DNA from: Caldivirga sp.
GTDB lineage: Archaea; Thermoproteota; Thermoprotei; Thermoproteales; Thermocladiaceae
Reading direction: 5' to 3'
Assembly: GCF_023256255.1 (NCBI RefSeq)
Contig: NZ_JAGDXD010000020.1
Span: 1-43,954, forward strand
Length of the DNA: 43,954 nt
Part shown: in pieces, positions 1-43,954 of the stretch
Numbering within the stretch: the stretch's first letter is position 1
Layout of the letters: every line of letters starts with the position of its first letter
Position numbers and translations under genes: made by a program
Notes under the pieces: model-generated
The model's database searches: none
What the model saw: the letters and a program-made list of their open reading frames with translations, nothing else
What the model was told of the DNA's origin: nothing

Positions 1-127
1 TCCCGAGGGTAGGTTGGCCACGTGTTACTGAGCCGTGCGCCGCACCCCAGCGGGTCCCTGGGGCGCTTGACTCGCATGGCTAAGCCCCACCCCGATAGCG
101 GTCGGGTCCGGCAGGATCAACCGGTTT
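1..127 (-). rRNA. 16S ribosomal RNA, 5' end (partial)
   Basis: The minus strand carries the universal archaeal 16S 5' motif CCGGTTGATCCTGCCGG (about 108-124), followed by conserved 5'-domain sequence including GCTTAGCCATGCGAGTC and CTCAGTAACACGTGGC. Only the first ~127 nucleotides lie in the window; the gene runs off the left edge. The exact mature 5' end cannot be fixed from sequence alone. The two ORFs that could be drawn over it are chance readings of rRNA. Confidence 0.97.
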
Positions 128-280
128 CAGGATGCGGCCGCAAGGCCGCTCCTGGGGGGTTGGGATTTGTTCGTGGCTTCTTTCCTTTTTCCTGGTGGCT
201 TGGGTTGGATCACCCCTCAGATTCGCCCCGGGTTTTCCCCGGTGGTGTTTCTGGGGGGCTCATGAATTTATTGAGCGTGC
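128..280 (-). other. pre-16S rRNA leader
   Basis: This GC-rich stretch lies between the likely rRNA promoter and the mature 16S 5' end. It contains a CCGGG/CCCGG hairpin with a 5-nt loop (228-242). Archaeal pre-16S leaders normally hold one strand of the long processing stem cut by the splicing endonuclease; the partner strand would lie beyond the left edge, so the stem cannot be checked here. No protein gene is supported. Confidence 0.7.
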
Positions 281-302
281 AGTAGGTTCTTCGAAGGACC
301 CT

Positions 303-314
303 TATTTAAGCTTT
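303..314 (-). promoter_or_regulatory. TATA/BRE promoter of the rRNA gene
   Basis: On the minus strand AAAGCTTAAATA is a good archaeal BRE-TATA element. Initiation is expected about 25 bases downstream, near 278-282, giving a leader of about 150 nt before mature 16S. It is divergent from the moaC promoter, whose own TATA (TTTATATT) lies at 357-364 on the plus strand. Confidence 0.65.
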
Positions 315-385
315 ATCCCTTGATTCTGGTTAAGGGGGGCTGTGGGTGTGGTAGTGTTTATATTGGGTGCTGGGTATTAAACTTT

Positions 386-1378
386 ATGGGCGTTAGGATG
401 GTTGATGTTTCAGCTAAGGAGCCTGTCTATAGGGAGGCTTGGGTTGAGGGTTTAATTAGGCTTAAGCGTGATTTAGCTAAGGCGATTGGGGATTCTTGGT
501 TCATTGGCTTAGGTAACCTAGCCTCATCAGTCTCCGTTGCGGCTGTGGTTGCGGTTAAGAGGGCTTGGGAATTCATACCGCTACTTCACCCAATACCCAT
601 AACTAATGTTGAGGTTGAGTTAACCCACGGTGATGATTACGTTGGGTTGAAGGTTGGGGCTAAGACTATTGCCCAGACTGGGGTTGAGATGGATGCCTTA
701 TTCGGGGCCTTAACGGGCCTTGTGACTGCCTGGAACGTTATTAAGGCTAGGCACTGCGTCTGTGGACCTAACGGTGACTGTAGGATTATTGAAGAGGGTG
801 AAGGGGGTGACGTATCCTTCAGTGGAGTGGGGGAGATAAGGGGTATTGAGGGGTTGAGGGTTATTAGGAAGATTAAGGGTGAGACTGGTAATGGCGTTAA
901 CGCTGGCTTACCCAGCATTAGGAACGCCCCACCTGTGGTGACGCTCTTCGATGCATCTAATGAACCCACGTATAGTGGGGAGGCCGTGGCAAGCGGCTTC
1001 ATTAAACTTAAGCCAAGCACAGTGGAGTTAATTAGGAGTGGGAGTGTGGAGAAGGGGGATGTGTTGTCAACTGCTCAATTAGCAGCAGTCTCAATGGCTA
1101 AGAGGGCTTGGGAACTCCTACCCCTCATTCACCAGAATTACTTAACCCACGTGGCTGTTGGAACTGAGGTTAAGGATGAGGGTGTGTACGTTAGGGTGAC
1201 CACTAGGAATGTTTCAAGGACTGGTTCAGCCATGGAGGCCCTTATGGCCACTGGAGCCGCCTTACTGACTGTGTGGGATATGGTTAAGAGGTATGAGAAG
1301 GATGAGAACGGCCAATACCCTAACACTGAGGTGAGCTTTATTAGGCTTGAGAAGGCTGTTAAGACGCCAATACAGTAG
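386..1378 (+). CDS. moaC: tandem-duplicated MoaC, cyclic pyranopterin monophosphate synthase
   Basis: MoaC makes cyclic pyranopterin monophosphate, an early step of molybdenum/tungsten cofactor synthesis. The protein has two MoaC domains (about residues 5-122 and 183-328 of 330), while ordinary MoaC is a single ~150-160 aa domain. Copy 1 starts MVDVSAKEP and keeps LLHPIP (H68), TGVEMDAL (E101, D103) and K120, but lacks the KGD lysine and has Asn117 where Asp is expected. Copy 2 keeps KGDVL (K223), H249, E284, D298 and K301, but has Ala282 in place of the first Glu of the VEMEAL motif. The linker holds three Cys (C124, C126, C132). ATG 386 is chosen because TATA 357-364 lies about 26 bases upstream (leaderless); ATG 398 is the alternative. 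It converges on the next gene with a 2-bp gap. Confidence 0.88.
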   Translation: MGVRMVDVSAKEPVYREAWVEGLIRLKRDLAKAIGDSWFIGLGNLASSVSVAAVVAVKRAWEFIPLLHPIPITNVEVELTHGDDYVGLKVGAKTIAQTGVEMDALFGALTGLVTAWNVIKARHCVCGPNGDCRIIEEGEGGDVSFSGVGEIRGIEGLRVIRKIKGETGNGVNAGLPSIRNAPPVVTLFDASNEPTYSGEAVASGFIKLKPSTVELIRSGSVEKGDVLSTAQLAAVSMAKRAWELLPLIHQNYLTHVAVGTEVKDEGVYVRVTTRNVSRTGSAMEALMATGAALLTVWDMVKRYEKDENGQYPNTEVSFIRLEKAVKTPIQ

Positions 1379-1380
1379 AG

Positions 1381-1878
1381 TTATATTGCGTAGTAGGTTT
1401 GTTGTGTTGAAGATGCCTTAGCCTGCTGCGCGCCCTGTTGCCTAGCTGCCTCAACAGCGTCCTTAACCTTAACGTAATCCTTACCAACCACAGTTACCTT
1501 AACAACGTCATTAAGCACCTTTAATTCACTACTGAGGTCAACCACGTACTCCCTACTCAATAATACACCCTCGTAGACGTTAATAACCATCACTTGACCA
1601 ACCACCTTTAGGGAGCCATACTCGTACTGAACCATGACTGTTGAATGCTCCTCTGAGCCGTCATTTGAACTCCCTAGGTAAAGAGTCTCAATTACCTTAA
1701 CTTTACCATCACTCATTGGTAACTGCCCAGAAACATGAATAACAGGCTTATCATCAATGTAATTAACCTCAACATTAACACCCCTCTTCAAATACTTAGC
1801 AACTTCATTACTTACAATACTCCTAATGTTCTCCATGGACTCAATCCTCTTGGCGAACAAGGGCACGCCGCTAAGCAT
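1381..1878 (-). CDS. hypothetical protein, 165 aa
   Basis: I do not recognise this family. It has an N-terminal helical stretch (about residues 14-32), a charged beta-rich middle with many Val/Lys alternations, and a Gln/Ala/Thr-rich tail (ARQQGAQQAKASSTQQ). There is no signal peptide, membrane segment or Cys. The ATG at 1878 is supported by a minus-strand TATA-like TTTTAAGC at about 1899-1906, roughly 25 bases upstream, which suggests a leaderless mRNA. The gene converges with moaC. Codon use matches its neighbours, so it looks like a real resident gene. Confidence 0.75.
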   Translation of the reverse strand: MLSGVPLFAKRIESMENIRSIVSNEVAKYLKRGVNVEVNYIDDKPVIHVSGQLPMSDGKVKVIETLYLGSSNDGSEEHSTVMVQYEYGSLKVVGQVMVINVYEGVLLSREYVVDLSSELKVLNDVVKVTVVGKDYVKVKDAVEAARQQGAQQAKASSTQQTYYAI

Positions 1879-1976
1879 AATTATTACGCAAACTGGGGCT
1901 TAAAACATTTACTACGGTTGAAAAGTACCTCAACCGGAACCTCATAAGTTAAATAGGCAGTGTTGATTGAGGTTCA

Positions 1977-3113
1977 GTGGGCTTAATGGCAAGTAGGACG
2001 GTGAAGGTCTCCGTGGGCCTAACCTACGTTGGATCCATTGCGGCAGGAGCCTTCTCAACAGGTGTTGAGGTTGTACACTTCTTCACGTACTTCGGCTCAT
2101 TAGGCATCTTCAGTGTGCTCTTAGCCGCATTACTCTTCACGCTGCTCCCAGTGGTAGGTTTAGAGTACGCTAGGTTAACTGGGTTCTATGATTACGGGAG
2201 GTTCGTTAAGTCATTAATAGGTAAGGGGCCCTTCATAGCCTTTGAGGTTGTGTACGTGGCCTTAGTAATGCTATTCATAAGTGCAGTTATGGCTGCTGGC
2301 GGGCAACTGCTTCAATCAATATTAGGCATTAACCAGTATTACGGTCTAGCCGTAATGTACGCTATATCAATCGTAGTGATAACACTCGGTAGGAGGACTG
2401 TCCTTGGGGCTGAGGCTTCCTTAACAATGATCAAGGTTTCAATAATAACATTAGCCACAGTAACCATAGTAACCTTATCGTGGAGTAGGGTAACTTACTC
2501 TATACTGCACGTAATTGATTCATCTGGTTGGCTTAACAACCCACTAGGCTTCCTGGAGTCGCCCATACTCTACGTAAGCTATAATCTAGTTGGCTTACCG
2601 GCAATGGCCAGTGTTGCCCAGGATTTAAGGAGCAGGAGGGATGTTGTTGAAGCGTCCCTGATTGGTGGATTAACGTTAAGCTCCATGATTGCCCTAGAGT
2701 ACTTAGCCACAATAGGCTACTACGACTTAGCCACTAATCCAAGTTACCGGTTCGCCGACTTACCGCTGTACTACGCATTACTATACTCCAAGGCGCCCTA
2801 CGGGTTAGTCATACTATACGTGGTTTTCCTCTACATAGCCCTCTTAACGGCCTTGGTGGGTAACGTGAATTCAATAACGTATAGGGCTGAGGTAGCGTTA
2901 AGGAGGAGGAGCGTGAGGCCAATTGTCACAGTCATAATGTTAACCATGGCTGCAGTGATAGCCACCAGTGGGCTCTACTACATAGTGGCTATTGGTTACA
3001 CTTACTTATCCTACGCCTTCCTAGCGTTATTCACAATACCCTTAGCCTCCGTGGGTGTTTACAGGGTCTTCATTAGGCGTTCAAGAACCGTGGAGGGTAG
3101 GTACAGTGGCTAA
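1977..3113 (+). CDS. YkvI-like polytopic membrane protein (APC-superfamily type)
   Basis: About ten hydrophobic segments span the whole 378 residues. The first, GSIAAGAFSTGVEVVHFF, resembles the GAAFASGQE-type start of YkvI-family membrane proteins (relatives of the LeuT/APC fold). A second family-like cue is the NLVGLPAMASVAQDLRSRRD region in the middle. The substrate cannot be told. GTG 1977 and ATG 1986 are both possible; TATA-like AAGTTAAATAGG at about 1946-1957 favours either as a near-leaderless start. The 3' end overlaps the converging topoisomerase gene by 4 bases. Family assignment is from overall resemblance. Confidence 0.65.
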   Translation: MGLMASRTVKVSVGLTYVGSIAAGAFSTGVEVVHFFTYFGSLGIFSVLLAALLFTLLPVVGLEYARLTGFYDYGRFVKSLIGKGPFIAFEVVYVALVMLFISAVMAAGGQLLQSILGINQYYGLAVMYAISIVVITLGRRTVLGAEASLTMIKVSIITLATVTIVTLSWSRVTYSILHVIDSSGWLNNPLGFLESPILYVSYNLVGLPAMASVAQDLRSRRDVVEASLIGGLTLSSMIALEYLATIGYYDLATNPSYRFADLPLYYALLYSKAPYGLVILYVVFLYIALLTALVGNVNSITYRAEVALRRRSVRPIVTVIMLTMAAVIATSGLYYIVAIGYTYLSYAFLALFTIPLASVGVYRVFIRRSRTVEGRYSG

Positions 3114-4942
3114 TTATTATTCTCATTAACCATGCTCCTCAAAGCCTTAGCCAACTCCTCCCCAAGCTGATGAGCGTTAGGCTTCATTGAGGCGTAGACT
3201 TTAACAGCCTCCTCCTCAAGCCTCCTCCTCACTGAACTGGGCAGCTCCTTCCCTGAGCCAATAAGTGAAAGCATTGACTCCATCCTACTCCTGAAGCCTG
3301 GGTCTATTAGGGTTGGGGCGTATTTAGATAATGATGTAATCAACGCCTTACCAAGCGGCGTCGGTACACATTGCCCCTTAATTATCTTAAAGTACCTCCT
3401 CTTAACATTAGTATGTATGTGATCCTGCATGGTAGCGTCAGTACCTATACCGTACTTCCTCATTAACCTAAGCAACTCCGACTCACTCAAGTATGGGGGA
3501 GGTGTGGTTTTCCTCTTAACAATCTTAGAATCCTTAACGGTAACCTGCATACCAACCCTTAAGGCGGTTAACGGCAGTGGATTAGCCTTAGGCTTCTCAA
3601 AGGGGTAAATCACGAAGTAGCCATCGTTAATTATCCTGAGTCCTGAAGCCTCAAATAACACTCCACCAGCGTCAACAACAAGCCTCTGCTCCTCAACTAA
3701 TGCTGGGGGGCTTAGGGTTGCTAGGAAGTGCCTAACCACTAGGTCGTATATGATCCAGTACTTGAAGTCCCTGAACCTGGCCATTAGCTCAGCCTTATCA
3801 GCAGCCTTAACTGGGTGTATTGGTGGATGGGCGTTATCATTGTCCTTACCTGCAGTGGGCCTTAATTCACCAGCCATCAACTGCCTTGCGTATTGACCGT
3901 AGGTTGACGTTGATGATAGGTTCCTTAAGATACCCCTTAAATCCAGGGTAGGTGGGTAGACGTTAGTCTCGGTTCTAGGGTAGGATATGTAACCCTGCCT
4001 GTAAAGCTCCTCAGCAATATCCAGGGTTTGCTTACTCCTAATGTTCAGGAACCTACTGGACCTCCTCTCAAGCTCAATAGTGTCAAGGGGCTTAGGGGGA
4101 TTAACGTGAACCCTCTTAGCCTCAACATCCTTAACAACAGCCTTACCTGCCTTAACCCTACTTAATGCTTCCTGAGCCTCCTTAAGGCCCTTGAACTTAT
4201 CAATGGATTCAAGCTCAATTAATTCACCGTTGACTTCAATTGTTAGTTTAATCTTGTAGTAAATCTCAGGCTTAAAGTTCTCCCTCTCCAGGGCTCTTTG
4301 AACAACAAGATTAAGCACTGGTGTTTGACAGGGACCATAGCTTAAGAACTCCCCCCTATTTAACGGTGCCTTACTTGACTTGGCGCTTAGGGTTAATAAC
4401 CGAGTGAAGGTTGCACCATACTTAAGGTCAAGCACCATCCTGGTGAAGACCTTCTTAGCTAGGTTCACGTTAAGCGTCGTTAACCTGCTGAAGGCCCTCC
4501 TAATATCATCCCTGGTTACCGCTGAGAATAAGGCCCTCCTAAACCTTAACGTGCTTTTCCTAAGCCTAGCCACAAGCATTACCTCGTATGCTATGGCCTC
4601 ACCCTCAACATCTGAGTCAAGGGCAAGTATAACCTCCTTAGCCTGCTTCGATAATTCAATTAAAGCCATTACATACGGCCTATCCCACCCTCTAATCACC
4701 ATGACTGGTTCAAGGTCAAGGAGCTTACCAGGCTCCACGCTGTTCCAATTATTGTAGGAGTGCTCAAAGTCGAAGTCAAGAATGTGCCCCCTTAAGCCCA
4801 TGGATGCCCAATACTCCCCATTAACCTTAAAGAAGTAGACTGGTACACTACCCACCCTCCTTAACGTGTACCCACCCTCAGCTAAGTATTGGGCTATTGC
4901 CTTGGCAACACTATTCTTTTCAGCTACAATTAGCTTATCCAT
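3110..4942 (-). CDS. topA: DNA topoisomerase IA (archaeal topoisomerase III type)
   Basis: Type IA topoisomerases cut one DNA strand via a tyrosine and relax or decatenate DNA. The Toprim domain starts KLIVAEKN (E8) and carries DSDVEGE (D109, D111, E113). The active-site motif ISYPRTET places the catalytic tyrosine at 321 with R323 beside it. At 610 aa it covers the core gate domains; I see no C-terminal Cys4 zinc ribbons, so it is a short form. ATG 4942 lies about 27 bases from a shared TATA element (4964-4974), consistent with a leaderless mRNA. It is divergent from the proline-rich protein gene. Confidence 0.92.
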   Translation of the reverse strand: MDKLIVAEKNSVAKAIAQYLAEGGYTLRRVGSVPVYFFKVNGEYWASMGLRGHILDFDFEHSYNNWNSVEPGKLLDLEPVMVIRGWDRPYVMALIELSKQAKEVILALDSDVEGEAIAYEVMLVARLRKSTLRFRRALFSAVTRDDIRRAFSRLTTLNVNLAKKVFTRMVLDLKYGATFTRLLTLSAKSSKAPLNRGEFLSYGPCQTPVLNLVVQRALERENFKPEIYYKIKLTIEVNGELIELESIDKFKGLKEAQEALSRVKAGKAVVKDVEAKRVHVNPPKPLDTIELERRSSRFLNIRSKQTLDIAEELYRQGYISYPRTETNVYPPTLDLRGILRNLSSTSTYGQYARQLMAGELRPTAGKDNDNAHPPIHPVKAADKAELMARFRDFKYWIIYDLVVRHFLATLSPPALVEEQRLVVDAGGVLFEASGLRIINDGYFVIYPFEKPKANPLPLTALRVGMQVTVKDSKIVKRKTTPPPYLSESELLRLMRKYGIGTDATMQDHIHTNVKRRYFKIIKGQCVPTPLGKALITSLSKYAPTLIDPGFRSRMESMLSLIGSGKELPSSVRRRLEEEAVKVYASMKPNAHQLGEELAKALRSMVNENNN

Positions 4943-4963
4943 TCAGCAGTATCTGGGCGAAAC

Positions 4964-4974
4964 ATTTAATAAAT
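4964..4974. promoter_or_regulatory. shared bidirectional TATA element
   Basis: ATTTAATAAAT is nearly palindromic and is the only good TATA in the 58-bp gap. Its centre is ~27 bases from the topoisomerase ATG (minus) and ~32 from the plus-strand ATG at 5001, so one element may serve both genes. Confidence 0.5.
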
Positions 4975-5000
4975 CCTTCACTAAATTTAGGTTGATTGAA

Positions 5001-5819
5001 ATGTCCAGTGAGAAGAAGCCTGATGAGAAGAAGCAGACGCCTCAAGTACCACCTCCACCCATATTGACGCCTCAACCAATCACTCAAGGTCAACAGGCCC
5101 AACAAGGTGAGCAGGTTAACCCAATTGCCAAGCCACCTACCCAGCAGGTTCCACCGCTACCGCAGATGCCTCCACAGTACCCGCCATTGCCTACTCAACA
5201 ACCCCAGAGGCCAATGATGCCGCCTACTCAAGCGCCATACCCCTCACCTTCACCACCACCATATCAGCGGGTTCCCCAGCAGGCACCGGTTCAATACCCA
5301 CCACAGCCTAACCAGTATCCTCAGTATCCACCCGCCTTACCCCCAATGATGCAACAGTACCCTCCTCAACCCCCACCACAGCAGTTCATTAGGCCTGAGG
5401 AGCAGCTTTCAGTTAGTGGTGATGTGCATAGAGCCTTCAGGTACGCGATGATAATTGGTGTGCCGTTAGCCATAGGTGGCATTGTGGTTGCCTTACTTGC
5501 ATCACTGGCTATTAGCATACCTGCTTACGTTTACCTAGTCATGGGGGTTTCAGTAGTGTTACTGTCCATTGCCTTAATAATAACTAGTTATTCTTGGTTT
5601 AGGTCCCTTAGGATACTTGAGGGTGAGATAGGTAGGATAAATCAACGCTTATCCAACCTGCAGCAAGCTAGGGCACCACCCATGCAGACTCAACCTATGA
5701 TTCCTCTTCCACCGCAAATGCAACAGAGGTACCCAATGCCACCTCTCCCACCACCCTACATGCAACAGCAGCCTCAGGGTACTTCAGAAGCATCCAATAG
5801 TAATGACTACACCCAGTGA
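5001..5819 (+). CDS. proline/glutamine-rich membrane protein
   Basis: The 272-aa product has a ~125-residue N-terminal tail made almost entirely of Pro, Gln, Met and Tyr, then two membrane segments (about residues 145-170 and 174-200), a short coiled stretch (ILEGEIGRINQRLSNLQQ) and a second Pro/Gln/Met-rich tail. Such tails are disordered and may bind partners on the cytoplasmic side. No enzyme motif is present. ATG 5001 (MSSEKKPDE) is preferred to an in-frame ATG at 4866, because the latter would run backwards through the topoisomerase start and the shared promoter. Confidence 0.7.
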   Translation: MSSEKKPDEKKQTPQVPPPPILTPQPITQGQQAQQGEQVNPIAKPPTQQVPPLPQMPPQYPPLPTQQPQRPMMPPTQAPYPSPSPPPYQRVPQQAPVQYPPQPNQYPQYPPALPPMMQQYPPQPPPQQFIRPEEQLSVSGDVHRAFRYAMIIGVPLAIGGIVVALLASLAISIPAYVYLVMGVSVVLLSIALIITSYSWFRSLRILEGEIGRINQRLSNLQQARAPPMQTQPMIPLPPQMQQRYPMPPLPPPYMQQQPQGTSEASNSNDYTQ

Positions 5820-5940
5820 CCACATCAGCATGAAACCTTGGTTAAACACTATGATTCCTGCATTGGATCAGCAGTGATAGATAGCAAGTAACCTACCACC
5901 TTAGGGTCTATTTAATATTAATGACTTCCCTCTGCGCATT

Positions 5941-7045
5941 CTAAGTATTAACAATTGAAGACTCGGTTAAAGACAAAAGAAGCAGAAAGGAGTTAGTAAA
6001 GTTTTTAGATGCCTCCTTAATTATCGGATCTGTGAATTCTAGGCTATCATCTATTATTGAATGCCTCTTTAATGTCGTTAACACGTCATGAAGCACCCTA
6101 TCACTTACCTGTGAGCCTTCATAACCCTCAAGAGTCCTCTTTAGTAAGCCCCATTCCCTGATTCCAGAGGCTAATAGCTTGAGTATTACTCTATATCTCC
6201 TACTAGCTCTAAGACTTAGGAAGTTCTCGAGTTCCTGTTTAGCCATATCCACGGCATCGTTTATGATTGTTCCCAGGTCCCCGCTGCCAATGCTCCTTGA
6301 ATACCCATAGTATGTTAACCAGCCAATAATACCATCTAACCTACCTACCACATTCTCGAGCTCATCTTCATCAACGGAATTCTAAAGACCTCTTGTGGCT
6401 TAACCTCTGAGTGGTAACCTTGGCATAAGCCCTACCAAACAGTGGTAACCTTGGATTACCAAGTATTAAACTTAATGCACCCATTTCAGAGCCAGATAGT
6501 ATGAATCTAGGTTATCTAGGAAGTCGTAAGCATGCGCTATTGCGTCCCAAACCTCAATACCCAAGGGTCCACCAAGTCTTTGGGCCTCATCAATTGCAAT
6601 AATAAGTCTAACTCCAGCATCATGAGAGGCTCTATCAAGTTCCCTAAACAGCTCGGTGAGCAGTGGCCTATTCTTACCCCAACTAAGTGAAATCTCTAAG
6701 CCCGAAATTCCAACACCCCTAATGTTACTTAGCGCCTTCATGACACTGTTAATTAATGCTTTAGAGGGTAGGTACCTTCTGGTGAAACTATTTAAGGATC
6801 TCGATAAGATGCTATATAGGCCTCTCCTGGACCTAACAAACTCCCTAACATCAATGAACATGTATGGGACACATAATTCGTTAAGCGATGTTAGTACTTA
6901 AGGATGTTTTACCAGTTCTCCTTAAACCCTTAACTACTATGAGCCTGGTCAATGGATCATTAATTAAGTAGGATAACCTGTTAAACTCCTTCTCAAAATT
7001 AAATAAATCCACTTTACGGGTCTTAGGCTTTGGGTCAAAAAGCAT
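5941..7045 (-). pseudogene. archaeal AAA-type ATPase (PF01637-like), frameshifted
   Basis: Three pieces in different frames form one ATPase. Piece 1 (from ATG 7045, MLFDPKPKTRK) has Walker A GLRRTGKTS; it shifts frame near 6900. Piece 2 (to about 6490) has the Walker B LIIAIDEAQ; it shifts again after DNLDS, beyond which FILSGSEMGAL, the expected sensor region, reads in another frame. A third shift near 6375 leads into the C-terminal winged-helix part (about 5941-6370). At least three lesions make it a pseudogene rather than a sequencing slip. Intact members are often linked to mobile or stress-related loci in archaea. It keeps a good promoter and operator-like palindrome. Confidence 0.82.
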
Positions 7046-7087
7046 ACTTCCACACCGAAAGTTACTTCCACGGTGGAAGTATAAAAA
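7046..7087 (-). promoter_or_regulatory. promoter with palindromic operator candidate of the ATPase gene
   Basis: The minus-strand TATA (GTTTTTATA) is at about 7081-7089. Between it and the start codon lies a perfect 17-bp palindrome ACTTCCACGGTGGAAGT (7064-7080; 8-bp arms, one central base). A third half-site ACTTCCAC (7046-7053) abuts the ATG. Placement across the expected start of transcription suits a repressor site; no regulator is identified. Confidence 0.5.
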
Positions 7088-7150
7088 CTCAACTAGCTTG
7101 GTTAATCCCAGGTTTAAACTACAATGGTATGGCATTACCTTAAAATAAAT

Positions 7151-7453
7151 CTAGGTACCATTAAATCCCATCATATGCTTATATACCTTAACGCTAGTAA
7201 TCCTCATCATGTATAGTGGTTCATAACCGGTATAATTGCCTTTAACTATAGCTACATAGCCATAGTGTACTGGATATTGTAGTGGTATTGGGTATGTCCA
7301 ATTCACTGGTGTTATTATTCACTTAGTCTTGGGGTTTGATTAAAGTTAAACGCTACCAGTAGTCCATTTAGGTTTGAGTTGGCCACTATTGGGGTTAGGT
7401 AGGGTAGGTGCTAATTATAGTCTATGAAGGCCAGTAATGTGTATCCTGAAATG
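7151..7453 (-). pseudogene. decayed 3' part of an exported-protein gene
   Basis: On the minus strand coding-like pieces follow one another in shifting frames: GYTLLAFIDYN (about 7440-7408), LAPTLPNPNSGQLKP, VAFNFNQTPRLSE, then an open run at 7318-7151 containing VNWTYPIPLQYPVHYGYVAI and ending at TAG 7151-7153. Tyr/Pro-rich composition fits an extracellular protein. It starts exactly where the TnpB element's end hairpin finishes, so it may be the 3' half of the Tat-signal gene found on the other side of the element (9067-9291). Function unknown. Confidence 0.45.
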
Positions 7454-7570
7454 CTCTGACCTCCTCTCCACCCTGTAGGGGTGGTTCATTTGGTTCCTGT
7501 CCTTGCTCGTGGTGTCATTGAGTGAGTGGTCTGTAGTTTGGCTTGGAGTATCTCTTCTTCAAGCCTAGCC
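7454..7570 (-). ncRNA. omega-RNA (reRNA) scaffold end of the TnpB element
   Basis: TnpB proteins use an RNA from the 3' end of their element, ending in a hairpin and a GGAGG-type tail directly before the guide. Here the minus strand shows CCACCC-5nt-GGGTGG (7468-7484) followed by GAGAGGAGGTCAGAG, ending near 7454. The same 13-base tail recurs at 21022-21034. The guide would be the flanking sequence beginning at about 7453 (ATTTCAGGATACAC). The 5' limit of the RNA is not visible and may lie inside tnpB. Confidence 0.6.
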
Positions 7571-8698
7571 TCACGGTTGCCTTGAGCCTATACGTTGATG
7601 TAGGAGCGCCCATTTTATTGGTATTTCGTCTCTGTTTGCCTTGAGTCCGCATTTTGGGCATTGCATTACCCTGCCTGGTAATTGCGTCAATTCGTTACCA
7701 CAAACTGGGCATTTTGTGCTTGGCAATCTTTTGAACTCGTAAGGTACACCGTACCAGGCTAGTTGATTAGTTAAGAGATATATGAATCTCCTCAGGTAGA
7801 GCATATAGGCCTTAGCCAATCCGTTGGGTAGCTTCTCCTCCATTAACTCGCGCCTAGACTCTTCAAGCACATCATCAATAATAACCATGGCTCCGTATTT
7901 CAAAGCCTTCTGAGCCAGTTTATGGACCAGCTTTTGAGTATAATCCCTCAGGTAGGCATATAGCCTACACCTAGTGGCCTTAATCTCCCTCCATAGCTTT
8001 CTACCGTATGGTGTCTTATGAAAGCCAAGCCTCCTTAAGGTGCCGTATTTATGCTCAAGCATAGTCACGTGGTTGTAGAGCGTTTCAATGTAACCTAGGT
8101 TAGGCCTCTCCCTACCCATTGAGCTTATTTTGCCATCTACTAGAGCCCAAGCTATGCCGTGCCTCCACGAGTTAACGTCAATAACCAACCTATAGTTGCT
8201 CGGCTTAATTGGCTCAACTTCACGCTCGAAAGTTATGGCTATGTATAGATGCCCATCATCAACCCAGGCCCTAGCCAACTTAGGCTTGCCACTCTCATTA
8301 AGCCTATCACGGATATACCCAACCTCACTGGGGGTGAGGCTGATAATAATGGCTCTCCTCTTAATAACCCACCTAAGCCTCAGAATGTTTTCAGTTAAAT
8401 CAATAAATACGCCTTGACCCATATCACGTTCATTAGTGAGCCTCACGCCGACATTGAATATTGCATGGACTTTAGCCAGCCATTTTTTAGCATTGATAAG
8501 TCTTAACTCATTCTTAAAGTAATCGAATTCATATGCAAACCTTGAGTCTATGTCTATTGACCATATCTCGAATCCCCTAGCCCACAAATTACCTAAAGCA
8601 TCAGCTCTATTAAGCACCCTAACCAACGCACCACGCTCCTCAGTGGTGAATATCCTTAATGGTCTCTTGATTAGCAGTGTTCTATGGGATTTCGTCAT
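7571..8698 (-). CDS. tnpB: TnpB (OrfB), RNA-guided nuclease of IS200/IS605 elements
   Basis: The 375-aa product has the usual TnpB length and layout: an N-terminal basic/beta region, RuvC-I LVIDVNSWRHG, RuvC-II MVIIDDVLEES, a CPVCG...CPKCG zinc finger near the C terminus, then RuvC-III NRDEIPIKWAL. The RuvC-II acidic residue is Asp where most TnpBs have Glu, and the usual DRDxNAA is changed to NRDEIPI, though the key Asp remains. ATG 8698 (MTKSHRTLL) is preferred to TTG 8713; it overlaps the stop of the upstream small ORF by 17 bases, suggesting coupled translation. The protein is intact, so it may still be active or be repurposed. Confidence 0.88.
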   Translation of the reverse strand: MTKSHRTLLIKRPLRIFTTEERGALVRVLNRADALGNLWARGFEIWSIDIDSRFAYEFDYFKNELRLINAKKWLAKVHAIFNVGVRLTNERDMGQGVFIDLTENILRLRWVIKRRAIIISLTPSEVGYIRDRLNESGKPKLARAWVDDGHLYIAITFEREVEPIKPSNYRLVIDVNSWRHGIAWALVDGKISSMGRERPNLGYIETLYNHVTMLEHKYGTLRRLGFHKTPYGRKLWREIKATRCRLYAYLRDYTQKLVHKLAQKALKYGAMVIIDDVLEESRRELMEEKLPNGLAKAYMLYLRRFIYLLTNQLAWYGVPYEFKRLPSTKCPVCGNELTQLPGRVMQCPKCGLKANRDEIPIKWALLHQRIGSRQP

Positions 8699-8843
8699 CT
8701 GGAACCACCACAATCACAATAACCCTCCTACCAACCAACTCCTTCAACACTGGCTTATTCCCAACCCATATCTTGAAGTACTCGTAGCCGTGCCTCCTCT
8801 GGTCAAGCATCACGGTACCAAAGACCGCATACACCCTAGCCAC
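8682..8843 (-). CDS. small ORF upstream of and overlapping tnpB, 53 aa
   Basis: From GTG 8843 (VARVYAVFGTVMLDQRRHGY) the frame stays open for 53 codons and ends in GRRVIVIVVVPDDEIP, with its TAG inside the tnpB start region. The alternating hydrophobic C-terminal strand followed by an acidic turn resembles small beta-strand proteins, but I do not recognise the family. A TATA-like CAAATAAG (minus strand) at about 8862-8869 lies ~25 bases upstream. The overlap suggests one transcript with tnpB and a linked job, for example as a partner or regulator. Confidence 0.5.
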   Translation of the reverse strand: MARVYAVFGTVMLDQRRHGYEYFKIWVGNKPVLKELVGRRVIVIVVVPDDEIP

Positions 8844-8918
8844 AATAGAGGTCAGCTAAACTCTTATTTGAATTTTTTGCTAATAAAAAGTTTATAAATT
8901 AGCAAACCATTACCCCTA

Positions 8919-9066
8919 GTGAGCCAGCGGTGGGAGTGTATGCCGTGAACCCGCTGGTGCCCAGCCCCGTGGGCACGTGATAAGATGACACCCCGAGGAT
9001 GGGGGCAATGCCCGACGAAGGCAGAAGGGTGAAGAGAGTCACAGGGATGCGGGGAAACGGGGCATA
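8919..9066 (+). ncRNA. GC-rich structured RNA candidate in the TnpB element
   Basis: This segment is clearly richer in G+C than its surroundings, as structured RNAs are in AT-leaning hyperthermophiles. Stems include CCAGCGG/CCGCTGG (8924-8930 with 8951-8957), GTGCCCA/TGGGCAC (8957-8963 with 8970-8976), CCCC/GGGG (8991-8994 with 9001-9004) and GTGA/TCAC near 9029-9042. A strong plus-strand TATA TTTATAAA (8891-8898) predicts initiation at about 8919-8921, right where structure begins. I see no tRNA, SRP or RNase P signature and no C/D boxes. It may instead be the left-end secondary structure of the element, read in either direction. Confidence 0.45.
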
Positions 9067-9291
9067 TTCTACCGTTCTCATCAACTATAACCTCACCGTC
9101 GGCTGAAATAACCATGGGCCTAGGTCCATTAGGGCCTTGAGGCTGTTGAACCAGCACTGAATAATTAGGTAAGATACTTAGTGGAACCTTACTTGTAAGG
9201 GAAAACTTGCTTACTAAGTCACCTGCAATAAAACCACCGACTGCACCAAGGCCCAGTGCCCCAGTAGTTTTATGACATCCCTCCTATCCAT
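9067..9291 (-). pseudogene. 5' part of a Tat-signal exported protein gene, frameshifted and truncated
   Basis: From ATG 9291 the product begins MDRRDVIKLLG, a twin-arginine motif, and after a one-base shift in a G run (about 9258-9261) continues as the hydrophobic ALGLGAVGGFIAGDLVSKF, a good Tat signal. The mature part reads on through SILPNYSVLVQQPQGPNG and VISADGEVIVDENGR, then stops at the TnpB element near 9066. The missing 3' half may be the remnant at 7151-7453. A TATA-like TTTTAAATAAT lies at about 9302-9312. The function of the protein is unknown; Tat export suggests a folded or cofactor-bearing protein. Confidence 0.7.
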
Positions 9292-9427
9292 TACATGGTT
9301 ATTATTTAAAATCTAAAAACTCTTCTTCGTGTTAATCCGCAACACAGGTGAGGAGCCTTACCCTTGAGCAAGTAGGAGTCAGCTCTGGCGATCGGTTTAT
9401 AACCCCCTTCTTCAATTAGGCTTAATA

Positions 9428-10138
9428 GTGAATACAGTGCCTGATAATTCGTTTAAGGATAATGAACCCATTAACACTCTACTGCTATTACCCGTTAAGG
9501 CATTTGATGCCTTAGTAACTTACCCTGTGAGGCTAAGTATAGTGAACGCGTTGATAAATGGGCCATTAACGGTCACCGACGTCTCAAGTAGGTTGAGGTT
9601 AGCTAAGGGTATAGTGCATAGGCACTTGAAGGTTCTTGAGAAACTCGGTTGGGTTACTGTGGTCAGTGACGAGGTACTTAGGATACTTAACCTGCCTAAG
9701 GAGGCCAACAGGGTTTATTACATGTTATCCTCACTAATATACTTCGGCTATAGTGTTGTTGTTAACGGATGCGAGGTTCAACTTAAGATTGACGGTAAGT
9801 ACGCTGCCTTCATAGACTCAAGGAAGGGTGTTCTCATTGTTAAAACCCCCACGGCCACCTATGGTTGTGTTAAGTCCTGTGGGAACAGTAGTGAGTGCTT
9901 TAACTGGGCGTTGAGGGTTTCAAGGAAGTTTAAGGTTCAGATTGAGGCGCCAAGCAGTAGTGTTGATGATGCTTTGGTTCAATTATTCCACGGCATACTG
10001 ATTAAGGGGTTCACATCACCGAAGGCTAAGTTACCTCTAATAAAAATAATTGACTTGAAGATTGACAACATGTATAGGCAGTGGTTAGGTAACCCCATTA
10101 AGGTTAATAGCATTAATCACCGTAACGGTGGGCAGTGA
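9428..10138 (+). CDS. ArsR-like winged-helix regulator with C-terminal cysteine motif
   Basis: A winged helix occupies about residues 25-88 (recognition region AKGIVHRHLKVLEKLGW). The C-terminal domain has a beta-rich segment with AFIDSRKGVLIV and then C147-x3-C151-x5-C157, followed by a helix-rich tail. The gene at 27868 encodes a paralogue with the same plan (C149-x2-C152-x5-C158). A metal or Fe-S site acting as a sensor is plausible but inferred. GTG 9428 is used because TATA GGTTTATAA (9395-9403) sits ~27 bases upstream. It converges on the MBF1 gene with one base between them. Confidence 0.75.
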   Translation: MNTVPDNSFKDNEPINTLLLLPVKAFDALVTYPVRLSIVNALINGPLTVTDVSSRLRLAKGIVHRHLKVLEKLGWVTVVSDEVLRILNLPKEANRVYYMLSSLIYFGYSVVVNGCEVQLKIDGKYAAFIDSRKGVLIVKTPTATYGCVKSCGNSSECFNWALRVSRKFKVQIEAPSSSVDDALVQLFHGILIKGFTSPKAKLPLIKIIDLKIDNMYRQWLGNPIKVNSINHRNGGQ

Positions 10139-10139
10139 G

Positions 10140-10685
10140 CTACTGCTCCTTATCCTTCCTCCTAATCTCAACAACATCACCTAAAGTCACCTCACTACCC
10201 CCTGATTCACCAAACTCCATCTCAGCCTCCTCCCTCTCAACAAGTAGCTTTACCCCAAGGACCTTCTCCATTCTCCTAGCTAGGTTGATGTCTGGGATGA
10301 GCTTACCATCCTCAATATTCCTAAGCGTACTCTCCTTTATACCAAGCATGCTTGCTAAAACATCCCTACTCATCCCTAGCCTACTCCTCGCGTCCTTAAT
10401 CACTTCACCATAATTATCAATTACTTCAAGCCTCTCCGCCTGATTAACATTAACCTCACTACGCCTCTTAACTTGCCTAACTGGGGTTATGTACCTCTGC
10501 CTAGGTTTAATCGTAGCCTGGCCACTTGGGGTTTGCTGAATAACGCCTGAAACCACCCTAACACCCTTAACGTTCGCGTAGCGGGAGGCGCAGCGTTGAC
10601 ATAGTGTTAGGACCGCCCCATCTATTTCAACAACTATGGGTTCACCGTTTATTTCCCTCCCGCATATGTCACACGTAACTACCAT
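10140..10685 (-). CDS. mbf1: MBF1, multiprotein bridging factor (archaeal)
   Basis: The N-terminal zinc ribbon MVVTCDICGREI...LCQRCASRY supplies C5, C8, C29 and C32. A basic linker (about 50-85) leads to a Cro/XRE helix-turn-helix, IKDARSRLGMSRDVLASMLG followed by IKESTLRNIEDGKLIPD. This is the domain order of archaeal MBF1, a conserved DNA- and ribosome-associated factor linked to the basal transcription/translation machinery. ATG 10685 is chosen over the upstream in-frame ATG 10727, because it begins the ribbon directly and has a TATA (GATTAATATA) about 25-30 bases upstream. The tail is acidic/basic and divergent. Confidence 0.92.
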   Translation of the reverse strand: MVVTCDICGREINGEPIVVEIDGAVLTLCQRCASRYANVKGVRVVSGVIQQTPSGQATIKPRQRYITPVRQVKRRSEVNVNQAERLEVIDNYGEVIKDARSRLGMSRDVLASMLGIKESTLRNIEDGKLIPDINLARRMEKVLGVKLLVEREEAEMEFGESGGSEVTLGDVVEIRRKDKEQ

Positions 10686-10806
10686 ATTCTTAATAACGTA
10701 ACGCAGTATATTAATCTTTTGCCGCAAATGTAGGATATTAGTTCATTGAATTAAGTCATGGTGAGCAGCACTCAACTTTAAATTCATCACCCGCATCCTC
10801 TTAACC

Positions 10807-12048
10807 ATGATGCAGAATAAGCCTGAGTTAAGTAAACTAATGAATAAGGTAAGCGAATTAAGGGAATTCATCATTAACTTATACAAGGGCTTCATACCAA
10901 TAAGGGCGCTTGCCCCTGAGAATGGGGGTGATGGGGAGTGGGATAGGGCACAGTACTTGATTAGTGTCGTTAGGCAGTACTTCGATAATATTAAGGTTAT
11001 TGAGGCGCCTGACCCCAGGGTGAGTAAGGGTTCAAGACCTAACATAGTGGCTACTATTAATGGAATTGATGAGTCCAGGACATTCTGGGTGATAGCGCAT
11101 ATGGATACTGTACCTGAGGGTGATAGGGGAATGTGGAGTGTTGAGCCTTATGAGGTAACCGTTAAGGGTGACTTAGTGTATGGTAGGGGTGTTGAGGATA
11201 ATGGTCAAGGCATAGTCATGGGCATAGCCATAGGTAAGCTTCTAAGGGACCTGGGGGTTAAGCCACCGTTCAACTATGGCCTAATACTAGCTAGTGATGA
11301 GGAGGTTGGCAGTAAGTATGGGATAAGGTATCTAATAGGTACCGAGAGGGGGTTGTTTAAGGAGGGGGATCTTATACTTGTGCCGGATGCAGGTAATGAT
11401 GATGGATCCATGATTGAGGTTGCTGAGAAGGCAATACTATGGCTTAAGGTCACGGTTATCGGTAAGCAGGGTCACGCAAGCATGCCTAAATCAGCCTTAA
11501 ACGCGCATAGGCTAGGCATGATGCTTGCACTTAGGCTTGACGAAACGTTGCATGGTAGCTATGGTGCCGAGGATCCATTATTCGCTCCGCCTGAATCAAC
11601 ATTTGAGCCAACTAAGGTTGAGAGGAATGTAGATAACGTAAACACTATACCGGGCAAGCACGTATTCTACATGGACTGTAGGGTACTGCCTAAGTATAGC
11701 CTTGATGAGGTGTTAACCACAGTAAATAAGGTTGCGGAAGACTTCTGCAGAGAGCATGGATGCAGGTCGGTGGTTGAGGTTGTTAATAGGGATGACCCAG
11801 CACCCCCAACGGACCCAAATAGTGAGGTTGTTCAGAGGTTGGCTAAGGCGATTAAGGTTGTTAAGGGTATTGATGCTAAGTACATGGGTATTGGGGGTGG
11901 TACATACGCCAAGTACATTAGGATGATGAATATACCTGTTGCAGTCTGGATGACATCTAAGGGCACTGGTCATTCACCTGATGAGCACGTTAACGTGAAT
12001 GACATATTAAGTGACATTAAGGTAGTTTTAGCATCAATGATGACTTAA
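10807..12048 (+). CDS. M20-family metallopeptidase / deacylase
   Basis: The protein (413 aa) shows the M20 dinuclear-zinc pattern: IAHMDTVPEGD (H98, D100), GRGVEDNGQG (D131), SDEEVGS (E165/E166), PDAG (D194) and a late GTGHSPDEH histidine (about 391). A dimerisation (lid) domain is inserted between about 205 and 330. M20 enzymes cleave amide bonds in dipeptides, succinyl-diaminopimelate, acetyl-ornithine and similar; the exact substrate cannot be told. TATA CTTTAAATT at 10775-10783 supports a leaderless start at ATG 10807/10810. It converges on the creatininase-family gene 7 bases away. Confidence 0.88.
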   Translation: MMQNKPELSKLMNKVSELREFIINLYKGFIPIRALAPENGGDGEWDRAQYLISVVRQYFDNIKVIEAPDPRVSKGSRPNIVATINGIDESRTFWVIAHMDTVPEGDRGMWSVEPYEVTVKGDLVYGRGVEDNGQGIVMGIAIGKLLRDLGVKPPFNYGLILASDEEVGSKYGIRYLIGTERGLFKEGDLILVPDAGNDDGSMIEVAEKAILWLKVTVIGKQGHASMPKSALNAHRLGMMLALRLDETLHGSYGAEDPLFAPPESTFEPTKVERNVDNVNTIPGKHVFYMDCRVLPKYSLDEVLTTVNKVAEDFCREHGCRSVVEVVNRDDPAPPTDPNSEVVQRLAKAIKVVKGIDAKYMGIGGGTYAKYIRMMNIPVAVWMTSKGTGHSPDEHVNVNDILSDIKVVLASMMT

Positions 12049-12055
12049 TCAACTC

Positions 12056-12793
12056 CTACTTAACCTTAATTATGGGTAACTTCCCATTCCTTAAATCATT
12101 TATTAATTGAACCAATTCCTCAACAGCAGCATTAAGTATTGCCTCACCCTTATCCCTACTGGCCCTAGATGGGTAACCTTGAACGGCCTTAGTGTACTCC
12201 ATTGCGTAAACATCCTTACCATAAATCCTAAACCTAGCCTCAACCCACTCATCCGCTGAACCATCCCTAGGAATCAACTTAACAAGGTTAGGGTATGCAG
12301 CCCAGACTTCGCTTGTTTCATCCTCCGCAGCGTGTCCTTCAGGTGTTTCTAGGACCTTTCTCCTAGTCTCCTTAGCTAAGTCAATCCACCAATTAATCAC
12401 TATGATTACTAGGTTAGTTTCCTTAACTACATCCTTAGCAGCCATGCTTAAGGCATCAGTATTACCACCATGACCATTAACGACAATCAAATACTTCACC
12501 TCATTTCTGGCCACCTCCCTGAAAATATCCTTATACAGCCTATAAAGCGTCTCATTGCTTACAGATATTGTTCCGGGGAACTTATCAAGAACATACGTAT
12601 TACCGTACCAGACAGTGGGTAGTAGAAGTACATTAGTTTTCTCTGCAGCCTTTTCAGCTATGTAGGTTGCCATTAATGCATCCGTACCGAGGGGTAAGTG
12701 GGGGCCATGGGCTTCAACAATGCCTGTAGGCAGTATAGCTACTGACTTATCAGTCTCCTTGAAGATGGGCCAAGTTAATTCCCACCAACGCAT
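12056..12793 (-). CDS. creatininase-family amidohydrolase
   Basis: Family signatures are all present: IVEAHGPHLPLGTDA near the N terminus (Glu, His and Asp metal ligands), VVNGHGGN in the middle, and GHAAEDETSEV with a His/Glu pair. Archaeal members include ArfB, which removes a formyl group in riboflavin/F420 precursor synthesis, as well as creatinine amidohydrolases; this one could be either. ATG 12793 (MRWWELTWPIF) is chosen, because the TATA CCTTTAAACC (12815-12824) lies ~26 bases before it, whereas GTG 12808 would be too close to the TATA. Confidence 0.85.
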   Translation of the reverse strand: MRWWELTWPIFKETDKSVAILPTGIVEAHGPHLPLGTDALMATYIAEKAAEKTNVLLLPTVWYGNTYVLDKFPGTISVSNETLYRLYKDIFREVARNEVKYLIVVNGHGGNTDALSMAAKDVVKETNLVIIVINWWIDLAKETRRKVLETPEGHAAEDETSEVWAAYPNLVKLIPRDGSADEWVEARFRIYGKDVYAMEYTKAVQGYPSRASRDKGEAILNAAVEELVQLINDLRNGKLPIIKVK

Positions 12794-12841
12794 TATTAAG
12801 TCACGCACGTGGGGTTTAAAGGTATTAGTTAAGGATGAACC

Positions 12842-13387
12842 TCAACCATCCGCTTCGTAAAGTTCCCTATTCCAAGGCATCCTGGGTAGGAGAGCCATGT
12901 ACACTGCTTCAGTATTTAAGTTAATCCTCTTGGTTAATCCCTTGCTCAGTAGGCCAATGAACCCAATTCCCTTACCTGCATTGGGAACCCCATAATACTT
13001 CTCAACAACATCATTAAGTTCTTTACCGGTCATTAGTTCCCTCATGAATGCTGGCGGTATCATGAATGCTGGACTTAGGCCTATTGTAATCAAGCTCTTT
13101 CTATCAATCACCACAGCCACTGTTGCATCAAGATTCACGTTGAAGGCGCTTAATGTCAATACGCCAGCCTCAATACCGATGCCGTAGATTGAGTCCTTAA
13201 TTAAGTTAAGGGCATGCCTAGCCCTAATCACTGCACCATTAACAATGGCCTCAAGGCCCATTGGCTCTGGGGGTAAGCCAGGTGGTGGATCCACTGCCTC
13301 AACGGTACCGTTAATATTAAGGATCCTTAAAGCCTCCTCAACAGCCTTAACCTTACTTGGATTCCTTGAAGCCAAGGCCACCTTCAT
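12842..13387 (-). CDS. inosine/xanthosine triphosphatase (YjjX/DUF84 family)
   Basis: The 181-aa product begins MKVALASRNPSKVKAVEEAL, the nucleotide-binding start of ITPase-type housecleaning enzymes, and has GAVIRARHAL and YGIGIEAGV, typical of the YjjX/DUF84 branch. Such enzymes hydrolyse ITP/XTP or related damaged nucleotides to diphosphates. The late segment GVPNAGKGIGFIGLLSKG also fits the family. It stands upstream of the creatininase gene on the same strand, 48 bases away, but a separate TATA between them suggests independent transcription. Confidence 0.87.
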   Translation of the reverse strand: MKVALASRNPSKVKAVEEALRILNINGTVEAVDPPPGLPPEPMGLEAIVNGAVIRARHALNLIKDSIYGIGIEAGVLTLSAFNVNLDATVAVVIDRKSLITIGLSPAFMIPPAFMRELMTGKELNDVVEKYYGVPNAGKGIGFIGLLSKGLTKRINLNTEAVYMALLPRMPWNRELYEADG

Positions 13388-13442
13388 AAGCTTAACACCA
13401 GTGCTTTACCTTGCCTCTTTAAGTTTAATCCACGCTATAGGG

Positions 13443-14828
13443 TTACCGTTCACTTAAGTAGTCTGCATCCTCCAGGATTAGGTTTCTAACATTATTAAGT
13501 GATAATACTGGCTTCTCCTTAGCCAGTACCCTAACTTTACTTAACTTAACATTTACCGCATTCTCAATGAATATGCCTTTACTTGAGTTTACCCTAATGT
13601 TTTCCATTACTAGATCCTCAATAGGCATTTCAGGTAATCCATTAATTAGTATTGCTTGTCCAGCTCCATCGCATGTAATGTTCCTTATGCTCACTCCCCT
13701 TACCTTAGGCGTCCTCTCTGATGCTGGTTCAGGTGGATGCTTCTCATAGAACATATCTATTGTTACTGCCTCATACTTTATATTAATCATGCGTATATTA
13801 GTAACTTCAATATTCTCCACAACCCCACCTCTACCCCTAGTTGTCTTAATCCTAACACCCCTTTCGGTGCCATCGAAAACACTGTTCCTCATTAATACAT
13901 TCCTAACGCCACCAGACATTTCACTCCCAATAACGAATCCACCGTGTCCCCTCTTCATAATGCAGTTTAATGCATGTATATTCTCTGAGGGAATACCAAT
14001 TCTCCTACCTTCCTCATCCCTACCTGACTTTATTACTAGGCAATCATCCCCAACATCAACTAGGCATCCCCTTAATTCAACATCACTTGAGGAATCAATA
14101 ACTATACCATCAGTGTTAGGTGAGTAATCTGGAGCTATGCTTGAGGTATTAATTATGTCCACGTGTCTTGAGTAAAGAACATGAATAGTCCACATGGGTG
14201 AATCACTGAAGGTAACCCCCTTTATAGTCACGTTATACGCATTGTAGAGTTGAAGAAGCTGCGGCCTAAAGAACTCCCTATAGCTCTCACAATCTTCACC
14301 ACTCGGCTTCTTACCTTCACTAATTAACCTCCTAAAGACCCTCTCACCCTCAAGCGCATTCCGAGTAGGCCACCAAACCCCTCTCTCCTCATCAACAACA
14401 CCCCCTGACTCAATGAGTTTCTTCCACTGATCCTCATTAACGCGGGATCTCCTTATTGGCCACCAAGCATGCCCCTGTCCATTGAAAACACCTTCACCCA
14501 TTATTTTAACGTTCTTAACGTCCTTACCGAATATTAGGGGCATGATACCACAATGATGAATACCCTCCCTCCTAGTCTCAATAATAGGGTACGATTTGTA
14601 GTCCGTTGAGAAACTCCAAATGGCGTCATGATCAAGGAATAATGTAACATTACTCTTAAGAATTATGTTCCTAGACACGTACCTACCTGGTGGAATATAA
14701 ACAATCCCTCCACCTGATTCATTAGCTGAGGTTATTGCAGCATTAATTGCATCAGTGCTGTCGTTTAAACCCTTAGGATCAGCACCGAAGTTCAGCACGT
14801 TATAGACCTTGCCCCCTAATTCAACCAT
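13443..14828 (-). CDS. glycoside hydrolase family 28 (polygalacturonase-like)
   Basis: The 461-aa protein begins YNVLNFGADPKGLNDSTDAI, the usual pectate-lyase-superfamily opening, and has all four GH28 motifs: NTDG (238-241), GDD (260-262), GHG (294-296) and RIK (326-328). These give the catalytic Asp residues (240, 261, 262), H295, R326 and K328. A right-handed beta-helix fills the rest. There is no signal peptide, so it should act on oligogalacturonides or related sugars inside the cell. The insert at about 120-185 is Trp/Arg-rich and longer than I would expect. It follows the YjjX-type gene head-to-tail with 55 bases between. Confidence 0.92.
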   Translation of the reverse strand: MVELGGKVYNVLNFGADPKGLNDSTDAINAAITSANESGGGIVYIPPGRYVSRNIILKSNVTLFLDHDAIWSFSTDYKSYPIIETRREGIHHCGIMPLIFGKDVKNVKIMGEGVFNGQGHAWWPIRRSRVNEDQWKKLIESGGVVDEERGVWWPTRNALEGERVFRRLISEGKKPSGEDCESYREFFRPQLLQLYNAYNVTIKGVTFSDSPMWTIHVLYSRHVDIINTSSIAPDYSPNTDGIVIDSSSDVELRGCLVDVGDDCLVIKSGRDEEGRRIGIPSENIHALNCIMKRGHGGFVIGSEMSGGVRNVLMRNSVFDGTERGVRIKTTRGRGGVVENIEVTNIRMINIKYEAVTIDMFYEKHPPEPASERTPKVRGVSIRNITCDGAGQAILINGLPEMPIEDLVMENIRVNSSKGIFIENAVNVKLSKVRVLAKEKPVLSLNNVRNLILEDADYLSER

Positions 14829-14962
14829 GAATTGAACCCTTGAGGGTTGGTAAAAAACATTACTATTACCTCAATGAGCTTAATCCTCAGTGCTATTTCA
14901 TTTAAGGGTCAATTCTAAAAACGCCGCATATTCTTTATAAGCATAATCCTAAACTTCACTGC

Positions 14963-15799
14963 ATGGTGCAGAATATTGAGGGCAAAATCCCACTAAGCAC
15001 TGGCGTAAGTGTCTACTATAGGTGTTGGCTAGCGGATAAACAATTAGGCACCATTATTGGTGTCCACGGATTTGCTGAGCATAGTGGAAGGTACTCCACC
15101 TTTGGCACATTCATGGCGAATAACGGGTTCTCCTTCTGTATGCATGACTTAAGGGGACATGGATTAACCACTGATCCTAAGGACCTCGGCTACGTAGATA
15201 GCTTCAACTCATTCATAAGCGACCTAGGCGACTTCGTGGAGCTGATGCTTAAGAAAACTAACGTTGATTCAGCCTTCCTACTAGGCCACTCAATGGGTGG
15301 GTTAATAGTACTACACTACCTAGGCAGGGTGGGTAGAGGGATTCATGCAGCCATCACTAGTGGCGCCGCAACTATTGTTAACGTGAATTACGGTACATGG
15401 CTTTTATTAACCATAATGAATTCATTAGTACCGAGGATTAGGCTTAATCTCCCAATAAACCCAGAGTACCTTACTCACGATAAGAGAATCGTTGAGGAGT
15501 ATGTGAATGATCCATTAGTTTACAAGAGACCTACGGTTAGGATGCTTTATGAATTAACTAAGGCATCGAAAGAAGTGTGGAATTACGTAGGTAACATATC
15601 GGTACCATTAATGATGCTGCATGGTGGGGAAGATAAGGTAGTTCCCCCGAAGGCGACACAGGAGGTTTACAATAGGTTGAAGGTTAATGATAAGACGATT
15701 AAGATATATGAAGGCATGTTCCATGAGATCCTTAATGAGTTAGATAAGGACATAGTATACAAAGATATACTTAACTGGCTGCAGTCACACATTAAGTGA
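14963..15799 (+). CDS. alpha/beta hydrolase, monoacylglycerol lipase-like
   Basis: The fold and triad are clear: HGFAEHSGRY (oxyanion region, H35 onward), nucleophile elbow GHSMGG with S110, D224 in HGGEDKVVPP and H254 in MFHEILNE. HGxAEHSGRY followed by LRGHG is typical of monoacylglycerol lipases and lysophospholipases. It is 278 aa, with a small lid at about 130-170, and has no export signal. TATA TTCTTTATAAGC (14931-14942) lies ~26 bases upstream of ATG 14963. The natural ester is uncertain. Confidence 0.88.
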   Translation: MVQNIEGKIPLSTGVSVYYRCWLADKQLGTIIGVHGFAEHSGRYSTFGTFMANNGFSFCMHDLRGHGLTTDPKDLGYVDSFNSFISDLGDFVELMLKKTNVDSAFLLGHSMGGLIVLHYLGRVGRGIHAAITSGAATIVNVNYGTWLLLTIMNSLVPRIRLNLPINPEYLTHDKRIVEEYVNDPLVYKRPTVRMLYELTKASKEVWNYVGNISVPLMMLHGGEDKVVPPKATQEVYNRLKVNDKTIKIYEGMFHEILNELDKDIVYKDILNWLQSHIK

Positions 15800-16320
15800 A
15801 TTATAATCAATACATGGATGTGCAACCTACTGAGAATAAAAAGCTTCATTCAAACTAAGTTATCATTAATTCTTAACCACATATAATTCATGATAAACCG
15901 AAGGAGTTAAGGCTACTTAAGCATAGTCAGCGTACAGTAATAATCTATATGATATTGTTGTATACCATTTGATAATGATAATATATCTTATATTTCGCTA
16001 TTATAATTTTATTGAATAATTTGCCATAATTATATTAATCTATTAAGCTAAGCTTTATCCTTAATTATAAAAGATTTATCCTATATATTACTTAACCTCA
16101 AGAAGCTTGTTACTTAAGCGTAACTTATTACAGCCCTTTAGACTCTACTTATTACTATAGGTTTACATTTATCATAGTCTTACTCATGTGTCCAGTAACA
16201 TTCATTAGCGCAACCTAACATTGAAGACTTTATGATTATTCCTTTCACCTCTGAGAAACACTTGAGGGCTTAAGTCCTTACATATAAACTAACAACTTAC
16301 ATGAATACTAGAAGATTTGT
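15800..16320. other. AT-rich intergenic region
   Basis: About 520 bases of AT-rich sequence without a supportable gene or clear hairpin. It marks the left border of the decayed region that extends to about 21 kb. I see no tRNA, repeat array or conserved coding pattern. Confidence 0.6.
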
Positions 16321-16677
16321 TTATAAGAGTAGTAGTTCAGCCTCCTTAAGTGATCCCCTTACTGGATCTACCTCAAGGCCAAAAATCTCGAGTGCAGTTA
16401 TGCCAATAACCATCGTATCTTCTGTCTCACCGAAGATCACGGGAACAATCCTCCTTTCACCCATTATCATTAAGCCGGCTTCACCGATGTCACGTTCTAC
16501 ATAACCGCCAAAAGCCTTGAACCTCCTTCTACCGCTTGGCTTTATGCTTAATCCTTCCAAAATATCCCTACGTATTACGGTATAGATGGCGCCAGTGTCT
16601 ACTATGCCATCTATCTCCATAGCCTTATCGGGCACTGCAGGGTTAAACACACCGACTCTAACCCTCACAAAACCCAT
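16321..16677 (-). CDS. retropepsin-like aspartic protease domain protein
   Basis: The short (118 aa) product has the single aspartic-protease motif IDGIVDTGAIYTVI (DTGA near residue 27) and a second hydrophobic GLMIMG...VIFGETED half, as in single-domain retropepsin-like proteins that dimerise to form one active site. It ends EIFGLEVDPVRGSLKEAELLLL, a common tail for the archaeal group. A TATA-like AAATTTAAATGC at about 16701-16712 lies ~25 bases before ATG 16677. Substrate unknown; similar small genes are scattered in crenarchaeal genomes, often beside toxin-antitoxin genes. Confidence 0.78.
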   Translation of the reverse strand: MGFVRVRVGVFNPAVPDKAMEIDGIVDTGAIYTVIRRDILEGLSIKPSGRRRFKAFGGYVERDIGEAGLMIMGERRIVPVIFGETEDTMVIGITALEIFGLEVDPVRGSLKEAELLLL

Positions 16678-16739
16678 TAGGAATTAATAATACCTTGCAT
16701 TTAAATTTTTAACTTAACGTTAAGCATAAGGAAGGCCCC

Positions 16740-16923
16740 TCATTGAACCTTAACCAAGTCATCTTTATCATAGAACTCATTAGCAGATTTGAGGTAATCC
16801 TTTGAACTTAAATATAGGTTAACCCTAAGAAGGGAATAGTTAGCTGTAGCATCCATTATTAATTTCATCAACGTTAACACCCTTGATCCCAGCTGGATTC
16901 CTAACAATATCATAAACCCTGGA
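16740..16923 (-). pseudogene. PaREP1-family remnant
   Basis: On the minus strand a frame reads RVYDIVRNPAGIKGVNVDEI, then after a shift RVNLYLSSKDYLKSANEFYD and KDDLVKVQ before a stop at 16740-16742. This second part aligns with RLRLETAGKYLTEAGEYLE and RGDITQASEK of the intact PaREP1 protein at 18287. The rest of the domain is missing. It is read as a truncated, frameshifted relative; confidence is limited by the short match. Confidence 0.4.
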
Positions 16924-16987
16924 ACCTTAAAACCCTATATTCATGCATAGATTAAGAATAATAAAGAAATAAACATAATACCTACTC

Positions 16988-17364
16988 GTGAGCTTCCTTA
17001 AAGTCAGGGCACTGGAATTCCTAGACCAGGCAAGATTTGCCTACAGCCGTGGATACTACGACTTGGTAATGTTCAGTTAAGCAAATATACTCAATTAATG
17101 CTAAAGGCAGTGCTTTACGAGATACTAGGTGATTATCCCAAAACCTATAGATTAACGCAACTCTTTACCGACTTAGTTAAATTAATTAATAATAAGTGTG
17201 GCGTTGAGGATTTCTATAAATTGAATAGAGACTCTCCATTGATGCTTGAGTATTCGTATGTGGCTAGCCGATACATGGCATCAAGCTTCAGTAATGATGA
17301 TGCGGAAAAGGCATTAAAGCTAGCTGAAGAGTTCGGTAAGGTGATTAAATGTATACGTTCATAG
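16988..17364 (+). pseudogene. HEPN-domain gene, frameshifted
   Basis: From GTG 16988 the reading is SFLKVRALEFLDQARFAYSR plus GYYDLVMFS, then a stop; one base away, from about 17075, it continues as QLSKYTQLMLKAVLYEILG and YPKTYRLTQLFTDLVKLI to the TAG at 17362. Together these form a complete HEPN helical bundle (about 125 aa). HEPN proteins pair with minimal nucleotidyltransferases (MNT) as toxin and antitoxin, the HEPN part being an RNase. The next gene is such an MNT, overlapping the 3' end by 16 bases; both are broken. Confidence 0.75.
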
Positions 17365-17707
17365 ACCTACTTAAGGAGCATGCCGAGACTAGGAGAAGGA
17401 TATTAGGTAGTATTAAAGACTATTTAAATGAGATTAAGGCTGCTGTACATTCACTGGACCCAAAATGCTGAAATTCTCTTATTTGGCAGCTACATAAGAG
17501 GCAACTTTAGACCTGACAGTGATATTGACATCCTAATAATATCAGACATATATGGAGATAACCCACATGGGTATGTGAAGCCCGTATCAAATATTAAATA
17601 ATGCTGATGATGTTCTTGAAGTCTTCGAATTCCATGTAGCTACTAGAAGAAGCTATATGGGATGGTGATGGTACAGTAAATTCATAGATACATACATTGT
17701 CCTTTAA
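17349..17707 (+). pseudogene. MNT nucleotidyltransferase gene, frameshifted
   Basis: ATG 17349 opens MYTFIDLLKEHAETRRRILG and runs into TGA at 17469-17471. In the next frame NAEILLFGSYIRGNFRPDSD and IDILIISD give the MNT catalytic pattern GSxxRG...DSDID. A further shift is needed to reach DDVLEVFEFHVATRRSYMGW (about 17600-17660). At least two lesions show the antitoxin partner of the HEPN gene is dead as well. Spacing and overlap with the HEPN gene match intact HEPN-MNT operons. Confidence 0.72.
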
Positions 17708-17919
17708 ACATATAAAAATTAATCAGCAAGGTTAGATGGTATCAACATTAATTAACATTGCTTAAGGGCATTTTAATATTGTTGCAGATACTCTATATAA
17801 CTGCTGGCATTACTGAGACTAGTATAGTGTGTTTTTATGTTAACATTATACAAGTTCACATGTATAGTTTTAAGCACTCGTAAATTTGTTTATTGATAAG
17901 CGTGGAAGGAATAAGAACA

Positions 17920-18152
17920 TTCTAGCCTTTTTAGCTCAATATTACTTGTATTACTTTTGCCAACACTGATAGGCTTAATAAGGCTACTAATAGCCATGCA
18001 TGATTTATCCAAGGTATATGGCAATCTAAAAAATCTTCAAGTGCATGTTTCTGATTACATTATTAGTTGTCTTTATCACCATTACCTATACCCTTATAAT
18101 GACGGTATTATTCTTCCTCGGAAATCTACGTAGGGCAATGCCTGCCTCTTAA
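17920..18152 (+). pseudogene. small membrane protein remnant
   Basis: Two hydrophobic stretches in adjacent frames look like one former membrane protein: SSILLVLLLPTLIGLIRLLI with MHDLSKVYGNLKNLQ in the first, then MFLITLLVVFITITYTLIMT and LFFLGNLRRAMPAS in the second, ending at TAA 18150-18152. The frame change is near 18040. The start is not clear. No family recognised. The stretch 17708-17920 before it holds nothing that I can support. Confidence 0.45.
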
Positions 18153-18286
18153 GCAATAAATGCAAGTGCCTATCCGTCAACCATGTAACCTAGAGATAAT
18201 GGTTACTAAATTTAATACTAACCATTAGACTAACTACTTATAGATGAGCAGCATCGTCATAGTGTTTAAATTCCCTTCTCACAGGT

Positions 18287-18772
18287 ATGCTAACTGTGGA
18301 GGAGCTTATTAAAAGGGTACAGGAGCTTGGTATAGATGTTGAGGATTTGCTAATTTCGGCAGTATCAAGGGTTGATCCTGGAGAGGCTATTAGGTTAAGG
18401 CTTGAGACTGCGGGTAAGTATTTAACGGAGGCTGGTGAATATTTAGAAAGGGGCGATATTACACAGGCCAGTGAGAAGGCGTATAAGGCTGCTGAGGAAG
18501 TTGTTAAGGCCCTAGCCGAGAAGTACAACATGCCCGAGTACCAAAACGCCCTAAAGGAGGGTAGGTGGTACGTTTACTGGCTGGCGAGCGTGGCTACTAG
18601 GTTATCGGAGAGCCTAGGTGACTGGATTAAGGAAGGCTGGGACTCGGCATACTACCTACACGTGTGGGGATTTCATGAAGGTAAAGTAGATGCACACATA
18701 GTCAACATTAGGCTTAGGGATGTTAGGAAACTAGTGGAGGAGGCTTCAAAGATCCTTAAAAATGTAAAATAG
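18287..18772 (+). CDS. PaREP1-family protein
   Basis: PaREP1 proteins are multi-copy in Thermoproteales and form a HEPN-like helical domain of unknown role. Diagnostic segments here are DPGEAIRLRLETAGKYLTEA, GDITQASEKAYKAAEEVVKA and YYLHVWGFHEGKVDAH. The protein (161 aa) is complete. ATG 18287 lies ~24 bases after a TATA-like GTGTTTAAATTC (18260-18271), so the mRNA is probably leaderless. It stands among HEPN/MNT remnants, which fits a selfish or defence-related role, but no partner gene is present next to it. Confidence 0.85.
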   Translation: MLTVEELIKRVQELGIDVEDLLISAVSRVDPGEAIRLRLETAGKYLTEAGEYLERGDITQASEKAYKAAEEVVKALAEKYNMPEYQNALKEGRWYVYWLASVATRLSESLGDWIKEGWDSAYYLHVWGFHEGKVDAHIVNIRLRDVRKLVEEASKILKNVK

Positions 18773-18860
18773 ACATGCAGATTATCTCGTCTAGCTTCAC
18801 AATAGGATACCCCATATGCAGTTAGTCGGTATATTTAAAAAGGAATCATTGGGCGTATTT

Positions 18861-19515
18861 ATGTGGCTAACTTGGTGCATTACTACTATTCATATTACTT
18901 ACATTAACACTACCTGCGATTGTAAGCCATGCCTCAGTGAATTAGCCAGTAATAAGCGTTAATACCTTTAACCCATATGAACTCACTATTCACATAATGG
19001 GGCAGGTTGCCTCTGGTGTTAATGCTTCAAGTGCATTGAAGGGCCTTAACTGCACGGCATTTACAGTCTTAACAAACGTTACTAACGGCGTAATGTCTAT
19101 TAAGCTCACGGCGCCGTGGAATGGCGAGTTCGCATGCAACATATCCAGTGTGCTTAATGTCCTCCAAAGCTCACCTAGGATTAAACTACTTGCATCTGCA
19201 ACAACCTTAATCACCGTAACCTTAAGTGAAGGTGTATTAAGGGTGGTTTACCTAGGCCTTAACTGGCCCTTAACGGTATTATCAATAGTACCTTTAATAT
19301 GGCCGATAGTTGCCCAAATATACTCATATGCATTGAAGTTCAACTACTCAATACCCCTCATATGGTTTATATCCATAATAGTTAGATTTATAATTGGTAT
19401 GATTGAGAATGGGGTAATCTACGTTATACCTATTCGATTCTCCCTAAGACCCATTATAGGCAGCGATTCGGTTAACGTAATTTTAAGAATATTTGACCCT
19501 TTATCATTACTTTAG
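18861..19515 (+). pseudogene. secreted/membrane protein with 5' frameshift and in-frame TAG
   Basis: A TATA (TATATTTAAAA, 18830-18840) points to ATG 18861 (MWLT), but one base must shift to reach the signal-like LGALLLFILLTLTLPAIVSH. A TAG then interrupts the frame at about 18943, before PVISVNTFNPYELTIH. Downstream the frame is open for over 170 codons from ATG 18997, with N-glycosylation-type sites (NASS, NCT, NVT) and two or three membrane segments (about 19250-19410). The family is unknown. The damaged start means the surviving ORF would lack its signal peptide. Confidence 0.55.
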
Positions 19516-19536
19516 CAATTATTCTACACTATATAT

Positions 19537-20435
19537 GTGCATCACTATAGGATCTTAAGGGGCATTATTGGTGAGGAGAGGTGGAGGAGGATGCATGATG
19601 AGAGGACTGTGGTTAGGGGCAGGTATTCCTGCCTATATGGACTCTCCATACTAGCCGTAATAGGTGCCTACATTGGAGCCTTAACATTAGTCGTAACTAG
19701 GCTGAATGCTTCATGGGTGGTTAGGGGCATTATATCCTCAGCAATATTAGCACTAATGGTGTCTGCATTAGACACCTACGTGAATCGCCTAGGCTCCAGG
19801 TTCATCAACATGTACGGCAACGTGCATGAGGATCCCATGGTTCAAAACATGGTGAATGATATTTGGCTTAAAATGGGGCGCCCCGGCGAACCCCCTAAGG
19901 TGTATGTTTCAGACCACGTACTTGGCATGAGGTACAATGCCATGGCTGTGTCAAGTGATAGAATATATGCGGCTAGGCAGTTAATAAACATATTAACGCC
20001 TGGGGAATTATACTCACTGCTGGCTCATGAAGTTAACCATATTAGGCATAGGCACGTTAGCGTGGGCTTAGTAGCCGGTACCATATTAATGGCATTACTG
20101 GGCTTATGGATAACGTACGCGTTTACACACCTCAACTCGCTACTATCCCTATTACTCTACTAGTAATTCCACCAGTGGGGCTATTATCGATTGTTGGTGC
20201 ATTTATCCAAAGGAGGCTTGAGGCTGATTTAGATGCGGCTAAGGCTGGCTTCGATCCAGGGGACTTCATAAGGGCTCTGGGTAAGATCACTAGGGCTAAC
20301 ATGATGCCGCCTGAATTAGGGCGTTTGGAAAGCTCATATCTCACACACCCAACCCCCGTGAAGAGGATATTGAAGATCGCTGAGAAGTACAGTACACCTA
20401 AGGACGAGACACTTAAATTATTCAACAGAGCATAA
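19537..20435 (+). pseudogene. HtpX-like M48 zinc metalloprotease, frameshifted
   Basis: The first frame has two membrane segments, NAMAVSSDRIYAARQLINIL and the zinc motif LLAHEVNHIRHRH, then a third membrane segment and a stop at 20161. The expected continuation, LLVIPPVGLLSIVGAFIQRR and LEADLDAAKAG (third zinc ligand Glu and the following Asp), lies in another frame from about 20130 to 20435. One lesion in 20130-20160 separates them. HtpX proteases degrade misfolded membrane proteins. As every key motif is intact, programmed frameshifting or a sequencing error is possible. Confidence 0.75.
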
Positions 20436-20557
20436 GTGCCCTACAGTATAAGCCTGCACTCAGCCTTAACATGCCTAGAAGCTTACCTACATCATGCCCT
20501 GCTAATTGATATTTAACATGGAGTCTTCGCCGCTTTTCGGATAGGTGATTATCAGCA

Positions 20558-20893
20558 TTAAGCGCACCCTATCTTAACCCAGTACCTCTCTATGTCAATC
20601 ATAAAAGCCCTGGATTTCATGGCCTCAAACTCCTCAGGGGTATATGCAAATACGTCTATTGCAATGTTAGGTGGAGCCATTCTCCTAAGCATAGGGTAGC
20701 GCTCGTACCATGAAATGCCTTTGAGTCTTCCTGAAACGACTATTAAATCCACGTCGCTGTCCATGAGCCAATCCCCTCTGGCAAAACTACCGAATAAATA
20801 GACCTCAGAATCATTACCCAGGCTACTACATAGGTTTCTGAGGAATTCCCCAAGGGTCTCCCTAATATTCTTAGGTAAGTAGCTTGGAAGCAT
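20558..20893 (-). CDS. MNT-type nucleotidyltransferase (HEPN-MNT antitoxin)
   Basis: The 111-aa protein has VYLFGSFARGDWLMDSDVDL, the full GSxxRG...DSDxD catalytic pattern of minimal nucleotidyltransferases. In HEPN-MNT systems the MNT protein silences the HEPN RNase, in known cases by adding nucleotides to it. Its start overlaps the end of an upstream HEPN gene by 23 bases, as in an intact operon, but that HEPN gene has lost its 5' part. The tail ERYWVKIGCA is usual for the family. No other lesion is seen. Confidence 0.85.
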   Translation of the reverse strand: MLPSYLPKNIRETLGEFLRNLCSSLGNDSEVYLFGSFARGDWLMDSDVDLIVVSGRLKGISWYERYPMLRRMAPPNIAIDVFAYTPEEFEAMKSRAFMIDIERYWVKIGCA

Positions 20894-21021
20894 AACTAAT
20901 AATCACCTCAGCCACATTTAAGGCCTCCTCCGCCTGGGTTCTAGAGATGCCTTCAGATGGTACTTCAAGCCCAGCGTTAGGGTATCTTGAAGTTACGTAG
21001 TATTGCGATAATGTGGGGAGC
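20871..21021 (-). pseudogene. HEPN gene, 5'-truncated
   Basis: Only the C-terminal third remains: LPTLSQYYVTSRYPNAGLEV followed by PSEGISRTQAEEALNVAEVI and a stop at 20871-20873. The YYVTSRYPN motif and the final helix are typical of HEPN proteins. The sequence is cut exactly where the omega-RNA-like end (21022-21060) begins, and I find no 5' part on the other side of the tRNA gene. It precedes and overlaps the MNT gene, so the pair was once a toxin-antitoxin operon. Confidence 0.7.
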
Positions 21022-21060
21022 CTCTGACCTCCTCCCCGCCTTTGAGGGGCGAGGGTTCTC
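21022..21060 (-). ncRNA. orphan omega-RNA-like end, no tnpB nearby
   Basis: The minus strand reads a GAACCCTCGCC-loop-GGCGGGGAGG hairpin (21033-21040 with 21048-21055, one mismatch) followed by GAGGAGGTCAGAG. The last 13 bases are identical to the tail of the TnpB element's RNA end at 7454-7466. No tnpB lies on either side: tRNA-Glu is 50 bases upstream and a truncated HEPN gene directly downstream. It is either the relic of a deleted element or a stand-alone guide RNA end whose guide is HEPN sequence. Confidence 0.5.
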
Positions 21061-21110
21061 TGGGGTATCATGCAAAGCTGCGTCTGGGTAAATTTTAAGG
21101 CTATTATTGG

Positions 21111-21185
21111 TGCCCCGGCCGGGATTTGAACCCGGGTCACGGGCTCGAGAGGCCCGCATACTTGTCCGGGCTATACGACCGGGGC
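21111..21185 (-). tRNA. tRNA-Glu (CUC)
   Basis: The minus strand folds as a full cloverleaf: acceptor GCCCCGG/CCGGGGC with A73, D stem GUAU/GUAU, anticodon stem CGGGC/GCCCG around loop CUCUCGA (anticodon CUC), and T stem CCGGG/CCCGG around UUCAAAU. The anticodon reads GAG, hence Glu. There is no intron and no encoded CCA. A TATA-like GCTAAAAAGG lies about 20-30 bases upstream (near 21207-21216). Length 75 nt. Confidence 0.95.
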
Positions 21186-21305
21186 TTATGACTCGCCTAC
21201 GCTTTGGCCTTTTTAGCTTTTTCCCACGCATTTAGCGTATTTAATGGGTTAGTCATCACGATTAATTAACGGTAATATTTTATTAATTAAACCTAATGCC
21301 TACGA

Positions 21306-22085
21306 ATGTATTTAAACCCTGAATCAACATTCTCACTCATGGGATTCCTTGATGATGTTAAGAGACTTACTGAGCTTAGGGTTAGATTAATGAATGAGGC
21401 AGTGAATAGGGCTCCTAGCTTAATTAAGGCCATTGAGGGTAGGAATAGTGAGGGTTATGTTGGGTTAATTGCCGAGTATAAGAGGGTTAGTCCAAGTGGT
21501 GTTATTAGGCTTGATTTAGATGCATATGGTTACTTCAGTCAAGTATCACCCTATGCCACGGGTTTCAGCGTGTTAACAGAACCATTCTTCTTCACTGGGC
21601 ATCCATTATTCATTAGGATTGCGTCAATGTTCAATAAGCCAATACTCTACAAGGATTTCGTAATCCATGAGTCCCAAGTGGAGGAGGCGTATAGTAATGG
21701 CGCGAGTGCAATACTCATAATATATAGGCTACTTAACGGTAACATTGGGTGGCTTGTTGATGCTGCTAGGCGTAGGGGGCTTGAACCACTAATAGAGGTT
21801 GATAATGTGAAGGATGCCGCTGATGCTGCTAAGGATTACCCAGAATTAATGATTGGGGTTAACTCAAGGGATCTAGGGGACTTATCAATATCTCTTGAAA
21901 GGAGTATTGACATAATTAGGGCTATTAGGGGGAAGGGGGTCTTGGTTATTGCTGAAAGTGGTGTTAGAGGTAGGAGTGACGCTGAGGTGTTGGCTAAGGA
22001 GGGGGTTAACGCTATCCTGGTTGGTACAGCCCTAATGAGAAACCCAACATTAGCTAAGGAGCTCCATGAAGTGAGGGTTGGTTGA
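21306..22085 (+). CDS. trpC: indole-3-glycerol phosphate synthase
   Basis: TrpC closes the indole ring in tryptophan synthesis. This 259-aa TIM barrel keeps the catalytic set: LIAEYKRVSPSG (E57, K59), LYKDFVIHE (K116), PLIEV (E164), GVNSRDL (N186, R188) and VIAESGV (E217, S218). It stands alone; no other trp gene is in the window. ATG 21306 is the first start after a TATA (ATTTTATTAATT, about 21275-21286). The family's N-terminal helix is present but short. Confidence 0.9.
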   Translation: MYLNPESTFSLMGFLDDVKRLTELRVRLMNEAVNRAPSLIKAIEGRNSEGYVGLIAEYKRVSPSGVIRLDLDAYGYFSQVSPYATGFSVLTEPFFFTGHPLFIRIASMFNKPILYKDFVIHESQVEEAYSNGASAILIIYRLLNGNIGWLVDAARRRGLEPLIEVDNVKDAADAAKDYPELMIGVNSRDLGDLSISLERSIDIIRAIRGKGVLVIAESGVRGRSDAEVLAKEGVNAILVGTALMRNPTLAKELHEVRVG

Positions 22086-22119
22086 AATACTTAAAAGCTC
22101 AGTTGATTAAAATCACGTA

Positions 22120-22497
22120 GTGGTTAAGGCGAAGACTCTTACCTTATCCAGGTACTTAATGAACCTTAATAATGGTGTTGATGCCCATAGGCTTAAGGAA
22201 CTGATCGGCAGCTTGCTTAACTTAACCTACGCTGTTGCTGATGATGAGTCTGAGCTTAATAATGAGGAGGTTTACAACTTCCAGTACGTGCTTCACTTAG
22301 CGTTAGCTATACTTCAACTGGCTGAGGAGAATTGCCTAACGTCTAACTGCCTTGATAGGGTCATTAGTGTTCTGAGGAGGACTGGTGAGGTGGCTTATGG
22401 TTGCATTAATGACTGCAGCGAACTTAAGGCGCTTGCTGAGGAACTTAGAAGCCTATATAACCATGAATTATCCTATTCATCCTATTGGAGGTTTTAA
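22120..22497 (+). CDS. hypothetical helical protein, 125 aa
   Basis: I do not recognise it. It is all-helical by pattern, acidic, and has four Cys in two pairs (ENCLTSNCLD and YGCINDCSE), which could bind metal or form disulfides. No membrane segment. GTG 22120 lies ~27 bases after TATA ATACTTAAAAG (22087-22097), fitting a leaderless mRNA. It follows trpC by 34 bases but has its own promoter. Confidence 0.7.
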   Translation: MVKAKTLTLSRYLMNLNNGVDAHRLKELIGSLLNLTYAVADDESELNNEEVYNFQYVLHLALAILQLAEENCLTSNCLDRVISVLRRTGEVAYGCINDCSELKALAEELRSLYNHELSYSSYWRF

Positions 22498-22560
22498 TGC
22501 CGGGATTATGTTAACCCTGTGTGAATAATGCTTATTAATTCCTAGTCTACCGTTCGCCTA

Positions 22561-23253
22561 ATGTCCAGGAAGAGTAGGGGAAGTAAGAAGAAGAGGAGGC
22601 TATTCATAGTTGCAATAATAGCGATCGCAATAGCTGAGGTAGGCTTCATAGTTGCTTACATTGGGCCAACCCTCCTCTATAAGCAACCTAACGCTAAGCC
22701 TAACTTATTCTCACTAATAGGCGTGTCTCTTGTTAACATATCATCATACGCCACCACCCCCTCATTAATGAACCCCCTTGTTTTCAACGGCACTAAACCA
22801 GTAACCATATTTGTAACCATAGCACCAGCATCTCAATGCACCATACCCTACAGCCTACTGAGCAACTTAACAGACTCATCAAACGTAATACTGGTCCTTC
22901 TGAACGCACCAACAACAGGTCTACAATTCATAACTCCACCCCAGTGGACTAACGTTTACTACAGTATGCAGGTATTGAACTGCACTGCCCCACCCAACGT
23001 CTACTTGGCTACGGCGTCATGGATCAGCACCGGTTCCCAAATACCGGTGGGGTTGTTTAACGCAACACAGGCTCTCAACATAATTAATGCATCCCTAGTG
23101 CTTAATGCCCTAAGAAGTAATTCAATAGGTGCAGTGTTACCGATCGTCATAGTGGCTTACGGTAATGGCACAATAGCAGGCTACTTAACAGGCTTCAACG
23201 CGTTAAACTATAGTAAAATAATAATGCTAGTTAATAAGGCCTTAGGCAGTTGA
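22561..23253 (+). CDS. membrane-anchored extracytoplasmic protein (possible thioredoxin-like)
   Basis: A very basic start (SRKSRGSKKKRR) precedes one signal-anchor segment (about residues 14-37). The remaining ~190 residues are outside the membrane and hold many NxS/T sites. The segment PVTIFVTIAPASQCTIPYSL followed by a strand-rich VILVLLNAP stretch resembles a thioredoxin-type fold with one Cys (C of SQCT) where CxxC would sit; a second Cys occurs later (NCTAPP). This resemblance is weak. A role in extracellular redox or cofactor handling is only a guess. Confidence 0.6.
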   Translation: MSRKSRGSKKKRRLFIVAIIAIAIAEVGFIVAYIGPTLLYKQPNAKPNLFSLIGVSLVNISSYATTPSLMNPLVFNGTKPVTIFVTIAPASQCTIPYSLLSNLTDSSNVILVLLNAPTTGLQFITPPQWTNVYYSMQVLNCTAPPNVYLATASWISTGSQIPVGLFNATQALNIINASLVLNALRSNSIGAVLPIVIVAYGNGTIAGYLTGFNALNYSKIIMLVNKALGS

Positions 23254-23369
23254 CACTCAGTTCCCCTTATAATCTAGAACTCTCCTGGAAGGGCGTGATT
23301 TCAAGCAATTCCTTACACAATACAGATTACGCCTTAAATTATTAAATTAATGATGCTGCGCATTGAATT

Positions 23370-23819
23370 CTATTGAGCTGCCTCAGCCTTCTCCTCAGCT
23401 TTGCTTTCCCCCTTACTCTCCTCACTAACCTGTATTACAGGTTCCTTATCCCAATTCTCTGGGTAAATGAGAACTGCGTTAACTTGAACAACCTGGTCAC
23501 TTATAGTATTACCCCTAATGAGCTTCCTCCTCCTTAACCCCTTCTTCCCTGGTCTTAGGCCTGGCCTACCAGAGAGGAGAATGTACTTCTTCACAGGCCC
23601 CTCTATGCCTGGGTGCATTGGTGCTCCATCGTAACCAGTGCCTCCCGTTATCTTAACCTTGAAGCCCTGTGGTAGGTCAATAACCTCCTTAATTAGTTGA
23701 GCATCAAACACCTCCCCTATCCTTAACCCTATTAGTCTCTGAGCCACTTCATCTTTAACCTCAAGTTGCCTAGACTTACCGCTCCTTGGGTCACTTAACA
23801 CTAGCTTAAAGGTCGGCAT
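23370..23819 (-). CDS. rps6e: 30S ribosomal protein S6e
   Basis: The protein starts MPTFKLVLSDPRSGKSRQLE and contains the S6e core: GLRIGEVFDA, ITGGTGYDGAPMHPGI, GLRPGKKGLRRRKLIRGNTI and SDQVVQVN. S6e is an archaeal/eukaryotic small-subunit protein. At 149 aa it has a short Glu/Lys-rich tail beyond the ~125-aa core. The ATG at 23819 is at the expected N terminus. Confidence 0.95.
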   Translation of the reverse strand: MPTFKLVLSDPRSGKSRQLEVKDEVAQRLIGLRIGEVFDAQLIKEVIDLPQGFKVKITGGTGYDGAPMHPGIEGPVKKYILLSGRPGLRPGKKGLRRRKLIRGNTISDQVVQVNAVLIYPENWDKEPVIQVSEESKGESKAEEKAEAAQ

Positions 23820-23926
23820 TACGCAACGTTACATGCTTATTTTTTAAACTTTACTCAATAAGATTAATAATCCTAGTTCCTCCTTAATTAACGCATGAAG
23901 CGCTTAAATGCGAAGGGAATTAACGG

Positions 23927-24370
23927 TTAAGTTGTGTTTTCCTGGCCAAGCACACTCCTCAATTTGATTAAATTATACAGCCAGTTGCCTAATAATTCGC
24001 AGGTTTCAGGGGAATTCTCATGGCCGACCCCGCATGACGATATGTAGGGACAGTAGAAGCAGGGTATTGTGGCGATGAGGTTTAAGTCAACTTCAGGTAT
24101 TATACTTGCCTTAGCCTCCAGTTTCCTAGCCTCCCTAAGCCCCTTCCTTGTTAGCTTAATTTCATAAACCTTCTCATTAACCTTCCTCCTAGTCACAAGC
24201 CCCATTCTAATTAATTTATTTAACGCGGGTATACCAACCTTACTGTTCGTTCCAGCCATCTTCCATAAATCCTTCTGAAGGCACTTACCATTAAGCCTAA
24301 TCAATGTTAATAGTATATTAACCTCAACAGGTCCTATCTCATCATCATTCTGCTGATTAGACACAACCAT
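23927..24370 (-). CDS. winged-helix Fe-S protein, likely TFE-beta (RPC39-like)
   Basis: The 147-aa product has an N-terminal winged helix (about 13-85, with KDLWKMAGTNSKVGIPALNK) and a C-terminal C104-x2-C107-x5-C113-x10-C124 cluster (CFYCPYISSC...ETC). This is the layout of crenarchaeal TFE-beta, the RPC39-related partner of TFE-alpha that helps RNA polymerase open promoters and carries a 4Fe-4S cluster. Location next to S6e and MetG genes fits a core-information role. A MarR-like regulator with a metal site is the alternative. Confidence 0.72.
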   Translation of the reverse strand: MVVSNQQNDDEIGPVEVNILLTLIRLNGKCLQKDLWKMAGTNSKVGIPALNKLIRMGLVTRRKVNEKVYEIKLTRKGLREARKLEAKASIIPEVDLNLIATIPCFYCPYISSCGVGHENSPETCELLGNWLYNLIKLRSVLGQENTT

Positions 24371-24536
24371 TGGGCTACCCCTAGGTTATAAATATTTACC
24401 GCAGAAGCCTATTAGCCTTATAGCCATGGTTCATAAATGAGGGTTTTCCTCCTTAAGATTTACTGCGAGTTATTGGTTAATCACCTTCTTAATGTGGCTA
24501 CTTGATCTACTGCCTAAGGTTAGGGTTTATGCCCCG

Positions 24537-26231
24537 CTAGGGGGTTGGTAGGTAGGCTTGCTCCCATGGGTACTTACCCTTATCCTTGATGTCCCTTATT
24601 TCATCAAGCTTCTTAAGCATTACATTCAACTCCTCCCTACTTATCTTTCTGAATAATGGCTTTGGTTCACTTAACTGTAATCCCTGTTCAATAGGCTTCC
24701 CAGCATCCCTCCATCTTAAGCCATTACTGTAACCCATCATTCTCCATAATTCACTAACACTGAAGGGTATTACTGGTGCAAGTGCTACTGATAATGTCTT
24801 AACAATACTCATGAGCATGTACAGTGCGCTGTCGAACTCAAAGCCACTTAACCTCCATGGTTGCTTCTCATTCAGGTACCTATTACCTATCCTTGCCATT
24901 TCAATTGACTGGGATACAGCATCCTTCAGCATTATTTTCTCATAATTCTCCTCAACAGTGTTGAGGATTTCAAGAACCTTGCCGTAAACCTCCTGGTCCT
25001 GCTCAGTCATCTTAACGTCACTGGGCACAGTACCCCATCTCCTTTTCGCCAGTGTTAATACCCTGTGTATGAAGTTACCCACCGTGTCATTCATAACTGA
25101 GTTAACTACGTCTAGGAATGAATCCCACGTGAAGTTACTATCCCTCTGCTCAGGCCTATTATAAATGAGGTAGAACCTCCAGTAGTCTGCTGGGAGTAGG
25201 GCTATAGCCTCATCAGCCCAGATTCCGACCCTCTGGCTCTTTGAGAATTTCCTACCCTCGAAAATCAAGTACTCCGTGGATGAGGTTGTCCATGGCATTA
25301 CATAATCTTCCCCAGTTGCCATGAGTAGTGCCGGGAATATTATTGTATGGAACGGTATGTTATCCTTACCTATGAAGAACACGACCCTAGTCCCCTTATT
25401 GAACCAGAACCTCCTCCACTCATCCTCCCTACCAAGCCTTCTAAAGTACTCTATGGTTGCTGAGACATAGCCTAAAACTGCCTCAAACCAAACGTAAATA
25501 GTCTTACCCTCAGAGCCTGGGAATGGGGCTGGGATACCCCACTTATTATCCCTAGTTATTGCCCTGGGCCTTAAACCCTCCTTAAGCATCCCTAGGCTCA
25601 TTTGCCTTGCATTATCCGGAAGCGCATTATTCCCCTCAATGTAGCTCCTAATCCTATCCTCAAGCCTCCTTAAGTCAAGGTACCAGTGCCTAGTTAACCT
25701 CCACTCGGGGGTTGAACCACATATTGCGCACTTGGGGTTAATTAACATCCTTGGTTCAAGTAACTTACCGCAGTTCTCGCACTGGTCACCCCTGGCGTAG
25801 GGGTAGCCGCAGTAGGGGCATGTACCTATCACGAACCTGTCCGGTAGGAATATCTTATCCTTTGGGCAGTAGGGTAATTCATCATCTTTGGTGAATATGT
25901 AGCCATTATTGTAGATTTTAGTGAATGTATCCCTAACATACCACTTATGAACATCCGACTCAGTCCTAGTGTAGTTATCGGGTTCAATGCCCCAGAGTTT
26001 AAGTATTCTAACAATGACCTCATGCATTCTATCAGTTAATTGCCTTGGTTCAACACCCAGCTTAATAGCCTCAACCTCTATTGGTGTACCATGCTCATCA
26101 CTACCGGTGACGAAGACAACATCGTAACCCTTCAACTTAAGGTATCTGGTGAATACGTCGGCGGATAACAGTGAACCTATCAGGTTACCTAAGTGTGGGA
26201 CGGCGTAAATGTACGGCCATGCGGAGCCCAC
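24537..26231 (-). CDS. metG: methionyl-tRNA synthetase
   Basis: Class I MetRS charging tRNA-Met. Motifs: [11 protein letters not shown] (HIGH-type), a double zinc knuckle (CPYCGYP...CENCG, CAICG region), and FSKSQR (KMSKS-type). An anticodon-binding helical domain follows from about 370. At 564 aa it lacks the C-terminal EMAP-like domain. The called GTG 26231 gives MGSAWPYIY, but homologues normally begin a strand earlier ([10 protein letters not shown]), and the same frame does read VRWVV just upstream without an ATG, GTG or TTG. ATGs at 26254 and 26248 are one frame off. A non-standard start or a one-base error is likely. Confidence 0.9.
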
Positions 26232-26361
26232 AACCCACCTTACTCCATTTCCATTGGGGTCACTGGAGATTCGCTTGTCAAGTACCCTTAATAAGCTTTT
26301 CCATTACAATAATCAAAAATAAAGTTAAACATAATTTAATTGACGTGAACCTAAAGAAATA

Positions 26362-27816
26362 GTGAGTCTGGCTTTTAAATCGAAGCCTCCAACACTGTTC
26401 ATGAATAGATATCAGTTAACGATAACGGTTGTTTCAATAGCGTTAGCAGTATCATTGGCTATCTTAATAATTAACATTACTTCAATCTCATCTAAAAACA
26501 GCATTACTGTTACAAGTGTTATTACTAAGACCATAACATATACTCCACGGTATGTTAATACTTCAAGCAGTAACAGTAGTCAATTTGAGTACCAATTCAT
26601 GCTACCTTACGTGATTCAATCAATACCTGAGGAGTCTAATGGGTACTGGCGTAGTACAGTAATGTTTGAGGAGAATCCACAACACAATTACGTTATACCT
26701 ACTAGAACAGGGTTCTTCATGGTTAACGTGACTTGGGGTGTGGTTGTACCACCTGCTATTTACGGTGACCTACTGCTCGTAACTACTTCAGGTCCGTTCA
26801 ATTCATCAAGCTCAAGCTTCCCACTCAACATAGGTAGTGTTTACGCCATAAACTTAACCAATGGCGCTATCGTTTGGTTCAGGGTCTTCCCTAATCAAAT
26901 AATGACCCAACCAATAGTGTTCAACGGTATAATGATTGTTGGCCTAGGCAATAGTGTGCTAACACCAACATATAGGGGTACTGGGACTAATTACCTAGCC
27001 GCAGTCAATGTTACTAACGGTGAAGTATTATGGAACTACACTACGCTTGGTGAAGACATGCCTACACCCGTATTCTATAGGGGTCTCGTAATAGAGGCTG
27101 ATGGTAGTGGTGAAGCCTTTGCATTAAACGCAACCACGGGTAAGCCTCTTTGGGTTGATGAGTTAGGTACTTATGATAGCATGTCATCGTTACTCCTAGT
27201 TAATAACATAGTTTACTTCGGTACATCAACAACCTTCTGGGCTATTAACGCCACTACAGGTAGTGTTATTTGGAGTGATTACCTGTATGGTAATTACCAA
27301 AACATTGGTGGTTTGGATGATTCCTCACCAGCCTACTACAATGGAATCGTGGTTACGTCATTTACTCTACATAACCCTAACGACACCATGAGCGTCATGT
27401 TGGTAGCGTTCAATGCTAGTAATGGGCGAGTCCTATGGATTCTTAATGAGGGCTTATCTAAAATTACACCTAATCTAGAGGCGCCTCCTGTCGTTATTTA
27501 TGACGGCTTAGTGATTCACGATTCCCCAGTGGGTGTGCTTTATGTTGTTAATTTTACTAATGGTAAGGTCTTATGGACCTTTAAGACTGGGTTAACATTA
27601 AGTAATGCGGTTATTGTACTTAAGAAGTTCATAGTTATACAGAATAGGAGCGGTGAACTTTTCATTCTTACATTAAACGGTAACCTAGTTAAGGAGGTTT
27701 ACACACCTGTGGTGCCTGGTCCTGGGAATCTCTTAGCTACTGGTGATTCATTAATTCTAGTTGGGGTGAATGGTATTGTTGAGTCATTACCGTTATTTAC
27801 GCTGCTTCATTCTTAG
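26362..27816 (+). CDS. membrane-anchored PQQ-type beta-propeller protein
   Basis: After a basic start and one signal-anchor segment (about residues 17-37) comes a Ser/Thr-rich spacer, then a propeller built from repeats such as VYAINLTNGAIVWF, LAAVNVTNGEVLWN, AFALNATTGKPLWV and VVNFTNGKVLW. The xAxNxxTGxxxW pattern is that of PQQ/quinoprotein-like repeats; about seven blades are visible. Family members include alcohol dehydrogenases and non-enzymatic scaffold proteins; no PQQ-ligand set is evident, so scaffold or binding is likelier. GTG 26362 fits a TATA near 26331-26340; ATG 26401 is an alternative. Confidence 0.82.
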   Translation: MSLAFKSKPPTLFMNRYQLTITVVSIALAVSLAILIINITSISSKNSITVTSVITKTITYTPRYVNTSSSNSSQFEYQFMLPYVIQSIPEESNGYWRSTVMFEENPQHNYVIPTRTGFFMVNVTWGVVVPPAIYGDLLLVTTSGPFNSSSSSFPLNIGSVYAINLTNGAIVWFRVFPNQIMTQPIVFNGIMIVGLGNSVLTPTYRGTGTNYLAAVNVTNGEVLWNYTTLGEDMPTPVFYRGLVIEADGSGEAFALNATTGKPLWVDELGTYDSMSSLLLVNNIVYFGTSTTFWAINATTGSVIWSDYLYGNYQNIGGLDDSSPAYYNGIVVTSFTLHNPNDTMSVMLVAFNASNGRVLWILNEGLSKITPNLEAPPVVIYDGLVIHDSPVGVLYVVNFTNGKVLWTFKTGLTLSNAVIVLKKFIVIQNRSGELFILTLNGNLVKEVYTPVVPGPGNLLATGDSLILVGVNGIVESLPLFTLLHS

Positions 27817-27867
27817 TGCGGTAACTTAGGTAGTGTTTAAAAGCCGTAATAAATTGTAATATTTCAA

Positions 27868-28494
27868 GTGGGTGAAATGTCCCTAATTGATGTAAGCAGG
27901 TTGAATGAGTTTGATGAGGACATGGTGATAAGGTTTCCCATAAGGCCTCATACGTTTAAGAAGGGGAAAGTTAGGTTAATGAGCATTGATGCCTTTGAGA
28001 AGGCTATTGATCCAAGTAGGTTAAGCATACTTAAGTTGATAGCGTTCGGCGTATCGAAGCCTTCTGTAATTGGCGTGAAGCTTAAGATGCCTAAGTCTAC
28101 GTTATATAGGCACCTATCAGTGTTAATGAGGTATGGTTGGATTGAAAGAAGCAGTTACGGGTTAGTGTTCTCGGCCCCCATATACCTAGCCTACGAGGTT
28201 GAAAGCGGGAAGCCTGGTTCATTAAGCATAAGGCTTCTTAATGGGAAGGGGGCCTTCATAGATGAGAAGACGGGCTTCATAATAATTAACGGTGTTAGGC
28301 CTATTCAAAACTGCCTAAAGTGCCCAATGCTTAGGCAGTGTACGGAGCATGTTAAGTTGTTGGCTCATGAATTTAACGTAACCTTAAGAAGTAAAACTCC
28401 CGCCGAAGCCTACATAGAGGTTTTAACCTGGGTAACGTCTAAGAACTTGGCTAAGATACTTAACTCAATATACTTGGATTTAAGCATTAGGTGA
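27868..28494 (+). CDS. winged-helix regulator with C-terminal cysteine motif (paralogue of 9428)
   Basis: A winged helix spans about residues 45-100 (GVKLKMPKSTLYRHLSVLMR). The C-terminal part mirrors the protein at 9428: AFIDEKTGFIII lines up with AFIDSRKGVLIV, then C149-x2-C152-x5-C158 and a helical end. A third member of the family is not in the window. GTG 27868 is about 28 bases beyond TATA GTGTTTAAAAG (27833-27843). It precedes hflX on the same strand by 58 bases. Ligand and targets unknown. Confidence 0.75.
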   Translation: MGEMSLIDVSRLNEFDEDMVIRFPIRPHTFKKGKVRLMSIDAFEKAIDPSRLSILKLIAFGVSKPSVIGVKLKMPKSTLYRHLSVLMRYGWIERSSYGLVFSAPIYLAYEVESGKPGSLSIRLLNGKGAFIDEKTGFIIINGVRPIQNCLKCPMLRQCTEHVKLLAHEFNVTLRSKTPAEAYIEVLTWVTSKNLAKILNSIYLDLSIR

Positions 28495-28552
28495 CTTAAC
28501 TCTATTGTGGAAAAGTAATAAAAACGCACGCATGATAGTGATAGTAGTTAGC

Positions 28553-29782
28553 ATGGGTAAGGAAGCGTTACTGGTTTACGTGGATCCAAACCCCATGGAT
28601 AGTAAGATTAATGAGTTTAGGATGCTTGCTGAAGTAGCTGGTTACGAAGTTAAAGGACTCGTAGTGCAGAGGAGGGTTCCGGACTCCAGGTACTATATGG
28701 GTAGTGGTAAGCTTGGGGATGTTAAGAAACTTATTGAAGATGGCGTTAACTACCTAATAACCTATCATCAGCTTAAGCCTAACCAATCCTTCAACTTATC
28801 CAGGGAGTTAAGGATAAACGTGATGGATAGGGTTAAGTTAATCCTAGAAATATTCGATAAGAGGGCTGGTGATGCTGAGGCTAAACTACAGATAAGATTA
28901 GCTGAGTTGAAGTACTCATTACCGTTAATCAGGGAGTACATTAGGTTAAGTAAGAAGGGAGAGCAGATTGGCTTTCACGGCTTAGGTGAGTATGGTGCTG
29001 AGACCTACTATAAGCATGCATTAAGGCAGATAGCCTCAGTGAAGAGGAGGTTAAGTACAATAAAATCCATGAGGGATACTCACATAATTAAGAGGAAGGA
29101 TAAGGGTATACCTGAGGTTGCATTGACAGGCTACACTATGGCTGGTAAGACAACGCTCTTTAATAGATTAACGGGTGAGGGCAAGTACATTGATGGTAAG
29201 GCGTTCGCAACCTTATCAACGTACTCCAGGTTAGTTAACTTCAATGGTAAGTACGCTGTTATCACAGACACTGTGGGGTTCATTGATGATTTACCGCCAA
29301 TACTTGTGGAGTCCTTCTACTCAACAATAAGGGAGATCACGTACGCTGACCTTATACTCCTCATAATTGATTCAAGTGACCCAATAGAGGAGGTGCGTAG
29401 GAAGGTTAATAGTTCAATAAGCATACTGAACGATATAGCAGTACCAATGGGTAAGGTTATTCCGGTCTTCAACAAGATTGACCAGGTTAAGGACACTAGC
29501 CCATTAATGAAAATGGCTCTTGAGTTTAAGCTAAGTAATCCACTATTCATATCAGCTAAGGCTGGTATTGGCCTAGAGTCATTGAAAGGTAGGATAGCCT
29601 CAGAGTTGAAGGATTATGCCACTGTAAGATTAGCGGTGGAGGATCTTGATGAGGTTAATCACCTGCTTAAACATAGGGCTTCAATAATGGTTATTAATGA
29701 TGACTCAGCGTTAGTTAACGTCAGGAGAGAGGATCTTACAATCCTTGACGAGAGGGGGATTAGTTACTGGATTGAAGGCTGA
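28553..29782 (+). CDS. hflX: HflX-type GTPase
   Basis: HflX is a ribosome-associated GTPase that rescues or splits stalled ribosomes. The N-terminal HflX domain has VVQRRVPDSRYYMGSGKLGD and a glycine-rich segment. The G domain has GYTMAGKTTLFNRLTG (P loop, normally GYTNAGKS/T), DTVGF, and NKID, with a short C-terminal domain. ATG 28553 (MGKEALLVYVD) begins the first strand and is preferred over TTG 28505 and ATG 28532. The 3' end overlaps the converging pcc1 gene by 23 bases. Confidence 0.9.
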   Translation: MGKEALLVYVDPNPMDSKINEFRMLAEVAGYEVKGLVVQRRVPDSRYYMGSGKLGDVKKLIEDGVNYLITYHQLKPNQSFNLSRELRINVMDRVKLILEIFDKRAGDAEAKLQIRLAELKYSLPLIREYIRLSKKGEQIGFHGLGEYGAETYYKHALRQIASVKRRLSTIKSMRDTHIIKRKDKGIPEVALTGYTMAGKTTLFNRLTGEGKYIDGKAFATLSTYSRLVNFNGKYAVITDTVGFIDDLPPILVESFYSTIREITYADLILLIIDSSDPIEEVRRKVNSSISILNDIAVPMGKVIPVFNKIDQVKDTSPLMKMALEFKLSNPLFISAKAGIGLESLKGRIASELKDYATVRLAVEDLDEVNHLLKHRASIMVINDDSALVNVRREDLTILDERGISYWIEG

Positions 29783-30023
29783 GGACTAGGTAAATGTGCT
29801 TAAGAACACCATTAACTAGGCTCCTTGCACTATTAACGTCACTTGCATTAATAGTTATTACAACATCACCATTGCTTAAACGCGTGGTCACCATGCCCCT
29901 CTTAAACTTGAACTCAGGCTCCATAGCCTTAAAAACCCTATAAACTACCTCACTGTCCACGCTTAACCTAAGCCTAACCTCAACCTCTACGTATTCAGGC
30001 TTACCTACGCTACTGCTGGTCAT
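29760..30023 (-). CDS. pcc1: KEOPS complex subunit Pcc1
   Basis: Pcc1 is the dimerising subunit of KEOPS, which makes t6A on tRNAs. The 87-aa protein has the LAGE/Pcc1 pattern: VEVRLRLSVDSEVVYRVFKA, TTRLSNGDVVITINASDVNS and a final ARSLVNGVLKHI helix. Its ATG lies inside the end of the upstream coiled-coil gene (14-base overlap), so the two are almost certainly co-transcribed and coupled. Confidence 0.85.
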   Translation of the reverse strand: MTSSSVGKPEYVEVEVRLRLSVDSEVVYRVFKAMEPEFKFKRGMVTTRLSNGDVVITINASDVNSARSLVNGVLKHIYLVLSLQSSN

Positions 30024-30999
30024 CAGTGTCCTCCAGTCCTATTAACTCATCAAGGCTAACCCTTTCACCCTTCTCAAGCTTCTGAAGGGCCTCCATCGCC
30101 TTCTTCCTCAACTCATCCTTAACCAACTCCTCACTCTTCCTTCTCTCAGCAGTGGCTGCGGATTTCCTAGCGGCTACTAGGAGTAGCCTATTCTTATTAA
30201 TCTCATCAATAACCTGCCTCTTAACTTCCTTAAGCTCCTTGATTCTTGCGTAAAGGCTCAGCATCTGTTTCTTAATTTCATCCCTCTCCGACTTTAATTC
30301 ATCCCTCCTCTTCTTAAGTTCACCTATGCTATTCCTAACCTCATTCACCTTATTCCTAAGCCCCATTAACTCATCCTTAAGGGGCTTATAACTACCCTCG
30401 TAGGTTGACTTCAGATTATTAACTAATTCCTCACGCCTCTTACTTAACTCATTAATCTCCTTAATCGTGTTGGCTATGTGGTTCCTAAGCTCATCCAGGG
30501 TTTCAGCCTTCTCAAGGTTCTTCCCAAGCTCAGTAATCGTCTTGTAGAACTCCATCTCCCTCTTTAAATCTGAAGGGGATGTATCATGCTCGAACTCCAG
30601 TCTCTCAATTAAAACCCTTAACTTATCCTTATCCTGAACCCTACCACCCGATGCCTCAAGTTCCTTTAAAAGCTCCCTAAGGTTCTTCACCCTATCCCTC
30701 AATTGGGTGATCCTCTTGCTTACCTCATCCTTCTCAGCCTTATTCTTCTTAAGGTATTCAACAAGGCTGTTTCTCTTACTAATGATTTCATTTATCCTAT
30801 TCTTTAATTCACTTAACTCACTCCTCTTACTGTTTAACTGGTTTATTATTGAGGTTAACTGACTCCTCTTCTCATTTAACTTGCCCTTAAGTTCATTCAA
30901 CTCTTTATACGCCTTATCTAACTCACCGTTGATATCATTCAGCTTAGCGCTTAACTCTTCTATCTTCTTCTCAAGCTCCTCAACATTAAGCAATGACAC
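30010..30999 (-). CDS. long coiled-coil protein (COG1340-like)
   Basis: Nearly all of its ~329 residues form heptad-patterned, Lys/Glu-rich coiled coil (about 5-300), with a short break near 120-150 (ASGGRVQDKDK) and a C-terminal KSEELVKDELRKKAMEALQK segment ending in an acidic tail. This matches the archaeal coiled-coil family often annotated COG1340. Its role is unknown. GTG 30999 is favoured over TTG 31005, because TATA GCTTATATATTGG (31018-31030) lies ~25 bases upstream. It shares an operon with pcc1. Confidence 0.8.
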   Translation of the reverse strand: MSLLNVEELEKKIEELSAKLNDINGELDKAYKELNELKGKLNEKRSQLTSIINQLNSKRSELSELKNRINEIISKRNSLVEYLKKNKAEKDEVSKRITQLRDRVKNLRELLKELEASGGRVQDKDKLRVLIERLEFEHDTSPSDLKREMEFYKTITELGKNLEKAETLDELRNHIANTIKEINELSKRREELVNNLKSTYEGSYKPLKDELMGLRNKVNEVRNSIGELKKRRDELKSERDEIKKQMLSLYARIKELKEVKRQVIDEINKNRLLLVAARKSAATAERRKSEELVKDELRKKAMEALQKLEKGERVSLDELIGLEDTDDQQ

Positions 31000-31084
31000 A
31001 AGCAACCCTTACCAACCCAATATATAAGCTTTATCCAAGGAATTAATTAAAAATTTAAATCCAAGTAACCTAACCTAATACTTG

Positions 31085-31903
31085 ATGGAGTATAGGGAAT
31101 TTAGGGGAGGGTTAAAAATGCCAGTCATTGGCCTAGGCTCATACTTATCAGTGTCGGAATGCATGAGGAGGGATCATTACATTGCCGTATTCAAGAAGGC
31201 GCTTGAGGTAGGATATAGAATGTTTGACACCGCTGAGGCGTATAACTGTTCAGAGGAAGTTATCGGTAATGCTATTTCTGGTTTTTCTCGTGGTGATTTG
31301 TTTATTGTTAGTAAGGTTTGGCCTACTCATGCTTCTTTTGATGATGTTTTGAGGAGTGCTAGGGCTAGTGTTAGGAGGCTTGGTACTTTTATTGATCTTT
31401 ATCTTCTTCATTGGCCTAGTCGTGATGTTCCTATTTCTGAGACTATTAGGGCTTTTGAGAGGCTTATTGATGATGGTTTGATTAGGTTTATGGGTGTTAG
31501 TAATTTTGATGCTAAGGCCTTAATGGAGGCTATGGGTGCTGCTAGGAAGTATGAGATTGTTGCTAATGAGGTTAAGTATAATTTGGCTGATAGGTTCATT
31601 GAGAGGGATTTAATGCCAATGGCAATTAAGGAGAACATAGCCATAATAGCCTACAGTCCACTTGGCACTGGCTCACTACTAAACCCAAGTAACCCAGGTT
31701 ATGAAGTATTAAGGAGGATTGCAGCCAAGTACGGTAAAACACCAGCCCAAGTAGCATTAAACTGGCTAATAAGCAAACCAAACACAGTAGCAATACCAAA
31801 GGCAACAAGAGAGGAGCATTTAAGGGAGAACCTAGGAGCATTAGGATGGAGAATAAACCAAGAAGACCAAAAACAACTAGAACAAGCATACCCAATAGGC
31901 TAA
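31085..31903 (+). CDS. aldo-keto reductase
   Basis: A TIM-barrel NADPH-type reductase of 272 aa. Tetrad residues are visible in FDTAEAYN (Asp, Tyr), VSKVWP (Lys) and YLLHWPS (His). The C-terminal IAIPKATREEHLRENLGALG binds NADP(H). ATG 31085 follows TATA AAAATTTAAATCC (31050-31062) by ~28 bases. Odd point: from about 31262 to 31590 nearly every codon ends in T (or G), while the last ~230 bases are A/C-rich at third positions; the protein sequence stays family-like throughout. Substrate unknown. Confidence 0.9.
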   Translation: MEYREFRGGLKMPVIGLGSYLSVSECMRRDHYIAVFKKALEVGYRMFDTAEAYNCSEEVIGNAISGFSRGDLFIVSKVWPTHASFDDVLRSARASVRRLGTFIDLYLLHWPSRDVPISETIRAFERLIDDGLIRFMGVSNFDAKALMEAMGAARKYEIVANEVKYNLADRFIERDLMPMAIKENIAIIAYSPLGTGSLLNPSNPGYEVLRRIAAKYGKTPAQVALNWLISKPNTVAIPKATREEHLRENLGALGWRINQEDQKQLEQAYPIG

Positions 31904-32200
31904 TTCACTAACTCCACTTTAAACACAGATTTACATTTCCTTATTCTAAGAACAAAATAACATAATTCAAGGCACTACCCCAAGAGCCAGATAGAGTAAA
32001 TTAGAGGGTGATTACTTACAATGAACAAATTTATGACCTCGTGGGGATAACACGATACTCAACACAACCGTCAATCTTAAGGGATTGAATCTTTTTAACA
32101 CCAGTATGGTATAGCCCAATAACCTACTCGACATTAAGATAAAACGACCCGGAATAAAAGTCCATTCAGTAGATAGGCTTCCCAAACATAAGGAGGCAAA
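31904..32200. other. intergenic region between AKR gene and C/D sRNA candidate
   Basis: About 300 bases with no supportable gene. It is A-rich at the left and shows no clear hairpin or coding pattern. A TATA-like GTTATAAAG (32204-32212) at its right edge drives the sRNA candidate that follows. Confidence 0.55.
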
Positions 32201-32246
32201 AGCGTTATAAAGTTTCGCATTCCTTAGAAGAGAGGCTTCTTGGTTC

Positions 32247-32299
32247 TTGGTGAGGAAAGTGAAATAACTGAGGTTGATGAAACTGACCTGCTCTGATTT
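32247..32299 (+). ncRNA. C/D box sRNA candidate
   Basis: The order and spacing fit an archaeal C/D guide RNA: C-like GTGAGGA (32250-32256), 11-nt guide, D' CTGA (32268-32271), 2-nt spacer, C' TTGATGA (32274-32280), 12-nt guide AACTGACCTGCT (32281-32292), D CTGA (32293-32296). TATA GTTATAAAG (32204-32212) predicts initiation a little before the C box. The C box has one mismatch to RTGATGA. Targets were not identified. Confidence 0.55.
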
Positions 32300-32302
32300 A
32301 AC

Positions 32303-33250
32303 TTAGAATGTTACGTAGCTTATTTTAAGTGAGTCACTGGCTTTAGTTAATCTACTGAAGTCCTCCTCACTCATTCTCCACCCTGCTGCTCCTGCATTCT
32401 CCTCAACCTGCTCTGCGCTTCTAGCTCCAGGTATTGGGACAACATTGGGGTGCATTATTAGCCAGTTTAACGCCACCTGCGCTGGGGTTTTACCGTACTT
32501 GGCAGCCACCTCCTTAATAATGGGTACAAGTTTACTGCTTATTTCCCTAATATTATCATCCATGAATAATGGATCACCAGCCCTCAAATCACCCTTAGGC
32601 CTATTATCGGGACTATACTTACCTGTGACGACACCTTTAGCTAATGGACTCCATGCGATTAAGGTTAAGCCCTCCTTCTGAACATATGGTAGAATCTCTT
32701 TCTCGACTTCCCTTTCAACTATACTATACCTATTCTGGGTGCTCACTATGTCGGCCTTAGATAGGCATTTTCTAGCATGGTCAAGTAGTGGTGGTAGGTA
32801 ATTACTGACACCTATGTATCTTATTACCCCATCATTAACCAACTTCTCCATAGCCTTCATTGTTTCGCAAACAGGCGTGTTTAACCATGCTGCTGGCCAA
32901 TGAAGCTGAAGCAGGTCTATTACATCAACACCAAGGCGTTCCCTACTCCTATGAGCAGCCTTAATCACGTCATCGTACCTATGCCAGTCACCAGGCACCT
33001 TAGTGGCTACAATGACTTGATCCCTAATGCCAAGCTCCTTAATAGCCCTACCGACGAATTCCTCACTTCTACCTCTACCGTAAACGGCGGCAGTGTCTAT
33101 GAAGTTGATGCCGACCTCAATGGCTTTACCTATTACTGCCTTAGCAGTCTGATACTCGTATGGTCCCCAAGCATCCCCACCGAATTGCCATGCGCCTAAA
33201 CCAATGATGGATACTTTTAGGCCTGTTTTACCTAAGGACACGTATTCCAT
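32303..33250 (-). CDS. aldo-keto reductase, second copy
   Basis: Different AKR subfamily from the gene at 31085: it begins MEYVSLGKTGLKVSIIGLGA and has DTAAVYGRGRSEEFVG (Asp, Tyr), VATKVPGDW (Lys), LLQLHWPAAW (His) and a C-terminal PIPGARSAEQVEEN cofactor motif, as in Kvbeta/AKR11-13 type enzymes. ATG 33250 sits ~23 bases after TATA CTTTAATTAGG (33268-33278, minus strand), supporting it over the ATG/TTG further upstream. The stop is 6 bases from the end of the sRNA candidate. Confidence 0.9.
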   Translation of the reverse strand: MEYVSLGKTGLKVSIIGLGAWQFGGDAWGPYEYQTAKAVIGKAIEVGINFIDTAAVYGRGRSEEFVGRAIKELGIRDQVIVATKVPGDWHRYDDVIKAAHRSRERLGVDVIDLLQLHWPAAWLNTPVCETMKAMEKLVNDGVIRYIGVSNYLPPLLDHARKCLSKADIVSTQNRYSIVEREVEKEILPYVQKEGLTLIAWSPLAKGVVTGKYSPDNRPKGDLRAGDPLFMDDNIREISSKLVPIIKEVAAKYGKTPAQVALNWLIMHPNVVPIPGARSAEQVEENAGAAGWRMSEEDFSRLTKASDSLKISYVTF

Positions 33251-33292
33251 TACTAGCATTCCCTGGGGGCCTAATTAAAGGTTACGTCCATG

Positions 33293-35914
33293 CTACATTA
33301 GTTTTGATCCAACCACGTTCTCGAAGGGTATGCCCAAGGCGTCGAGTATCTGCTCCAGTGATGTTCTTAAGTACTCAATGTACTTATCTGAGTCAATCTC
33401 ATCAATTCTAGCTAATTGAACAGGCTTAACACCCTCCCTAGTGTTAGTCTTAACGAAGAATATTATGTCACCGGGGCCAGGCTTAACACCATACTTACCC
33501 AGTAGCTCCGCCGCCTTAACGTGCTGTGGCGTGTTCTTAGTGTATTCATTTATTGGTTTATTTATGGCCATTTTAATGGCAAGCTTATCCAACGGTACAT
33601 CCTTGTTCCTAATCATGACGTAGTACTCCTTCACACGCTCCTTAATTGCCTCAGTAACCTTCTCAACATCATTAATGCCATTTATAGTACTGAAGAGGTG
33701 TATTACATCCTTAACAGCGTCCTTAGCTATATCGGGTGTGTTCCTCTTCTTACCTACAAGCCCCTTCATGTCCACTGAGCCATCCTGTAGTATGCCTGCG
33801 TAATTCTTCTTCCTGCCGCTTAAGGCAAGTATCCTGTAAGCCTTATCCAACTCAATATCAATACCCATTTCATCCTTAACCCAATTTATCATCTCCTCAA
33901 GTTTATCCCTACTAGGATTATAGAGGAATAGACTATCTGTGTCACCGTATATTGGTGTTAAGCCTAGGTCAAGTGCCTTAATTATAGTCCTAGTTATTGC
34001 CAGCCTACCTAGGGCGGTTACTAGTTCAGCTAATGGGGGACAATACAGTGGGAATATTTCAGCTCCGAAGACTCCGTAGGATGCGTTTATGAAAACCTTT
34101 AACGCTGCTTGAACAACATTGTAGTAGTCCCTCTGCCTTGGATCCTTATCACCCTTAGCCAACTTCTTATACACGTAAACCCTCATGTCCCTCAATAATC
34201 CAACCAACAGGGATGTTAAACCCCTCGTGTTTGTACAAACCCAGTGGGGTAGGTTTGGGACAGGCCTATTCTTTGGATCATTAGCCTGCTTCTCATCAGG
34301 GCACCTAACGGTTTCATAGGATAGGTTCCACCTCTTTATTATTGATGGGTATAGGCTTGCGAAGTCAAGCACGTACACGTTTGGGTATATGCCTGCAATA
34401 GGCTCTATCACAATGGCGCCTGCGTACTTCTTATTCTTTATTATAGCCTTAGTGGCCACTGAACCCTTAGCGTTTATTACATCCTCCTTATTAGGTATTA
34501 ACCAACCCCTCTTCCTATGTTCAAAGTAAACCATGTTCCTTATCCACGCTGAGACCTGGTACCTTGAAACATCATTAAGCGGGGTCTTAGATATCCTAGC
34601 CAACAATACTATTAACCTCATGACTAATTCATTATTGAATGTAGTTAGGTAAAGCGTCAGTAATGCGTCCCTGAAGTTGTAGTTAACCAGTTCAACGTAA
34701 TTCATTTCACTAATCGGCTTCTCCCTCTCAACCTTAGAAATACCGAGTAATGCGCCCGCTATTGCATCCAGAGTCTTTTCGCCACCTGAGTACTTGCCGC
34801 CAAAGGCGTAGACTTCAACAGCCCTAATACTGAAGAACTTATATAAGTCAATGTGAACGCCGAGTACGTACCTTGCTTCACCATCCCTCGTTAGGATTAT
34901 GGGTAATTCCTCCTTTCTGAAGCCTAGTTTAAGGGCTCTATTGTAAATATAAGTTAGGTCAAATGAGTCACCGTTGAAGGTGACTAGTATTGGGTAGGCC
35001 ATAATGGTCTTGAAGAATTCCCTTAAGAGGTCCCTCTCATTATCGAAAAACATGATCTCAACATCATCGCTTAGGAGCATGCCTTGGTCATCAACATTCA
35101 TTGGTATTTCAGGTCTCCTAAGGAGTAGAACCCTCTTAAGCCCATCACTCCCTGCTAATCCAACTGCAATTATCTCATACATGGCCTCCTTAGGGTTAGG
35201 TATCTTATTCTCCTGTGGGGTGTAGACCTCAATATCTAAAGCCACCCTCTTTAGGGGTGGTACAGGTGCTTGAAATAGGGGTAGCCATTCCCTGAAGGCC
35301 CTCAGGTAATCCTCATCACTAGCGTACAGTTCCTCCCCCAGCTTCTGAATTTCACCTGGGACATCAACGTTAACTGGGGTTAATTTACCGTTCTCAACCT
35401 TATAGAACATGCCTGGCACTAGGCCATTATCATATATGTAGGATAAATGATACTTAATCCTAGCCTCCCAAGCCTTAGGAATAATGTCCCTAATCGATTC
35501 CCTACCACCACCTATTGTTAATGGATCCTTAGCGTAAACCACAGTGTAGACTCTACTAGTCATTTCAAGGGGGTTAAACTTAACTTCAGTATCAATGTGG
35601 TCGAAACCCTTAACCCTAAATATTGACTTATAGTTGGTTGCAAGCTCACTAGGCGGTATATCAGTTATTAAATACGGCTTATGACCAGTGTTATCATACC
35701 AGAAGTAGATCCTATCATTCATGAAGTCGTAAAGCTTCACCAATGCCTTACCAACCTTACCATCGTAAGTCACATCAATTAGTATACTGGGGGGAGTGTT
35801 CGTAGGGGTTTCCGCAGTAATAGTGCTTTCCTGAATATACTCCTCACTGGACTCCTCAATCTCCTGTTCCTCCTGCTCCTCAACTTTATCTAATTCATCC
35901 TTATCCTTAGGCAC
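33293..35914 (-). CDS. polB: family B DNA polymerase (PolB1 type)
   Basis: The replicative crenarchaeal polymerase. After an acidic N-terminal tail (1-40) comes a 3'-5' exonuclease with ALDIEVYTP (D227, E229), TFNGDSFD (D316) and NYNFRDALLT (D416). Polymerase motifs are DFASLYPSII (D517), KVFINASYGVFG and YGDTDS (656-661), then KKNYAG. At 873 aa it has the usual length, and all catalytic residues appear intact. GTG 35914 is supported by a minus-strand TATA near 35932-35942. It is 42 bases upstream of the AKR gene, on the same strand. Confidence 0.95.
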   Translation of the reverse strand: MPKDKDELDKVEEQEEQEIEESSEEYIQESTITAETPTNTPPSILIDVTYDGKVGKALVKLYDFMNDRIYFWYDNTGHKPYLITDIPPSELATNYKSIFRVKGFDHIDTEVKFNPLEMTSRVYTVVYAKDPLTIGGGRESIRDIIPKAWEARIKYHLSYIYDNGLVPGMFYKVENGKLTPVNVDVPGEIQKLGEELYASDEDYLRAFREWLPLFQAPVPPLKRVALDIEVYTPQENKIPNPKEAMYEIIAVGLAGSDGLKRVLLLRRPEIPMNVDDQGMLLSDDVEIMFFDNERDLLREFFKTIMAYPILVTFNGDSFDLTYIYNRALKLGFRKEELPIILTRDGEARYVLGVHIDLYKFFSIRAVEVYAFGGKYSGGEKTLDAIAGALLGISKVEREKPISEMNYVELVNYNFRDALLTLYLTTFNNELVMRLIVLLARISKTPLNDVSRYQVSAWIRNMVYFEHRKRGWLIPNKEDVINAKGSVATKAIIKNKKYAGAIVIEPIAGIYPNVYVLDFASLYPSIIKRWNLSYETVRCPDEKQANDPKNRPVPNLPHWVCTNTRGLTSLLVGLLRDMRVYVYKKLAKGDKDPRQRDYYNVVQAALKVFINASYGVFGAEIFPLYCPPLAELVTALGRLAITRTIIKALDLGLTPIYGDTDSLFLYNPSRDKLEEMINWVKDEMGIDIELDKAYRILALSGRKKNYAGILQDGSVDMKGLVGKKRNTPDIAKDAVKDVIHLFSTINGINDVEKVTEAIKERVKEYYVMIRNKDVPLDKLAIKMAINKPINEYTKNTPQHVKAAELLGKYGVKPGPGDIIFFVKTNTREGVKPVQLARIDEIDSDKYIEYLRTSLEQILDALGIPFENVVGSKLM

Positions 35915-36076
35915 AAGTCTACGGTTACTGGAAAGTTAATAAGGGTTTCAGCTCAGGTTAACCATTAATGAACTTAAATTAAACCCACTTGATTCAGCAA
36001 TGATTAGTTGTGGAATTTTAAAGTTACTGGAATGAGTTAAGACTTAAATACAAGGTACTGACTTACTTTAGGAGTA

Positions 36077-37429
36077 ATGGTTGAATGTGACTTAATAGAC
36101 ATGGCGTTCGTGGATTCTAATGCTAGGCGAAGGATTATACAGTACATAGTTGATAAGGGTATTGATCCGCAGGACCTAGGGTTCTCGGAGAAATACATTG
36201 AATCAGTGCTGAAGGGTAATGCTGAGGTGAATAATATGCTTCTCTGCGCTGCATTAAGATTCATGGACCTTGATGAGTTAAACCACGTTATAGGTTACGT
36301 ACCTAGGATGGCTACCGAGGATGATTTAATCATGGTGATTAGTAGGGCTAAGAGGGATGAGGCTTATAGGAAGATGCTTCTCGAGGCTGTTAATAGAGCG
36401 TTTGGGGAGGAGAAAGTGAAGAGTAATGAGGTTGCGGTCAGTGGGTTGGGTTACGTTAAGTATAAGTTACCTGACATTGCATTGACCATGGCGAAGCTCG
36501 AGAGGAAACTACCTGAGAAAACCATTGGTGTAATCCTATGGTCCATTAGAACGGTACTAATGCTCTTCGCTGAACTAGTATTTGCATTAGCCATAGCCTT
36601 CTTCATAATACATGCAGTGCCTGGTGCAGGTCCATTGATTGATCCCGTTAATAATTTCCTAAGGTTCCTACTAATGGTTCTTCACGGTAACCTAGGCTGG
36701 TCAAGGACTTATGGAGCCCCAGTGGCTGAGATAATAGCCCTAGCTGCTCCCTGGACGATAACCATAGCAACCATATCCTTAACCCTCGCCTTCATAACAG
36801 GCTACACGCTTGGTCTCATTAGTGCATCTAGGACGGGGATTATTGACTCATTTATAAATGGGTTAGCTGCCTTCGCTCAATCGGTCCCATCCTATGTAAT
36901 AGCGTTAACGCTAATAGTTGTCTTCGGGGTAATACTTAAGATACTGCCCATAGCCGGCATCAACTCCATGGGTATTAAGCCTGGATTAAACATTTTCTAC
37001 CTCATCGACGTGATTAAACACTTGATTCTACCAATATTCTCATACTACATAATACTATTCCCAAACTGGGTCTTCATAACGAGGAGCCTAGCAACCATGA
37101 CCCTTACTGAGGATTATGTCTTAACAGCTAGGGCCAGGGGGTTGCGTGAAAGGAGAGTGTTGAATTCATACATTGGTAAGAACTCAATACTACCTCAATT
37201 AACGCTACTAGCCTACTCCTATGGCTTACTCTTCGGTAATAGCATATTCATTGAGTCAATGTTCTCAATACCTGGATTAGGCTACTTAATTAATGTAACC
37301 GCAGGCACCTCAGACTATATGACTACTGTGGGGGCTTTCATGGTCATAATAATATCAGTAATAATAGGTAACTTCATAGCTGATTTAACGTATGGGCTAG
37401 TGGACCCAAGGATAAGGGGGGTTATTTGA
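36077..37429 (+). CDS. DppB-type ABC permease with extra N-terminal cytoplasmic domain
   Basis: Residues ~150-450 are a dipeptide/oligopeptide ABC permease: GNLGWSRTYGAPVAEII, six membrane segments and the EAA loop EDYVLTARARGLRERRVL. The first ~115 residues are soluble and helical (RRRIIQYIVDKGIDPQDLGF, then SEKYIESVLKGNAEVNNMLL) and look like an XRE-type HTH as found at the start of some archaeal integrases. TATA GACTTAAATAC (36041-36051) places initiation next to ATG 36077, so the extra domain is transcribed. No DppC, ATPase or binding-protein gene is adjacent. Confidence 0.82.
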   Translation: MVECDLIDMAFVDSNARRRIIQYIVDKGIDPQDLGFSEKYIESVLKGNAEVNNMLLCAALRFMDLDELNHVIGYVPRMATEDDLIMVISRAKRDEAYRKMLLEAVNRAFGEEKVKSNEVAVSGLGYVKYKLPDIALTMAKLERKLPEKTIGVILWSIRTVLMLFAELVFALAIAFFIIHAVPGAGPLIDPVNNFLRFLLMVLHGNLGWSRTYGAPVAEIIALAAPWTITIATISLTLAFITGYTLGLISASRTGIIDSFINGLAAFAQSVPSYVIALTLIVVFGVILKILPIAGINSMGIKPGLNIFYLIDVIKHLILPIFSYYIILFPNWVFITRSLATMTLTEDYVLTARARGLRERRVLNSYIGKNSILPQLTLLAYSYGLLFGNSIFIESMFSIPGLGYLINVTAGTSDYMTTVGAFMVIIISVIIGNFIADLTYGLVDPRIRGVI

Positions 37430-37451
37430 GAGGCCTATTGTAGGCCTGTAT

Positions 37452-37880
37452 TCATTCCCCACTTAGGCTTGACTCCTCTATTGACTTTACCATTACTGAT
37501 GACGTTGTTGACTCTATTAAGTCCTTGGCTATTTCATAGTATGAGTTAACGAGTTGAAGTAACCGTTGCTTAACGTGATCAATTGGTAATGCGTAGTAAA
37601 CGTAGGTGTATCCTCCCCTCCTAGTTAATACTGCCCTCCTGGCCACTAATCCAAGTTGAATAAGCTTCATGAGTGACTTCTCCACTGTGCTTCTGGATTT
37701 CTTGACTACTGCTGATATTTCTGATACTGTTAATGGGTCATTACCGCCATTGCTTAGTAACGTGTGATATACGGTAACATCTGTTATTGACAATTTCAAG
37801 ATACATCTAAGTATATATTTCAAATCGATGTTCTTAACTAGATTTTCCACATCAACTTCTTTCAATGTATTTAGATACAT
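37452..37880 (-). CDS. winged-helix transcription regulator
   Basis: The 142-aa protein has a helix, then a winged helix (about 33-95: TVSEISAVVKKSRSTVEKSL, RRGGYTYVYYALP wing) and a C-terminal dimer helix. It resembles small TrmB/MarR-like archaeal regulators. TATA GGTTTATAAAG (minus, about 37911-37921) lies ~30 bases before the ATG. The start region contains ATGTATCTAAATACAT, an inverted repeat, and AGATACATCTAA occurs at 37799 and 37873, so self-regulation is possible. Confidence 0.78.
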   Translation of the reverse strand: MYLNTLKEVDVENLVKNIDLKYILRCILKLSITDVTVYHTLLSNGGNDPLTVSEISAVVKKSRSTVEKSLMKLIQLGLVARRAVLTRRGGYTYVYYALPIDHVKQRLLQLVNSYYEIAKDLIESTTSSVMVKSIEESSLSGE

Positions 37881-37978
37881 CTAATCACCTAAGAGGGTTA
37901 GCTAGCGACTCTTTATAAACCATTCTCTAATGGAACCATATGAGTCAAGCTTAATTACTTCAATACTTAATCTTCAGT

Positions 37979-38938
37979 GTGAAGAAGCCGCTGATAGCAT
38001 CAGTAGGTAACCTTAACCTAGACGTGTACTTCAGGGTACAGTCACTACCCGAGAATGATGGAGCTGTCGAAGCCTATGAGGCGTACATAGGGGGAGGCGG
38101 ATCCGCAGCTAACTTCGCAGTACAAGTCTCAAGGCTTGGAGCCTACGTAAGATTCATTGGTGCCGTTGGCTCTGACATGATTAGTGATGCGCTTCTGGAT
38201 GATCTTAAGGAGGCTGGGGTTGATGTTAGGTGGGTTAAGAGGATTAATGTTGAGAGGAGTGGTCTTGTTGTAGTTTTAATAGGCCCTGAGAACGGTAAAA
38301 GGATGATTGAATACAGGGGCGCTAACTTAGGCTTAACGCCAAGTGACATAAGCACTGAGTCACTCAGTGAAATTAATCACCTACATTTAGCATTAAGTAG
38401 GTTAAACATAATTGAGGCTGGGGTTAGAAGGGCTAGGGAACTAGGCCTAACAGTCTCAATTGATGGAGGTGCTGGGTTGTCCTCATATGACATAAACATA
38501 CTTAAACCATTAATGGATGGCGTTAACACTTGGTTCATGAATAGTCTTGAGGCAAGGAGACTAGCTAACATTAATGACCCCATTTCAGCTGGGTTAAGGA
38601 TATTCGAGAATATTAATGTTGAGGAACTAGTAGTCACCCTTGGCCCAGGGGGTGCAGTGTCATTTACTGAAGATGGGGCTAAACTAGTTGAGGCCTTTAA
38701 GGTAGCGCCCATAGACACCACTGGGGCTGGCGATGTCTTCGCTGCTTCATATGTTTTCGCTAAGTTAATAGGCTTGGAGAGGGTTAGTAGATTAATCTTC
38801 GCTAATGCAGCGGCATCAATAAAGGTTACTAGAAGAGGCGCAAGGGCTGGGCCTAGGATTGATGAAGTACTAGAGTTCCTTAAGGCTGTGGGTTACGGTG
38901 GTTTAGCGGGCGAGATTAGGGGTGTTCTTAGCCAATAG
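37979..38938 (+). CDS. PfkB-family sugar/nucleoside kinase
   Basis: Ribokinase-family fold of 319 aa: ASVGNLNLDVYFRV start, YIGGGGSAANFAVQVSRLGA substrate loop, VVTLGPGGA and the catalytic DTTGAGDVFAASYVF (Asp near residue 251). Members phosphorylate ribose, fructose, 2-keto-3-deoxygluconate, adenosine and others; substrate not resolved. GTG 37979 follows a TATA-like AAGCTTAATTAC (37947-37958) by ~27 bases. The 3' end overlaps the converging MFS gene by 36 bases. Confidence 0.88.
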   Translation: MKKPLIASVGNLNLDVYFRVQSLPENDGAVEAYEAYIGGGGSAANFAVQVSRLGAYVRFIGAVGSDMISDALLDDLKEAGVDVRWVKRINVERSGLVVVLIGPENGKRMIEYRGANLGLTPSDISTESLSEINHLHLALSRLNIIEAGVRRARELGLTVSIDGGAGLSSYDINILKPLMDGVNTWFMNSLEARRLANINDPISAGLRIFENINVEELVVTLGPGGAVSFTEDGAKLVEAFKVAPIDTTGAGDVFAASYVFAKLIGLERVSRLIFANAAASIKVTRRGARAGPRIDEVLEFLKAVGYGGLAGEIRGVLSQ

Positions 38939-40129
38939 TACGTTGGGGTTCAATTCCCTTAAGGACCTGTAGAGAAGCCACGTGAAAAACACTACTGAAG
39001 CCTCAACAATAATGGTCATGTACCTTAAGCCCAGTAACTCAGCTGATATGCCTAGGGCTATGGGGGATAGTATGCCGATTATCGTCATTATTGATGAGAA
39101 GGCGGAGTTCATAATGTTCCTCTCATCATCCCTTGAATCCCTTGAGATTACTATTAGGGAGAGGGGGTACGTTAAACCATGAGGTATGCCAAGTATTGCT
39201 AAGGCAACGGCGTACGCATACATGTTCGGTGAAAGTGTCATAACCACCATACCCACTATGGTTAGTATTGACATTGAAATAGAAGCGTACTTAACATCCC
39301 TAATGGGCCTTATTGAAATGTAAAGCCTTGTAGCGAAGGATGTTGTAAAGAACGCCGCGAAAAGTAAATACACTAGCGAGTTATCAGCGTGGAAGTACTC
39401 TATGGCGTAGATACCACCGAAGGCTGTCAGCATTGCGAAGGGTAGGCTATACATGGCATTATTATATATTGCAATCCTGAAACTAGCCTTACCCCATATT
39501 GAACTTAACTTAAACCTAACCCCACCAGGCTTCTCCGCTGGGAAGGGTAGCTTGGGGGATAACGCTACCATTACTGCTGAGAATACTGAGAAGAACAGGA
39601 AGGCATCCCTAAGCGTGAAGTAGCGTAGTATAATTGACTCAATGATTGGACCTATTGTTAAACTTAGGCTGAGGGCAAACGTGTATAAGGCTATTACCCT
39701 CTCCCTTGTCCCCTGATCCTTCCCTATTATGCTTGATGATGTTGCAACATTAGGCATTATTATACCAAGCAGGAAACCAACCGCAACTGAGGTTAACCAG
39801 AGGCCAATGTAGTTGACGAAGGGGTATATTATGAATATGAGGAAGTAGAGGAGTGTTGACGCCTCAAAAAGTATCCTCCTCTTAACTGAGTCCAATCTTG
39901 CGTTAACCCACATTGTGGCTATGAATGATGAAACGGAGATGACGCTGCTTAATAAACCAATTTCAGCCTCCGTGGCATTGAAGTACTCCCTGGCTATTAA
40001 TGGTACAGTGGTCTGTATCATATTGTTGCTTGCCCTAGCCATGAATGTGAATGCTAGTAGGATAATCACGGTCCACATTAAGTCTCCCCCCTCTGAGCTA
40101 CTTAAGGAACCTAATCTACTCATTTTCAT
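38903..40129 (-). CDS. MFS transporter
   Basis: Twelve hydrophobic segments in 408 aa, with the MFS loop 2-3 pattern (WVNARLDSVKRRILFEAS in place of the usual GxxxDRxGRR) and a basic central loop (RFKLSSIWGKASFR). This fits a drug/sugar-type major facilitator. ATG 40129 has TATA TTTTATAAAAGG (minus, about 40154-40165) ~30 bases upstream. The substrate is not known; overlap with the kinase gene makes a joint sugar pathway conceivable but they are on opposite strands. Confidence 0.85.
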   Translation of the reverse strand: MKMSRLGSLSSSEGGDLMWTVIILLAFTFMARASNNMIQTTVPLIAREYFNATEAEIGLLSSVISVSSFIATMWVNARLDSVKRRILFEASTLLYFLIFIIYPFVNYIGLWLTSVAVGFLLGIIMPNVATSSSIIGKDQGTRERVIALYTFALSLSLTIGPIIESIILRYFTLRDAFLFFSVFSAVMVALSPKLPFPAEKPGGVRFKLSSIWGKASFRIAIYNNAMYSLPFAMLTAFGGIYAIEYFHADNSLVYLLFAAFFTTSFATRLYISIRPIRDVKYASISMSILTIVGMVVMTLSPNMYAYAVALAILGIPHGLTYPLSLIVISRDSRDDERNIMNSAFSSIMTIIGILSPIALGISAELLGLRYMTIIVEASVVFFTWLLYRSLRELNPNVLLAKNTPNLAR

Positions 40130-40228
40130 TTTCTAAAGGCCTAAACCCAGCACCTTTTATAAAACTTACCCGGACAGTTATATAGATTTACTTTAAACCT
40201 ACATAGATAATGTTATAATATATAGTTA

Positions 40229-40663
40229 TTGAACCCTACTCAGTCAAGGCAATTTAATACACCAAGTAACGTGAGGCTTATGTTTATAAACAGATGTACT
40301 GCACTTAAGTGCGTGGGAAGCGGCGTTAGCGCCATTGTTGATGGGATTGTAGGTGGCTGTGTAGATGGCTACGTGGAGAAGCACACCTTCAAGAGCGGTG
40401 CTAGGTATGTTATAAAACCAAGCAACATGTTCATTGAACTTCACGTAATAAGTGAGGGCAATAACATTTGCGTGGAGATTTGGGATCATGGAATCAGCGC
40501 CGCGCCTGTTTTTGCCCAAAGTTTTAAGGATGATGAATTCGAGGATTCATTAAACTACATAATCTGCAGGATATATCAATTACTAATGATTAAGAGAATG
40601 ATGAGTATTAGGCCTGAGACTGAAGCTCCCTTAAGCTTAAAAACCACGACCGCTAGGCATTAA
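40229..40663 (+). CDS. hypothetical protein, up to 144 aa
   Basis: Not recognised. It has a Gly/Val-rich strand segment with Cys (CTALKCVGSGVSAIVDGIVG), a middle that looks beta-rich (FIELHVISEGNNICVEIWDH) and a C-terminal helical region. The start is unsure: TTG 40229, GTG 40271 or ATG 40280; TATA-like elements at about 40182 and 40215 allow either early or late starts. Five Cys may bind metal. Confidence 0.55.
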   Translation: MNPTQSRQFNTPSNVRLMFINRCTALKCVGSGVSAIVDGIVGGCVDGYVEKHTFKSGARYVIKPSNMFIELHVISEGNNICVEIWDHGISAAPVFAQSFKDDEFEDSLNYIICRIYQLLMIKRMMSIRPETEAPLSLKTTTARH

Positions 40664-40672
40664 GGAGATTAA

Positions 40673-40724
40673 GTGATCATGGGCCCTAGCGCTGATGAAC
40701 AATGATGAGGATGAAACCCTCTTC
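40673..40724 (+). ncRNA. weak C/D box sRNA candidate
   Basis: C-like GTGATCA (40673-40679), 12-nt guide, D' CTGA (40692-40695), spacer of 6, perfect C' ATGATGA (40702-40708), 12 nt, then CTTC where CTGA is expected. A TATA-like GCTTAAAAACC (40634-40644) predicts initiation just before the C box. The failed D box keeps confidence low. Confidence 0.25.
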
Positions 40725-40799
40725 ACTATGATGTATTGATTCAACCGCATGTAGCAGTCGCATAATTTATTTATATGAGCCAAGTAACCCAAACCCCCA

Positions 40800-41765
40800 A
40801 TGCTTAATGATAAGTCGAGGGAATTACTAATGGAGGCCCAATATGATTTCCCAATAGTGGACAGGCCATTCCTGGAATTAGCGGGAAGAATTGGAACCAC
40901 AGAGGATTGGGTTATTGAGACCCTGAGGAGGTTCAGGGAAATTGGCTTGGTGAGGAGGATTGGGGCATTAGTTAACTATAGGGCTAGGGGTATGGTGTCG
41001 GCTTTAGTTGCTATGCGGGTTAATGATACTGCGATTGATGAGGTTGCAATGGAGATTAATAAAGATGAGCATGTGACTCATAATTTCCTCAGGCTTCACA
41101 ACAAGTACAACGTATGGTACGTTACTAAGGCCATTAATAAGGAGGAGCTGGAACGTAAGGTAAAGGAGGTAGTGGATAAGTTTAACCTAAGCTCAGAGGA
41201 CTACGTTATACTTTACGCGGAAAAGACCTATAAGATTGATGTTAAGTTTGACCTAAACATTGGGGTTTCTAGGGCTAAGATACGTAGATTACCTGAAAAC
41301 AGCCTTAAATTGACGGATGTGGGGTTGCCTATGGATTTCTACGACATGATTAAGTCAATTAAGGTGATTAAGGAACCCTTCAATGAGGTTACGGCTAGGT
41401 TTAAAATGCCCATGAGTAGGTTTATTGACTTAATAGGGGAGTTGAGGGATAAGGGCGTCATAAGGGACTTCTACGCAATGATTGACCCTGACTTAGCGGG
41501 CTTTAAGGCTAATGCAATGGTAACCTTCAGTATAAGCGACTGTGAGGAGGTAGCTAATATTGATGAGGCAACCCACGTGGTGAAGAGGATTACTGTTCCA
41601 GGTAAGTGGAACCATAACTGCTACTTTATGATACATGCGCTTAATTATAGCATAATTAACGAGGTTGTGAGGGATAGGTTAAGTAAACTGGGGGTTAATG
41701 AGTACGAGGTTTTACCAAGTGTTCGTAACCTACTGCCTAATATGGCTAGGAGGATTGAGCAGTAG
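40800..41765 (+). CDS. siroheme decarboxylase, AhbA/AhbB-like domains fused
   Basis: AhbA and AhbB are AsnC/Lrp-like proteins that together remove two acetate carboxyls from siroheme in the alternative haem pathway. Here one 321-aa chain has both units: the first with DFPIVDRPFLELAGRIG and GLVRRIGALVNYRARGM, the second with NEVTARFKMPMSRFIDLIGE and GVIRDFYAMIDP. Each has an HTH-like part and a ferredoxin-like part. The second unit lacks the canonical RRIGA form. TATA near 40762-40774 supports ATG 40800. Fused NirDL proteins are known in haem d1 producers. Confidence 0.8.
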   Translation: MLNDKSRELLMEAQYDFPIVDRPFLELAGRIGTTEDWVIETLRRFREIGLVRRIGALVNYRARGMVSALVAMRVNDTAIDEVAMEINKDEHVTHNFLRLHNKYNVWYVTKAINKEELERKVKEVVDKFNLSSEDYVILYAEKTYKIDVKFDLNIGVSRAKIRRLPENSLKLTDVGLPMDFYDMIKSIKVIKEPFNEVTARFKMPMSRFIDLIGELRDKGVIRDFYAMIDPDLAGFKANAMVTFSISDCEEVANIDEATHVVKRITVPGKWNHNCYFMIHALNYSIINEVVRDRLSKLGVNEYEVLPSVRNLLPNMARRIEQ

Positions 41766-41924
41766 ACTTAGGTGTAAGTTAGTCTCAACATGCGTAAATT
41801 ATCTGTTTTACAATAGTATCATTTACTGAAGGGGCTTCCTCACCTTGAACGATTGGTTAAAAGTTTAAAAGCCATTTCATAGGCGATCTCATGGTGGTTT
41901 AATATACCTTTCACCATAGCCGTA

Positions 41925-42797
41925 GTGGCGGATGCACCTATACCGAGTAGGAGTAATAGGGATCTTTACTACAGTATTAGGGCTAAGGGTCATGTGGCTA
42001 GGTACATTTCAATCTCACGATTATCAATTAAACTTAATGGTAGTGACGTTAGTGTGGTGGTTGGTGATAATAAGGTTACCATTGATGGGGCCTTCCTTAG
42101 GAGCATGGGCTTCCTAATAGATGTTGAGCAGTTCTTTCACAGGGTCAGTGTGTTAAGGACTCTTGAGGATTCAGGAACCGTATTAGTGAATACTGTTGAT
42201 GGCCTATTAAGGACTAGGAATAAGATAGAGACCCTGACCCTATTGGCTAAGAATAAGATACCGGTACCATCAACGGTCTCAACGGAGAGCCTATTGACGG
42301 CTTACACTGCGGCTAAGAGCATGGGCCAGGTGGTGATTAAGCCTGTTCAAGGCTCCAGGGGGTTTGGCTCAGTCATGATTACTGACCCGGATGTAGCCTT
42401 TCAGGTGGCTAAGTCACTGCTTGTTGTTAGGAAGCCTATATATGTTCAGGAGTACGTGAAGAAGCCTAATAGGGACATTAGGGTCATGGTTATTGATGGT
42501 GAGGTATTCGGATGCATGATTAGGGTTGCAACTGATGGCCAGTGGAAAACCAACATTGCCCAGGGGGCCTACGGTAAGCCATGTGATAGGGTTGACGAGG
42601 AGCTTAAGGAATTATCCATCAAATCCACTGAGGTTCTTGGATTAACCTACGCTGGTGTTGACGTTGGTGAGGGGCCTAATGGGTACGTGATTTTCGAAGT
42701 CAACGGTAGCCCTGACTGGCAGGAATTAGCATCAGTCACAATGAATAACCCAGCACCTAGGCTTGTTGAGGTAATGGAGAACATGATTAAGAAATAA
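41925..42797 (+). CDS. RimK-like ATP-grasp ligase
   Basis: ATP-grasp motifs are clear: VVIKPVQGSRGFGSVMI, YVQEYVKKPNRDIRVMVIDG, and EVNGSPDWQEL (Mg ligand Asn/Glu). RimK relatives add glutamate or other amino acids to coenzymes or proteins (MptN/CofF-type in archaea; LysX in lysine synthesis); substrate not resolved. The called GTG 41925 removes the first strand: in frame upstream the sequence reads FTIAVVADAP, expected for the family, but no ATG, GTG or TTG precedes it back to TAG 41880. ATG 41891 is out of frame. A TATA at about 41898-41906 could support GTG 41925. Confidence 0.82.
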   Translation: MADAPIPSRSNRDLYYSIRAKGHVARYISISRLSIKLNGSDVSVVVGDNKVTIDGAFLRSMGFLIDVEQFFHRVSVLRTLEDSGTVLVNTVDGLLRTRNKIETLTLLAKNKIPVPSTVSTESLLTAYTAAKSMGQVVIKPVQGSRGFGSVMITDPDVAFQVAKSLLVVRKPIYVQEYVKKPNRDIRVMVIDGEVFGCMIRVATDGQWKTNIAQGAYGKPCDRVDEELKELSIKSTEVLGLTYAGVDVGEGPNGYVIFEVNGSPDWQELASVTMNNPAPRLVEVMENMIKK

Positions 42798-42819
42798 GCG
42801 CCATAGCCTCAATGATGCC

Positions 42820-43569
42820 CTACCTATTAACTGGTTCTGATTCCCTCCATAATGTTTCAAAGTAGGTCTTAGCTATCTCAATAATGTACTCCTGCGTTGA
42901 GTATAGTGATAAATAGTCTGCGCCGTATTGAATTGTTAATAATACCCCATCCCCAATGAAACCTGCACCAAACATCATATCCCTAACCCTGAGGCTAACC
43001 CTAGGTGGCAGGGTCTTGGCATTATTGACTAGGTCCTTTGTGACAAGTAGTTTAACTTCAGACTTCCCTGCCGCCTCAATGATCATTGAGGTTATTTCAT
43101 CGTCAAGGAGTTGGCCATAGGGTATTGCAATACTAACCTCCTTCGCATTCCCCATCATGATTACCCTAGCTAAGTTCTTAGCGTTTTGAAGCCCCTTAAT
43201 TGTGAAGAGGGTTTCACTTCTAGCCTTAATTGTCCTCTGGTTTGAAGCTTCATAAATCATTTGAAGAGTATTGATTACGGGCTTAGCCTTCTCAATAATA
43301 TCATTAACCCTAGAAACAGTAATACTGAAAACCTCCTTAGGCGGCTTAGCCGCAAAAACCTCAGGCCTCTTACTTGAATCAACATCAATTATACCTAACT
43401 TAACCATACCCTTCAACACACTGTAAACCTTAGATGATGGTACACCGGCATACTTAACTATTGAACTAGCAGTTAACGGACCCCTCTCAACCAGAGTCAA
43501 ATAAACCTTAAGCTGATACCTAGATAAACCAATCATTCTTAACAATGAGTTAACATAGTCATCCATCAT
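42820..43569 (-). CDS. TrmB-family transcription regulator
   Basis: N-terminal winged helix (GLSRYQLKVYLTLVERGPLT, SSKVYSVLKGMVKLGII) followed by an amphipathic linker helix and a C-terminal effector-binding region typical of TrmB proteins (about 249 aa). TrmB regulators sense sugars and switch transport and central metabolism genes. ATG 43569 or 43566 is favoured over GTG 43584; TATA ATTTAAATAG (minus, about 43600-43610). The stop faces the ATP-grasp gene, 23 bases away. Confidence 0.85.
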   Translation of the reverse strand: MMDDYVNSLLRMIGLSRYQLKVYLTLVERGPLTASSIVKYAGVPSSKVYSVLKGMVKLGIIDVDSSKRPEVFAAKPPKEVFSITVSRVNDIIEKAKPVINTLQMIYEASNQRTIKARSETLFTIKGLQNAKNLARVIMMGNAKEVSIAIPYGQLLDDEITSMIIEAAGKSEVKLLVTKDLVNNAKTLPPRVSLRVRDMMFGAGFIGDGVLLTIQYGADYLSLYSTQEYIIEIAKTYFETLWRESEPVNR

Positions 43570-43589
43570 ACTTAAACACCACACACTAT

Positions 43590-43954
43590 GAAAGGGTTCT
43601 TCTATTTAAATCTACGTTAAGACTGAAACACAATATCACACATGATAAAAACACCATTCAATACTTATCCATAGATATATAACAAATGATACTACATTTT
43701 AATCTATGTAATATAATCATTTAGGTTTCTATGATATTTTTCCTTAATTTAAGTATTCCTAATTATTGCAATACATCAATGCTAAATTATATATATTCCT
43801 AGCTAATCATTAATTCAAAGTCATGTCTTATTGTTTATTGTCTTTTGTTGGTGTTGTTTATTATTGTTGGTTAAATTCTTTTTCTTCGAAGGTGTAATGT
43901 GGGGTTGATGAGGCCAGTCCCGGTTTCGAAGAAGCACCCACCAAAAACCCACGA
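43590..43954. other. AT-rich right edge; no supported gene
   Basis: About 365 bases. A TATA-like AAATTATATATAT (43784-43796) precedes a short T-rich ORF (43824-43898, 24 codons) and then an ATG at 43908 whose frame is open to the edge (MRPVPVSKKHPPKTH). An inverted repeat TTCTTCGAA/TTCGAAGAA lies at about 43882 and 43925. None of these can be called a gene with the sequence available. Confidence 0.4.

What the first reader, a model, noticed from the sequence alone, without database searches (positions are those of the whole stretch)
8885..9066. GC-rich hairpin RNA candidate under its own strong promoter
Inside the TnpB element, opposite to tnpB, TTTATAAA is followed at the right distance by ~148 nt of GC-rich, hairpin-dense sequence with no coding sense. 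Known TnpB RNAs come from the other end of the element and the other strand. It could be a new RNA class: an antisense regulator, a second guide-like RNA, or a passenger RNA.
Basis: partly seen in the sequence, partly recalled or inferred. Interest (0 to 1): 0.62.

Follow-up and report, generated by a model that had tools for sequence, protein, structure and literature searches.

The report
TnpB guide RNA encoded backwards
In a heat-loving archaeon and its relatives, the RNA that probably guides a TnpB DNA-targeting enzyme is encoded on the opposite strand and at the opposite end of the enzyme gene from the TnpB guide RNAs known so far, under its own promoter, which suggests a separately made and possibly shareable guide in these ancestors of CRISPR enzymes.

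Summary
A TATA box (8891-8898) is followed by a conserved RNA gene, about 8918-9064 (+), divergent from tnpB (7571-8713, -). Folding energy is no better than chance; related copies decide the matter. About 30 copies lie in 14 of 81 genomes of the class, all in one order (Caldivirga, Vulcanisaeta, Thermoproteaceae). Intact elements place the RNA 5' of, and divergent from, tnpB. Hairpin P1 keeps its pairing while its sequence is replaced. The loop of hairpin P2 pairs with the last bases before the conserved end GGGGCA, with compensating changes; that pseudoknot and its register (-101..-95 with -8..-2) match the ISDra2 omegaRNA. At nine comparable insertion sites, homology to the empty site starts at the first base after GGGGCA, the guide position. 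More distant TnpBs of the same order carry an RNA-like segment in the usual place (3' side, same strand). The inverted TnpBs form one clade. Best reading: this is the TnpB guide RNA (omegaRNA), encoded backwards under its own promoter; not an antisense RNA and not merely a DNA hairpin. Transcription, TnpB binding, TAM and nuclease activity are untested or unresolved; the RuvC-II Glu is Asp. I found no report of this layout.

The parts
8876..8906 (.). Inverted repeat TTTGCTAAT...ATTAGCAAA enclosing the TATA box; candidate divergent promoter/operator region between the RNA and upORF-tnpB
   Evidence: related elements (L029, L034, L043, L048, L049) have back-to-back TATA-like boxes in one palindrome here, although most palindrome scores only reach the shuffled range (L043, L034 and L029 exceed it)
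8891..8898 (+). TTTATAAA TATA box of the RNA; palindromic, so it could also serve the - strand (tnpB side)
8918..9064 (+). omegaRNA-like scaffold; 5' end inferred from TATA spacing, 3' end ..GGGGAAACGGGGCA
8923..8958 (+). P1 hairpin (8923-8930 / 8951-8958), sequence replaced but pairing kept between copies
8959..8974 (+). P2 hairpin (8959-8962 / 8971-8974), counterpart of ISDra2 omegaRNA stem 1; C-G flipped to G-C in three copies of alignment A1
8964..8970 (+). Pseudoknot 5' strand GCCCCGT in the P2 loop (-101 to -95 from the guide)
8991..9004 (+). P3 hairpin CCCC(GAGGAT)GGGG
9057..9063 (+). Pseudoknot 3' strand ACGGGGC (-8 to -2 from the guide)
9065..9082 (+). Predicted guide (first bases of the flank): TATTCTACCGTTCTCATC; length assumed from ISDra2 (16 nt) and rounded up
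   Evidence: junction; no other site in the genome with fewer than 3 mismatches
7571..8713 (-). tnpB, 380 aa, divergent lineage; C-terminal TNB zinc finger; RuvC-like residues D179, D280, D362
8682..8843 (-). Conserved small ORF (53 aa) upstream of and overlapping tnpB; no family match
7532..7570 (.). Last element-like sequence past the tnpB stop shared with L156/L011
7454..7531 (.). CTCTGAC plus terminal hairpin (CCACCCTGTAGGGGTGG, 7468-7484), similar to the end next to a second TnpB fragment in L156; true left end of the element unresolved
9065..9297 (-). 5' part of an interrupted Tat-signal-like gene (apparent frameshift near its start); ORFs of 566-572 aa in G010, G034, G035

Best explanation
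The segment is the guide RNA (omegaRNA/reRNA) of the adjacent TnpB, encoded divergently. An archaeal promoter on the 5' side of tnpB drives, on the opposite strand, a scaffold of about 147 nt that runs to the end of the element and continues into the flank, giving a 3' guide that matches the DNA beside the insertion. TnpB would bind the P2 hairpin and pseudoknot and, with the guide, recognise the vacated target. Because the RNA is not cut from the tnpB mRNA it can be made separately, and RNA copies without tnpB could be served in trans. Shown here by sequence: conservation, structure, 3' boundary, linkage to one TnpB clade. Inferred: transcription, binding, guiding and biological role.
For: Homologues in 10 of 41 relatives by DNA and 14 of 81 genomes of the class by covariance model, all in one order. 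Intact elements place the RNA divergent at the tnpB 5' side. P1 covariation. Pseudoknot with compensating variants: L035 CGGCCCC/GGGGCCG, L038 GTCCCG/CGGGAC, L031 and L033 GCCCCGC/GCGGGGC. Register -101..-95 with -8..-2 against -106..-102 with -6..-2 in ISDra2 (PMC10097598). At nine sites compared with empty relatives, homology starts at the first base after GGGGCA. Divergent-RNA TnpBs form one clade, 100/100. Model pLDDT 85.3; best folds Cas12f and TnpB, including 8iaz and 8h1j. The tnpB 3' side is not conserved between close relatives. Distant same-order TnpBs carry a GC-rich RNA-like segment on the 3' side and same strand, i.e. the usual layout.
Against: No transcript data. No clear TAM emerges from the bases before the target. 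The RuvC-II Glu is Asp in the whole clade and its outgroups. Folding energy is ordinary. Left end of the element not settled and no transposase assigned. A G010 element has a weaker RNA match on the tnpB 3' side as well, so a second RNA cannot be excluded everywhere.
Confidence: 0.82

Rival explanations
1. The conserved segment is only a DNA element end: single-stranded hairpins bound by a transposase, with no functional RNA made.
For: It sits exactly at the element end, and IS200/IS605 ends carry hairpins (established knowledge; an LE-like hairpin is seen on the 5' side of the canonical copies).
Against: TATA box and P1 are kept or lost together; long conserved unpaired motifs between stems; pseudoknot in the register of an omegaRNA; no Y1 transposase found in G003, G028 and G039, which carry copies.
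Confidence: 0.08
2. The canonical omegaRNA is at the tnpB 3' side and the divergent RNA is a second, accessory RNA of the same TnpB.
For: Terminal hairpin with a GAGGTCAG-type end left of tnpB in the window, L156 and L160; 3'-side RNA match in G010.
Against: Sequence past the stop is not conserved between window, L155 and L157; in L156 that end lies next to a different TnpB fragment; an unfiltered scan found no strong 3'-side match in the other elements.
Confidence: 0.1
3. Same RNA and layout, but the TnpB-like protein no longer cuts and acts as an RNA-guided DNA binder or repressor (works like TldR). This concerns the role of the complex and overlaps with the best explanation.
For: RuvC-II Glu to Asp throughout the clade; copies lacking tnpB keep promoter and scaffold.
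Against: All three RuvC positions remain acidic; guides come from the flank as for nucleases; no second near-match of the guide in the own genome.
Confidence: 0.15
4. Antisense regulator of tnpB.
For: Opposite strand to tnpB.
Against: It points away from tnpB and does not overlap the ORF; the most conserved part is the far 3' end.
Confidence: 0.02

Closest known systems
ISDra2 TnpB omegaRNA (IS200/IS605)
   Same: Scaffold over 100 nt, hairpin whose loop pairs with the bases just before a 3' guide, guide taken from the flank at the element end, TnpB partner
   Different: There the RNA lies at the 3' end of tnpB on the same strand, and a TnpB is reported to process its own mRNA into omegaRNA (PMC10278001, title and abstract); here divergent, at the 5' side, with its own promoter
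TnpB elements with 3'-side RNA in the same order (L086-L104, L116-L120)
   Same: GC-rich RNA-like segment with TATA-like box ending in a G run, then variable flank
   Different: Same strand and downstream of tnpB; about 30% identical TnpB; scaffold not matched by model R1
IS607 TnpB with RAGATH-18-derived reRNA
   Same: Stable pairing of a TnpB with a structured reRNA
   Different: TnpB lies upstream of the reRNA (PMC11061315 abstract)
IscB omegaRNA
   Same: RNA on the 5' side of the nuclease gene (my own knowledge)
   Different: Same strand as the gene, 5' guide, Cas9-related protein (my own knowledge)

Membership tests
TnpB omegaRNA | Consistently next to a TnpB gene | tested here: met
   copies without tnpB also exist
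TnpB omegaRNA | 3' scaffold end at the element boundary, then a variable guide from the flank | tested here: met
TnpB omegaRNA | Pseudoknot between a 5' hairpin loop and the bases just before the guide | tested here: met
   compensating changes in a few copies only
TnpB omegaRNA | Located 3' of tnpB on the same strand | tested here: not met
   This is the layout of known members rather than a functional requirement; hence I call it a variant that works like an omegaRNA, not a standard member
TnpB omegaRNA | TAM next to the target | tested here: inconclusive
   no clear motif at nine sites; empty sites come from other species
TnpB omegaRNA | Transcribed, bound by TnpB, guides DNA cleavage | not testable with these tools
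   No RNA or protein data
TnpB nuclease | TnpB/Cas12 fold with TNB zinc finger | tested here: met
   NCBIfam guided_TnpB 44 bits, below its cut-off of 100
TnpB nuclease | RuvC catalytic triad D-E-D | tested here: not met
   D179, D280, D362: Asp at the RuvC-II position; activity therefore open
IS200/IS605 element | Defined left and right ends and Y1 TnpA in cis or trans | tested here: inconclusive
   No tnpA in the element; Y1 found in 3 of 8 genomes tested; left end unresolved

The most novel reading that the evidence does not exclude
A TnpB lineage with a fully uncoupled guide-RNA gene: divergently transcribed, spreading also as stand-alone RNA units, used in trans by TnpBs with a D-D-D RuvC site, possibly for binding or repression rather than cutting.
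Probability: 0.15. Interest if true: 0.8.

Novelty: new variant of a known kind. Interest (0 to 1): 0.62.

Why it matters
Known TnpB guide RNAs overlap or follow tnpB on the same strand, so making the guide is tied to the enzyme's mRNA. A divergent guide gene with its own promoter breaks that link, as CRISPR-Cas12 systems did with separate RNA genes, and would let stand-alone guide RNAs share one TnpB. Annotation that looks only downstream of tnpB would miss such RNAs.

Tried and rejected
Rfam: no match above gathering in this segment, only chance-level hits with the permissive search. tRNA or tmRNA: none here. RNase P, SRP or split tRNA: considered from memory, no Rfam support. Antisense RNA: rejected on geometry. 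A 3'-side RNA in this clade: scanned without filters, only the G010 locus stands out. TAM read from the right flank on the - strand: no conserved base (flanks, by eye). Left flank of the window as the rest of the interrupted gene: alignments do not exceed shuffled controls. A fixed deletion of about 170 nt on insertion: seen at three sites but others give about 77 to 500 nt, so not claimed. Several literature phrasings for an inverted or divergent TnpB RNA found nothing; the library lacks most subscription papers.

Full report
Observation. The window holds TTTATAAA at 8891-8898 followed by GC-rich sequence to 9064 on the strand opposite tnpB. The single sequence folds no better than its shuffles, so energy alone does not support an RNA. 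Rfam and ARAGORN find nothing there.

Homologues. A DNA search of 41 genomes found copies in 10, up to seven per genome. A covariance model of the 3' 108 positions (from alignment A2) found about 30 copies in 14 of 81 genomes of the class, all in the window's order. Named records show Caldivirga sp. MU80, Vulcanisaeta sp. JCM 16159 and a Thermoproteaceae bin among the carriers.

Anatomy. Copies share a TATA-like box, hairpin P1, hairpin P2, hairpin P3, a conserved stretch (GATGAAGRATGATTAGGGTCAC) and the end GCGGGGAACGGGGCA. P1 has different sequence but conserved pairing; each of its first eight pairs occurs as at least three standard pair types (the stem was picked as the best one next to P2 in each copy, so one search is the control). 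Against dinucleotide shuffles the combined P is about 1e-17, treating copies as independent, which overstates it because copies are related. The P2 loop (GCCCCGT) pairs with the terminal ACGGGGC, with compensating variants in L031, L033, L035 and L038. Truncated copies lose P1 and the TATA box together.

Fit to omegaRNA. In the ISDra2 structure a pseudoknot joins -6..-2 to -106..-102 in the loop of stem 1, with a 116-nt scaffold and a 3' guide (PMC10097598). Here -8..-2 joins -101..-95, in the loop of P2. This is a comparison of register, not a fitted model.

Boundary and guide. Where the same site without the insertion could be found in other species, homology starts at the first base after GGGGCA at all nine clear sites, including the window's own gene; three further sites were unclear. 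The flanks differ between copies. The bases before the target in the empty sites show no firm motif. The window's 18-base guide region has no other site in the genome with fewer than three mismatches.

Layout. Intact elements have tnpB on the other strand, 5' end towards the RNA. Five related elements carry back-to-back TATA-like boxes in a palindrome between the two genes; only some exceed shuffled palindromes. In distant TnpBs of the same order (about 30% identity; some 40 matches in G028) a GC-rich segment with a TATA-like box follows tnpB on the same strand and ends in a G run before variable flank. The divergent-layout TnpBs form one clade with full support, and so do the sampled canonical ones; which layout is ancestral is not shown, as the tree is unrooted.

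Protein. The 380-aa protein has the TNB zinc finger and a confident model (pLDDT 85.3) whose best folds are Cas12f and TnpB. It is far from the standard TnpB models. D179 and D362 are kept; the RuvC-II position is Asp (D280) in the clade and sampled outgroups. Nuclease activity is therefore open.

Left end. Window, L156 and L160 share CTGACCTCC plus a hairpin at the tnpB 3' side; in L156 a fragment of another TnpB lies there, so this may be a nested element. Occupied loci lack roughly 77 to 500 nt of host DNA relative to empty relatives, which could be later one-sided decay. G010 has a weaker RNA copy on the tnpB 3' side. Y1 transposase is absent from several carriers, and serine recombinases occur in all eight genomes tested, so the mobilising enzyme is not assigned.

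Literature. Searches of the open PMC library found no divergent or antisense guide RNA for TnpB. Absence there is weak evidence.

Verdict. A guide RNA that works like a TnpB omegaRNA, in a layout not seen in known members: a new variant of a known kind, with function inferred.

Noticed in passing
L029 1501-1608 (-) and 2990-3101 (+) (G010:C1:1587184-1588784): One element has an RNA-family match at both ends of a broken tnpB, both ending GCGGGGCA at host DNA.
   Followed up: partly
L155, L156, L158, L159, L160, L161, L162 against L175-L187: Occupied sites lack about 77 to 500 nt of host sequence compared with empty relatives; at three of them about 167-174 nt.
   Followed up: partly
window 8682-8843 (-): A 53-aa ORF upstream of tnpB is conserved (81% in L155 and L156, 46% in L168, 35% in L157) with no family match.
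   Followed up: partly
L086-L104 (G028): One genome carries about 40 matches to a related TnpB family with 3'-side RNA, yet no Y1 transposase was found there.
   Followed up: partly
L005, L013/L027, L016: Copies of the RNA with no tnpB found in the stretch held; L005 and L027 keep both TATA box and P1.
   Followed up: partly
L015 and L012, flank just after the RNA end: About 100 nt is inverted between the apparently orthologous sites in two species.
   Followed up: no
L213 (Acidilobaceae bin RSWP17): A 47% identical tnpB fragment at a contig start, outside the order where the RNA was found; could be binning error or transfer.
   Followed up: no
window 9065-9297 (-): Interrupted Tat-signal-like gene with an apparent frameshift; long intact ORFs in relatives.
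   Followed up: partly
L107-L112: Another TnpB group in Thermoproteaceae has a conserved coding stretch upstream; the place of its RNA was not determined.
   Followed up: no
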